From positions 13,243,206 to 13,307,205 of the forward strand of contig OZ038453.1 of assembly GCA_964036195.1 (NCBI GenBank): a DNA stretch of 64,000 nt, read 5' to 3'. The position numbers and the translations under genes were made by a program. A model generated the notes under the pieces. That model was not told where the DNA came from. It worked only from the letters and a program-made list of their open reading frames with translations, and searched no databases. This stretch comes from Sphaerolaimus hirsutus (taxonomy: Eukaryota > Nematoda > Chromadorea > Monhysterida > Sphaerolaimidae). This document shows, one piece after another, positions 1-64,000 of the stretch. Numbering within the stretch: the first letter of the stretch is position 1; each line of letters begins with the position of its first letter.

Positions 1-215
1 ATATTTCAGATTTCTGGCCATATGCCAGACATTTCTGGCATGTAGCCAGAAATGAAACATGTCATTAAAAAAAGTAACCATGAATAACATAAAATTGTAT
101 CACGACGTGTCACTTCTTTTTGTCACAAATCCATATCTTTCACAGATAAGAAATAAAAAGCGAAAATTTTGTGGAAAAGTGAAAAATAGACCGTTTGATT
201 GATTTCGCGTCGAAA

Positions 216-1490
216 ATGGTCCGAACTTTGGGCGGTATGGCGCGCGGCCGATCGCAAAACGTTTCCGCGACCGCGGAAACGACTTCGGATGGCGGCAAAG
301 GCAAAAATGGAAACAAACGTGGACGGCCGCCAAAGCAGAAAAGTGAGAGCCAGCCCCCAGAACAGGTTACTCATCCGATTTCTTTGGTTATCTGACCATT
401 TCTTTTCATTCATTTTCTAGTTATCATTTTTGTTTGAGTACAAGTGTGTTTTGGACATCTGCCAATTTATCTACAATTTGCGAATGTTTACAAGCCAACG
501 CGATATTTACAATCCAAGATAAGCCAACCAATGTTTACAAATCGTTTGCCCCACTTCAGAGCGTTCCGACTGGACCGCCCGTGCGTGGCCGAGGCACAAA
601 CATGCGCACCAGAGGGCAGGCTGCGCAGAGTTCTCAGCGCGACATTTCCGAGCCGCAGCGCGTGCTTGTCCCCGACGATCACCTCGCACATTCGTTTGGC
701 AGGGTTTTGTCGCAGGTTTGCTACTTATATTTGTATGGGTTTCTGAACTTTTTCTACACACACAGTTTATTCTTTATTTGAAATTTGTCTATATTCATTT
801 CTAATTTAGCAAACTTCTGTGCTTTTTCGTAAACTCACATTTCATTTGTTTCAACTATGCGGAATTCTCTTTCCACCGTGTCAAAAGTGTACACAATGTT
901 CCTTTTCAGGATTTGTTCGCGAGTCAGGACTCTCCGGCTGAGCCGGAAGTCCCGGCTGACGGTGACCGTTTGGAGGAGCAGGAAAAAGCGCGCGAGGAGG
1001 AAAGAGCGCGCCAGCAGAAATTGTCGATGGAGGAGCAAAGAAGGCTCAGAAAGTTGGAAAATGACAGAATCGGGGCGAAGCGGCGCAGAGACAAGAAGAG
1101 GCTGCAATTGAAAGAGAAAAAAATGGTTTGTCATTTTTTCTTTATTTGAATACGTTCTCTTTCAGGCATTACCTCACTGTACACTTTCATGAAAGTTTGC
1201 GCAACGTGAACTACTGTTGCTGTTTTCACCACTTATGTAAAAAGTAGATGTAAACTGATGTTGCCATGACAGTGTAACTTTGCACACTGTGACAGACATA
1301 CTGTAGCACCTTTTACCCATTATGTAACATGTAGATGTAAACTGATAGTTTGATCTCACACACACACTGTCACTTTGCAGCAGGAGCTGCAACGGCAGGC
1401 ACGTGAGGCAGCCACGAACGTGTACGGTGGTCCCCTTGTGCCGTCCGCAGTGGTTGCACCCGCTGCAAGCACTACGGCTTCCGTGTCCAT

Positions 1491-1535
<45 letters not shown>

Positions 1536-4500
1536 CGCGCCCGCGCCCGCGCCCGTCGTACCGCCCGCCAAGGAATTGCCGGCGCCCGTGCAACAGAAGA
1601 AACTGAAAACAAAAACTGTCGTTGTTGGGGGTTCGCGGTCCCCGACGCCGACAGTTTGCCAAGACACTGCCACAGCCGAGAAGGCCAAGCCTTCGACGCC
1701 GACAGTTGGCCAAGACGCTGCCGCAGCCGAGAAGCCAAAGCGAAAGTGGGCGCTCTTCGTTTGTGACAAGCCGCGGTGTCACGGTATTTATGTTAGTTTA
1801 CGTTCAGTAAGAATTCTTTCAGTGTTCTTGAGACATGTTTTAGACGTTTCTGAATGTGTTGCAGGATGAGGAAGAGCGCGCGGCGATGGAGGCCGGCCTA
1901 CCAATTCCGCCGGAAAGCCCCGGGAAGATTGCGGAAAAGAAGCGCTTGAGGGAGGAGCACAACAGGACGTGCGAGTACAGAACTGGCCGTCTGAATGAAG
2001 TAAGTTTACTTCTTTACTTTCATCCTTTTTGCACTTTTTTTTCTTTAAATGTAAATTTTAAGTATGCGGAAGTTTCAATATAAGAATGTTCAGTTTTGTA
2101 AATTCTTCAATACATGTACTCTTACGTATTTCAGTATGGCGATCCGATCGTGGCAGAAGAGCGCACTGACCGGCAACCGAAAAGCAGTGGCGTGCAGAAG
2201 GTGAAGGGCACACTCACCGCCGAAGTTAGTTCAGTACGATTGTTTTTTGGTGAAATATGGAGACGTATACTAATCAAAAAAGTAGGGAAATGGGCTCATA
2301 TTTATATTTTTGTTATACCAAAAATCGGTCATGTAAAATGACTTTTTCCCATAATTCCGTTTCTAACTTTTGGCAAACTCTGCGTATATGTGTGAAATCA
2401 AAAAGTGTCTGACAGGGTTCCATATATAGTTTTGTTCAACCAAAATGTTTCATGTGAGATCCATTTTTCACATGTTTCTCTTTTGAAAATTTTTCACCTT
2501 CTGCATATTCCGTTGGAATCGAAAGTGTCTAAGTGGCTTCCATATTTATATTTGTGTATAATCAAAATGTTTCATGTGAAATAAAATTTCACCATGTTTC
2601 TGTTTTGAAAATTTTGCACATTCTGCAGGTATGTTTGGAATCAAAAAATGTCTAAGTGGGTTCCATATTTAAATTTTTGTTATACCAAAATCCTTCTGTA
2701 AAATCACTTTTTCCCATATTTCTCTTTTGAAAATTGTTCACCTCATGCATCAGAAGTTGGGATCAAAAATGTCTCAGTGTGTGCCATATATATATTTTTC
2801 AGCCATCAAAATTCTCACTGTTTCACTGGCTCACAATTTTAATTGGTTCTTAGAAAGGTGTAGATTGATGGAATCGAAAATGTCTCTGTCTGTTCCATAT
2901 ATATATTTTTCAGCCATCAAATTTCTCACTGTTTCACTGGCTGACAATTTTAATTGGTTCTTAGAAAGGTGTATATTCTGGGAATCAAAAATGTCTCAGT
3001 GTGTGCCATATATATATTTTTCAGCCATCAAATTTCTCACTGTTTCACTGGCTGACAATTTTAATTGGTTCTTAGAAAGGTGTATATTCTTGGAATCAAA
3101 AATGTCTCAGTGTGTGCCATATATATATTTTTCAGCGATCAAAATGCCCACTTTTTCACTGTATTAAAATTTTAATTGTTTCTTACAAAGTGAGAATTAC
3201 ATTGGCTGAATCGAAACTGGCTTCAACTGCTCTGATTTTATAATTTTGTATTTACAAAATTCTACATGGCTAAGTTCCTTTTGCAAAACATTTTCTCAAA
3301 ATGTTTCTCCTATTTCGCAGACCCTGCAAGAAATCCGGAACGAGTTGGCCATGCCCACGTGCACTACCCCGTTGCCGGCCATGTACAAAGACGGTACTCT
3401 TTTCTAACTGTCAGTTTAACATGGAAACGAAACATTCATTGTAACGTGCTCTTTGTGCAGATGTTTTGGACGAGGGCCAGGGCTGGGTTCACTCGGGTCC
3501 CGGTGACGACGGTTGGATTCGGCACACGACGAGGACACCGGGCCCGTTTTGCCCCTTTCCAATTTACCACCGCACAAATTCGCTTCCGCGTCGCCTGATG
3601 GATATCGTTAGCCCGACACTGTTTACCATTTTACTGTTAACTTTTTTCGAATAACTTTCTGAATGGCAGGTAGGCCGTTCGACAGTGTAAGTTTAACTGT
3701 AAGTGGCACTTACCATTTAAAGTTTTTTGTAGCTTCTAGGACTATTAACTGTGCACTTTCCCGGTGTTGGTGAAAGGAAGGTGGATTCTGATTTCAACTA
3801 ATTATTAAGCATGTACATCGCTTAAGTACATGCACCATCTATACCTTTTTTCCCTCATTTTCGGTGTCATTCTTTGGTGTTAGTTAGCTTCCCTGTAATC
3901 CAGCTTCTGTTGTACTAATGGTCATGCACACACTACTTTACCGCAACATTTTTGTAAACTGATACCTCAACTTATAACGCATTTGCGTTTCATACAGTGA
4001 TGTCTCTGGCAACTGCAGTCAATGAATAAACCATTTCAGTGAACTGAAATGCGTTCAAAGCTGCTTTATCAGTTTACCTACATGTGGCAGTAAACTAGCG
4101 TGTGCATGCGCTACTGCCTACTTTACAGCTTTTTCTAATGCAAAATTCTTTCAACATTTCTCATTTTTTCAGGGTGCAAACGAGCGTGTTCCGTGGTGGG
4201 CGGATAAGCAGAACCCACCCGAGAATGCCGAGCCCGACATGCCCGCCGAGCCCGCCAAGCCCGCCGAGCCTGTCCGGACCGCACCGCCGGGCAAACCCGC
4301 TGACACAGCCACGCCCACAGCGTCCGACGTGAAGCGAAATTTGAATTTTGACAATAGTAAAGTGAGTTTGCAGTTCTGTTGCGCTTTCCGAGACATTTAT
4401 TACAAGAACGGTTCACTTTTAAGCAGTACTTTCTGAACATCACAGTTCTCTGTATAAAAGGGGGGAATCAGTTGGTTCAGTGTTTCACATGTAGCGATTG

Positions 4501-7500
4501 ACAGGATGGGTACGCTGCAGGTCACGCGGAACGAGCTCTGTCACCATGCGCTCATAAGCCTTCTCTTTCTTTTCGAGCAACTTTGTGTGTTCCAACAGAA
4601 CCTCCGTAGCTTTACTGGCCATATGCATCTTGCCCGTAAACTGGTTCACTGTGTTCACCAGTTTCTGCACTTGCGTGTTCACGTGTACGATGTTGTTCTC
4701 GGTGGTTTTCGTGAAGTTGATGAGCTCATCCATCTGCATTTTGAAAGAAATGGGAAAAAACCGTATTTCTTGAAGAATAACACGTGATCAACTTTGACAA
4801 ATTTTTGTCAACATGGTCAGTTTTTACTGCACTGTAAACTAACAGCTTGAAATGGTGTCATTCTGGGGCCTGCATCCTCCTCACTCCTGTCAATACTCAT
4901 GCCTTCCGCTGTGGACACTGAAGTTCCGCTTTGCACTTGTGTTGTTTGATTGGGTGTAGACGCACCGGGTACCGGAAAACGAAAACTGTGGTTGTGTACA
5001 CACTGTTACATTTTCTCATACACAAAGCTTATCACATAAGAACTGTTTGCTGCACCTGCAATCACAAAAAGCATTTAGCAGTGTGAAAAGTGAAACCCGC
5101 TAATGTCATGTTTCAGGGAAAATGATCATGGCATGCATTTTTAGTGTTTGCTGGCAGTCTCAAGCAGAATGTTGTTGCGTAAATCCTTGTCCAAAACGAT
5201 CATACGTCACTATTTGGAGCACATTCTTTATTAGAATGTGCTGTTTAAATTTTAATTGGTTCTTGATAGGCAGGTAGCTTTAGAGAAACGATACTGAAAT
5301 GTGTACACAAGCACCTGTTTGGGGGCGGTGGTGGAAAGGGGTAGGCTGAGGTGTTCGTTGTGGCGGGAAACTGGAACATGCCATGTGAGAAAGTGCGACT
5401 GAAATCGGACTGCGACTGTTGCGCAGCGTAAGGCCCGCTGGATTGCTGCCCTTGCTGCGACATGACGCTCTTGTTCCCAACTGCCAGTGAATTAAGTTGT
5501 TCAGTTAGGCTAGGCATACTGCTTTTATTCTGTTGTATGACACGTTAGACGTGTGCGCACTTCCGACTTAAATTTTTTTCAGACTGCCCGCCCGCCATCG
5601 GAGTATGATCTGACGCTGACTGAGAAGGTGACGTTTGACTTTTGGACATTTAAATTTTGGACGTTTAAATTTTGGACATTTTTTGCTTGAACCCACATCA
5701 TTCATGTTTCAAGCACGCACTGTACACATGAATGTCATGCCAAAAATACCTGTGTGCAGTTGACAGGTTGAGTTACCTTCTATTATTTGAAACACGCGGT
5801 TTTTAACAACCGTGTGTCATTCTCACGTTGAAATGTTTTGGACATTTTTGGCTTGAACCCAAATCTTTCATGTTTCAAGCACACACTGTAGACACCTTGC
5901 ACGATTTCTTCCATACAGCAAAACACTATAAATCTGGAAATATTCGTGTATTTACATGAAAATATTACAGCGAAAATTTATTTGAAACGCACTGTAGTTA
6001 AACAGTGTGTCATTGTCAGTAGGATTCAAAGGGGATTGAGTTTTCGGGATCGGGATCGGGATCGGGATTGGGATCGGGATGGGCATGGGAATCGGCATAC
6101 GGATGGGGATCGGGATCGGGATGGGAATCACGTTCCTCACAGTAAACGTGATTTGCTTGAACCCGCTTCTTTCATGTTTCAAGCACACATTATATACACA
6201 CATTCCACTATTCCTACAATACAAATGGAGATTCAAGCGAGTCGTGTGTAGGCCCACACTGCAAGCTTCCCAATATTTTGAACACACTGTGTTAAAAACA
6301 GTGTGTTATTTTCAATACGGTTCAAAGGGAATTTACTTATCGGGATGGGGATCGGGATGGGGATTGTGATCGGGATGGGGATCGGGATGGGGATCGGGAT
6401 GGGGATTGGGATAGGGACTTGAACCCAAATCTTTCATGTTTCAAGCACACACTGTAGACACCTTGCACGATTTCTTCCATACAGCAAAACAAATTGTGCA
6501 AATATTCGTGTATTTACATGAAAATATTACAGCGAAAATTTATTTGAAACGCACTGTACTTAAACAGTGTGTCATTGTCAGTAGAATTCAAGGGGAATTG
6601 AGTTTTCGGGATCGGGATCGGGATTGGGATCGGGATGGGCATGGGAATCGGGATGGGAATCACGTTCCTCACAGTAAACGTGATTTGCTTGAACCCGCTT
6701 CTTTCATGTTTCAAGCACACATTATATACACACATTCCACTATTTCTACAATACAAATTGATTTCTCCAACAGATTCAAGCGAGTTGTGTGTAGGCCCAC
6801 ACGGCAAGCTTCCCGTTATTTGGAACACACTGTGTTAAAAACAGTGTGTTATTTTCAAAACGGTTCAAAGGGAATTTACTTATCGGGATGGGGATCGGGA
6901 TGGGGATCGGGATCGGCATACGAATGGGGATCGGGATGGGGATCGGGATTGGCATACGAATGGGGATCGGGATCGGCATACGAATGGGGATCGGGATAGG
7001 GACTTGAACCCACATCTATCATGTTTCAAGCAGTAACTATATACACACGTTGCACTATTTCTATATTCAAAACTCTCTAGCGAACCAAGCGTTGCTATGG
7101 GTTGCCAAAACATAAATGCATCCTCTATTTGGAACACACTGTGTTTAAAAACAGTGTGTTATTTTCAGTACGGTTAAAACGGAATTTACTTAGAAGGGAT
7201 CGGGATGGGGATGGGGATGGGGATGGGGATGGGGATCGGGAATGCCAAACCCCAGACTTTCACGGGATATGGGTTCTCACAGTAAACATGATTTGCTTGA
7301 ACCCACACATTTCATCTTTCAAGCAGTAACTATATAGACACATTCCACGATTTGTACCGTTCTAAAATCCACCAGCGAGTCTTGCTGTATACATGAATTT
7401 GAAACACACTGTGTTTTAAAACACTGTGTAATTGTCACTGCAAAACACTACTTTGAAATATCTCTCAGGCAAAGCTCGAGTACGAGCGACACGTGGCGCT

Positions 7501-10500
7501 GAAGAGCAAGGCGTCCAAAAGCAAAAGGAGCCTGCACGAAGAACGCGTGAAAAAAGAAAATGGGCGCGCCAAGGTGAAGTGGGACGACTGGGAGGTTAAT
7601 TTAACTTGGGTACACACGCTGAACTGCAAACTGTGTGCTGGAAACGTCATAAATCAGCTTTCAATGCATGTCAGTTCACCAAAATAATGTATATGTCAAA
7701 CGCAATTACTGGGGCATAACTCATTCAAGTAAACTGCAATCCGTTCCAAACACATTTATGAATGCCTACAAGCACAAAGTTTGCAGTTTACCATGTGCAT
7801 GCGCAGATGTAGTAAACTTCTTTTTAAGTTCTCTTTACATGAAACAGTAAACTTAGCGTTGTAAACTGCAGGACGATGATGACGACTTCATCACGCCGCG
7901 GTACAGTCAGACCGCCAAGTCGCCACCGAGCGCAGTGGACGTGGAAATGGAAAGGCGGAGGAAGGAAAATGCCAAGAGACTGGAGGAGCAAACGAGGGCG
8001 CTGGCTGCACAGGTCGCTAAAGTGGTACGTTTAAATGACCGTTTTTGACATTTTCAAAAGAAGAGTTTGCATTTACAGTAGCACTTTCTTGTATACAGCA
8101 AGTGCCAGTCATCGGCCGCAACAACAGCAGCGTGCGCCGCTCTCGCGTGAATGCCACAAAGCAACTGAAACAGCTTCAGGATGGCCAAGTGGACGAGGAC
8201 GATCCACAGAAGGACAAGGACTGGGTGGAGGACTTCACCCAGCAGGATGATGACCAAGAGGTAGCTTACGATTCGGACCCCTTCGGTTTGGATAGTTCCG
8301 GATCGTGCATAATTGTGACTTTCCCATACATTTTCAGTTACGTGACAATCTCACATACCTCCCGTAACTCAGGAAATGAATCCGTTGGGGCCGGGCGGCC
8401 GCGGGCCCAACGACGGGTCGCAAACGCCATCCGATGACGATGAGCGGTCGCTGGCGGTGGCCCAGTCAAAGACTGAAAAGCGCCCGAGCAAGCTGAAAGT
8501 GGCCGGGAAAAAACCGAAAAAACCGGTGACAGTCACACACCGTCTGCAAGTAAATGTAAACTGTTGCTTGCCTTGCAATTCGTACAATATCATGATAAAA
8601 CGGTTAGCCGGAAGGCTACCTGTATTTAACAGGATATTTACAAACGTGCATGGCTGGAAACAGTATACTGGACAGTTAAGACGGTGTGTGAGTGACCTCA
8701 GATTACCGGCGATGTGAGCCGCGTCGGCGTCGGAGGCCGGCCGAGCGTGCTGATTCCGGCCGAGAAATCGGAAGAATTCTGGGAGAAGTTCCACGAGCTG
8801 TTCCAGAAATACCCGCTGTTTGTTTCTGTTTGTATTTTTTTATCACACAAGTAAATGGACGTTGTGAACACGTACATTACTCACAGGTGCTGGAGCATGA
8901 AGGAGTGCACCAAGTACGACCTGCATCACCCGGAAAGGCAAACGAACGTTAGTTGCAGTTTACCGCTTACTTTCATTTGAGAGTTAAAGATTCCTTTCTG
9001 TAACCATTCTTTCATTTCTTTTTTCAGCGGTCCGATCACCCGGCGGTGAACAGGTCGTGGAACAACTTCACGAGGGAGAGCTACTTCGAGCCCCCGTACG
9101 ACAACTACCCCGACAACAAGATGTGGTTGACCCGCGAGGTGGCGAACGAGTCCGCCAAAACAAACCAGAACGCTCTGGTGGCCCGCCGCGGCATGTTGCA
9201 GTCGATGTGGGACACGAAAAAGCGGCAGTTCAAGGTTAACCATGTTTTAGACTTCTCAGTTTACAGTTGACGAGTACTGCTGTGTCAAATTTCTGTATGC
9301 CGTTTTACGGCAAGTGCGGGAAATGTATCTGTTTCCCTTTTCTGGCAAGTGCAAAACATTTCGCAGTATTTGTTTTTGTGCAAGTGCAAACAGCTTTCAG
9401 TTTCCGTTTTACAGCAAGTGAAAACAATCTTTTACTTTCAGTTTCAAGTAAGCAACTTTGTTTTACACCGTACACGTAACACTGTTTCACTGTCGTTTCA
9501 GAGAGCGTTGACCCAAGCGCGCATACTTTACGGCGGCCGTCTGAGCGGCGTGTCAAACGAGGACCTCGGGGCGCACTACTACAAGAAGATCATGGAGCTC
9601 AATTTCGCGACTCTGAAGCACATGGACTACTATGCAGACGAGTCCGGTGAGTTTACCCTTTCCGGGCCATGTAGATGTAAACTTCGCATTTGCATTACGC
9701 AAAAATGGTACAACTACTCAGTGTTTCCCGACATCGTGGAACGCATGCGCAGTCAGGGCCGCACCGCTGAACAAAAAGCCGCCATTCCGAAAGTGGCGCC
9801 AGGAACACTGCCCCAGGTTGATTCAGATAAGCCTTGCGTCAGTGAATTATCACAGTTTGGGGACAGTACTAACCTTTTCAACACGTTTATTCAGATCAGC
9901 CGGCGCGAGCTGGGGCACTATGCGTGGAAAATCGAGTTGGACAAGGTGCGAGCCGACTTGAAGGCGGACATCGTGTTTACCCTGGTGCACCAAATGCGGC
10001 AATCGGAGGCCCAGGCTATGCAACTGGCGGAAGAAATGATCCAGTTCTCCACCATGCCCATGATTGTGTTCAAAGACGGAAAGGCCAGTAGATGTTGGTT
10101 TACTGAAATGTATCATTTAATGTTGTTTTTATGTTTGTACGTTTGTAGCAGTGGTTGTGCACTTTACAGCGACCGATTGGCGCCGGGCAATGCAAGTTTA
10201 CTGGCACAACGTGTGCCAGGGAAACTTCTACATCATGCTGGGCAAATTGGTAAAAACCACGTTCACGCCGGAGAAAATTGAGCCGCAAAGTATGGCGGTG
10301 CAACTCGTGGATTACCGAGTGAAACAGGCTGCGAGTGCCGTTCCCCCCGCGCCAGGGACGGTGCAAACGGTCGATAGCCCACCGCCGGAGGACTTTCACG
10401 AGGCGCCCGACATGGCGCAGGACAACGCGCCCATCATGGCGCAGGACAACGCGCCCATCATGGCGCAGGACAACAACCAGGTGCGAGTTGCATGAATGTA

Positions 10501-13054
10501 ACAGGAAAATTGTAAGGAGTGAATAAAAATGTACTTTGTGTTAACGTTAAAGTGTAATAGTAAATTGTTTTTGTTAACTGTTACGTTTTGACCATTTTAG
10601 TTTTATTTCCCGTTTTTAATATACACTTTTTTAAATTGCCGTAACCACCGCCAGACATGCCGCGAGCACGAGCCGTTGAGGAACCCCCAGTTTCACAGCG
10701 TGCTGAAACAGTTCGCGCCCATTATCGACAAGATGGACGTTGCAGCGATCCGTGCAATGCGCCAAAATATGGAAAGGATGCTGTCGCAGTGCACCCAATC
10801 GGTAAACTATTCTTTATTGTCATGTATTCAGTCAATTATACCATATCTTTCAAATGTGCTAATTTGCAGAGCACAAGCGTGAATGCGGACAGCGTGCAGC
10901 GCAGCAAACTGCCCTGCATTTGCTCCTTCATCAAGAACATCCGGTTCATCGGCGTGGTGCAGCAGGAAATCGGCGTGATCAACACGCTGCTGAAGGCCGA
11001 TATGAACAAGTTCTGTGACATGATCGAGGACTTCATCATGAACCAGGTTATTTGATTGATAAACATTTTGAGAATGGAGTGTGTGTGTTTTCGGGACTGT
11101 TGCCTTGAACGTATCTCAACGTCACCACTTAAAAGTAGGAAAAAGTAATTTACTTGAAACGTTTCGTAAATGATGTTAACTTTTCGTAGGAATCCGCCAA
11201 TACTGGAACGACCAGTTTGCCGATCGTTGCGGCTCCGCCTGCCAATCCGTCTGGCAGTGCGCTGCTCGAACGCCGCCGCCGCAGGACCAGCGGGCTCGTT
11301 GTGTCGCCCCTCGCCGCGCCGCAAAAGAACGCGGAAATGGACTACAACGTCACGCCGGTGCAGGTGAGTATAACGGTGGTGTTTCATGATGTACGTAAAC
11401 AGCATGTAACTAACAACCCTGTACTAACTACTAATGTTACTTACATCAGAAAACAAAGCCGGGCAACTTTGCGTTTCCGCAGCAGGAGGTGAAAGTTGCC
11501 GAACCGGACCAAGATGACAGTCTGGTACAATACCTGGCTGAAATTGTGAGGATTGCACTGTTTCTTTTGTGTCAACAAACTACTTAAGATGCATCTTTTG
11601 GTAAATTGAAAATGTGTAATTTAAAAGATTTACTTCTTGTTACTTTTGATGAAATCCAATTTACACATTCTTATACATATTTCGGTAAATCAGTGTGCAC
11701 AGTGGTACTTATTTGTAGTAGTGCATTTCTTTATGATTATGATAAAGTGACATATCGTACTTACAGCCGACGCAACAACTGGACCAACTTGCCGGGTCTA
11801 TGAAAAAAGCCAAGAAATCCGTGCCGACGGAAAAGGGCAAATTGCCCACGGTGCAGAAATTGCCGACTCCGCAACAGAACGTGCAAGCACCGAGTTTGCC
11901 GTACACGTCACCGGTGAATGTGAACACAGCGACGACCATCGCCGCACACTTGATGAAAAGGCAGGCTTCCGAGGTTGCCCTGGCTGCCAGGCTTCAGGCG
12001 ACCCGCTTTGAAGTGCAGCACTTGCAGCAAGCCCTGCAAAACGTTAACGTTAGTAAGACATTTCATTACTTCTTCATGTGCAATACCATATGCAAATTGA
12101 AATTTCTCATGTATATTCGCAGTCGTGCCACCAGGTCGATGCCACTGAAGACGGCATCACGTACTCGTTTGTGGCATCGCAGGCGCCGCAGCGGCAGCAT
12201 CAACAGCTGCAGTATGCCGAGGTGACTGACAGTTTCTGTTTATTTTTCCTACTTATAATTCAGTGTTAAGAAGCAAGTAAATTCTATCCGCTTTTTTACA
12301 GCCCGCTGAAATGGACTGCGAGAACGACGATGGCGTCGTGCTGTTGCAAAGTGCCCAGAAACGCACTGGCCAGCCTGTACCGGACACAGAATGTGCTGCG
12401 AAGCGGTACCGCCTGACAGTAAGTTTCTGTCTGCAGTGCTTCTGTTGTACAACTTTGTTGCCATTATAAAATGATAATATAAACTCAGAATCAGACTGCT
12501 GCCAGTTCCCCGGCCAGCGCGCGCAAAAGTGCAAAGAAGAGCGAGCAAGCGGCTGCCGGGAACAAAACGGTTAGGATAGAAAATTGCTTCGATATTTTGC
12601 TTCGTACTGTAATCTATGTTTACAGTATGAAAATGTGCAGACAAGCGAACCGCCGCCGACCAGTGAACAGCGCCGTACCGTGCCACAGCCGATCCGCCAA
12701 TCGCGCGCCGGTACGACGCCGCGCAATTGCCCTTTGGATGAGGAGGGCTACGCAAAACGACTGGCGGTACGTCTTGGGTTCAATTGTGGTTTTCGGTGTT
12801 GTACATGTTTCTATGTGCAGTGTCTACTAGACTTTTTAGTATTTCTACAGTAATTGATATGTACAGTCCCCAGTGTGCATATATATATATCTGGGAAACA
12901 GTTGGAAACTTTTCTATAAGTTTACCATTACAGATGTTCATAGATGTAAACTGTTTACTTCTTTTTAACAAATAGAACGGTATACTGAAATTGCACACAT
13001 TCTCAGGCGATCAATGAAGACTACTATGAGGAACTGGAGGATTTTGATGATTGA
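216..13054 (+). CDS. 31-exon gene, large charged protein with AT-hook, function unknown
   Basis: Family not recognised. Model exons: 216-365, 560-715, 910-1125, 1381-1806, 1865-1999, 2135-2224, 3321-3393, 3461-3606, 4173-4361, 5583-5627, 7469-7594, 7872-8024, 8099-8260, 8373-8549, 8702-8850, 8887-8947, 9028-9234, 9502-9646, 9722-9816, 9895-10087, 10149-10480, 10655-10801, 10870-11046, 11190-11363, 11450-11545, 11767-12048, 12123-12221, 12302-12418, 12489-12569, 12626-12766, 13007-13054. They sum to 4,788 nt (1,595 aa), and phases agree at every junction. Exon 1 encodes an AT-hook-like core (GNKRGRPPKQK), exon 3 a charged coiled-coil-like stretch, exon 4 a Pro-Ala tract, exons 17-21 a W/Y-rich folded-looking core, and the C-terminus is acidic (EELEDFDD). 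Most introns are phase 0, and donors are often GTTAGT or GTTTGT. Exons are GC-rich at third positions against AT-rich introns. A nuclear or chromatin role is inferred only from the AT-hook. Uncertain points: the end of exon 8 (a microexon near 3670-3686 is possible) and the exon 15/16 junction, where the only in-frame fit needs a 36-nt intron. Confidence 0.8.
312..350 (+). other. AT-hook-like motif in exon 1
   Basis: Codons here read KRGRPPKQK, matching the R-G-R-P core of AT-hook minor-groove DNA-binding motifs flanked by basic residues. Exon 2 carries a second, weaker R/G cluster (VRGRGTNMRTRG). The motif is visible directly. DNA binding by this protein is an inference from the motif family. 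Confidence 0.6.
1492..1560 (+). repeat. In-frame Pro-Ala dipeptide (gcgccc) microsatellite in exon 4
   Basis: The hexanucleotide gcgccc is repeated about ten times, with one ggccgc interruption, and encodes alternating Ala and Pro in the unknown gene's fourth exon. Open frames on the opposite strand through this tract encode Gly/Arg/Ala repeats and are artefacts of the microsatellite. The tract is probably a flexible linker and may vary in length between individuals. Confidence 0.85.
2230..3180. repeat. Intronic tandem repeat, 111-bp unit
   Basis: Near-identical units begin with atgtctc at 2769, 2880, 2991 and 3102, exactly 111 bp apart. Diverged related units extend back to about 2300. The array fills most of the 1.1-kb intron between exons at 2224 and 3321. 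Because 111 is divisible by three, one frame stays open for 146 codons (2727-3167), but there is no flanking splice or start context, so I treat it as satellite-like. Confidence 0.85.
3920..4118. mobile_element. Probable CACTAG-type MITE in intron
   Basis: Inverted ends are visible: gcacacactactttacc on the left (about 3925) and taaactagcgtgtgc on the right (about 4090). They match the terminal signature CACACTAGTTTAC seen at 19306, 45887, 47953 and 53050. The element lies in the intron between exons 3461-3606 and 4173-4361. Exact borders are not certain. Confidence 0.45.
4396..4401 (-). terminator. AATAAA poly(A) signal of nested antisense gene
   Basis: The plus strand reads tttatt, which is AATAAA on the minus strand, 84 nt downstream of the nested gene's stop and only 35 nt from the host gene's exon end at 4361. 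Confidence 0.65.
4485..5517 (-). CDS. Nested antisense three-exon gene, 197-aa coiled-coil protein
   Basis: Exons on the minus strand are 5517-5315, 4985-4844 and 4733-4485, with phases 2 and 0 that match exactly (594 nt, 197 codons plus stop). The first exon encodes a Ser/Gln/Pro-rich segment ending in a run of prolines. The second is polar (about 48 aa). The third is a heptad-like Leu/Val/Lys/Glu stretch typical of a coiled coil. Splice sites read cag/gtgctt, ccacag/, gct/gttagt and atgcag/. A poly(A) signal lies 84 nt past the stop. The whole gene sits in the host gene's 4362-5582 intron on the opposite strand. I do not recognise the family. Expression could interfere with the host transcript, but that is an inference. 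Confidence 0.7.
5640..7440. repeat. Complex intronic repeat with (GGGATC)n G-rich tracts
   Basis: Seven copies of a module starting cttgaaccc followed by ttcatgtttcaagca occur near 5686, 5852, 6156, 6419, 6689, 7003 and 7296. Each is followed by acactgt...acagtgt inverted segments. Runs of gggatc or ggggat lie at about 6045-6135, 6342-6416, 6606-6658, 6884-7000 and 7197-7240. Stretches near 5850-6130 and 6418-6660 are close duplicates. The array fills the intron between exons 5583-5627 and 7469-7594. No coding exon is seen inside; long minus-strand frames here are Pro/Ile repeats from the GGGAT unit. Confidence 0.8.
10411..10476 (+). repeat. 24-bp in-frame tandem repeat (MAQDNAPI)
   Basis: A 24-nt unit, atggcgcaggacaacgcgcc plus catc, occurs twice and then partly a third time at the end of exon 10149-10480, encoding MAQDNAPI, MAQDNAPI, MAQDNN. 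It lies just before the donor gtgcga. Confidence 0.85.
10481..10527 (+). terminator. Possible premature 3' end (intron stop plus AATAAA)
   Basis: If the donor at 10481 is not used, the frame reaches a TGA at 10493-10495 after four more codons, and an AATAAA follows at 10522-10527. This would give a shorter isoform ending after about 1,140 residues. The downstream exons from 10655 continue the frame perfectly, so the long form is also supported. Confidence 0.4.
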
Positions 13055-13201
13055 AATGTGTTTTTTTTGGTAATGTGAAAGGGGCGTGTGCCTCTGTGCA
13101 TGTTTACCCCATGTGCATGTCAGCGGTATTCTACATGTTGACTTTCCACGACGCTCCAGGGGATTCGGTAGACTCCTCTGGAGCAATTGATAGTTCTTAC
13201 A

Positions 13202-13207
13202 AATAAA
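13202..13207 (+). terminator. AATAAA poly(A) signal of the 31-exon gene
   Basis: AATAAA lies 148 nt downstream of the TGA at 13052-13054, with no further exon signal on this strand before the repeat-rich region. Confidence 0.7.
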
Positions 13208-14084
13208 ACACATGGACTAGTCGTTTCAAAGGTGAAAATATATAAAAAGTTATGGAAATTGTTGAATTTGAGTTAAAATTATGGTCCACATGCACACTGG
13301 GTTTACATGCACAGAAGGCTTCAGTCATGTGAAAGTGCTGAAAGTAGTGAATACGTTTTAATGCAGTTTCTTATCATTTTACGTTTTCATACAGTTCCTT
13401 TTTTGTAACATTTCCATCATTCGCAAATTATCACATTTCAAAGTGAAAACGTTATGTACTTTTTAAGTTTCTTCCGTATACAATTGTCAAATTTCGCATT
13501 GTGAGATAGGTAAACAAGTTTTAAATTTTGCTCAAAAGTGTAACTCTTGTCAACAGCAATATAGTCTTGTTTTTGTTTTTTCTTAGTTTTTGTTACAGCG
13601 AGAAGGAGAATGATTTCTTTTTACAGTTTTAGATTTAAATTGAAAATTGGCGAGTACAAAGTTTGGATTTTTTTTTGTCGCACTTCCTTTCTTTTTGTCG
13701 AAGCAAGAAGGAGAATGATTTCTTTTTTTACACTTTTAGATATACATTGAAAATTCGCGAGTACAAAGTTTGGATTTTATTTTGTCGCACTTGCATTTCT
13801 TTTTGTCGAACTTCCATACAAATCACGTGTCCATGTAATTTTTAATTTTTCTATCCGTAACAACATGATGAAATCACGCAATAAATCTCTGTTAGGTACA
13901 TTTCAATTTGTAAATTGAAGTAAAAAGTAACAAAAACGAATTATTAACAGTCACGATAAATAACGAAATATCAACAGTCACGATAAAGAACAAATGTTAG
14001 CAGACACACACAAACGTAATTGTCACGTCTAAATTGTCTACGTTTCGCAACAAAGATACGTTAGGGAATTTGAAAAGTCAAAAA
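13208..14084. other. AT-rich intergenic stretch with short direct duplication
   Basis: No gene is seen. Two diverged direct copies of about 105 bp (gagaaggagaatgatttc at about 13601 and aagaaggagaatgatttc at about 13706, each followed by gcgagtacaaagtttgga) lie near 13600-13820. Confidence 0.5.
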
Positions 14085-14423
14085 AATTAGTTTACTGCTC
14101 ACCTGATAAGTCTCGGGGAATAAATCCTTCCTTATTTTTGGCTGTACGACGCGTCGCGAGTCGCATACGACGCGTCGCGCGACGAATGCGACGCGTCGCA
14201 TAATCGTCACTTCCAGTTTACCCAGCTGTGTCACATTCGTGTGTAATCGTGCGACGCGTCGCACTTTTGTGACTTGCCGAAACCACTAACCCCAGAAAGT
14301 GAAACACCAACGTAAACTAAAGTACACACGTCGATCAAAAATGTAAACCGACGCGCGACGCGTCGCGTTTCAGTTTACATTTTTGATCGACGTGCCGTGT
14401 TGGTAAACTAGCGTGTACAGCCA
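14085..14423. mobile_element. Truncated copy of GCGACGCGTCGC / CACTAG-end element
   Basis: The stretch contains several GCGACGCGTCGC palindromes and an inverted repeat around acatttttgatcgacgt. Its reverse complement matches 45895-46070 closely, including the GTGGCTGTACACGCTAG end followed by AAT. The other end is not recognisable here, so this copy is probably truncated. Confidence 0.6.
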
Positions 14424-14820
14424 CAATATGGTACGGTGCTGTGCATTTCATATGGCGCGCAGTGTGTATATTTACAAGAGGGAATCCCGCCGCACAACCG
14501 CACACCGTAAAAAAAGCATGTGAAATTTTAATAAAAAAATAATAAAACGGAGTTTTACACGTGGTGACATTTGACGTTTCTGATGCAAATATATGAAATA
14601 ATCTTTGATCTACTGATATAACAATGTTTTTTGCTTATTTTGTGAATGTAATTTAAAACAAAACTCACCATGAAAAGCCCCCACTCGCATTAATGAAAAA
14701 TGGTTCCATGTTTCCTACTTCGAATGCAACTAAACGTGGATCAATTTTACGATGCCATTTTCGCCTGGAACTGCTTTTCATTTTTTTGGTTAGCTATGTT
14801 TCGTTCAATTGGTTGCACAG

Positions 14821-15311
14821 CCTACACAGCAAATAAAACGCTCGTGAAGTGCACTGAAGCGGTTGGAAGTGCCTCTCGTGATCACACTTCAGAGCCTGAT
14901 CAAGCCTGATCACAGGGCACTTCACCGCTCGTGATCACACTTCCAACCCTGATCAAGCCTGATCACCATTGGAATGCACTTCACGAGCGCTTCACGAATG
15001 CCGTTCGTGATAGCACTTCACAAACGCCGCCCATTTCAAATAGGCGTTTCTTATTTCGTGAAGTGCCTTCACCGCAGATTTGCATTACATGTTATTGCAC
15101 GTCACATTGCTTGCACCATCCGTGAAGACACTTAATTCACAAATGCATAACAAATTTTTTAAATGCCTGGCCATCTGTGAAGTGCCTTCACGAGAAATTT
15201 CGTGAAGCGTTTGGAAGTGCTTTGGCACCCGTGAAGTGCATTGAAGTGCCTCGTGAAGACACTTCACCGCAGATCATGGCAGATCACCAGCGCTGTTTTT
15301 GCTGTGCTAGG
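14821..15311. mobile_element. MITE filled with GTGAAGTGC-type repeats
   Basis: The ends are inverted: ctacacagcaaataaaacgc on the left and gctgtttttgctgtgctag on the right. The interior is many variants of cgtgaagtgc / gcacttcacg in both orientations plus tgatca palindromes. Relatives lie at 18135-18420 and 20681-21579. No coding capacity is seen. Confidence 0.6.
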
Positions 15312-15530
15312 TACATTGGTCCTGTTTGGTGACTGAACTTCGGAAATCATATAGATAATACCTGTAGCATTGTGCCTACTACACACACTAGTTTCACCGT
15401 GACTTCATGTGAAAACGGAAATTTAAAAAAATGCAAATTAATGAACACAGTTGTATGATATTATTTTATTTAAATTTGAATTAAAATTGATAAAAGTTGA
15501 AGTTTGAAAATTTGAAAACGAAAACACATA

Positions 15531-17942
15531 CCGTATTACCTCAAAATACCACCATGGGGTTTTATTATTTCGCCAGCAAAATTTGAGGGGGGGTTAATTC
15601 GAGGGGGGGGGGGTTATTCGAGGGGGGGTTTTATTATTTCGTCAGAAATTTTCATTAGGATCGTAGTAAATAGTAGGCATTTGCATACCAAAAAAAGATA
15701 ATAAATGTGTCCAAACAGGATATATTTGGACATAAAAACATAGATAGCTACACAAACTACTCTATGTGTAGCTGCAATGCAAATTAACAGTAATATACAT
15801 CATGTACATTGCGTACATGACGTATTGATTATGTACATGTGTAAGAGCATTTTTACGATGAGAAAAACACCACCCCACAAAATTTTTGACAACCAAATGC
15901 AATAATAATTCACGGAACGTAAACTGCTACGTGTTTTGTAAATTAAATTTGATTAAACCTTTTCAGACATTTTGGCAGCTTTTCAACGGCTACGGGGCCT
16001 GCGCGGCATGCGCGGCCATGCAGTGGGCTGCGCAGTACCCCGGCAGAGCACTGCATCGCAAGATCGACACCGCTACACTGGCAGACCGAGTTCGCCATGT
16101 TTATAGTGGTTGTAGTGCTCTGCACAATTTCGTTCCCTTATTCCCCCATTTTAATGACTATTTTTGTGCGCCAGATCTATTTAGGTAAAGTTAGTGAAGT
16201 TGTGTCTGGCCTAAGTATAAACTACATTCCACGTGGCATAAGGTGAGAGGGGATTTCACATTTTTCACTTTGAAATGCTGCGGCGCAGCGTGTGGCCGCC
16301 TTTGAGTTTGCCGGCACACTGTTGTGACTTTCTGGGCGGTCCAAAGCACATTCCACCCTTTACTTATCTTTGGGCAGAGGTGGAGACTGACGACTGATAA
16401 GTAGGTGGCGACCGGAAGCCAGGAACAATGAATTTCACCCAAAAAATACCAAAATAAATACTGTTCCGCGTTCCTCCCCATGTTGACTAGATTGTCGTGT
16501 GTCATCTAGTACCGGTGGGTGGTAGGAACAGCTTCTGATAACGCCCTAAGTGACAAGTCGCAGTCTAGAAAATACTTTTCCGCTGCCCCAGCATAAATAT
16601 CCCATCGTGCTCGGAAGGGTGTGGCCATCGGGCTGAAACCTTTCTCACGGGCGCTAGCTGACCGGATAGTCACAATAGTGGGTTGCGAGGTTGGAGGTGA
16701 TAAGCATTTCGCGCCCGCGAGCATTATGCTAGCTACCGTAATTTATGAATACAAAGCCCCCACACAGAGTTTCCATGTGACATGTAGAAATCATTGTACA
16801 TATTGTTTCACACCAGTGTCTTTCATTTCCATGAGCTTAATTAATCGCCTTGTATCTTAATTAATTAACATTAGTTATAAGCTTGTATTAATTATCTAAT
16901 TACTTGTTAGCTTGATTTTCTGTATTAGTTTATGACGCCGTAATTGGCTTTGTCCATACTTTGTTCATTCCGTCTGTTGTAAATATGCATTGCACTGCGT
17001 TGTTACCTGTTCTAGATTATGTTGGATTAAGTAGGGATTTGTAGGTAATTATGGAAGTAGATAATTGCTGTTTTAAGTGGTGTAGTAAATTGTACATTAA
17101 GCCCCATGTTGCATGAAGCCTTTTTAATTGTCGTTATTAGCTGTTCTTAATTGTTACCACCCCTTTTTTAGCTTAATTAGTACTCTTTTCATAGGTAGCT
17201 ATATGTCAAGATTTTACTAAGTATTTGCATCAGAGCTTATGTGATTTGATAGTGATTATGTACCTACATAACATTATGCCTTTTTTAGCTTTTTATTCCT
17301 GTCGATTATGGTAGTTTCAATTGCCTTATAAGTAGCTGAAATTGTTATGTTTCACCCAATTCTTCGATTCAACGAAAAATTGATTTTGCTTCTACTCTGC
17401 CACTACTGTTCTTCCATTGCCCTAAAAAAAAAAATAAACTCTCTTCTCAACCCAACTTGGACCCCCTTTTTGTATTGGCACTAAGTACTTACTGTTTTCC
17501 CTAAGTTAGCTAATTAGCAACTGCTCTAATTACCGCGCTGCTTGTGCTAAGTGTAGGTGCCGTGTGTGCTGCGGGAAACGGAACAGCGTGAGCCACCAAG
17601 TGGTTCATTGCACGTTCTGAAAAACCTACCGTCTTCGGACACGTTTCCTTAAAATTTACACACGCATTTATAACTTGGACCTCCGGGCCCAGTGCAGTGC
17701 ACTGCAGCGGCAAGCGGCCGGTGAAGTGGAGATAGAGGGAAAAAGTGCGGTAAAAACGCTCTGAATCGTGTAGACAAAAAACAGCTGAATACACGGATTC
17801 ATGACAGATGACGTACATCATTCCGAAGGGGGGGGGGGTATTTCGAGGGGGGGTTTATTATTTCCCCAGCCCGTTTTGAGGGTGGGTTAATTCGAGGGGG
17901 GGGGGGGTTAATTCAAGGGGGGGATAATTCGAGGTAATACGG
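15531..17942. mobile_element. CCGTATTACC-ended element (2.4 kb) between TA dinucleotides
   Basis: It starts TA-CCGTATTACC and ends GGTAATACGG-TA, with G-run-rich subterminal blocks (ttcgagggggg) on both sides. It is the longest of this type in the window and the only one with a possible coding remnant (15967-16185). Small relatives lie at 24884, 36513, 41820, 43401 and 43905. They are probably non-autonomous relatives of a TA-targeting transposon. Confidence 0.65.
15967..16185 (+). pseudogene. Exon-like fragment resembling a transposon HTH domain
   Basis: After a pyrimidine-rich acceptor (ttttcag) an open frame runs through GC-rich codons: W-Q-L-F-N-G-Y-G followed by A-A-Q-Y-P-G-R-A-L-H and a later L-A-D-R-V-R-H. 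The spacing GYG...YPxR...RVR resembles the helix-turn-helix region found next to transposases (DUF4817-like), but the match is from memory of the pattern and weak. It lies inside the 2.4-kb CCGTATTACC element, consistent with a decayed element gene. No continuing exon was found. Confidence 0.25.
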
Positions 17943-18134
17943 TAAATATTAGGTTGGAAAGAAAATTCTGTCAGTCCGGTTTGCTGGTCCGGCTTCCGCT
18001 TTGTTTCTAGAAACTGACAGAACTTTCTTTCCAACCTAATAGACAATATGAGTAGGCTGGATGTCGCCATGTCGCCATTTCAGTTTTCACCAATGCCACG
18101 GTGAAAACTAGTGTGTGTATAGCCATTATTGCAG

Positions 18135-18420
18135 CAAAAAATGGCTGTGATGCTCCATAACGTGTCCTGAAGTGTCTTCACGCAGACCCCCGTAGTGTCT
18201 GTCGGGACGAAGAAACTTCCCTGCGCCGCCATATGCTTCACGACGCTTCACGAACCATGCAAAGTATGCTAAGATAGTTCATGAAGTGCACTTCTCGAAT
18301 TTGGTCCATCGTGAAGACAGGTGAAGTGTGTGGAAGACACTTCACTTCAAATCCTGTGAAGCGTGTGGAAGTGTCTTCACAGAGGCCACTTCCACACACT
18401 TCTTTTTTTTTGCAGTGGAT
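18135..18420. mobile_element. GTGAAGTGT-rich MITE
   Basis: The ends gcagcaaaaaatggctgtg and cttctttttttttgcagtgg are inverted relatives of the 14821-15311 and 20681-21579 ends. The interior is gaagtgtcttcac palindromic variants. It lies just downstream of the lectin gene's poly(A) signal. Confidence 0.5.
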
Positions 18421-18468
18421 GTAACATTCAGTTAAAATACCTAGGTACTTTGTATTCACAATTTTCCA

Positions 18469-18474
18469 TTTATT
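18469..18474 (-). terminator. AATAAA poly(A) signal of the lectin-domain gene
   Basis: The plus strand reads tttatt, about 165 nt past the stop codon at 18640-18638. It is the first canonical signal downstream. Confidence 0.65.
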
Positions 18475-18637
18475 CAAGTTGTTCACTGGAGCAAGTTTAA
18501 AAGAAAAAAATTAATATAACCAGGTAACACAAAATCTGACACCATTCCTGATGATGACGTTATTCTGTCACACTGAAAGAAAATATCAAATCACCATTCA
18601 CCATGTCACAGCACAGCCACACCAAAAGTATGCTTGA

Positions 18638-21600
18638 TCAGCCAACTTTCTCACATGTGTACATGCAGAAATAGGCTCTTGGAATGCTGCATTTTTGGTC
18701 ATTAAGGTAGTGCCTTAAGAATGACTCTTTTCCATTCATCTCAAGACAGAATTCTGCACCCTTGCCATTTGGCCAATTATCCGGTGCACCTGTTTAAGTT
18801 TTTTTTTATAAAATGACAATGACAAAAGGTCTTCAGAGTTTAAGAAAATAACCCAATTTGAAAATTTTCTAACCTTCTGCAAACTTTGTGTTAGCGTAGG
18901 AAAAGTCTGAACCATCAGTGAATCTGAACTTCAATGGTGTGTTAAGGGCAGTTCCATCCATCCAGAAGTTTCCTTTTACATCACTCTGGATAATTTCAAT
19001 TATAATAACAAACAGTTTTTGGATCAAAGACAAAGACAAAGACAAACCTTTGTCATCAAATCAACCATATGTGTATATTCAACTACATCAACAAAATTGG
19101 CTAGCATTGCATCGCCACCATCAGCTTTGCATGCATGATTAGCTGCCACTTGGTTCAACTTTTTTCCTACTGCCTTGTAGCATTTGCCCCTTTTGCCATG
19201 CAGTGCCAGAGTGTATCCAGGTTTGTAGTCTGGCTGTTTGATGTTGGGTGTTTTCTGAGAGTTGGTGGATGACAGATTTTGTTTTGGGGTGGGGGTGGGT
19301 TCATTTGGTGCATCACACACTAGTTTACCATTATGAAATGCTCAACCATTTTTGTAAACTGTTTCACAAAACATAATGAGACACTGTACAGAGTTGTTCG
19401 GTGTTTCATGCTGTTTTGTGCAAACAGTTGACCAAAATGGTTGAGCATTTCATAAGGATAAACTAGTGTGTGTGGTGCCATTGTTTCAGGATTCAAGGTA
19501 CTGTGATTGATGAATTTGAATTTTGTTTTGAATGAAAAAAGTGTTTTGATAGATCAATTTAAGAAGCCTGCCCTGAATAACACCTGTGACTATCTTTGCC
19601 AAACATAAATGGCCAAATCTCTGCATGAAATGCATAACAAAAGGTAGCCACTGAGACATTGAAACATAAGTATTCTTATCAAACAGGTTCAAAGCCATAC
19701 AGCAATAGTTTTCCTGGCAATAGTCACACAAGAATATCAATGCGTTTTATCATACTCACATCAGTTGTGGTAGATATATCTGCAGTAGTGGTAGTTATAT
19801 CTGCAGTTACGGTTGCTGGCGCTGGTTTAGTAGTCATAGCTGAAGTTATTGTCGCTGGCGCAGGTACGGTAGTTTTACTGCCCTCACCACATTTTCTGTT
19901 ACAGTTTGGCCCCTTGCATGGCCCACAATTGTACATGCAGACAAATCGCCTCCTCTGACTGCATTTCACATTTGTGATTTTTGGCTGGTGTTTTGTGTAG
20001 TGCATGCTTAAACAGTCAAACTTGTCACCTGTGAGGTTTGTGGGGTGTTTAAGTCTTTAGAAAAGAATGCATTTTGAGAAGAGCAATTCAGGCAATAAAA
20101 AAAGTAAAATCTTATTTTTTCTAACTGAAGAACGCCATTCTTTTTTTGTCAACCCTTTTACTTGTGGTTCAATTGAAGGCTGCTATTCTTTTGCTATTGT
20201 GAGTGCAAAAAAGTGCTAAAATCTGCTGTTCTGTTGGAGGTGCCCTTCTATGGTAGGTATGCCGTTCTATCAGAATAATTACGTTAGTCTTCTTTATCCA
20301 TTTTCTTTATTCATTTTCCCAACATAAGAACTTCACAGTGCCAGATCACACCTTTACGCCTTGGTTTGAACAGCTGCATCATATATCCATTCATAGAGCA
20401 TTGATCTGAGAATTTAAACTGCCCTTCAACTTTTACATCTGTGCCATCCACCCAGAAAGCTTGGCCGGGTCTGTGTTCATTTCTCATCAAAGTTCTCATA
20501 TGGTCCATTTCTTTCCTGCCGCTAAAATATGCCAGCTGGCCATTTTCGCTTTTGCAAAAACTTTCCGCCTGTGGCTGAGTCATCTTGTTGTACACGGCTC
20601 TGAGTGAATGTTTTTTTTGCTATTTTGGTTTCATCTGATGGTCAAATCAACAATACTGGTGTCATGTTGAACCCAAACATATCATAGCAAAAAAAGTTGT
20701 GTGATGTGAAATGGAAGTGCCATGAAGTGCCTGCCTGCAAAGTGTCTGCCTGTGAAGTGTCTTTGAAGTGTCTGTTAAGCTGTGAAGATGTGCAGTGTCA
20801 GTATGAAGACGCTGGGCTTCCAGACACTTCACAAAACAATGCAAAGTATGCCACAATGGTATGTCAAGTCACTTCACATGTTCTGTCCATCGTGATGATA
20901 GGTGACGTGTGCAGAAAACACTTCACTTCAAATCTCATGAAGCGTGTGGAAGTGTGTTGAAGTGTCTTCACAAAGGCTGCTTCACACGCATCCAGCCCGC
21001 TTTCACACACTTCACGATCCCATTTTGTGCAGTGTATGAGATTTGCCTCCAGTAACTGGTTGTATATGTGTGTACGTGTTTGTGATGTGTCGTGATCGTG
21101 AAGCGGGCTTCACACGCTTCACAAGCATCACAAATTTTTTGGAGAAACGTCTTCCACATACTTCACCTAGCTTCACCAGCGCTTCAGGCACATCCAAATA
21201 GTGGAATACACTTCAAGATTGCTGGCACTACCGACGCTTCCCCACCAGGGTTACATAAACGTAAAATTCTTTTTACTAAAATGGTAGTAAAATTGTAAAC
21301 AATTGTATTTTTATATTTATTCATGTCTCATTTCATTCTTGAATTTTTCAATTTCTTTTTTTTTGCTTGGAGATTTTGCCAACCCTTGTTCACGACAATA
21401 TAAATACCTACATGTGTTGGGCAGCGTCATCTTTAAAAAGTGTGAAGTATCTTCACGCAAATTTTCGTGATGCGTGTGAAAGCGCCAGCATGCTTGGTGA
21501 AGCGTCGAGAAGTATCGGCTTGAAAAACCCTTCACGACGCTTCACCACGCATCCAAAGCCCATTTTTGCTGTGTAGCTAGCTCTCTTGGTGCTGAGAAAC

Positions 21601-24600
21601 TCTCTTCCTATTAATATACCTTCACATATTCTCTATCAAAAAATACAAAAATTCACTTGAAACACTTGCCACGGCCGCCACCAGGAGAATAAAATTTTCT
21701 GTACTTTGGCACTTTTGGCGCCTTAACGTTCTGTTTACACTTTTTCATGCATACATATGGTCGCTTCATGTGGCACTGTCTTGTGTTGAAACGATTTCCT
21801 TGCGATAGCATAATTGTCAGACAGCGCCACATGGCCGGTTTCGGCCACTCTGCGATGTTTTGGTTTATTAGAATTTTTGGATTTTTTTTTGCGGGAATAT
21901 ATTTGCTACTATACGGAAAATGTTAGAATACATAAACATTCCTTTAAATATACTCGGTGAGCCGCAGTGTATGCGCCCAAAATTACTTATGTCTTAGTCG
22001 ATAAGGCGCGAGCTTGATTCTTTTGTAATGTTTTATGCACCTTCACAAGAAAATTATTTTAAAAAAGAAAAAAATGGCGGAGTCGCGTACAAGTGGCGAA
22101 TGTTCTTTACCGGAACGTTTTTTCTTCTTTCGAACAATTGATGTTTTAAAAATGATGACGTCATGATAGAGTTTTTCCTTCAGAAAAATGCACAAATATG
22201 TATCGTAACAAACTCTGGCGGATGACAACGAACAATTGCTCCAAACTACCTAGCAATCAACCTATCAAAAAAAAAAGAAATAAAACTGAGAGAACCTACG
22301 CGAGATCCACTTTGAATGCGCAAATGTGTTCATCACCTGTCCACTCGTGTCCATCCAGTTGCCGGCACTCGCCCTGTCGCTGTAGCCCAGCCAGTAGCGG
22401 TACTTCCAAGGATTTCTCTGCGTTGTAAATCGGGGGTTTACACACGATCATTTTCGTTTGGAAATAAACATGCGCGACGATATTTCTAATATATTTGATG
22501 GTCTGATGGTCAGTTAGAGATGTAAAAAGCGCAAGAAGGAGCGCCAAAAGCGCCATGGTGCTTGTCCATGGCCATGGCACTACCGGCGTCAAGCGCCAGA
22601 AGCGCCAGAAACGCTTTCTGCTTTGCAGACGCCAGCTCCAGGCCTTTCGTGCAAAAATGGCGCTCGACTGCTCCAAACGCCAATGGCGTCACAGCAAGAT
22701 AGCAATCAAAAAATCAAGCGCCGAAAGCGCCAGCGCCATGACGCTTTTACATCACTTGAATCTTTTGCAATGTTCTATTGAGTAATCAAGCTACAATGAA
22801 CACTGGATACCTATACTAAATACACCTTCTTCAACAATATTCATTTACAAACACAGCATTTAACATGTTTCTAAAAATGTGACCTGGCATCGAGCCAAAA
22901 AACCCAACACAAACCACAGTATTTTTTCTGAACGCTTTCATCAAACCATTGTATTCAGCTTGGTCAACGAAATTAGCCAGAGTTCCGCCCTCATTCTTGC
23001 AGGCGTTCAGTGCCCCATTCCAACTTTGGAATGTTCCTTTGCCGTCGACGACTTTGTAGCACATGCCTCGCTTACCGCCCGCCTGAAAAGTTGAGAGAGA
23101 TTTGTGTTGTTGAAGGAATAAGGTGTAATGCATAGCATAGCACATAACGAGAATAAATATAAATACGAGAAATGAAACCCCAATTCAATTCGAGCAGAGT
23201 TGTTGAGAGTACAGAGTTGGGAAAAAGCAGTCTTAACAACTCTGCTCGAATTCCCCGCAAAATTTGAATTTGTTTGTTGAATTTTCGAATTTTAAGTGAT
23301 GAGAGAAAGTCTAATGTAGGTATGTTTGTTTATTCGGATGGAATATCGTAGATTTGATTGTGAGGCTTGATTGAGATGATTGATTGAGATGATCGATTGA
23401 GACTATAATGTTGTAGCGGGAACTGGGAAGGGCCTTCGGTACCGGTGTAGTGTCGTACCCTTTAACAGCTGGTCCCCCATTTCCCCAAGGTGTTCACTGC
23501 CCGGTGCCATTCTTATCAAATGGCATGGTTCCGGCTCCGGTGCGGTGTGAAATGCGGTGCCATTTTCATTTTTGGTAACTTTTATTTATGTGATTATTCA
23601 AGATGACTGTTAAGTGTTTAGGTACGTTATCTATTCTGCAGTTTGCAGTTGAATTGTGATTTTTAAATTCCTGTGGTTGATCGAACCTCACCTTTTTCAG
23701 CATGATTGTGAAAAAAATGTAAAGAATTCTGACACATCTGTTCTTTTATACTCGGCAGACATGGTACTCGATAGAATAAACATGATTCATGTCTTCGGTA
23801 ACGATGGCAAACAGTCGAAAAAAAGTATTTAAATTTTTAAGTGTTTTTTCTGAAATGAATTTTCGAATTTTCGAATTTTTCTTCAAAATAATTTTCGAAT
23901 TTCGAATTTAATTTTCGAATCTTTTTTGGCAATTTTCGAATTTTTTTGGCTAGTTTTCGAATTTTTTCAAATAATTTTTCAAAATCCCAGTACCAAATTG
24001 TTGTTTGTAGGTAACGCAGATGTCAAAAAATGCAACAAAAACTGCCTTTTATAAGACTCTATATACTTATATTACGTAGATGGTACAAACCCCTGTTCTA
24101 CACAACACAGTCATTGTTTTTAACGTGTGTTCTGTGTTTCCCAGATCACAAACTGCATTACGTTCTCTATACACCAAATTGGGGGGGGGGTGGTATTTCG
24201 AGGGGGGTTTATAAATTAATAGTGTTAACTTTGAGGTGGGTATTTGAGTGGGATATTTCGAGAAAATACAGTATAAAAAACGGATGTGTCAAAGTCCGCC
24301 TCTTACGCCATGGATGACATTTCAACGTTTTTTTTTGTTACGTTTCGCTTTTCCATACGCGCCGCATATCAATTGTTGATTTATTTAGCACGTTGAACTT
24401 AACAGTGTGTTTTGTTGCCCTGAATTCCCTAAAAAATTCAAAAACTATTTTCGAATTTTCGAATTTTTTGAAAAATAAATCGATTTTTAAGTGTTTTTTC
24501 TAGGGGCGAAATAAAAATTCGAAAATTCCTAAAAAATTTGAAAATTCGAAAATGTTTTCAAATTTTTGAATCTTTTTTTGCCATCGTTAGTCTTTGGCTG

Positions 24601-26937
24601 GCAGACAGCCAACCGAAAACTTATGAACCGACTCCCCACCAGAGTTGCGAAAGTGTATTTACACTTACCCGAAATACCCGGGTAAATGGGTATTTATATT
24701 TACACTTACACTTACACTTTCATAAAATACCCATACACTTTTTTTACACTTTCCTGAGCAAAATACCCGGGTACAGAAAGTGTATTTTTTTTCTTTCAGA
24801 TGGCCCTGTTGAGAAAGCATAAAATAGGGTCATGTACAAAAAATAACTGCACAGTGCACACATGCAGTTATGCATTGAATGTACCGTATTTCCTCGAAAT
24901 ACCCCCCGGGGGGTGATTGTTTCATAGTGGTCCCGAGAGGGGGGGGGTTAAACGAGGGGGGGGGTATTTCGAGGGGGGGGGTGATTGTTTCACAAGAAAT
25001 TTTTTGAAAACCAAGTACGAAATTGTCGTCTGAAACGTACGCAGACGTCGAAAAATGCAACAAAAACCGCCATTTATAAGGTTCTGTAGACTAATATTAG
25101 TATGTAGATGGTATGTACACTGTTCTAACGTGACACCGACAGTGTTTTTACGTGTGTTCTGCAGTACACTGAACACAAACTACAGTTATTGTCATGTACG
25201 TTCCCTTTACACTCAATTTGGGGGGGGGGGTATTTCGAGGGGGGGGGTGATTGTTTCATAGTGGTCTCGAGAGGGGGGGGGTCAAACGAGGGGGGGGGTA
25301 TTTCAAGGGGGGGGGTATTTCGAGGAAATACGGTAGAAAATATGGCAAATGTACAAACTGGCCTTTGATCTCCAACCTTTGATCAGTACCGTATTTCTCC
25401 GTGTAAACCGCCCGGGCGTTATACAAAACCGAGGCACTTCTCGGTAACCTTTTTTAAAAACTTGTATAACGCCCGGGCGTTAAACCATTGCGAGGGGGGC
25501 GTTATGCAAGGAAAAATTTTGCTTAAATATTGACATAATTTGTGTTCCCTCCCCGTGTGCACCGAATTCAATGGAAAAACGTACATTCCACAGAATAACA
25601 ATGCGTGCCGCAAGGCACAACGTTCAAATAGTTCAAACCAAGTGGACCTTTCATTACCATTCAGCTTGATTTGTCCTGAAAATATTCCCACTTCGCTAAT
25701 GTTTTTGGAACCAAGCATAGCGCCCCGGGGGCACTATACAGCTGTATAACGCCCCGGGCGTTGTGCACGGGGGGGCGGTTTACACGGAGAAATACGGTAC
25801 TCATGGTATTCTACAGTTTCATCATACTTTTAAAAAAGGACAAGATCAATGGAAATTCACCAGCTGGACACAATGTCAACTGGCTTTTGCATTGACATTT
25901 GCTGCATGTCCAATCTTGCATTTAAGCAGTGTGTATCACATTGCTTAATCAGTAAATATCAACACTGAAAAAGTGCCATTATTAGTGAACTTCACACCAC
26001 TACAGTATTTGCTACAGTCTGAAATGTTTCATAAAAGGCAGTAAAATGTGAAATGATGCATAAAAATGACAAATATATTGATCTAACGATGAAAACAGTG
26101 GTGTATTCTAATGCTCAACAGTGAGAGCTCTTTCTAAAAAAATTTTTACACTTACACTTTTTTTTACACTTTCCTAGGTATTTTTAAAATACCCTACACC
26201 TTTGGTATCCATACTCAAAATTTGGAAAGTGTATTTACACTTACACTTACACTTTCCAAAAATACCGGTATTTTAACAACTCTGCTCCCCACTCCACTCC
26301 GCTCCACGTCATCCCGACTATAGTGTCAAATTTCCGTTTCCGTTTTCCGTTTCCGCTTTTCCGCAGGAAAATTTTTTACCTTTCCATTTTCTGTTTTCCG
26401 GCAGCTGAAAATTTTTTACCTCTCCGTTTTCCGTTTTCCGTAAAGAGAAAAAATTTTACCTTTCCGTTTTCGGTTTAAAAAAATTTTTGGACACCCTAAT
26501 CCCGACTCCGCACCGGTTCAGTCAGCCGCAGTTCACTGCGGATTGTGGTTATGACGTCATGATGGAGTGTTACCTCCAGAAAAATGTAGGCTGTCATGTC
26601 GCCAGAGTATAACTGCACGGCAGCGTTGATTGTGACCACAAATAAGGGCTGTTCACAAGTCTGCCTTACTGCTGTGTGAACTGGTTCAAATTTGTTTCAT
26701 TTGCTAGAGTTCAGTCATGTTAGCTCAATGCCAAAACTGAATTCCATATGTGTCTTTTGTTCGTCATTTAATTTCATTCAATAAAAACTACGCACTTAAT
26801 TGTTTCCGATCGGAACTCACTGGTTCATAAGAATTTTTCTGTTGCTTTGGTCGCGCTTTCTTGGCCCACGTCAAATCGCAGCATGTCGCTGCAAAAAGGG
26901 CAAAAACTAGCAGGTAATTTCGGCTTAAAATTAACAT
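18638..26937 (-). CDS. Secreted protein with three C-type lectin-like domains (529 aa)
   Basis: Nine minus-strand exons: 26937-26821, 23082-22915, 22417-22300, 21849-21657, 20599-20324, 20006-19760, 19254-19048, 18985-18874, 18789-18638 (1,590 nt; all phases agree). Exon 1 encodes a signal peptide with hydrophobic core LLVFALFAATCC. CTLD1 is exons 2-4 (start GMCYKVV, WLGYSD, end YVCMKKC). CTLD2 is exons 4-6 (GKCFKAV, FWVDGTD, end RRRFVCMYNC), followed by a Thr/Pro/Ala-rich mucin-like linker. CTLD3 is exons 7-9 (GKCYKAV, FWMDGT, APDNWP, HYLNDQKC, YFCMYTC). The canonical EPN/QPD sugar-binding triplets are absent (APD in CTLD3), so Ca-dependent sugar binding is doubtful. Two signals could mislead: a TGA at 21655-21653 lies inside the donor aa/gtgaat, and another at 20315-20313 lies just past the donor at/gttggg. 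Extracellular recognition is inferred from the fold. Weakest junctions: donor 20323 and acceptor 20007. Confidence 0.85.
19306..19479. mobile_element. 174-bp CACTAG-end MITE with ATT duplication, in lectin-gene intron
   Basis: ATT lies on both sides (19303-19305, 19480-19482). The right end is CTAGTGTGTGTGGTGCC and the left end carries CACACACTAGTTTACC. The interior is a hairpin around gaaatgctcaacca / tggttgagcatttc. It sits about 50 nt upstream of the acceptor of exon 19254-19048. Confidence 0.7.
20681..21579. mobile_element. 0.9-kb GTGAAGTG-rich element in lectin-gene intron
   Basis: The ends are atagcaaaaaaagttgtg and catttttgctgtgtagctag. The inside is dense with cttcac/gtgaag variants in both orientations, as in 14821-15311. 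It fills the intron between exons 21849-21657 and 20599-20324. Confidence 0.55.
22515..22757. mobile_element. Diverged GGCGCC-filled hAT-type MITE
   Basis: The left end TAGAGATGTAAAAAGCGC and right end GCTTTTACATCACTT resemble the TAGTGATG ends defined exactly elsewhere in the window. The inside is GCGCC/GGCGC repeats. No 8-bp duplication is preserved. It is intronic in the lectin gene. Confidence 0.5.
23193..23256. repeat. Short hairpin with CAGAGTTGTT ends
   Basis: ttcgagcagagttgttgaga and tcttaacaactctgctcgaa form an inverted repeat about 64 bp long. The ends resemble those of the CAGAGTTG hAT-like elements, so it may be a solo or deleted copy. Confidence 0.5.
23799..24589. mobile_element. 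hAT-like element, TAACGATGGC ends
   Basis: The left end TAACGATGGCAAACAG and right end TTTTGCCATCGTTA are inverted. Flanks gtcttcgg (23791-23798) and gtctttgg (24590-24597) are a 7/8 target duplication. The inside carries TTTTCGAATTTT arrays and a degraded G-run block at 24180-24270. A sister copy is at 43329-44520. Confidence 0.75.
24884..25333. mobile_element. CCGTATTTCCTCG-ended insertion inside the 24640 element
   Basis: TA-CCGTATTTCCTCGAAA to TTTCGAGGAAATACGG-TA, with long C/G runs in both subterminal blocks. The uninterrupted sister copy near 61036 shows that the flanking sequence was once continuous. Confidence 0.75.
25389..25797. mobile_element. CCGTATTTCTCCGTG-ended insertion inside the 24640 element
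   Basis: TA-CCGTATTTCTCCGTGTAA to TTACACGGAGAAATACGG-TA, with GCCCGGGCGTTATAC blocks at both ends. The sister element near 60978 lacks it, so it is a discrete insertion. The ends are shared with, but the interior is distinct from, the CCGTATTTCCTCG type. Confidence 0.75.
26319..26498. mobile_element. 180-bp hAT-like MITE, TAGGGTGTC-type ends, TTTCCG array
   Basis: The 8-bp duplication atcccgac is perfect (26311-26318, 26499-26506). The right end is GGACACCCTA and the left end the diverged TATAGTGTC. The inside is tttccgttttccg repeats. Same family as 27685-28343. Confidence 0.75.
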
Positions 26938-27469
26938 TTTTCGTCGGGTGCTTAAGACGAATGTTTTGAAATCTTGTGCTTTTAAATCAAAATGAACCAC
27001 TGTAAAAATGAAATGCCGTGTTTTAATTGCTTGGTTTGGTACATGTTTATTCAGCTTTCTTTGCATTGACTTCCAATTACCTGTAATTACCAATTACCTA
27101 TTCCAATTACCTACTCTTTTTATAATTATATTGTTGTTTCAGTTGTTTGTAATTTCAATTAAACTGTTGAAGCAACACATAAGAGCTTATTGAATACATA
27201 ATTCCTCTGTGTTGTCCAACACCTTGAAATATGGAATAAGGCTAAAATTTGTAGTATATTGTAGTAATTCAATCAAATACTACAAATTGTAGCTGGGAGA
27301 TTTTTTGAGATTTTTTCAAGTATGGGACATTTTCTCAGAGATTTTATTATATTTTCCAAATGATATGAGATATTTAATTTTATTTTATTTGTAGAGAGAT
27401 TTTCTGAAATTGTATTTTATTGTATTTTCTCAAAATCAAAACTTCTCAAATTCTCAACAATAAAACGAT

Positions 27470-27676
27470 GTGCATACACCGCATACACATTATGTATCTG
27501 CTGTCACTGCATTCTTTTTTATTTTTGTATTGTATCCATTTCATCAAAAGGAGGAGTCATTCAAGAGGGGGGAGTTATTCGAGGGGGGATTAGTTTTTCC
27601 TCACCTCACCAACATGGGGTGTTGTTCATGGGGGGGGGCTATTCGAGGGGGGGGGCTTATTCAGGGATTTGCGGTA
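27470..27676. mobile_element. Diverged TCGAATAA/G-run element
   Basis: Contains ttattcgaggggggatta and ggggggcttattcagggatt near the end, like 38571-38992, with which it also shares cgcatacacattatgtatct. The left end is unclear. Confidence 0.4.
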
Positions 27677-27684
27677 ACTGCAAT

Positions 27685-28343
27685 TAGGGTGTCAAATTTC
27701 CGTTTTCCGTTTTCCGTTTCCGTTTTCCGCAGGCAAATTTTTTCCGTTTTCCGTTCCGTTTTCCGGCTGCTGAATTTTTTTTTCCGTTTTCCGTTCCGTT
27801 TTCCGGCAACTTTTTTTTCCGTTTCCGTTTTTCCGGCTCATTTTCCGTTTTCCGGCTAAATTTACAGTTTTTCTCCTTTTTTCCGTTTTCCGCCTCAATT
27901 TCCAGTTTTTCCGCTTTTTTTCCATTTTCCGCCTCAAATTCCGATTTTTCCGCCTCATTTTACCTTTTTCTGGCTCAACTTTCTGTTTTCTGATCAGCCA
28001 AACTGGTAAAAATTCATGCAGATTGTCAATGATGTAAAAAATGTTCTGTTTCCAACAAAATTACTGCAAATTTTTTCCACTTCCAGTAAAATTTCAGCAA
28101 ATTTAATCTGTTTTGTGGCAAAATTTCAGCAAGTTTTTCCATTTCTGTGCAAATTTGAATTTTCCGTTTCCGTTTTTCCGGCCTCTTTTTCCGTTTTCCG
28201 GCCGCTGAAATTTTTTTCCGTTTCCGTTTCCGTTTTCCGCCAAGTGCAAATTTTTTTCCGTTTTCCGTTCCGTTTTCCGGCCGCTGAAAATTTTTTTCCG
28301 TTTCCGTTTCCGTTTTCCGTAAAAAAATTTTGTTGACACCCTA
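27685..28343. mobile_element. hAT-like element, TAGGGTGTC ends, TTTTCCG minisatellite
   Basis: The 8-bp duplication actgcaat is perfect (27677-27684, 28344-28351). The ends are TAGGGTGTCAAATTT and AATTTTGTTGACACCCTA. The interior is tttttccgttttccg arrays, so long Arg/Lys-rich or Phe/Arg-rich open frames here are not genes. Confidence 0.85.
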
Positions 28344-28513
28344 ACTGCAATCTGTGCCATTCCACATTCTCTGCAATGGGTACGCAGACAGAATGCTTTT
28401 TTAAATTTCATTTCACTTGGAAATTGTATTCACTACTGTGCAGAATAGTTGGGACGTTTCCCAATAGAGAAATCGGAGGCGGTGAGTCCAAAACATTTTT
28501 GTTGCTTCCCAGT

Positions 28514-29373
28514 TAGTGATGGAAAAGCGCCAGAAAAAAGGGCGCCAGGCACCAATGGCGCCATGGTGCCATTCGGAAACTGGGCGCCAGGCGCCTTAAC
28601 CGAAAAAAGGCGCCAGGTGCCAAGGGCGCCATGGCGCCATTTGGAATGTGGGCGCCAGGCGCCAAGGGCGCCACAGAAAGAGGGCGCCACGCGCCAAGGG
28701 CGCCATGGCGCCATATGAAAAATATGAAAAATATAAATATCTTTATAGCACTCTAGCACGCACATTCACATCTTTATTCATGTAATCCACAAAAAAATAG
28801 AATAATGAGACAAAAATTTAGACATAAAATCATACATTCAATGACATTACATGACATTCAATTCAAACACAATGAAAATTGTCATTTGACAAAAAAAAGT
28901 TCATTCAGTTCATATAGCGCAAATTGTGTTTTATTGCTTTCTGCTCCCAAATGTTTTCTTGAAGTGAGCAAAAATGAAGAAAAAAAAACAATTTGAATCC
29001 ATTGATTCATGGGTTTGCAAGTTTGACAGTTCATCATTATCTGCTCCTGATCGGTTAGATACATCTAATGAACCGTTGGACGAAAAACAATTTCATCCAC
29101 TTGTATCACTTCGTCCATTTTTACAGCGAATTTCGATTGCACAGACGGTCACCTTGAAACTAAGCTGGCGCCATTTAGGGCAGGGCGCCAGGCGCCAAGG
29201 GCGCCACAGAAAAAGGGCGCCAAGCGCCAAGGGCGCCATGGCGCCTTTCAGAAAGTGGGTGCCAGGTGCCAATGGCGCCACAGCAAAAGGGCGCCAAGCG
29301 CCAATGGCGCCATGGCGCGGCGCCCTTTGGCGCCCTCAAATGGCGCCAGCGCCATGGCGCCTTTCCATCACTA
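28514..29373. mobile_element. hAT-like element, TAGTGATGG ends, GGCGCC arrays at both ends
   Basis: The 8-bp duplication ttcccagt is perfect (28506-28513, 29374-29381). The ends are TAGTGATGGAAAAGCGCC and GGCGCCTTTCCATCACTA. The subterminal arrays of gcgccatggcgcc give Trp/Arg/Pro-rich spurious frames. The centre (28710-29160) is AT-rich and non-coding. Confidence 0.85.
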
Positions 29374-29381
29374 TTCCCAGT

Positions 29382-31197
29382 GACTTGTTTCTTGCCCAAT
29401 TTTCATGCCATTCGAGTATGTTGGGGTTTGAGGTTTGGGCTACTGCTAAAGAAATTTGTTTGCTTGAATAATCCCCCAGGCCAGAGATAAGGGGGGTCCA
29501 TAAAAAGGTGGTCGATGAAAATAATAGAAATGGCTGATTCGGAAAATTGAGTTTGAAGTTTTATAACTCGACCATTTCTGGGTTGTTTTGGATCATTCAA
29601 CACTTAAAATGGTTGGTACCGTACAACCTGTAGATTCCATTTTTGAGATCGGATTAGTGACGTTTAAATTCTGTATGCTTATTTGACCTGTTTTTTCAAC
29701 ATGACAAAATAAATTTTTCTGAACATGCTATCATATGCTTAAGACAAAAAATTTTCATCTGGTACAAAAATCATTTCCATATCCCTTTCCAATCAAAAGT
29801 AATAGCACTTCAAAGTCATCACTCATGTCTAAATCTCTTATGCTGATTTGCCTCATGGAAACATTTTTTAACATACTATCATATACTTATGACACACATA
29901 ATTACTATGCTAAAAATTATTTCAATATCTCGTCCCTATCAAAAGTTATAGCACTTCAAGTTTCTTCCATACAAAATACTTTCACATTACATGACAGTTG
30001 GGCCAACTGTTCTTCCCAATAAAGCAATCGATGCAAAACTGGCTAAAATGAATACATACCACCGTTCCCCATTTGCCTATACCATCTCCTGTTCTAGCTA
30101 AAAAATTCCCTGCTAATCACAGAGCTTAGCAACACAGTGTGGATGTCACCACTCACCATATTGAAATTTTTGTTTGAAAATGAATAGAGGCATTGAATAC
30201 AGACCTTAAAAAAAGAAACTGGGCAGCTATTGCCCAAAACAAGCAGAGTCCCAACTATTCTGAAACACAAACAAAGTGAGTGCATTCTGTTACTGCACTA
30301 GGAATATATGCACATAAAAACTAGAGGGCTGGCCATCCTGGGCACATGTAGCCAACCCCCCAGAGTACCCATGAATGGTATCCAAACATTGTGCACATTC
30401 GTCATTTTGAACTTTTGGCAACGTATAGTCCCAACTTTTCTGCACGGTAGTGTACATGAAGTTATTAGATACATGCAGAAGTCACACAAAGGAAAGGTAC
30501 TTGGAAATATGATAGCCAAGGGTGTCGTTTTTAGTTAAGTGAAACAAAAAGCCATGGTAGAAAAAGCAAAAATACAGTTTGGAAAAATGTTAGCAAAATG
30601 CAGGAACAAGCAGAAAGTTGAGCCAAAACGAAAAATGAGGCAGAAAGAAACTTAAAATTGAGCCATAAAACGAAGGGGAAAAAGCCAGAAAAAAACGGTA
30701 ATGCAAAAAATTAGCGACCAGATATTTTGAAACATTGATGAATAAAATTTGACTCCAGAAAAAAGGTTGAAATTTGCCTTCGAAAATGGAAACGGGCACC
30801 CAGATAAGCTGGGCAACAAGGACAAACTATCCGCCTGCGATTTGGACATTCCCACATGTTTGTCAGCCAATTTAATTATTTGGTTCAATCCAATTTAACC
30901 CAGCCATAATTTATCGGTCTTAACTTTTAATTGAGGGAATACGGTGGGCACTTTTCTCTTGGTGAACGCGTACGCTACGCACTCTGTCTCGTTTTCATTT
31001 TGAGAGTATGGTTTAAGCAAATAAACAAGAAAAACTCATTAGTTCAAGGCAGACAAAAATGTGACTTCGATTTTGCAAAACATAATTGCTCATTGTCAGT
31101 GTACCTACGTCCTACACAGTTTCAACTTTTTTACATCACATGAACGAAAAAGTTGTGTTTTTCATTTTCGGCCGAAAAATTATCGAAGCTTTTCAAC
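29382..31197. other. AT-rich intergenic stretch, no gene recognised
   Basis: No supported exon. Two diverged direct copies of about 150 bp (atcatatgcttaagac at about 29730 and atcatatacttatgac at about 29878, each followed by a tatcaaaag/aatcaaaag block) lie near 29725-29960. It probably includes the promoter region of the gene starting at 31198, but no clear TATA box stands out. Confidence 0.4.
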
Positions 31198-34100
31198 ATG
31201 GAAGACGGGCAAACGTCAGAATATTTGAGAGTGCCAAAACGCGACGAACATTCCACTGTTATTGCAGCGGAAAATTTGCATTTTCCCAGTCACGCTGATA
31301 AAAGTGAAATACTACTATTTGATACATCAGGGGACACTCCCAGACAGTGTAAAAAGCCCTGTAAAATGCCAAATGTCATGCAAAGTGTCAAAAGTCATGG
31401 AAAATGCCCTGTAAAATGGCAACCGAGTTGCCATTCTGGGGGCAGTCCGAAGCCCTGTAAAGTGTAAAGTAAAGTGTCAAATGTAAAGTCAAATGCAAAG
31501 TAAATTGTCAATGAAAACAAAAAAGAAAAGATTTTATTACTGAACTTTACATGACAATTGACAGTTTACTTTGCATTTGACTTTACATTTGACATTTTAC
31601 TTTACACTTTACAGGGCTTGGGACTGCCACCTGGATGGCATTTTCCATGACTTTTGACAGTTTGCATGACATTTGACATTTTACAGGGGTTTTTACACTG
31701 TCTGGGAGTGCCCCCAGAAAGTTGCCAATGCCATGAAATGAGGTTTTCACATGGTGATTGTGAAAACAAAACTAATTTGAACTCATCCACTGAAGAGACA
31801 AAATGTGATGTTGAGTTTCCAGACAAATCGCCGGTGTGCTGTTGCGACCAAAAATCTAATGTATATGACGGGAAATTGATAGAAACGTTTGTCCCATATT
31901 TATTACTGTATTTCTTCTAATAGAAGAGCGCACTTCGTCAAATTATTTACCTGCCCTTCTATTTTTTCACCATGTTCTCGGCCAATATTTCTTCAAGTTC
32001 TGCTATGGTTTTTCAAGGTGTTACATCACAGTTTCACAGACAATGCATAGAATGATGATTTATAGAGTTCATTCAATGTTTGATCTTAAAATAGCACCGA
32101 ATCAATAGACCAAAGCCACCAAATAACAATGTCCGCCGTAGCTTTCTACCTTTTTATGCATTTGGCACAGCTCCGGGAGTTTTTGACTTTTCTATCAGAG
32201 ACTGTCCCTCGATTTATTTCGTCTTCATGGTCAAAAAAGTCAAAAAGTGTACCTTCTATTGAGGACGCCCTTCTACTGGAGACCTGCCCTTCAATTAGAA
32301 GAAATACGGCATGTTTTTATACGTTCTTACTAAATATATCTACATACCTAACCCTCCATTCGTTCAATCCCCACACATTTTCCAGCGAGGATATCAATTC
32401 TCCCGCCACAAATGATTACATTCGTGCATGTGATCCCGATCCAGTATCATGGACGTGTAAAAATGCGAGCTTCATGAATAATGGAAATGTCGGAAAAAGC
32501 TTGTGCTCGAGACATGCACATGCGTCCGGCCACAAACAGATTATCGAGGCTGGTTTCCCATATTTTTCTCTTTTTTCCAAGCTTAATGAGATTCTGTTGG
32601 CATAGTATCCATTTTGGTTCGGGTTCGATAAGCCCTCTGTGTTTAGTTTACTAACATTTGTTTTTTGTTTTGTTTTTTCATAGTACCGGCCTTCACAGTT
32701 CGCACGAAATAATACAACACCTTTTAATACACAAAAACAGATTGCAGATTTCAATTCGATCACAAAGAAACATTTATATCATATACACCCTAAATCCTCG
32801 AATAAATCCCCAGGGTAGTTTTTTCCGCAGACTTTACACTGGGGAGTTGTTTGAGAGGGTGGGGGGGGGGGGGTATTTTCCCTCACTTGTCTACAGGGAA
32901 AGTTATTGAATAGGGGAGTTTTTAGAGGGGAGACTTACTCGAGGATATACCGTATGGTAAATGAACACATCTTTTCAAGTGATAACAGCATGAACCACTG
33001 TTAAACATCCTGCGTCGATTATAAGAAGATAATGAGAAGCATGATTTTACAACCTTTTGTTCACTTATACAAAGCTATAAAACACACACATAAACAGTCA
33101 TTTAAGTGCATTCTGTACAAATTGCACCTGTTAATACTCTTTTGGTTTAGGCTATACTCTGTGTGCCATGCCTCTGCACTGCATTGAATGTGGTATATCA
33201 TTGTGTACCATTGCAGCACATATCCAGGATAATGACCACATTGTGAACATGAATATTGGCCAACTACCATAAATTCTCTAATAATACGACAGTCGTATTA
33301 TTTTTTTCAGCAAACCTTTTGGAGAGTGTCGCGTTATTCTCACACAACGTGCCCAAACCTGTCTCACTATTGGAGATGTCGTATTATTGGAACACTGTTG
33401 CCAAATTAGAAAATTTACGGTAGGTACCTCTATTTCTTCTAATAGAAGAGCTCCATTCTATTTTTTCTTTTCAGCTCCATTTTTTCATCAACTTTTTTAC
33501 CTACTCTTCTATTGGAGGTGCTGTTCTATTAGAGGCTGCCATTCTATTTTTTCACCAATCTTTTTCACAGATTTTTCATCTGAAAATGGTATTTTTAATG
33601 GAACATGAGCAACATTTTAATATCAGAGTATCAATTTAAACAAAACACAATGTGCAAAAAAAAACTAAATCATAGTTCTAACACATCAGATGTAAAGCGG
33701 GAATTAGAGCTCAGCGTCGATTCGACGTGAAATGATGACGTGAAATGTCGTCGTGAAATTAATCACACAAGTGTGGATCATGCTACGGGTCTACAATTTT
33801 CTAAGGATAATATATGAATCAATACCTTAATCGTGTCCAATACTGAGTGTTATCAGCCACAACTAGAGCGAATTGAAAAATTCAATTTTTATCTTTTCAC
33901 GTCATCATTTTACGTCAGGGAACAACTTGACATTTCACGTCAGACTGCTGCTTGCAATAGTCTGACGTGAAATGTCAAGTTGTTCCCTGACACTGTGACG
34001 TGAAATGATGATGACGTGAAAAGATAAAAATTGAATTTTTCAATTCGCTCTAGTTGTGGCTGATAACACTCAGTATTGGACACAATTAAGGTATTGATTC

Positions 34101-37100
34101 ATATATTATCCTTAGAAAATTGTAGACCCGTAGCATGATCCACACTCGTGTAATTAATTTCACGACGACATTTCACGTCATCATTTCACGTCGAATTGAC
34201 GCTGAGCTCTAATTCTGGCCTTAACACCATCCATTTTTTAATATTTGTGTTTTGGCACCCTTCCAGTGTAATTTCCACCTGCTGTTCTATTGGAGGTGCA
34301 ATTCTTTTGGAGGCTGCTGTTTAGTGATGTGAGAAGCAGAAGGATTTTGGTGCCAAGTGCCAAAAGTGCCATGGCGCCTTTCCGACCCCTAGCGCCAAGC
34401 GCCAATGGCGCCAGAGAAAAATGGCACCAGGAGCTGGCGCCAAGCGCCAGCGCCAGGCATTTTATCCCTAGTACCGGTCAAAGATAGTGCCAAGCATCAG
34501 ATTCAAAAAAGACTAAAAAAGCACAATTTTCAGGAAACTTTACCGCTGGGGGACTCTTACTCCCGCACCCTTAACCTGTTGGGGACCCGCATGGCGCTTT
34601 TGATAGGGATGGCGCCAAGCACCAATGGCGCCATAGCAAAATGGCGCCAAGTGCCAAAAGCACCATTGTGTTTTTTGCTTTGGCGCTAGCTCTGGATCTT
34701 TCACCAGATACAACCAACCAGTACAAATTCCAAATACATTTTTCATATCACATTTTTTTAAGTCATAACAAAACCTTTTCACAACAAATTTGAGAGAAGT
34801 TTTGTAGTGAGCCTTTAGTTATTTGTTTTCACAACAATATAACAAATTGCAAAGTGGCCATTTGATATATCCGATCAAAATTACAACTGGTACGTTTTTA
34901 GATGGTATGCATTGATACACCATTTCCTTCAATAAACCAATGAAAGCGGCTTGTTTCCACTTTAAATTGCACTGCCATGTTCATCTCAAATTACAAAATG
35001 CATACCTACATTCATTTATCCTCTCGGTTTTCCTGTTCTGAGAAAATGTTGGGAAGCATGCAGTGTTTTTACATATACTTCCAGCATAAGCGGGGATTAC
35101 AGCTCAATAGAGAATTTAAAAAAAATTCAACGCAAAATTACTTATGGAAGAATGGTTAAAGGTTCAGAATTGAAACTTGAAACTTCAGAATTAAGTAGCC
35201 TGAATTTTTTATGTGTTCAAATATCGTTTTATTATCTTTATTTATTATGTTGTAATTATTTTCCTATTGATTTTTCAAATTTTCCATTAGACTTTTCCAT
35301 TCGAATTCTCCTTGCAATGAAGTTTTCGTCAATTAAAATTTGTTAACAGAAACTTCCAATTTTAATTTAATTAAATTTTAATTCGAAAGTAATTTTCCAT
35401 TAAACATATTCCATTTGTATTTTCCGCTTTAGGGTTGTGCTGTAATCGAGGCTATATGTGAGAAAGAGTACCGTTCATTAGAATTCCATTTGCTCAGGGC
35501 TGTGCTAATGCATTAAAAATGTCAAATGCAGTGGCAGTAGTGATGTGAAAGCGCCATGGCGCTGGCGCCTGGCGCTAGCGCCAAAGCAAAAAGCGCCATG
35601 GCGCTTTTGGCGCTTGGCGCTAAAATGCTGTGGCGCCATTGGCGCTTGGCGCCGTGTTTCCGAAAAGCGCCATGGCGCTTTTGGCGCTTGGCGCTACTTT
35701 CCAGTGGTGCCATTGGCGCTTGGCGCTACCATTTTTTAAAGCGCCAAAAAAGCGCCAGAGAGTGATAATTTCGCCGCGGTGCTTATGTGCTTCATTGCCT
35801 ATTTTCAGCAATTTTTGGCCATGTAAACACCTTCCCGGTCACGTCCGGCACCCATTTTTTGATTTTACTTCTCACATCCTATACCCAGTTCTAGGGTGCC
35901 GCAGAGGCTGAAACTTGGGGGAGACATTGGCGCAACCCCCCTCTACCTCGCATGAATTAGGGGGGTCGCGGCGACCCCCCTGATGCATGCGAGGTTGAGG
36001 GGGGTTGCGCCAATATCTCCCCCAAGTTTCAGCTTCTGGCGCGCCCTAGAACTGGAGATAGGGTGTCACAAGTACGATCAAAAATAGGGTGCCGGACGTG
36101 ACCGGGAAGGTGTTTATGTACTTATTTTACATAGGTATTTTACTCAGGTATGTAATTTAGCTATTTTTACCCTGTTATCTCACACTTCACAATTTGCACT
36201 TTAAATATTGAAATATCCAATAGATTGAACCTCTGCAACCCCCAACCCCCAGACAATCTTTCAGCTTCTACCACTTCAGAGAGGCAATTTGCTATCTATT
36301 TGAACCAGTCTTAGTTACCATTGTGTGTCGATGTTGTGGTGTGATGAGGGGTATAACTAAATATCTGAATAACATATTACAGGTTATCATTATATTCTAA
36401 CACACAGAAATTGAAATTCTGATGCAAAAAAGTGCAACAATATCAATAACAAAATTCCCCATGCAACTCGACATGCCTTGGTATACTCGGCAATCATGAT
36501 ACTCTACAAATACCGTATTACCTCGAATTAACCCCCCCCCCCCTTGAATTGACCCCCCCCTCGAAATACCCCCCCTAAAATTCGGCTGAAGAAAAAATAA
36601 ACCCCCCCCTCGAAATACCCCCCTAAGATTGAGTGTAAAGAGAACGTACAAGACGAATACCGCAGTTTGTCATCTGTACAATGCAGAACACACGTTAAAA
36701 CTGATGATTAAGTGATGTTAGGGAAGGGTTAATGTGTTTATACAGTTATATATGCCCAAAAACACATAAACATCTATGTAATTGTTTGATTTTTCTACGT
36801 CTGCGTATGGGGAATTTACGAAAATTTCTGGCGAAATAATAGACCCCCCCCCCCTCGAATAAACCCCCCCCTCGAATTATCCCCCCCTCAAATTTTGCTG
36901 GCGAAATAATAAACCCCCTGGGGGTATTTCGAGGTAATACGGTAGATATGATTTATGTCTTCGGCTGGCAGACGGCCAACTGAAAACTTATGAATCAACA
37001 TCGCAAAAAGAAAAAAGAAAAGAAACGCTAAATGCCAGAATTTAATAAAGTGATAACGTCATGATGGAGTGTTTCCTCCCGAAAAATGTACGGTGTAATG

Positions 37101-40100
37101 TCATCCGAGTATAGACCAATTAGAAACAGGTATTATTCTCACTGTTGAGCAAGAAAATTTATTGATTTCCATTATTTGATTTTTTTTGTGTTTTTGGAAG
37201 CAATACAAGTTTTTGAAAGTGACAACAAAAAGTACTTTGGCTCACCTGTGTCCTTAAATGCAATATCATTTTGGCGCTGGCGCCATGGCCCCCTGGCGCC
37301 TTTGGCGCTTGGCGCTAAGGTCCAGAAAAGCGCCATGGCGCTTTTGGCGCTTGGCGCCATTTTGCTGTGGCGCTATTGGCGCTTGGCGCTAGTTCCGGAA
37401 AAGCGCCATGGCGCTTTTGGCGCTTGGCGCCAAAAGTCTGGCGCTTTTTACATCACTAAGTGGCAGCACAAAGTTGACACTACCCGGTTACGGTGACATG
37501 TACCGTATTCGCTTGAATAGTTCCCCCCTTGAATTATGCCCCCCTCGAATAATCCCCCTGTAAGATGAGTGAGGAAATAATAATCCCCCCTTAAAGATTT
37601 TTCATCTATTAGTTGTGCCAAATTCTAACAAAAATGGCACATTTCGCAAAATAACTTGATAGAAAGATGCTCGAACATTTTGACGAAATAATGATTCCTC
37701 CCCGCGAATAATTCTCCCCCCCTTGAATAGCTCCCCCCTCAAAAAAGTCTGGCGAAATAACAATTCCCCAGGGGGATTATTCAAGCAAATACGATATTTG
37801 AAACTTGGGGATAAAAATAAGGAGCTCGCGATCTTCTAAATAGTTAGATGTGTTCCGTTAAGTTAATATGCAACTAATTTAGCCTTGTCAAATGAAAATC
37901 CCCATCAAATTTCTACAAAAAAATGTCAGATAATATTGTTAAATGGAATTATATGTAGCATTTTGGCCGGCCTGTTGGCACAACCACAAGCCATTTGGAT
38001 ACTAGGATTTTAGAATTAGCTAGGAATTTTAATCCATGTGCAAGGAAAAAATAGATTCATGCGAATTGCATTGAATTTTTGAATTTTTGGTTATTTTAGA
38101 TTTTTAGAGATCTTTGTATTGACAATATCAGACAGGAACACTTGAACACTAGATTTATACCTATGCCAAAAATACTTGAATTCATTTTTCACGCATTAAT
38201 ATTAAATTCATGGTTTGAAACTTTTTTTCACAACAAAGTTTTCACAACCAAGGTTACTGATGTACCTAATGTGCCACTCTTTATTTTGAAAAAGGCATGT
38301 GCAAGCCAGCATTAAGTATTAATCTAACTGATTGCTATATCACGTATGATATGTAATTACGCATTAACGCGTATTAAACTACCTATATTCTTCACTAATT
38401 AAGGTCAGTGTAAATACATTTTTGTTTGGGTGGTTTTTCACGCAGTATCCATTATCTGAATTGGAGCAATAGTTGTGAAAACATTTAAAGTAAAAATGTA
38501 AATAAAAGTTTTTACTTAAAAACACAGAAACTCAAGTGTTTTTTTCGTGCAAAAGCTCTAAACACAGATACCCTAAATCCTTGAATAAGACCCCAGGGGA
38601 GTTATTTTTTCGTCAGACGTTTTGGAGGGGGGGGTTATTCAAGGGGGGGAGTTATTCGAGGGGGGAGTTATTACTTCCTCAGGAAACGTGGACTTAATTC
38701 ATTGGATGGATGCAGTATGTAAACTTGTTTAATTAAGGTATTTCACTGTCCAATAACAACATAGGTAACAATGTGTATACACTGCATACACATTATGTAT
38801 CTGCTGTCGCTGACATAGGCTACTATTATTTTATAGTTTCGCATTGTATCCTTGTCCTCATAGGGAGGAGTTTTCGAGAGGGGGGAGTTATTCAAGGGGG
38901 GAGTTATATTTTCCTCACCCCACCAGCAGGGGGGACTTATTCAAGGGGGGAGTTATTCTAGGGGGGGGGTCTTATTCGAGGATTTGCTGTATCCATTTTC
39001 GAAAAGCTCAAAAGACAGAAAGTGTTTTTAATTTGAAAACTTATCAATCGTTGGTTACAATGTGCGTTTATAAAAATTACATTATTTCACTGATTACGTT
39101 TTGAGTAATGTGATAGCTTTTGACAACTCTAATACATGGAATTATCACCAGGCAAACTAACAATTTGTTAGGTATTTATATGACAACGCGAAATAGCATA
39201 AAACATTATTTAACATTTTCCCCCAAACACACGGCAATGAAAAATATTATTATTCAATTTTTTTCAGGTTCACAAACGTAACGAGATGCTACAGCCACAG
39301 GATGTGGACTCTAGGACACTGTCAGATGAACCAGATTTTGATGAATTACCTGTGGTGCAAAGATTTCTCCACGCAGGTCAGCGTAGTTTGTATTTACTAG
39401 TGATGGCAAATCGCCAAGGCGCTGGCGCCAAAAGAAAAATCGCCATGTAGCTTTTGGCGCTCGGCGCTATATTGATGTCGCGCCATTGGCGTTTGGCGCT
39501 ATTTACCGCACCCATTAGAAGCGCCGCTTTTGGCGCTTGGCTCTATTTTTTCTAGGGCGCCAGAAACAAAACGCCTGGTGCTAGCGCCGAAGCAAAACGT
39601 GCCGTGACGCGTCTGGCGCTTGTTACAAGGTTTCAGAAAAATGCCATGGCGCTTGGCGCCAAAGTCGTCGCACTTTTTCCATCACTAGTTTGCACACTGC
39701 TTTTTTAACTTTATAACTCTTTATAATGTTCATACCTAATCACAATGCAACAACCCCTTAGTAATCCACTTCCCGACCCCCCATGTCTCTTCCCCACAAA
39801 ACACCCAATCATAGTTGTTAAAATGTATTTACATTTATTCAATAAAGATGGATACTCGAGTACTGCATAAATACATTTACGTTTCCTCACAAAAAATACC
39901 GGTACTCACTCGCGTAATTTTTGAAAGTATGCGAGTACAGAAAATGTAGGTATTTCAAATGGGCTTCTTTATATGCTTGTTGGAGGCACAAAGAAAAAAG
40001 GAAGAAAAGCTAAAAATAGGCATAAAAATAGGTCAAAGCTAGTGATGGAATAGCGCCATGGCGCTGGCGCTATTTGAGGGCGCCAAAGGGCGCCGCGCCA

Positions 40101-42843
40101 TGGCGCCATTGGCGCTTGGCGCCCTTTTTCTGTGGCGCCCTTGGCGCTTGGCGCCCTGCTTTAAAAGAGCGCTAAAAAGGCGCCAGCAGGGTTTCAAGGT
40201 GAGTGCTGTGTAAATTAAAAAAATAATGAAAAATGCTTCCGTGGATGATCTAAATTCGCCAGAAAAATGGACAGTGGTGTGAGTCGGTGGAAATCTTTCG
40301 TCCAACGTGTCTGACGGATCAGAAGACAATAATGATGGACCGTCGAACTTGCAAAATTATAAATAAATGGATTCAAATCGTTGCAATTCCGTTTTTGTCC
40401 ATTTCAGGGAAACTTTGATTGGAAAAGTCTATTTGAAGTGAATGGATTGTTATCAAAGGACAATTTCAATTGTGTTTGAATTCGTCATGTGGATTTTATT
40501 GTAATTTTTTGTTGCTAGATGTGTTTTTGTTCATTACATCCTGAAAAACGCGAATTAAGACGTGAATGCGTGTACCACGGTACGGTGCTGTAGCAACATT
40601 TTTAGCACAGCAGGGTGTTGCAGGCACTTATTTATCCTGGCGCTCTTGGCGCCTGGCGCCCCATTTTCCAAATGGCGCACTTGGCGCTTGGCGCCCTCTT
40701 TCCATGGCGCCCCTGGCGCCTGGCGCCCACTTTCCGAATGGCGCCATGGCGCCCTTGGCGCCTGGCGCCCTTTTTCTGGCGATTTTCCATCACTAGTCAA
40801 AGCACATTAACTAGTGAATTTGACGGTGGAAAAGTATGAAAATTAGTGATTTTGAGAAAAAAATTTCTCAAAAATACCCACTTTTACGTTTTCCGGCAAC
40901 AAAAGTAATCTACCCTCGTTTACTTATTGAGTAACAGTAAATAAAAAATACTTGATGTTTTCTGTACTCACCTGTGAGTAAAAATAAATACTTTACATTT
41001 ACTTTCGAAAAAGTTCGGTACTTTTTACAACTCTGTTAACAACTCTGCACTCAATTGCCCCCAGTGTGTCTATTCGGCTTCATTGCGAGTCTGGTCGCCG
41101 GCGTGGCGCTCACATGTCTGGGTCTGATGAACTATGAGAACGACCACTTGGCGCCGCACACTTACAGGATTTTGGGCGTGGCCGCTTTTGGGGCATGTGT
41201 CCTGTTTTTGATGGCCGCTTGTGGTTGGTTGATGTTTTTATATTTACCCAGATTCTAAAAAGTACCCAGCCCAGACTAAAATACCCAGAATAAAATTGCA
41301 CGCACTTTTGTTGCGTGTACCACGAGCTATACTCAATTTTACACCTCCATGGACATATGTATGAAAAATTAACAATTTTACAATTCCACAAGTAAAAAAC
41401 CTACTTAACGTAATTTTACACAGGTACTGGGGAAAAAGTATTTTGCTGGTATATTACGAAAATAAAAAAGTCAAAGTATTTACCTGTAAGCGTACTTTTG
41501 AGAGAGTTCGGTACTCATAACAACTCCCTGAACCCTTACCCCAGCAACGATATGTGGTTGCGTGACAAGCACTCTTCGACACCTTGGCATGGTGCCAAAA
41601 CGTCATTTCGGTCAACATTCCACACACAATCACCACATGTACGAACTTATGTACCCCCAATCTCAATCGCAATTCACTGGATTGACATCGAGGGATAGTG
41701 CGGCCGCAGTGAGCGGATACAGTTTGTGTTCACAGCATACTTTGAATACGGATTGTAACAGTGGTAAGTGATTCGGGCCCTGCTTGTAAAGTTTGGTTGA
41801 TTTTAGATTTTGGCTCATACCATATTACCTCGAATTGTCCCCCCTCAAATTTTGCTGGCGAAAAAATAAACCCACATGGGGGTATTGCGAGGCAATACGG
41901 TAGTTTTCGGTGCCTTCGGTTTAAGTTTTTGGTTCTTTTTTAAGCCAAGTGGTCTAAGTCTCAACCTGTGTGCCTACCTTATTTCCTCTAATATTTAGAA
42001 GGGTGCACTTCTATTTTTTCGTTAACTATTTACCCGTCCTTTCAGCCAATATTTTTCAACTTCTACCGAGGTATTTCAAAGTGTTACGTCACACGCGATT
42101 CATAGATCCACAGGGTTCATTCATCATTTGATATTAAAACGGCACCTAATAAATGGACCAAAGCCGCTAAATAACTGTGATGTCCGATCGCGTTTTACAT
42201 TCTTAATGCATTTGGCACAATTCCAGCGGTTTCTACCCTTTGATTGAAGACCGCCCTTTCGTTTATTTCATTGCCAAATTAGGTAAGTTCAAAAAGTGTA
42301 GCTTACCTATATTGGAGACTTTTCTATGTGAGACCCGTCCCTCTATTAGAAGAGATACGGTACCTAACCTTCACAGGCACTCAATCGCTCCGGGGCACTC
42401 GTGCCTTGATAACGCTGCAAGAAAAAATCGACCACGCAAATCAGAATCAATTCCCAGCCAAAAACGACGCGGAAATAGAATTGAAATCTGTCCATCACGA
42501 TCACCTCCAGCACCAGGGACTAATACGAGATCAACAAAACTTGAGGATGCTCAGTAGACAAAACGCTGATTTGTGCGTGCCCCCATCGCAAAGTTGGCAC
42601 CTTGGAATGGGACTGAATTCAAACGGAAATGATATTGATTTGAAATCGACGACATTACAGCAACATTGTGCGACATGTTCTTGTTCTAAAGGTTTTCATA
42701 ATAACCCTAAAAACGGTATTTTGATGGATAAAAATAATTATACGAGTGAAATGAGACATTTGTGTGATTTTCACAAGAGTCGACAAAATTCCGTCGGTAG
42801 TGTGGCTAATAGACATTCAGATTTTGGATCCGCACTTCAGTGA
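31198..42843 (+). CDS. Two-pass membrane protein of about 503 aa, family unknown; first exon interrupted by a MITE
   Basis: Exons: 31198-31330 plus 31718-31886 (one ancestral exon split by an insertion), 32386-32552, 33151-33242 (tentative), 39268-39376, 41065-41220, 41545-41763, 42377-42843. The sum is 1,512 nt with consistent phases. The N-terminal half is soluble with a Cys cluster (SPVCCCDQK). Exon 41065-41220 encodes two hydrophobic spans separated by NYENDHLAPHTYR, running on to FGACVLFLMAA. The C-terminal tail is His/Ser/Gln-rich and ends FGSALQ. There is no signal peptide, so the N-terminus is probably cytosolic. AATAAA follows at 42993-42998. The layout recalls small two-span TMEM proteins, but I do not identify one. 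The 6-kb intron 33243-39267 is packed with transposons. Confidence 0.65.
31331..31714 (+). mobile_element. CAG-targeting foldback MITE inside a coding exon, with self-nested copy
   Basis: TSD CAG lies at 31328-31330 and 31715-31717. The ends are GGGACACTCCCAGAC and GTCTGGGAGTGCCCC, and the arms carry repeated ctgtaaaa (left) and ttttacag (right). A second copy of the family (31439-31630, TSD CTG, opposite orientation) is nested inside. Removing the element and one CAG makes the host codons continuous (tca-g/aa-agt). Unremoved, the frame reaches TAA near 31466. Confidence 0.85.
31439..31630 (-). mobile_element. Nested copy of the CAG/CTG-targeting MITE
   Basis: CTG lies at 31436-31438 and 31631-31633. 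The ends are GGGGCAGTCCG and GGGACTGCCAC. The length (192 bp) is close to the 195-bp copy at 57787-57981, indicating the family's basic size. Confidence 0.8.
31905..32313. mobile_element. CCGTATTTCTTCTAAT-ended element in intron
   Basis: Left tgtatttcttctaatagaag and right ttagaagaaatacgg are inverted ends. The interior shares gccaatatttcttcaag / gttacatcaca with 41979-42362, a sister copy. Confidence 0.6.
32788..32955. mobile_element. CCCTAAATCCTCGAATAA-ended short element
   Basis: Left taaatcctcgaataaatcc and right actcgaggatataccgta are inverted, and a long G run lies in the middle. Intronic; same broad type as 38571-38992. Confidence 0.5.
32993..33150. other. Intron stretch with no recognised feature
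   Basis: AT-rich sequence before the tentative exon 33151-33242. A minus-strand open frame covers the same bases as that exon, so the coding strand here is not settled. Confidence 0.3.
33267..33420. mobile_element. 154-bp MITE, ends related to the pogo-like element at 63577
   Basis: Flanked by TA (33265-33266, 33421-33422). It starts CCATAAATTCTCTAATAATA and ends AAATTAGAAAATTTACGG. It shares ATACGACAGTCGTATTA, GGAGATGTCGTATTATTGG and the reverse of the 63577 left end, so it looks like an internally deleted copy of that element. Confidence 0.7.
33701..34215. repeat. 515-bp near-perfect palindrome (foldback element)
   Basis: The left arm from gaattagagctcagcgtc is matched by gacgctgagctctaattc on the right, and the arms pair almost base for base to a centre near 33955 (tgcttgcaata). 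Both arms repeat gacgtgaaatg / catttcacgtc. It is not coding and could form a very long hairpin. Confidence 0.85.
34322..34690. mobile_element. Degraded GGCGCC-rich hAT-type sequence
   Basis: It starts TAGTGATGTGAGAAGC and contains dispersed gcgccaagcgccaatggcgcc blocks of about the usual kind, but no matching right end or 8-bp duplication was found. Confidence 0.4.
34690..35529. other. AT-rich intron stretch, nothing recognised
   Basis: Inside the large intron of the two-pass membrane protein gene. There are no splice-bounded open frames and no clear element ends. The stretch 35180-35410 has several t/a-rich near repeats (ttccatt, aattaaaatt). Confidence 0.4.
35820..36119. repeat. 300-bp palindromic foldback nested in the 35538 element
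   Basis: Left catgtaaacaccttcccggt pairs with accgggaaggtgtttatg on the right. The centre lies near 35965 (gggggtcgcggcgaccccc). Both arms contain agttctagggtg / ccctagaact and cccccaagtttcagc. Confidence 0.8.
36513..36942. mobile_element. CCGTATTACC-ended element nested in the 35538 element
   Basis: TA-CCGTATTACCTCGAATTA to ATTTCGAGGTAATACGG-TA, with C-run subterminal blocks. Minus-strand Gly/Arg-rich frames here are products of the G runs. Confidence 0.75.
37503..37794. mobile_element. CCGTATTCGCTTGAATA-ended element
   Basis: Left ccgtattcgcttgaatag and right ttattcaagcaaatacg are inverted, with c-run blocks between. Intronic. The ends differ slightly from the CCGTATTTCC and CCGTATTACC types. 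Confidence 0.6.
37795..38570. other. AT-rich intron stretch, nothing recognised
   Basis: Lies in the 6-kb intron of the two-pass membrane protein gene. No open frame with flanking splice sites and no element ends were seen. Confidence 0.4.
38571..38992. mobile_element. ACCCTAAATCCTTGAATAAG-ended element
   Basis: Left taccctaaatccttgaataa and right ttattcgaggatttgctgta are inverted. The element contains repeated gagttattcaagggggg blocks and shares atacacattatgtatctgct with 27470-27676. Confidence 0.6.
39398..39687. mobile_element. 290-bp hAT-like MITE, TAGTGATGG ends, GGCGCT-rich
   Basis: The ends are TAGTGATGGCAAATCGCC and GCACTTTTTCCATCACTA. Flanks gtatttac and gtttgcac are a decayed 8-bp duplication (6/8). 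It begins 22 nt after exon 39268-39376. Confidence 0.7.
40040..40795. mobile_element. 756-bp hAT-like element, TAGTGATGG ends, GGCGCC arrays
   Basis: The 8-bp duplication gtcaaagc is perfect (40032-40039, 40796-40803). The ends are TAGTGATGGAATAGCGCC and TGGCGATTTTCCATCACTA. Same family as 28514 and 35538. Confidence 0.85.
41817..41902. mobile_element. Short CCGTATTACC-type element in intron
   Basis: Left ccatattacctcgaattgtc and right attgcgaggcaatacggta are inverted with a brief centre. A highly deleted copy located just after exon 41545-41763. Confidence 0.5.
41979..42362. mobile_element. TTTCCTCTAATA...TATTAGAAGAGATACGG element in intron
   Basis: Sister of 31905-32313: shared interior gccaatatttttcaacttct and gtgttacgtcaca, and a right end cctctattagaagagatacgg. 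Ends 14 nt before the last exon of the membrane protein gene. Confidence 0.6.
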
Positions 42844-42992
42844 GTTGAGGATTTTGCTTTGTGATTTTTGTGATCTTGTAAATTTCCGCCGAAAACTGTC
42901 TCATTGTCTTTGAGCTTTCCGAGCTGAAATCACATTAGGTATTTTGTGAGCATTTTCACTGAATGAATCCTACATGCTTTTAATCGAAACAT

Positions 42993-42998
42993 AATAAA
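42993..42998 (+). terminator. AATAAA poly(A) signal of the two-pass membrane protein gene
   Basis: AATAAA about 150 nt past the TGA at 42841-42843. Confidence 0.65.
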
Positions 42999-43328
42999 AT
43001 TTTGCTTAAATTTCTATGAAACAAACATAACGTTTAATGCAGGTAGGAAAATGCATAGTCCAGCTGAAAATGAATCATAAAATTAGAAAACAGAGCGTAG
43101 CCATTAGCCAAGCTTAAATGGAGAAAGAGTTTTGTTGTTGTTGTTTTTTACCACAAATATATCCATGCGAAAATTAACTTTTGTTTTTAATCGATTTTTA
43201 ATTGTTTTGTCTAATAGTCGGATAAAGGTCAAATCAATGTCCCCAAAGAGTCGAAAACACTTTCATATTTTCAAATTTTCATTTGCCGTTTTTACTGTCT
43301 GAAGAAAAATATATTCATAAATGATGTG

Positions 43329-44520
43329 CAACGATGGCAAACCGTACGGAAAAAATGTTTAAATTTTTAAGGTTTTTCTAGTGAGACTTGAATATTTTAT
43401 ATACCGTATTTCCTCGAAATACCCCCCCCCTCGAAATACCCCCCCCCTCGAAATACCCCCCCTTAAAATGGACACTATGAACTTATAAACCCCCCCCCCC
43501 CTCGAAATACCCCCCCAAATTTAGTGTATAGAGAAAGTAAATGACAAAGGCTGCGGTTTGTCATCTGGGTAATGCAAAACACACGTTAAAAACGATGACT
43601 CTGTTATGTGAGAACAGTGATTATACGTCTACACACTTATACAAGTCTTTAGAGTCTTATAAATGGCGATTTTTGTTGCATTTTCGACGTCTGCGTACGT
43701 TTCAGACGGCAATTTAGTACTTGGTTTTCAAAAAATTTCTGGCGAAATAATAAACCCCCCCCTCGAAATACCCCCCCTCGTTTAACCCCCCCTCAAAATT
43801 CTCACTCTGAAACAATAAACCCCCCGGGGGTATTTCGAGGAAATACGGTATATATTTTCATATAAACAAATTAATGAAATATAACCAATTCATATTTCAT
43901 TTACCGTATTTCCTCGAAATACCCCCCGGGGGGTGATTGTTTCATAGTGGTCCCGAGAGGGGGGGGGGTTAAACGAGGGGGGGGGGTATTTCGAGGGGGG
44001 GGTTATTGTTTCACAAGAAAAATTTTCAAATCCCAGTACGAAATTGTCGTCTGAAACGTACGCAGACGTCAAAAAATACAACAAAAACCGCCATTTATTA
44101 GGTTATGTAGACTAATATTAGTATGTAGACAGTATAAACACTGTTCTAACGTGATTACGACATTGTTTTTACCTGTGTTCTGCACTACGCAGAACACAAA
44201 CTGCAGTATTTGTCATGTACGTTCCCTTTACACTCAATTTGGGGGGGGGGGTATTTCGAGGGGGGGGGGTGATTGTTTCATAGTGGTCCCGAGAGGGGGG
44301 GGGTCAAACGAGGGGGGGGGGGGGGTATTTCGAGGGGGGGGTATTTCGAGGAAATACGGTATGCATTTTCAACCAAAAATACTGAAAAACGTTAAAAAGA
44401 GTTAAGACCTTTTCTAATTTTCGATTTTTTCTACAAAAAAAATCTTTTTTTAAATTAGGTGTTTTTCTAGCGGTGAAATAAAAATTCGAAAACTTTTTGA
44501 ACTATTGTTTGCCATCGTTA
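43329..44520. mobile_element. hAT-like element, TAACGATGGC ends, two nested CCGTATTTCC elements
   Basis: Left CAACGATGGCAAACCG and right GTTTGCCATCGTTA. Flanks atgatgtg and atggtgtg are a 7/8 duplication. Inside are TA-flanked CCGTATTTCCTCG elements at about 43401-43848 and 43905-44360, each with long C/G runs. Sister of 23799-24589. Confidence 0.75.
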
Positions 44521-45886
44521 ATGGTGTGCGAATACATAGACATATTTAGGTGGTGTGAGAATACACCTGTACTACCCGCCGTACAAAAGGATTCCATCAT
44601 AGTAAATTTTACTTCCGTTTGGAATAACATATAAACATCGTAAATGGCATATCATTCATTTTTATTGTCCAATTCCCAATGTCATTTCGTCTACATCCCG
44701 TGTCACTTACAGAATTTCTAAAGTTGTGTATTATACTCCAAAAGTTTGCCGCTTCCACAGCTGCCAGGCGCACTTTTTTATAGATGTGACATGGGATAGT
44801 CCTCCATTGTTTTTAGATGCAAATTACAATGTGGGGTGTTCCATTTAGGTGGATTGAACTTACAATTTTGTAGGTATTTTTACTTTTGTTGGTGATTTTA
44901 AAAGTGTACTTTTATGAATAAAAAATACGAAACCCAAATATTTGATGCTAAAAAGCTCAGAACGAGAAAACATTCTTAAAAAAATTGCAAAAAAAATCAC
45001 ATTTTCAATCATCAGACTCAAATGAACAGCACACACAATTTCGGTAAATTGTTGCCGCAATCCACAATAACTATGTAGCACAATCACGAAAAACAAACAG
45101 AACAAACACCAATTTAATCAAAAATGCCACGTTTTTGGGCCACACGGCAATTCAACTGTTGTTCACGAAAATAGATCAGCTGTTTCTTTTAAGCCGCTTT
45201 TGTGTGGGTTTTTCGAAAGAATGGAGGAAACATTTGTATCGTGTAGAAATAGCTAGATATTTCTTGTCACACACACCCACACATTTGCTGGAAGTAAATG
45301 CGATGCAATTCTCACAGGTCATAGATAGGGTCAGATATGCGTGGTATATATGTGGCAATGTGCTGACAACTTTTCAAGTTTGACACTTCCAAAAGTGAGA
45401 AGTTCGTTACTTTCAAGTTATTATTTTTTGTAACGCTGTGTCAACTTTTTGTGAGATGGAAAGCTGAAACTTCCTTCCAATCAATCACATTTATTTTTTA
45501 CTAGTACAAAGCAGAGTTGTTAAAAGCACTGAAATTTTTCACAGTAAACGTAAACGTAAAGTATTTATTTTTTACTCACCCCTCCTGAGTACAGAAGACG
45601 TCAATTAATTTTTTTCTTTTACTTATGAGTAAACGTGAGTATAAACGTGAGTTTCACTGGAAAACAAAAAAATTATTAATTTCAGGAAATTTTGCCTCAA
45701 TTTTCACTTGAAATCCCTAATTATTTTACCTTTTGCTTATTTTCAGCTTCAACTTCACTAGTTCATCTTCCTTTTTGCCAATTTTCAGTTATTCTTGACT
45801 ATGTGCCTATATACAATTTTTTATACATTTTCCCCATTTTTGGCTTTGTTATTTCTTTTTCTCCTCTATACCGCGAAAAAGCCAAT
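44521..45886. other. Intergenic AT-rich stretch with a CAGAGTTGTT end
   Basis: No gene seen. At 45513 cagagttgttaaaagc begins a segment with aaacgtaaacgtaaagtatt, resembling the CAGAGTTG element group, but its partner end is not evident. Confidence 0.4.
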
Positions 45887-47953
45887 GTGGGTGTACACAC
45901 TAGTTTACCAACGCGGCACGTCGATCAAAAATGTAAACTGAAACGCGACGCGTCGCGCGTCGGTTTACATTTTTGATCGACATGTGTACTTTAGTTTACT
46001 GTGGTGTTTCACTTTCTGGGGTTAGTGGTTTCGGCAAGTCACAGAAATGCGACGCGTCGCCAGATTATTTTTTATGTGAAACGTAATGGGCAAACTGAAT
46101 GCAATTTTCAGCGACGCGTCGCTAGCGACGCGTGCGACGCAGAAAGTGTTGCACATAAGATGTAAACTACTGTTTTATGAATTTCATCTGAATCATGTAA
46201 TTTGTGCTTGTTATAGCATGTATGTCTTATTTTGATGCTTATAATGATTGTTAATTATCATTCTGCTCATAAAGTTGTTACTTTTTGCACTTTAACAGTA
46301 TGATAGTCGCATGAAACGCACCGGCAAACTGAACGACTTTTGCGACGCTTGCGACGCTACCATAACCCTGCTCAATTAAAAAAAGGCGACGCGTCGCCAG
46401 TTTACTTTTACTGTTTAACTCTAAATTAAAACGTCGTAAATCGTCGCGAGAGTCGCCAAAAACGTCGCAAAATCGTCGCTTTTTCTTGAGTTTGACCGCG
46501 ACCCCCACCGATTTCAAAGTAACTTCATTTGTCACTCGTAGGTCGGATTTGAGCCATTTTTTAACTGACATGTGCAGAAAAAAATCGCGGTTTTAATGGT
46601 GTTTTTTACAAGTCCTAACTCTTTTCCAAAAAAATTTTATGAATTTTTTAATATTTTGCCATAAATTGTGGCGACGCAGAAAAATGTATAAATTCAAACA
46701 TATAGTGAACTAAAAAAGGGAATACATGTAAAAGTTCATACATATAGTAAACTTTAAAAAGGAATACATATAAGATGTTTGTAACCAACAGCTAATAATG
46801 TGAGAAATTAAATAAAAGAATATCAGGCATAGTAGAACAATTTACTAGTGCCACAAGCAGTATTTTTGTTTATATCTGCATCTTCTGACTCAAATTGACT
46901 CAGCCTGATGTTGTCCCTCCAGTGTAAATACAAATGTACATTGACAAGAGAGAAGCCAGATAACATGGATCCAATCCCGAATGTGCCAATCCGACGGGAC
47001 GTTGATGAAAGAGAAGCGCGCCCCTCAGGGATGCAATCAAGCAGTGGATGATGACGCCCGCCGGTCCTGTTGCGTGGGTGAATCCCGCTGACTGCTGAAT
47101 TTACAACTATGTTGAATATAAAAATCAAACTGAATAATTTCCGTTGCAGTGGCAGTTAGCATTAAAGTGGCACTGGAATGGTAAACTGATGTAACAAATA
47201 CAAAAAATTCATTTTCATGCTATCTGCTACAGCTACACTACATTTTTCGCTTGCAACCGGTCATGATGGTCGTTCTGTAGTACACTGTCGTTGAATGGAC
47301 AATTTTCATTCACTATTCGATTTTTGGCTGATTAATTCTTTTTTAATTGTGATTAAATCATAATTCGCCAAGTCTTTCGTTTCACGCCGCGAAAAATTGT
47401 GTGATGTGTGCATCTCATGTTCCTCTTTCATGTGTGATTTTTTTTTTGCATTCGGGCTTTCCGTTCACATGCTAGTGATTTATTTGCGTTTAATTGAAAT
47501 AAAATCATAAAAAATTGAAAGTTTATATTTCATGTCCGCCGTGTACACCAATCGATAGCGCAATGAAAACTGATAATTTAGAACATTTCAATAAACAAAA
47601 AAACGTAACAGGTGATTTTATAAAAATTTATATACACAAAAAACTGATAAATTCAATAAAAAATCCAATGTTGCACTTAAAAATATTTTAAAAATTTTGA
47701 CAACATCTACACAACGTACTGTACACGATGACGCAAAAAAATTGCATGAGCAATGCTCCGTTCTTCCACAATTAAAGAAATTAGAAATTAATGTTTACAG
47801 CGTAAATTCACATCACAGGCAAACTTGAAAAAAATAAAGATGGCGGCCTAAACTCCGCCCACTTTTACTATGCGTGAATTTAGCCGGTAAACTAAAAAAT
47901 TGAGTTTACCGCCAGTAAACTGAAAACGCCAGTAAACTAGTGTGCGTGGGGCC
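45887..47953. mobile_element. 2.07-kb CACTAG-end element with AAT duplication and GCGACGCGTCGC motifs
   Basis: AAT lies at 45884-45886 and 47954-47956. Left end GTGGGTGTACACACTAG; right end CTAGTGTGCGTGGGGCC. The left 0.5 kb holds gcgacgcgtcgc palindromes and an acatttttgatcgac inverted repeat also found at 14280-14420. No transposase-like frame was found; the minus-strand frames at 46278 and 46823 show no recognisable motif. Confidence 0.7.
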
Positions 47954-47956
47954 AAT

Positions 47957-49480
47957 ATAAGCCTTTACGAAATACGTTATCTGTACTCAAGTAAGCAATT
48001 ACTCGAGTATACTTAATTTTTGAGTAAACGTAAATACGTTTTAACAACTATGGTACAAAGTTTGAGGTTCAACGTGGTTGAGTGGGCGGTATTTTAGCGT
48101 CAACACATAAACAATGGTGCGTAGGTGGATTTAAAAAATAAAAATTTAAATCAGAGCTGCTTTGTGCTTATTGTGATCATAATTGTTTAGATCCACATAA
48201 GGTTATTGAAGCTGAAATTCCCAGTGAGTGCCTTGGTTAATTCATACCAAGAGCGTCATAAGTTATGCTAAATAGCTACTTATGTACATGTAGCCAAATG
48301 TTTATACCTACACATTGCGCGGTATAAATTTACTCTAAGCGCCTTTTCTACCCACCCATTACTAGCTCACTTATGTATTTAATTTAACTATTTGCATACA
48401 ACATAATGACAACTTAAATGCAGAAATATTTAGCAGGTAAACCACCAAAATATCGACAGATAAAATTGAAATACGAGTACCTATTTATCATGTGCTTGTG
48501 TACTATAAATACAAAACCTTTAATTTTAATATTTATTTTCTACTTGAGAATTTGTTTGTTTGTTGAAGGGTATGTGTGAGTGGCAAATGAGTGGCACAAA
48601 CGATGTATATACTTCCCTTCATATGAGCGCGTATATGCGGCGCCCTGAAACTGTTCAACATCTCATATTGAATCAATAAGATATTTGCATTATTGTGGCG
48701 CGGTGTTCAGAAAGCTAATGTCGTGTCCCAGCACGAAGCAAAATGTTTTGTGTTCAAGTGTTCGAAATTTTACTTCCGCGTAGGGAAAGCTCTGTCGTGA
48801 AACCTTGAAGTACTGTAAAATGCTTAAAATACGTGAAATACTGTACAATACTTAAAATATGCTAAATACTGCCTAAAGTGCAAGTAAGTGCTTTCAACAT
48901 GTCAATTCAACATGCTCTAAGCGTTCTTGTGTATTTGTAATTTACTGAGACTGTTTTTTTTTTTTCATTTTTAATTTTTCCACCAGCTTAAAGTGCATAA
49001 AGTGCATGGATTGGATGCCCTTATGTGCTCAAGTGGAAGTAATGAAAAGTGTTGTTATTATTCTACAATAATCTTATAGACCTGTGAAAAAGAAATAATT
49101 GCATGAAATATCCATACATACAGAACGACTATACCCGACCCACAATTATTTACCATTTATCTCTATCAAATTCAATTCTAGCATGAAATCTCAGCCATAA
49201 AATTTAGCAGCAAATTGAGAGGAATTACATTTCAAGGAAAAACTTTGGCTGGTTCATTCCAATTGACCCACTAGCACAGGTTGATTTTTTTCAGTTTTTT
49301 TGTGTGTGTGGGAACTTTGAATGACGTTTTATTTATATGATTTTTCATTGCGGTGCACATTATTCAAATTCACCTTATGTGAATGAGTGGTCTTTTAGCG
49401 ATGGAAAGTGTTTTTGCCTGGAGCATTTTGATGTACAATTTCAATGAAATATTTAATAAATAGGCTGCAGGCAGTTCTAG
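47957..49480. other. Intergenic AT-rich stretch, nothing recognised
   Basis: No supported exon. A locally repetitive patch near 48805-48895 (tactgtaaaatgcttaaaat and relatives) is seen. Confidence 0.4.
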
Positions 49481-49666
49481 CAAAGTAAAGAGTAAAAATT
49501 GAAGAGTAATGGAAAGATTAAAGAGTAAAGTTAAAAATCAAGTAAAATTACAAATGGAAAGTGAAGAGTAAAGTAAAAAGTAAATAGTAGAGTAATGAGT
49601 AAATTGAAGAGTAAAGATTAAAGTGAATTGTAAAGTACTTTGCCACTTGCGGAACTGGCCCCTTGT
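49481..49666. mobile_element. GGGGCCAGTTCCGCAAGTGG-end element (partial)
   Basis: The right end reads CCACTTGCGGAACTGGCCCC, matching the element at 61955-63059. The interior is agagtaaagtaaaa repeats. The left end (gcagttctagcaaagtaaag) is diverged. Confidence 0.5.
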
Positions 49667-50491
49667 TCCTATTTCTCAAAATTGACACTTTTTCCAACCA
49701 AACTTCCCGACATTATAAAATAATTAACAATGTAAATAATAATGATCTTTTCACTATGTGAGACTGAAGATTGAAAATATTAGGTAGTTGCTTAGTGCAG
49801 TGGCCATTCGATAGAATTTTCATTCATTAAACACTGGTGGAATTTTTCCATCACTAATTTTTAAATCACAGCTTTCATCAGTAGACCATCTGTTTTCTCC
49901 AAAAATGTTTGAAATATGTCTCTCGATTTTTATTACAAAAAAATAGCAGTTTCTGAGGAAGTTGACACCAGAATTTATTTCATTTGTGTCCCCACATCAT
50001 TAACATGCCGATGTACGATCTGTGGTAGGTTTAGTTCGATGATACACTCTACTGACAACACACTTTAGAAAAAATCTACTATGCCTACTGCGGCATAGGG
50101 CATACCACCACTCCAGGGGCAAGTTGACAAGCACTTTACTCTTGACTTTGTCAATTGAGGAACGGGCACCAGGGGGAAGTCCCAAAGTGTCAATGTCAAT
50201 TGTGTATGCAAATCTTACGTTTTTCGAATCTTATGTTGAAAGTTCCCTGGTTCCGGTTCCGGTTCCGCAAGTGGCAATATCAAGAGTAAAATACTTGCGA
50301 GACTGGCCCCGGGTCCTGCCAGGAACTTCGGAAAACTGAGTGCACATGCAAAATTTCAGCAAGAATCATCATGATTTGAGAATATAAGTTTGAGAATCAT
50401 CATGATTTGAGAAGACAATTTGAGTAAAATTTAATAGAGTGTCACCAAATCTAAGCTACATTACATCAATATTATACTTTTTTCAGCCAAA
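49667..50491. other. Intergenic stretch upstream of the multi-pass protein gene
   Basis: No gene recognised. At 50245-50320 ggttccgcaagtggcaatat and gcgagactggccccgg look like another small, decayed GGGGCCAGTTCCGC-end element. Confidence 0.35.
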
Positions 50492-52657
50492 ATGGTGTAC
50501 ATGGATGTGGGCCCGCCAGTGCGGCTAATGGCATTCGTAACAATGATTTGTTGCACACTGGACGTTTTGGCAGATATTGTCCTCAGCGTGAAACTTATGA
50601 CCAAGGTAAATCGTTTGTTGAAGGGGTTTTGAATTAAAATACTGTATATCGTCAAATAAGACCCCCTCTGACGAAAAATACCCCCCCCACCGAATAAGCC
50701 CCCCCCCCTCCTGAATAAGATCCCTTCTGAGTGAAAAAGATGCTATAAAATTTACAAAAAATGATCGATGAAAAAACAAAAGTGAATTCAATACAAGTAG
50801 ACCAAAAAAAACTTCTATAGGAGAAAGCCACAAAAGTTTTCAATTGCCTTCCAGGTTCCGCTATTCGCAACGCAAGCAGCAGTAAATGCATCATACGCGT
50901 ATGTATTTTTCACTGGAATTTCGATTATTGTGTACTTTCTGGAAATGGCAGATGTTATTTACACGCTGAGGAATGGAAAAGAAAACATGCAATATGCGAG
51001 GATCGCCAAATCTTGTGTGATAGCACTGGAAGAGGTGCGAGTTTTTTTGATTTCACGGGTTTGCTTTTCGTTAAACAACTACCAGTGTCAGATGATCCGT
51101 AAGTATGATAAATATTTAATTAAGGTAACGTTTTTGCAACTGTGGCTTAAAGTACTCTGGGTCTGGGAGATAATGACGTTTGTCTTGAAACAGAACAGAA
51201 AAACTGAGGCTCTCTTGATAACACCATATCAAGAGATTGAAAAACCATCCCAGTGCCAAAAAGCGTGCCCACAGGTAAAATTGGTGAGAAAACGATCACA
51301 CAATTCACCATAGTTGTTAAAACTATTGACTTTTGCTCAAAAAATATCTATGCTCAAGTACAGAGTAAATACCAAAAAGGCTGACAACAAGCGAATTTGA
51401 AAGTGAAAATGAGCGAAAAATATGAAAATTAGTGATTTTGAGTGAAAATATGGACACAATTTCTCAAAAATACTTTTATGTTTTACAGGGAAAAACTGTT
51501 TGACACACATTTACTCACGAGTAAAAGTAAAAAACTTGACTTTACATTTTCTGTACTCTGTGTGTGGGTAAAAAGTAAATAGGTACTTTACGTTTACACG
51601 TAGGTACATTGGAAAAGTTATGTACTTTCAACAACTCCGCAATTCACAGGTGCCCCTTCCAGTGTGCCTGTACGTTTTGCTCCTGTATGAACCTATCATG
51701 TCTGTGGCCAGACCGGCCGTTTTGGTGGCTTCCATAAAACTTATAGCCCTTGTCTGGGGCATAACCAAATTTACAAAACTGAGATTTTGTTGGTTTTTCT
51801 TGCCGCTAACGCAGAGTCATGGATTTCATGAGAATGTTAGGTGAGTGTAGGTTTTTTTGTGTTTTTTGGTTTTATGTTTGTGGAGTTTGGGGCCCTTTGA
51901 TAGCTTCTTGCTATCGATCTGCCATGAAACTGAAATGAGTTGCGTGAAATGGAGCGTACTCTGCGCAGATGATCACACATTTACACTAGGTTAAGTGAAA
52001 ACCACCCACTAGATTTGGGAATTTCAAAATTTCTGGGTTTGGGTATCGGGTATCAAATCATTTCAGGTTGGGTATCTGGTACCAAATCACTTCAGGTTGG
52101 GTATCTGTTACCAAATCATTTCAGCTTGGGTATCAGGTACCAAATCATTACAGGTTGGGTATCTGGTATCAGTTCCAGAAAATATAAGGGTATCAGGGTA
52201 CAGGTTGGGTAACGGGTATCAGTTCCAATAAATTTAAAGTATCGTGTATTGAGGTCGGGTATCGAGTTGGGTTTTCACATCCAAATGTCAGGGTTGGCTA
52301 ACATGTCATTGTCAGGTTAGGGGTAACAAAATCATTAAGTCTTGGATTAAACAGGAAAACGACAGAATGGTTAAGTGTATCTATCACTAACCAAGTGTAT
52401 TAATGTATTTCTGGCATTAAGTGGTGTTTGGGTATTGTGTCAGGTATTGTGTTCAGGTTCAGTAAATGCACTATTTACAAACAAAAACTCCAAACTCTCA
52501 CAGGCGCTGCTTTACGCCCACTCCATATCGTATTGTGATGCTCATAGTTAACATATGCCATATTACTGCCATAATTGTTGTCATTATGATTTTGATTTTG
52601 GCATTGAATGCCCAGCCTGCAGTGGTCGAACACATCACAGATTATGATGATTACTGA
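50492..52657 (+). CDS. Multi-pass membrane protein, 292 aa, family unknown
   Basis: Exons 50492-50605, 50855-51274, 51650-51840 and 52504-52657 sum to 879 nt with matching phases (0, 0, 2). Hydrophobic spans: LMAFVTMICCTLDVLADIVL (exon 1), YAYVFFTGISIIVYFL and a second amphipathic run after IALEE (exon 2), VCLYVLLLY and VLVASIKLIALVWGI (exon 3), and a strong C-terminal span IVMLIVNICHITAIIVV (exon 4), then an acidic tail ending DYDDY. The start is the first ATG after a pyrimidine-rich tract ending in cag, so a 5' untranslated exon is possible. ATTAAA at 52946-52951 is a possible poly(A) signal. The pattern recalls scramblase/TMEM-like families, but no diagnostic motif was recognised. Confidence 0.75.
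50640..50735. mobile_element. Degraded C-run element in intron 1
   Basis: tactgtatatcgtcaaataa followed by accccc-rich blocks and a final gaataagatccc. It resembles one end of the CCGTAT/TCGAATAA elements; no right end is clear. Confidence 0.4.
52025..52265. repeat. Tandem repeat of about 30 bp in intron 3
   Basis: Units of gggtatctggtaccaaatca followed by tttcaggttg repeat about seven times with decay, in the intron between exons 51650-51840 and 52504-52657. Open frames here (Gly/Ile/Tyr-rich) are not exons. Confidence 0.75.
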
Positions 52658-52660
52658 CGA

Positions 52661-53046
52661 TAGTAACTTCTGTGGGAAAAATGTTTAAATTTTTTTATGT
52701 TTTTAAATGAAATTTTTTTATTAAATTTTTTTAACTTAAGGATTACTTTTTAAAATTTGTAATACCAATTAAAAAATTTTCCCCAGATTTCTGTGTTAGA
52801 TATTTACTGCGTGTGCTTTTTCCATCTCAGTACAAAGGAAAATGATACTTACGTTTTACATGATTGACGATGATGCTCGAAAATAATCATTTGCGAAGCA
52901 GAACTATGTTTTTGTTATCATGCAATAATCTTTTCTTTATTGTGTATTAAATTCTTTTAAACCCTGTTACTAATAATTAATACCCTGTTACTTTTATTGA
53001 TTCATTTTTGATACAACACATACTCATCACAGTGTAAATAGGTACT
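52661..53046. other. 3' flank of the multi-pass protein gene, AT-rich
   Basis: Contains the possible ATTAAA signal at 52946-52951 and otherwise nothing recognised. Confidence 0.4.
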
Positions 53047-53049
53047 AAT

Positions 53050-53242
53050 GTGGCGACACACGCTAGTTTTCAACCGAAATTTTGAAAACTTGTAGATCTG
53101 CATTGAATGCATTTGAGTTTTCTAGAATGAGGTGCCTGTCATCTACAGTTGGCGGAGAGTAAAAATGACTCATTCTAGAAAACTCAATGCTGGTTTACGA
53201 GTTTTCAAAAAGGAACATTGAAAACTAGCTTGTGTGGCCCCA
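53050..53242. mobile_element. 193-bp CACTAG-type MITE with AAT duplication
   Basis: AAT lies at 53047-53049 and 53243-53245. The ends GTGGCGACACACGCTAG and CTAGCTTGTGTGGCCCC enclose a hairpin (gttttctagaatga / tcattctagaaaac). Confidence 0.75.
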
Positions 53243-53536
53243 ATATTGAATATTTTACATACATCAATATGTACCCTCGCAATCATGCACCATATATTTA
53301 TAGGTAATTAATTAGGTCATCACATTTCTTCTTTTTGTAGGCATATGTTATGTACCTCAAATGGTAACTAGCCTTCATTCGGGTATTGGCCTTTTCTTTG
53401 TTAGCATTGTGTTTCTCACTATAAAATGTCAATTGAAAAAATGAACGGATTTACAAATAAGACATGAATACATACAAGCAGTGATAGATCGCAGCACAAC
53501 CGATAGAATCATGAAATATGATATGTATTTATATTT

Positions 53537-54275
53537 ACCGTATTTTGCCGAATAATTCCCCTGGGAAATTATTTTTTCATCAGATTTTCTTGAAGGGGAA
53601 AACTAGGTGTTCAAGAGGAGGAATTATTCATGGGGTAATTTTTTTCGTCACAATTTTCAAGCATGTCTCCTCCATAAAGCCGAAATTACAGCATAACGAT
53701 AAATAGAAGGTGAAGCGATAAATACATGTCGCCGCAAATTCGATTACTCAAGAACGCTTGAAGGTATTCACCCCAAAATTGACATGTTGAAAGCACTAAC
53801 CGATATCTACATCGTGTCCAAAAAATATCCAAAAAGCTCCGGTTGTTCTTGAGATATTAATGAAAAACAAAAATTTCGCTATTTGTCGGCAGCATTTCTC
53901 GTTGAGATTGCCGTTTTGACACGATGTAGATATCGGTTAGTGCTTTCAACATGTCAATTTAGGGATGGATATCTTTAAGCGTTCTTGAGTAATCGAATTT
54001 GCGGCGACATTTATTGTTGCTTCACCTTCTATTTATCGTTATGCTATAACTCCGGCTTTAACTCATTTTATGAAATATGCTTTATTAACAAGAAAGATTT
54101 TCATACAAAGTAAGCACATACAATCTATCAATGCCTGAAGGGGGAATTAATTGAGGGGGAATAATTCTTTCAATACTCGTCTAACAGGGGGGGTTATTGT
54201 TTCCTCACTCATCTAACATGGGAATTATTCGAGAGGGGCAAGTATTCTAGGAGGAATTATTCAAGTAAATATGGT
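53537..54275. mobile_element. CCGTATTTTGCCGAATAA-ended element with nested palindrome
   Basis: Left taccgtattttgccgaataa and right ttattcaagtaaatatggta. Nested inside at about 53690-54055 is a 365-bp palindrome whose arms are ataaatagaaggtgaagc and gcttcaccttctatttat. Confidence 0.6.
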
Positions 54276-54835
54276 AAATGCGAGAAACTTGCAGTAATTG
54301 AACAGCTTAAAAACATTGAAAGGCAACAACACCACACGAAATTAAAAACAATTGAACTCAACTAAAAGTAAAATACCTATAGTCTGTCAAATATTTTGTA
54401 CCATATGTGTAATGTGGTGGATCTCATGGATATTGACAAAATGTTGATAATTAGCAAAAAAAAATGAAAAAAAATTCTAATGTTTAGTACCCCTGTACTT
54501 AAGAATTATGATGGTAAGCCAAGGACAGGCTTATTTTTTATCCTAGTACACAGTAACCTCGATTCTGTTCACCAATATTTGTGAGATTCAGCGGTCAGCA
54601 CAAACGAGCTGTTTCTGGAAACTGGTTTTCATATACCTACACAAATTGTAATAAAAAAATTCTTAATGATACTCCAATGAATCCAGAATGTTCTCTTAAA
54701 TCATTCACCCACACTTAGAGAGTAAAGCATTCTATTCTAGGAATCATTCCAGATTTCTTGAAGACTGGGTGACAGTTATAAAAATTTCAATTTGCAAATG
54801 CAAACCAATTTACAGTTCGCTTAACACATATTTAC
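54276..54835. other. Intergenic AT-rich stretch, nothing recognised
   Basis: No exon signals or element ends seen between two TCGAATAA-type elements. Confidence 0.4.
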
Positions 54836-55131
54836 TAAACTTTCTCAAATAATTCCCCCTAAATAATAATGTATAACTCCCCCTATTGAATAATACGAAG
54901 AAATAACCCCCCTATATAGTTTACCCTGAAGGTCTATGTTACGTTCAATTAGAACGAAAAATAACACAATACATATTTTGTGGAATGTGATGATAGAAAC
55001 ATGCCTGAAAATTTTGACGATATAACAATCCCTCCCCTTGAATAATTCCCCCTCGAATAGTTCCCCTAGAATAGTTCAAAGTAGTCCGACAACAAAAGAA
55101 CCCTGAGGAATTATTCAAGTAAATACGGTAG
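54836..55131. mobile_element. TCAAATAATTCCCCC element
   Basis: Left ctttctcaaataattccccc and right aattattcaagtaaatacgg are inverted; c-run blocks lie between. It lies downstream of the GPCR stop codon. Confidence 0.55.
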
Positions 55132-55197
55132 GATAACATATCGTAATGCAATTCATCACAACCAAAATACCGAGACCAAACTCAATTTCAAACCACT

Positions 55198-58100
55198 TCA
55201 AACCTTATAAGGGGTGCCAACTATAGCCTTAGCATCGGCCCCCCAAAAAACTCCATACACAAATGGATTCAAAAGGGCATTGCACACAATCAGCGAATTA
55301 AGCCCGTCGAATTGTTGAGCGCTATCGGCATACCATTCGTGACCGAATAGAAGTTTACACGTTTGCAGCACGTTGTACGGTAGAAAGCATAGAATGTAGA
55401 GTACGGTCAGTTTTACCGCGGTGCACAGGGCTCGATCGAATGGCCTGTAATTTGAGGGTGACATTTTAGGCGGGAAATGTGGGAGGTTAGGTTTTTATTA
55501 TCCAATTTTACCTTTTTGAGGGGTTGAAGCCACTGCTTCCAGTTTTGGATAGGCTCTCGCTGCTTCCGTTTGGGCTGTTTGCTCTGCGAGGGAATTTTTT
55601 ATCAATTAAAACCTATCACAGAGGGGGGAGTTGTTCAAGTGTGGGTAATTACTCAAAGGAGGGATTTTTTCGTCACTCTTCCAACAGGGGGGAATTATTC
55701 AAGGGGGGTTTATTCGAGGATATGCGGTATTTAGTTTCTTTCAAGTTAAAATGATAGATAGTGTCAAAATGTGTCAGCTTGCATTAGGAATTTCTTAAAA
55801 TCAACTTAAATCACACTTTTATGAGTGACAAACCTGCAATAACACATGGACAGAATGCCTTTAGAATCCTGATTTTTCTCAGGAAAATCACTTTCAGAAT
55901 CATCACCCTTATCTTTCACTGCCATCTTCAAAATCATTGCTTCAATATTGTTTGATTTCACACCGGCACGAACATTACCATTCCTCTTTGATTTGATATT
56001 TTCCTTTCCTTTTTTGTCACTTTGCCCATCAGATTTCTGACTCTTGTCATTGTCATTGTCATTTCCATTGTCATTAGTGTTGTCAGAATCGGAATCATGT
56101 TCTTGTACAGGTGTGATCAATCTGGTGACATTTTGGCTGCAGAATAGTTCAAGGGGTCATTTTATATTTACCATGAAAATGTGAAGGGGGTTATTTGAGG
56201 GTGCTTTTTCGATAAAAATTTTTTCGATTGAATTCTGAGCATCAATACAAAGAGTCAAAGTTGAAATGAACCATCCAAGAAACATTTTTTCGCACATAAT
56301 CCACCTGCATTCCAATGGCAATTCCAATTATTGATTATTTCACTACCTAGGATGGGAAGATATTTGAGAGATGGTAAATTTGGGGTGGGGTAGGTTGATT
56401 AGGGGCCTTCCTAATAAAATCTGGGCCAGACGTGCCTTTCGCATGCTCTACACATGGCAAATGGATGAGTTATTTGGGGGATGTATTCAAGCAAGAATAT
56501 ACCTAGTAAAGCAAAAAAAGCACCTGTCATCATTGTCACTCTTTGGATCGCATGTATTCTCGCTGAAAGTCAACTTTTTCGCCGAATTTCCTTTTTTATT
56601 AGCACTAGCACCGCTGTTCGGAGGATTTTTGCCATCGCACCCCTTTTGTACGGAAAGATTCTGCTGCCATCTACTGAACGAAAACGCCTTTCTGGGGGCA
56701 CTCCCAGACCCTGTAAAAGACCCTGTAAAGTGTCAAAGACCCTGTAAAATGTCATGTGTCAGGTAAAAGATCCTGTAAAACGTCATGTGTCATGTAAAAG
56801 ACCCTGTAAAGTGTCAAATGTCATGTAAAAGACCCAGTAAAGTGTCATGTGGATCCAAATCTTATTTTATCGTATCCAAATCTTTCGTTTTTACACAAGA
56901 TTTGGATGCAAAAACATAAGATATGGATATGATAATATAAGATGTGGATCCACATGACACTTTACAGGGTCTTTTACATGATATTTGACACTTTGTAGTG
57001 TCTTTTACATGCACATGACGTTTTACAGGATCTTTGACACTTTACAGGGTCTTTTACAGGGTTTGGGAGTGGCACCTGGTCGCGTGAAGCAAGTACGCGT
57101 AGCAGTAGATTATGCATACTGGAAAAGTGGAATTATTTTTGTTAACATGAAAAAAGTTGATGGATCAAAAAACAATGACCGTTAAAATTACCTAGAGGCA
57201 GCCAAAACAATATTATCAGATGGACTGCATTGTAAATAAACGATTCTCTGTGATCGGCCATTGCGCTTGCCGTGTCACTTTCATTTCTAACGTAATCATT
57301 AACATCCCATTTTGTGACACATTGCCTGTTAGAAAAAATTTAGAAAGTTGAAAAATTTACAAGAACCATCGCCTAAAATACTACCGTATTTCCTCGAAAT
57401 ACCCCCAGGTTTTTTTTTGTCAGAGTGGTAATTTTGAGGGTGGTTAATCGAGGAAGGGGGTATTTCAAGGGGGGTGGTATTTCGAGGGTGGGGTATTTCA
57501 AGGGAGGTTATTCGAGGAAATAAAGTATATCAACCTCATGGTATCTCACCTGAAAAAACTCTTCTTACGTCCGCCTCTATTCTCATTTATGCTCGTCAAC
57601 CGTTTAAAATGTTTACTCAGCTCCCTTTCAACCACCGCGGCGCTCGCATGAAACCCATTTAGGGCATCAAAGCCATCAAACTCGGTAGAATAACTGTGAT
57701 CCCTCGGTTGGAAATTGTCGAAAATCGTGTATTCGGTTAGTGGAGTTTCTTTTTGATCGCAAATCGGTATGGCGATTGTTTGCCAGGGGGCACTCCCAGA
57801 CCCTGTAAAATGCCCTGTGAAATGTCAAATGCCGTGCCTGTAAAGTGGCAAAAGTCATGGAAAATGCCCTGGAAATGGCAAACGTACGTTTGCCATTTTG
57901 CAGGGCATTTTCAGTGACTTTTGACGCTTTGAATGACATTTGCCATTTTACAGGACATTTTACAGGGTCTGGGACTGACACCAGATTAGCAATTGCGGAA
58001 TGCTGCAGATTGTGGCCGCGACGTAGGCGATTATCACTATTATCTGGTAGGAGTTTGATACTCTATTAGTCGTGGAATTGAAGTGTAGCGTTAGTGTAAC

Positions 58101-59667
58101 ATTCCTTGTTACCGTATATCATCGAATAATTCCCGAGCGGCGCTACCTTTTTATCACAGTTTTTTTACCGTGAAATTATTCAACCCATGCAATTCAGGGA
58201 TTTGACAGTTCGACAACAACAAAAACAAGGTATCCATCGATGGGTTTTTTCCAATTTTTGCATCTCTTCCAGGGGGGGTTGTTCAAGGGGGGGGGGTTTC
58301 CTCACCTAACGAACAGGGGGAGTTATTCAAGTAAATTTTCATGTTCAGTATCAAATCAATCAACATGGTTCACGTTCACGAATCCCGCTAACTTTCGTAT
58401 ATTTCATCTGTGTACTGGAGGCATATTGTGGCCTCAACGAAAACATCCTATTCAGAGCAATGCACACGATCAAGTTAGAGCTTAGATAAAATGAAAACGC
58501 ATCCGTGAACTGCATCAATTTGCACAGGAAATCCCCTCCCTTGTATTCGTAAGTAATCAGCCAGAGTACCTGTGAAAATTTACATTGTTAGTATTTTACC
58601 ATATTTTCTCAAAATACCCCAGGGGTTTTTTTCAGAGTGAAAATTTTGAGGGGGTATTTCGAGGGGGTCTATTCAAGTGGGTATTAAGGATAGGCTTATA
58701 CATACCCAAAACTGATACTAAACATCCATCTAAACTAAGGATACATTCAGATAAACCAATGTGGATGGCTATACCAACTAGGTAATCTATTTGTTTTTTT
58801 TTGGGATGAGAATGAAATGTTTGACATGTGTGATGGCTTGAACAATAATGATTTGATCAGCCCCATAACCTAGGAAAAACTTCAAATGTCAGACATTTCA
58901 TAATCATGAACACTAAATCATACTTTTTTCATGTTGTCACAGTTTGTTGTGGGTTGTCGCCGAAATTTGTTCTATGCAGCCTCTTTCACAAGGCTCCTAG
59001 ACCAAATTTCTTCAACAACAGGAAAAAGGTATGATCTAGTGTGCATGATTTCAAAATATTTGGGGTTTATGTATTTATTAGGCTGTGGGCTGATCAAATC
59101 ACTATTGATCAATCATATCAGATGTTTCATTCTCAGCCCAGAAATGTTCAAAAAATATCGAGCATTTTGAGGGGGTGTTTTTTAGCTCCAAAAGACCTGG
59201 GGGAAATACGATTTCAAGGAAATACAGTATGTACAAAATATATATTTTGTTTGTTCTTTATCACCCAATTTTGCCAAAAAAAATCAAAATCAAATCTAAC
59301 ACACCTCAGATACTGCATAAGCAGTTGTTATCAATAGGTCGCTGATGTTCAAATGAGTCTGCAGAAAATGCAACTGAGCCCTGCAGCCGCCGGCGATCGC
59401 CCTGGGTCTGTTTTGCCTGAGTATTAAAAGTTACCTATGCTATTTTCATTAAGGCATTAAGGAATTATTCAAAAAAGGGGGGGGATTATTCAAGCAAATA
59501 CGTTACTCTAAGTTACTGTCTCACACTCACCTGAGATGTTCAAAGGCTGATAAATTCACAATCAAACTAGCAATAGCCAATACACTCAGGTATGCAATTT
59601 TCACCAAATCGCCAGTCAAGTGTGATGGTATCGAGGGTAGACAAGGTATTTCTGACATCGCCCCCAT
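55198..59667 (-). CDS. Class A (rhodopsin-like) G-protein-coupled receptor, 562 aa
   Basis: Minus-strand exons: 59667-59531, 59416-59305, 58569-58393, 58043-57550 (interrupted by the MITE 57787-57981), 57325-57192, 57118-57076, 56691-56524, 56136-55834, 55583-55512, 55444-55198. Without the MITE and one TSD they sum to 1,689 nt with all phases matching. TM1 has VLAIASLIVNLSAFEHLR. TM2 has LNISDLL. TM3 has the conserved Cys (GDFLCKLM) and FYLSSNLIVCIALNR, with LNR replacing DRY. TM4 ends SIPQLLIW. TM5 has IYNAVHLI...LFWLPL. TM6 has LYILCFLPYNV and TM7 NALLNPFVYG (NPxxY-type). Loop 3 is very long and Ser/Asp/Asn/Lys-rich. The TM3 pattern resembles GnRH/AKH/vasopressin-type peptide receptors (inference from memory). 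A plasma-membrane peptide receptor is the likely role. The MITE in exon 4 would truncate it unless spliced. Confidence 0.85.
55606..55730. mobile_element. Short TCGAATAA/G-run element in GPCR intron
   Basis: gggggagttgttcaagtgtg, ggggaattattcaagggggg and ttattcgaggatatgcggta mark a deleted copy of the TCGAATAA-type elements in the intron between exons 56136-55834 and 55583-55512. Confidence 0.5.
56695..57075 (-). mobile_element. CAG-targeting MITE that forms an exact GT-AG intron in the GPCR gene
   Basis: TSD: plus-strand CTG at 56692-56694 and 57076-57078, i.e. CAG on the gene strand. On the gene strand the element begins GTGCCACTCCC and ends GGGAGTGCCCC, followed by the duplicated CAG. Intron 57075-56692 therefore starts GTGCCA and ends CCCCCAG. 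Splicing joins acc-ag/a-aag and restores the codons of loop 3. A further hairpin (tggatccaaatctt / aagatgtggatcca) is nested at about 56850-56955. Confidence 0.85.
57385..57530. mobile_element. CCGTATTTCCTCG-type element in GPCR intron
   Basis: TA-CCGTATTTCCTCGAAATA to TTCGAGGAAATAAAGTA, with a shortened G-run interior, between exons 58043-57550 and 57325-57192. Confidence 0.6.
57787..57981 (-). mobile_element. CAG/CTG-targeting MITE inside the GPCR TM4/loop 2 coding exon
   Basis: Plus-strand CAG at 57784-57786 and 57982-57984 (CTG on the gene strand). On the gene strand it starts GTGTCAGTCCC and ends GGGAGTGCCCC. The arms are rich in ctgtaaaa and ttttacag. The insertion splits codons of a continuous frame (atc-tgg/caa). 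At 198 nt including one TSD it keeps phase but brings an early TAA. An in-frame splice (donor tggt/gtcagt, acceptor ttttacag/gg) would remove it and add six codons. Confidence 0.85.
58110..58338. mobile_element. CCGTATATCATCGAATAA-type element in GPCR intron
   Basis: Left taccgtatatcatcgaataa and a right part ggggagttattcaagtaaat flank g-run blocks, in the intron between exons 58569-58393 and 58043-57550. Confidence 0.5.
58598..59230. mobile_element. TTTTCTCAAAATACCCC-type element in GPCR intron
   Basis: Left ccatattttctcaaaatacc and right gatttcaaggaaatacagta appear to be the two decayed ends of a single CCGTATTTCCTCG-type element spanning most of the 0.7-kb intron. Interior frames are not supported as exons. 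Confidence 0.4.
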
Positions 59668-59812
59668 GATAAAAATCAATTAAAAGTTGCAAGTTCAATA
59701 TATTTTTTGTATTAGTTAGGTCGATAAATACCTAAGTAAATACTTGTTAGTGAGGACTGGTTAATAGAAAAACTTGAGAATCAAATAGGATCAGATTTAG
59801 AGTTCTGTAAAC

Positions 59813-61274
59813 CAGAGTTGTTAAAATACCAGTATTTTTGGAAAGTGTAAGTGTAAGTGTAAATACACTTTCCAAATTTTGAGTATGGATACTAAAAGTG
59901 TAAGGTATTTTTAAAATACCTAGAAAAGTGTAAAAAAAAGTGTAAGTGTAAAAAATTTTTTGGACAGAGCTATCACTGTTGAGCATAAAAAAACACCACT
60001 GTTTTCACCTTGAGATCACTTTATTTGTCATTTTCATGCAGTACATTTAAATTTACTGCATTTTATAGAACATTTCAGACTGTAACAAATACTGTAGTGG
60101 TATGAAGTTCCCTAATAATGGCACTTTTTCACTGTTGATATTTTACTGATTAAGCAATGTGATATAGTCGGCAGACATGATATTACACAGGTTTGGTCCA
60201 CTTATGTTTCCCTTCGCTGAGCGTCAATGAAATTCAACATCTTACTGAACAGCGAAATGCGATACATCTTAAATACGGTAGAAAAACGGTGCACAGTGGG
60301 TCGTAAATATGTCAATATGTATAGTCGACGGACATCTCATTCTACAAAATTGGAAAGTTATATTTTGTTCTTGTAGAGCGAACGAGAAAGGAATTTAGTA
60401 AAAAAGTAAATATAAAGATAGTAAGAAGGAAAATAAAAATGTGTTGTTCTTTACGCACTCGTTTACTCCAATTTTTGTGCCGATAGGTGCTGCAAATTTT
60501 TGATTATACGTTTACCTACGTTCAATCTAATTCATATTTAGAAAAGTTACATGCTATCGATTCATTTTGACGAATACTTGTTACGTTCAAAATTTTGAAT
60601 TCAGAAAACGTTCCCGCTTTGTATTTATTCAGATCCAGACGACGCTTGGATGGCATCATGCCAAAAAACTTAACTACACTTTGACGGGTGTTTGAATTGT
60701 GCGGGCACAATTGAATAGTTTCATTCCGTATATGCGTAAGCACGAGTCACCAAAACAGAGTTCTACGGGTTGGATACAGCGTGCATGATATGACATCATG
60801 CGACTCATTGTATAGTATCATGTCTGCCGAGTATACACACTGTTTAAATGTAAGAATGGACATGCAGCAAATGTCAATGCAAAACCCAGTTAACTTTGTG
60901 TCCAGCTGGTGAATTTCCATTGATCTTGTCATTTTTTACAAAAGTATGATGAACTGTAGAATACCATAAGAACTGATCAAAGGTTGGAGATCAAAGGCTA
61001 GTTTGTACATTTGTCATATTTTCAACATTCAATGCATAACTGCATGTGTGCACTGTGCAGTTATTTTTTACATGACCCTATTTTATGCTTTCTCAAAAGC
61101 ATAAAACACGGCCATCTGAAAGAAAAAAATACACTTTCTGTACCCGGGTATTTTGCTCAGGAAAGTGTAAAAAAAGTGTATGGGTATTTTATGAAAGTGT
61201 AAGTGTAAGTGTAAATATAAATACCCATTTACCCGGGTATTTTGGGTAAGTGTAAATACACTTTCGCAACTCTG
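59813..61274. mobile_element. hAT-like element, CAGAGTTG ends, with one nested insertion
   Basis: The 8-bp duplication ctgtaaac is perfect (59805-59812, 61275-61282). It starts CAGAGTTGTTAAAATACC and ends GTATTTACACTTTCGCAACTCTG (shared ends gcaactctg). Inverted sister of 24640-26284. It contains an insertion at about 60166-60833 with TCGGCAGACATGATA / TATCATGTCTGCCGA ends that the sister lacks. Confidence 0.85.
60166..60833. mobile_element. CGGCAGACATGATA-ended insertion with TA duplication
   Basis: Left atagtcggcagacatgata and right tatcatgtctgccgagtata are inverted and flanked by TA. The uninterrupted site is visible in the sister element near 25930 (gtgtatcacattgc). Related end sequences occur at 23745 and 36480. 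Interior frames carry no recognised motif. Confidence 0.7.
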
Positions 61275-61954
61275 CTGTAAACTGGGTAGCTTGTAGTTAT
61301 TTTTAGATTAGAAAAACGGACTGAACTCATTCAGCACTTTGATCTTAGAAAATCTGCCTAGCTTTAGGTAATTATTTTCAGGATAAGAAATGTGTTATGA
61401 TTAGTGATGTTAAAGGCACCGGGAAAAATGGCACCGCACCGCACCGGCACCTTTGCCAACGCATGAAAAGGGCACCTGGCACCCTGGGGCACCGGCCAGA
61501 AAATGGCACCGCACCGCACCGGCACCGGTGCCTTTTGGAAAAAATGGCACCGGCACCGAAGGGCACCGGCGGGTTGCCGGTGCTAGCACCGAAAGCCACC
61601 GCACCGGGCTGGAATTTCTGAAGTAAATATCGGGCAGTTTCTCAGTGGTCTCACATTTGGAAGTGCATATTTCCATGAATTTTCAACCGATTTTGATGGT
61701 TGAGCACTTAAAATGATCAGAATGATGTGGCAATCACTTTTATGATGCAATTACAGTGATTACAAATGAAAGATAAAATATTTAATTCACTACAATGTCC
61801 ATTACCACTATTGTCTACTGATCGGAGTCGTTGCTGTACAGAGAATGGAACTATCTCTGTCATAAACTGACAACAAATTTTGAACAAAAAAGTAAGATAA
61901 ATATAAAATATAAAAATGATTTAAAATTAACAAATTTTTAGATTCACTCATCAG

Positions 61955-63059
61955 GGGCCAGTTCCGCAAGTGGAAAAGTTAAGAGTTAAAACTTAAGAGT
62001 TGAGTATAATGACAAATGACAAGTGATGAGTAAAGTTAAGAGTTAAGAGTTGAGTAACGACTAGTGATGTTGAAGGCACCGGGAAAAATGGCACCGCACC
62101 GCACCGGCACCTTTGCCAACGCATCAAAAGGGCACCTGGCACCCTGGGGCACCGGCCAGAAAATGGCACCGCACCGCACCGGCACCGGTGCCTTTTGGAG
62201 AAAATGGCACCGGCACCGAAGGGCACCGGCGGGTTGCCGGTGCTAGCACCGAAAGGCACCGCACCGGGCTGGAATTTCTGAAGTAAATATCGGGCAGTTT
62301 CTCAGTGGTCTCACCTTTGGAAGTGCATATTTCCATGAATTTTCAACCGATTTTGATGGTTGAGCTCTTAAAATGATCAGAATGATGTGGCAATCACTTT
62401 TATGAAGCAATTACAATGATGACAAATGAAAGATAAAATATTTAATTCACTGCAATGTCCATAGCCACTATTGTCTACTGATCGGAGTCATTGCTGTACA
62501 GAGAATGGAACTATCTCTGTCATAAACTGACAACAAATTTTGAACAAACAAGTAAGATAAATATAAAATATAAAAATGATTTAAAATTCAACAAACTTTT
62601 AGATTTGTTCATCAGATCACGTATCGGGTATAATAGATTTCACAGTATAATGATGGGAGGTTATTTGATGGGATGATGGGATTTATTTGATGGGAGGTTT
62701 ACAAAATAGACAAAAACGGTTGGGTAAATGTATCGCTGTTTTTTGAAATATGAATAAGCACATACTATGGACAAAATTTCACGGCACATAAAGCCTTGGC
62801 CGGTGCATTTTCCGGTGCCTTTTACTTTGGCCCTGGTGCTAGCACCTTTGGCACCGGCAAAAAAATGGCACCGCACCGGTGCTGGTGCCCTTCGGTGCCC
62901 AGCACTGGGGCACCGGTGCCCCGGTGCCTTTACATCACTAGTAACGACAAACGATTTTACTCAACTCTTAACTTTTAACTTTACTCTTAACTTATCATTT
63001 ATCATTTATCTCAACTCTTATGTTTTAACTCTTAACTTGTCCACTTGCGGAACCGGCAC
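61955..63059. mobile_element. GGGCCAGTTCCGC-ended element with CAG duplication (middle shell)
   Basis: CAG lies at 61952-61954 and 63060-63062. Left GGGCCAGTTCCGCAAGTGG and right CCACTTGCGGAACCGGCAC match at 17 of 19 bases when inverted. The subterminal zones are aagttaagagttaaaac repeats. It carries the third element, 62062-62940, inside. Confidence 0.85.
62062..62940. mobile_element. 879-bp hAT-like element, TAGTGATG ends (innermost)
   Basis: The 8-bp duplication gtaacgac is perfect (62054-62061, 62941-62948). Complete copy of the same family as the outer shell, with GGCACC/GGTGCC palindromic arrays at both ends and an AT-rich centre without coding capacity. Confidence 0.9.
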
Positions 63060-63576
63060 CAGATCACGTATAGGGTATGATGGATTTCACAGTAGGTATA
63101 TTTATTTGATTGGAGGTTTACAAAATAGGCAAAAACGGTTGTGTAGATATATCGCTGTTTTTTGAAATATGAATAAGCACATACTATGGACAAAATTGCA
63201 CAGCACATGAAGCCTTGGCCGGTGCCTTTCCCGGTGCCTTTTACTTTGGCCCTGGTGCTAGCACCTTTGGCACCGGCAAAAAAATGGCACCGCACCGCAC
63301 CGGCACCGGTGCTATTCTGAAACAAAATGGCACCAGCACCGGCATGGCACCCCTGAATATTGCAATGGCACCGCACCAGCACCGGTGCTGGTGCCCTTCG
63401 GTGCCCAGCACCGGGGCACCGGTGCCCCGGTGCCTTTACATCACTAGTTATGATCTAACATATGTTGATGGATAACCAACTTCGAATTCTACTAACAAAC
63501 AGCTTAACACCACTAATTAACAGAATTCGTTAAGAGGCTTAGTTTAGTACTTCTCAGTTAGCATGAATTGTGTGTA

Positions 63577-64000
63577 CCGTAAATTTTCTAATTCGGCGAC
63601 AGGTCTCCAATAATACGACATCTCCAATAGTGCGACAGGTTTGGGCACGCTGTGTGAAAATAATGCGACACTCTTCAATAGAAATAAAATAAAAGAAAAC
63701 GAGAAATAAAAAGAAAACGCGACGTAACGATGTCGCAATCTGCGGAAGCCGCGAATTCGGCGCTTTTGGACAAAGCGGCGGCTGGCGGCAGTTCACAAGA
63801 GTCGCTCCGCAGTTCGCAAGGGTCAGCGGACAGTTCGCAAGGGCGCCAGCCGCGTCACAACCGCCACTATTCACTGGCCGAGAAGTTGCTGATTTGACGA
63901 AAACAATAATGCGACACTCTCTAATAATGCGACATCTCCAAAAGTACGACACCTAAAAATGTGCTGAAAAAAATAGTACGACTGTCGTATTATTAGAGAA
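63577..64000. mobile_element. Pogo/Tc1-like element, left part (right end at window edge)
   Basis: TA then CCGTAAATTTTCTAATTC begins the element. The sequence at the window edge, cgtattattagagaa, matches the other end of the 33267-33420 copy (tctctaataatacg). Subterminal repeats are variants of aataatgcgacatctcca. It carries the 56-codon frame at 63730-63897. Confidence 0.65.
63730..63897 (+). pseudogene. N-terminal fragment resembling a pogo/CENP-B-type transposase
   Basis: ATG at 63730 to TGA at 63895-63897 encodes a Ser/Ala/Gln-rich 55-residue frame that ends RHNRHYSLAEKLLI. This recalls the start of the helix-turn-helix of pogo/CENP-B transposases (basic residues, then YSLxEKLxI). It stops there, so the gene is truncated in this copy. 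Family assignment is from pattern memory and modest. Confidence 0.4.

Follow-up and report, generated by a model that had tools for sequence, protein, structure and literature searches.

A fold-back transposable element as a putative intron of a receptor gene, and its family, in the nematode Sphaerolaimus hirsutus

The receptor gene and the element within its exon

The window, namely the whole 64,000-nucleotide stretch of the Sphaerolaimus hirsutus genome that was analysed (GCA_964036195.1, contig OZ038453.1, positions 13,243,206 to 13,307,205), carries on its minus strand a vasopressin/GnRH-type receptor gene, one exon of which is interrupted by the segment 57075-56692. The upstream half of this split exon (57118-57076) encodes TM5 (VCIIYCYAYLLHATR) in an open frame of receptor-type protein and terminates in CACGCGACCAG, and the downstream half (56524..56691), starting with AAAGGCG, encodes KAFSFSRWQQN... 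of intracellular loop 3. The outer edges of the split exon are also splice-like, with the acceptor CTTTTCCAG ahead of 57118 and the donor ACAG|GTGC at 56524/56523. An ordinary phase-1 intron in TM5 (57119..57191, WLPL|V) separates it from the preceding exon (57192..57325, QCVTKWDV...IILFWLPL), and the other exons of the gene likewise show open frames and splice-like edges. In a structure search, the joined receptor protein matched the vasopressin V1a, oxytocin, and GnRH receptors (best E 3e-9, mainly over TM2 to TM4), and a Pfam scan of the 70-residue joined exon by itself gave no match.

The interrupting segment was revealed to consist of a MITE-like element of 381 bp (56695..57075, minus strand; 5' GTGCCACTCCC ... 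GGGAGTGCCCC 3') and a CAG triplet (56692..56694), the latter being the right copy of a target site whose left copy is the CAG at 57078-57076, the last three bases of the upstream exon half. The 384-bp unit is thus a fold-back MITE plus a 3-bp CAG duplication, with CAG on either side. As a predicted intron it would be of the GT-AG type (first bases GTGCCACTCCC, last bases GGGAGTGCCCCCAG), in which the left CAG would occupy donor positions -3 to -1, the element would give the donor GT and a run of C before the acceptor, and the right CAG would be the 3' splice acceptor. When the flanks were joined without 57075-56692, the coding sequence read CIIYCYAYLLHATR^KAFSFSRWQQN (HATR^KAF) in phase 2 with zero residues gained or lost, the junction codons with one CAG being ACC AG^A AAG GCG (T R K A), and stops were present in all three frames within the element. 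These results confirmed the claim of the first-pass annotation that removal of this segment restores the loop-3 codons, and its assignment of the element's GT as the putative donor and the duplicated CAG as the putative acceptor was borne out as sequence anatomy. With regard to the termini that it had proposed, the left end and the existence of a family held good, but the right end had to be corrected to GGGAGTGCCCC, which is GGGGCACTCCC read inward, and as inverted repeats the two ends are therefore non-identical.

The element is complementary to itself, with 65-nt arms at 92% and 105-nt arms at 89% in a reverse-complement self-match, and nearly its entire length falls into one predicted hairpin; the predicted RNA folding energy was -241 kcal/mol versus -84.1 +/- 5.5 kcal/mol in 100 shuffled sequences (z -28). 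The donor GTGCCA is weak past CAG|GTG, and the region before the acceptor is G-rich apart from CCCCC.

A second copy of the family, 195 bp in length, lies in the same gene and on the same strand (57787..57981, GTGTCAGTCCC...GGGAGTGCCCC) after the TM4 codons SIPQLLIW. It is flanked by CTG (57984-57982 and 57786-57784), and its removal with one CTG gave SIPQLLIW^QTIAI. Its end is without a clean AG, since the CTG edge provides none and therefore no acceptor. We infer that splicing from its GT to the GGGAG within the terminus would leave TGCCCCCTG, namely nine in-frame bases; a fixed in-frame addition appears in the published account of the Aureococcus introner (PMC9860276). Given the CTG duplication of this copy and its want of a clean acceptor, the receptor allele carrying it could be damaged.

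Ends, polarity, and target site of the family

Further copies elsewhere in the genome, which had been anticipated from the window element, were abundant. In the 348-Mb genome, the left-end 17-mer GTGCCACTCCCAGACCC occurred 1509 times versus 0 for the reversed control, the GGGG end GGGGCACTCCCAGACCC was found at 1366 places versus 0 for its control, and CAGGTGNCACTCCC occurred 1423 times versus 4 control matches. A similarity search with the window element, in which 40 of 2767 first-look candidates of the 348-Mb genome were scored, yielded at least 95 matches, many of them both strands of one place, and the identity to the window copy was 72 to 88% over about 250 bp among the matches listed; given this range, a very recent origin of the family is not required.

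The polarity of the element was evaluated on C1 (0-23 Mb), where 100 listed GTG ends and 61 GGGG ends gave 12 exact convergent pairs facing each other within 600 bp. All 12 combined a GTG end with a GGGG end, and therefore the element is polar, with one donor-like end and the other end reading CCCC ahead of the duplication.

For the target site, 50 of the first 51 listed left-end places were sampled, from which L069, L070, L071, L073, and six places with poor right ends were removed to leave 40 copies. Their flanks were CAG/CAG in 17, CTG/CTG in eight, CTG/CAG in five, CAG/CTG in one, and others in nine, so that CAG or CTG stood at both sides in 31 copies; an exact duplication was seen in 25 of the 40, a count mildly inflated by a slight preference of the right-end finder for equal duplications. 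Around the 31 two-sided CWG sites, C preceded in 18 and G followed in 16, and on the basis of these flank counts the target is (C)CWG(G). The sampled copies had a median length of 185 bp (range 101-414) and a mean identity of the inverted-repeat ends of 0.81 over 20 bp, and the right end was GGGGC in 21 of the 40, the left end GTGCC being the selection criterion of the sample.

Genome-wide, CAG-flanked ends outnumbered CTG-flanked ends (1423 versus 1140, binomial p 2.5e-8). Although such an excess would follow if spliceable insertions had a better chance of survival, it is small (1.25-fold), and the flank GC content did not differ between CAG/CAG copies (0.484) and CTG/CTG copies (0.494); most family copies therefore need not be introns. 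Flank GC, tried as a marker of genic position, was rejected since it did not separate these two classes, and so was open-frame length across the junctions, by which sense was not separable from antisense. Elsewhere in the window, family-like termini were observed at 31328-31341, 31436-31449, 31620-31633, and 31704-31717, probably representing two overlapping or nested copies between 31328 and 31717.

Unbroken paralogs and copies in other genes

Two paralogs of the receptor, about 39% identical at the element site, were compared there. The C15 paralog (L094) reads ALVAMCYSHVLQTAYTVSRL with an unbroken frame, in an exon that was spotted by eye and is absent from the genome-search matches, and the C6 paralog (L093) reads FWLPLIILFYCYLSIVRDIMTALRRH, its genome-search match stopping three residues short of the site and the frame then being open. 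The C15 paralog (L091) is also unbroken where the second copy lies in the window gene (SLPQLYVW^MLVQ), and here the genome-search match crosses the site. A TM5 donor of phase 1 occurs at one and the same codon in the window gene and the C15 paralog (L092), and because of this shared codon and phase the TM5 intron (57119..57191) is probably older than the window element.

Several side observations were made on these genes. In the C6 paralog (L093, about positions 1-75, minus orientation), a family-like terminus, CCAG GGGCCACTCCCGGGCCC, lies just downstream of the TM5/loop-3 coding stretch. The intron 57326-57549 (minus strand) of the window gene divides FFR|QCVT, at which the C15 paralog (L092) reads VFRQCVT unbroken, and may be a gain in the window gene or a loss in the paralog. 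Several introns of the receptor gene, near 58300, 57400-57520, 56140-56200, and 55640-55730, contain a recurring motif similar to CCTCGAATAACC / TTGAATAATTCCCCCC, which seems to belong to a different intronic repeat family.

Copies in other genes were assessed with Pfam. Sixty-one copies, 50 from the left-end list and 11 from a CAG-conditioned list, were reduced to 51 by removing four duplicates (L021, L069, L070, and L073) and six copies with poor right ends, and junction-spanning peptides of at least 35 residues, with at least eight on each side, were searched on both strands at E 0.01 or better. Matches were assigned to copies through equal E-values in a peptide set chosen by eye, five of whose ten peptides had no Pfam match, and L088 was assigned by a separate test. 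In the spliceable sense, six of the 51 copies split a Pfam domain or bordered on one and left an intact coding sequence on removal, compared with one match in antisense, which is a small contrast (two-sided p 0.125). The 25 CAG/CAG copies gave four sense matches from 46 peptides and no antisense match from 44, the 18 mixed-flank copies two sense matches from 26 peptides and one antisense match from 21, and the eight CTG/CTG copies no match on either strand from 28 peptides. The antisense match (RYYR-CCHC, 5.6e-4) was not reproduced by the L052 peptide alone.

Three of the six copies came from the 41 of the unconditioned list. They lie in a chondroitin synthase (L059, flanks CTG/CAG; CHGN, 2.7e-13), a carnitine acyltransferase (L086; Carn_acyltransf, 2e-16), and a lipase (L088; Abhydro_lipase, 1.3e-12 at the exact junction), and in each the match spans the junction well; for L088, it was a 1-nt shift of the junction giving CAG/CAG that improved the match from 2e-6 to 1.3e-12. 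The other three came from the ten of the CAG-conditioned list, and lie in an EF-hand protein (L016; EF-hand, 5e-7, with the junction spanned well in EF-hand_7), a cadherin (L022; 7e-4, with a match that begins just three residues ahead of the junction), and a PAN-domain protein (L032; 7e-4, the junction spanned well); the cadherin, PAN, and EF-hand_7 matches fall under the Pfam curated cut-offs. The phases of the copies were mixed (0, 1, and 2), and read-through met stops in all seven copies examined (L059, L086, L016, L022, L032, L060, and L045). Solved-structure searches with L060 and L045 returned nothing useful. Extrapolated to the 1509 copies with exact ends, 3 of 41 would correspond to some 110, with a wide error, and the share of exonic copies may be higher than the Pfam count, because Pfam detects only part of the coding sequence in short windows.

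Relation to known elements, proposed mechanism, and meaning

A survey of 3325 genomes recorded introners in 175, and animals were represented by just two groups, copepods being named (PMC9860276). Oikopleura dioica has also been listed with introners, and one has been proposed for a gene of a bdelloid rotifer (PMC10597677). The window family agrees with these published animal cases in that intron gain in an animal is ascribed to introners. In the Chrysochromulina introner, the 5' splice site comes from the element and the 3' site from the duplication (Gozashti 2022, PMC9860276). The window family resembles it as a short non-autonomous element in many copies that would leave the mRNA length unchanged, with the donor from the element and the acceptor from the duplication; in contrast to that introner, which is described with a 4 bp duplication and without inverted repeats, it has a 3-bp CWG duplication, inverted repeats, and an animal host, and its left CAG copy would also contribute the exonic bases of the donor.

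The NuwaI group of PHIS (PIF/Harbinger-like) elements, reported in animals only, makes a 5'-CWG-3' duplication and usually has termini that start with GGG (Han 2015, PMC4482050). The CWG duplication agrees with this group, and the GGG at the start of the GGGGCACTCCC end may do so as well, whereas the other terminus of the window family is GTG, and the excerpted account of NuwaI does not describe it as intron-forming (PMC4482050). Since no transposase has been linked to the window family, we call it NuwaI-like only. DDE_Tnp_4 gave 163 matches in the genome, and the one copy read (L090), whose layout resembles transposase exons with introns between them, had no family terminus at up to five mismatches. 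One DDE_Tnp_4 match lies 1.6 kb before the window (C4:13241003-13241635), and many of the matches have an equal score and four TGA within a 633-bp span. A facing left-end pair 3.9 kb apart (L089) was rejected as an autonomous partner, as further family ends inside it indicated separate small copies beside other repeats, and a facing GGGG-end pair 2.07 kb apart was found at C1:1201757-1203822.

On the basis of the element itself, its CWG duplication, left GT, CAG edges, restored frame, polarity, unbroken paralogs, and recurrence in six other genes, all of which are read from genomic sequence, we consider it very probable that the window element is an introner, namely a non-autonomous fold-back MITE that inserted at a coding CAG and would have become a spliceosomal intron at once. 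A CWG-cutting transposase would insert the element with a 3-bp duplication, whereby the left CAG and the terminal GT would form the donor CAG|GT and the right CAG copy would serve as the acceptor; the hairpin could draw the two splice sites together, and excision by the spliceosome would render the insertion nearly silent. This would operate only in the orientation with the target CAG on the coding strand and the GT end upstream. In the opposite orientation the coding strand reads CTG and so offers no acceptor, and such copies would be unspliceable, except where a mutation turns the right CTG into CAG or a different AG serves as the acceptor.

The main alternative, to which we assign a low probability, is that the transposon sits unspliced in the exon and disrupts the receptor gene or allele, its intron-like fit being a by-product of a CAG target and a GT terminus. 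The weak donor context is in line with such a disruption, as is the second copy in the same gene with its CTG duplication and no usable edge acceptor. However, the other exons keep open frames and splice-like edges, and there are six further copies, inside or at conserved domains, whose removal recovers the frame, and it is unlikely that all of these would be dead alleles.

An older intron at the same codon, replaced or filled by the transposon, appears less probable still. The human GNRHR gene has introns near the TM5/loop-3 region, and such positions in related receptor genes, together with the apparently shared TM5 intron 43 bp upstream, lend this idea some plausibility; nevertheless, the element and one 3-bp duplication make up the entire intron with no older residue, and the coding sequence is continuous there in two paralogs. 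That the repeat end merely resembles splice sites by chance, between flanks that are not truly coding, is hardly credible: the joined exon of 70 residues had no Pfam match and the structure search covered mainly TM2 to TM4, but matches to the joined gene include receptors for vasopressin (V1a), oxytocin, and GnRH as well as paralogs across the genome, and the same design recurs in other genes.

Returning to the introner reading, we also put forward a wider and clearly more tentative scenario, somewhat short of an even chance, in which a CWG-targeting, NuwaI-like MITE spread as an introner on a large scale through an animal genome. Its once-alike GGG termini would have become polar (GTG as donor, CCCC before the acceptor), so that in one orientation the element would arrive as a finished intron, and CTG copies may mature when a single T in the right duplication changes to A, or splice at GGGAG with the addition of three codons, as would be needed for the second copy in the receptor gene. 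The excess of CTG/CAG over CAG/CTG flanks (5/40 versus 1/40), with the CTG/CAG copy L059 dividing a chondroitin synthase domain, possibly reflects such one-base acceptor maturation after insertion.

The first-pass annotation had regarded the locus as a clear animal case of intron gain by a DNA transposon. The proposed mechanism is most likely right, judging from the sequence features above, and the family most likely represents a new introner family in an animal; it is not the first animal case, because animal introners are already in print (PMC9860276, PMC10597677). A literature search, judged mostly by titles, found no title on this family, which is no proof of absence. In Fritillaria borealis, intron gain has reportedly been linked to mobile elements; that case would be alike in being a mobile-element intron gain in an animal, and unlike in that its introns are said to be mostly non-canonical, compared with the predicted GT-AG type here.

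The origin of new introns is an old question, and animals have been reported to be nearly without introners (PMC9860276). In the S. hirsutus genome, the exact termini of the family number well over a thousand, empty sites exist in paralogs of the receptor gene, and the target rule, CWG, is simple; the built-in orientation test, in which CAG copies would be spliceable and CTG copies not, would make the rate at which an insertion becomes a working intron measurable. The family would also allow the study of selection on the wrong orientation and of the origin of an acceptor by one mutation. The kind of element is already known, and what would be new is an introner family in an animal with an unusually clean and testable anatomy; the window element, together with sister copies placed likewise in other genes, would illustrate how new introns can be made.
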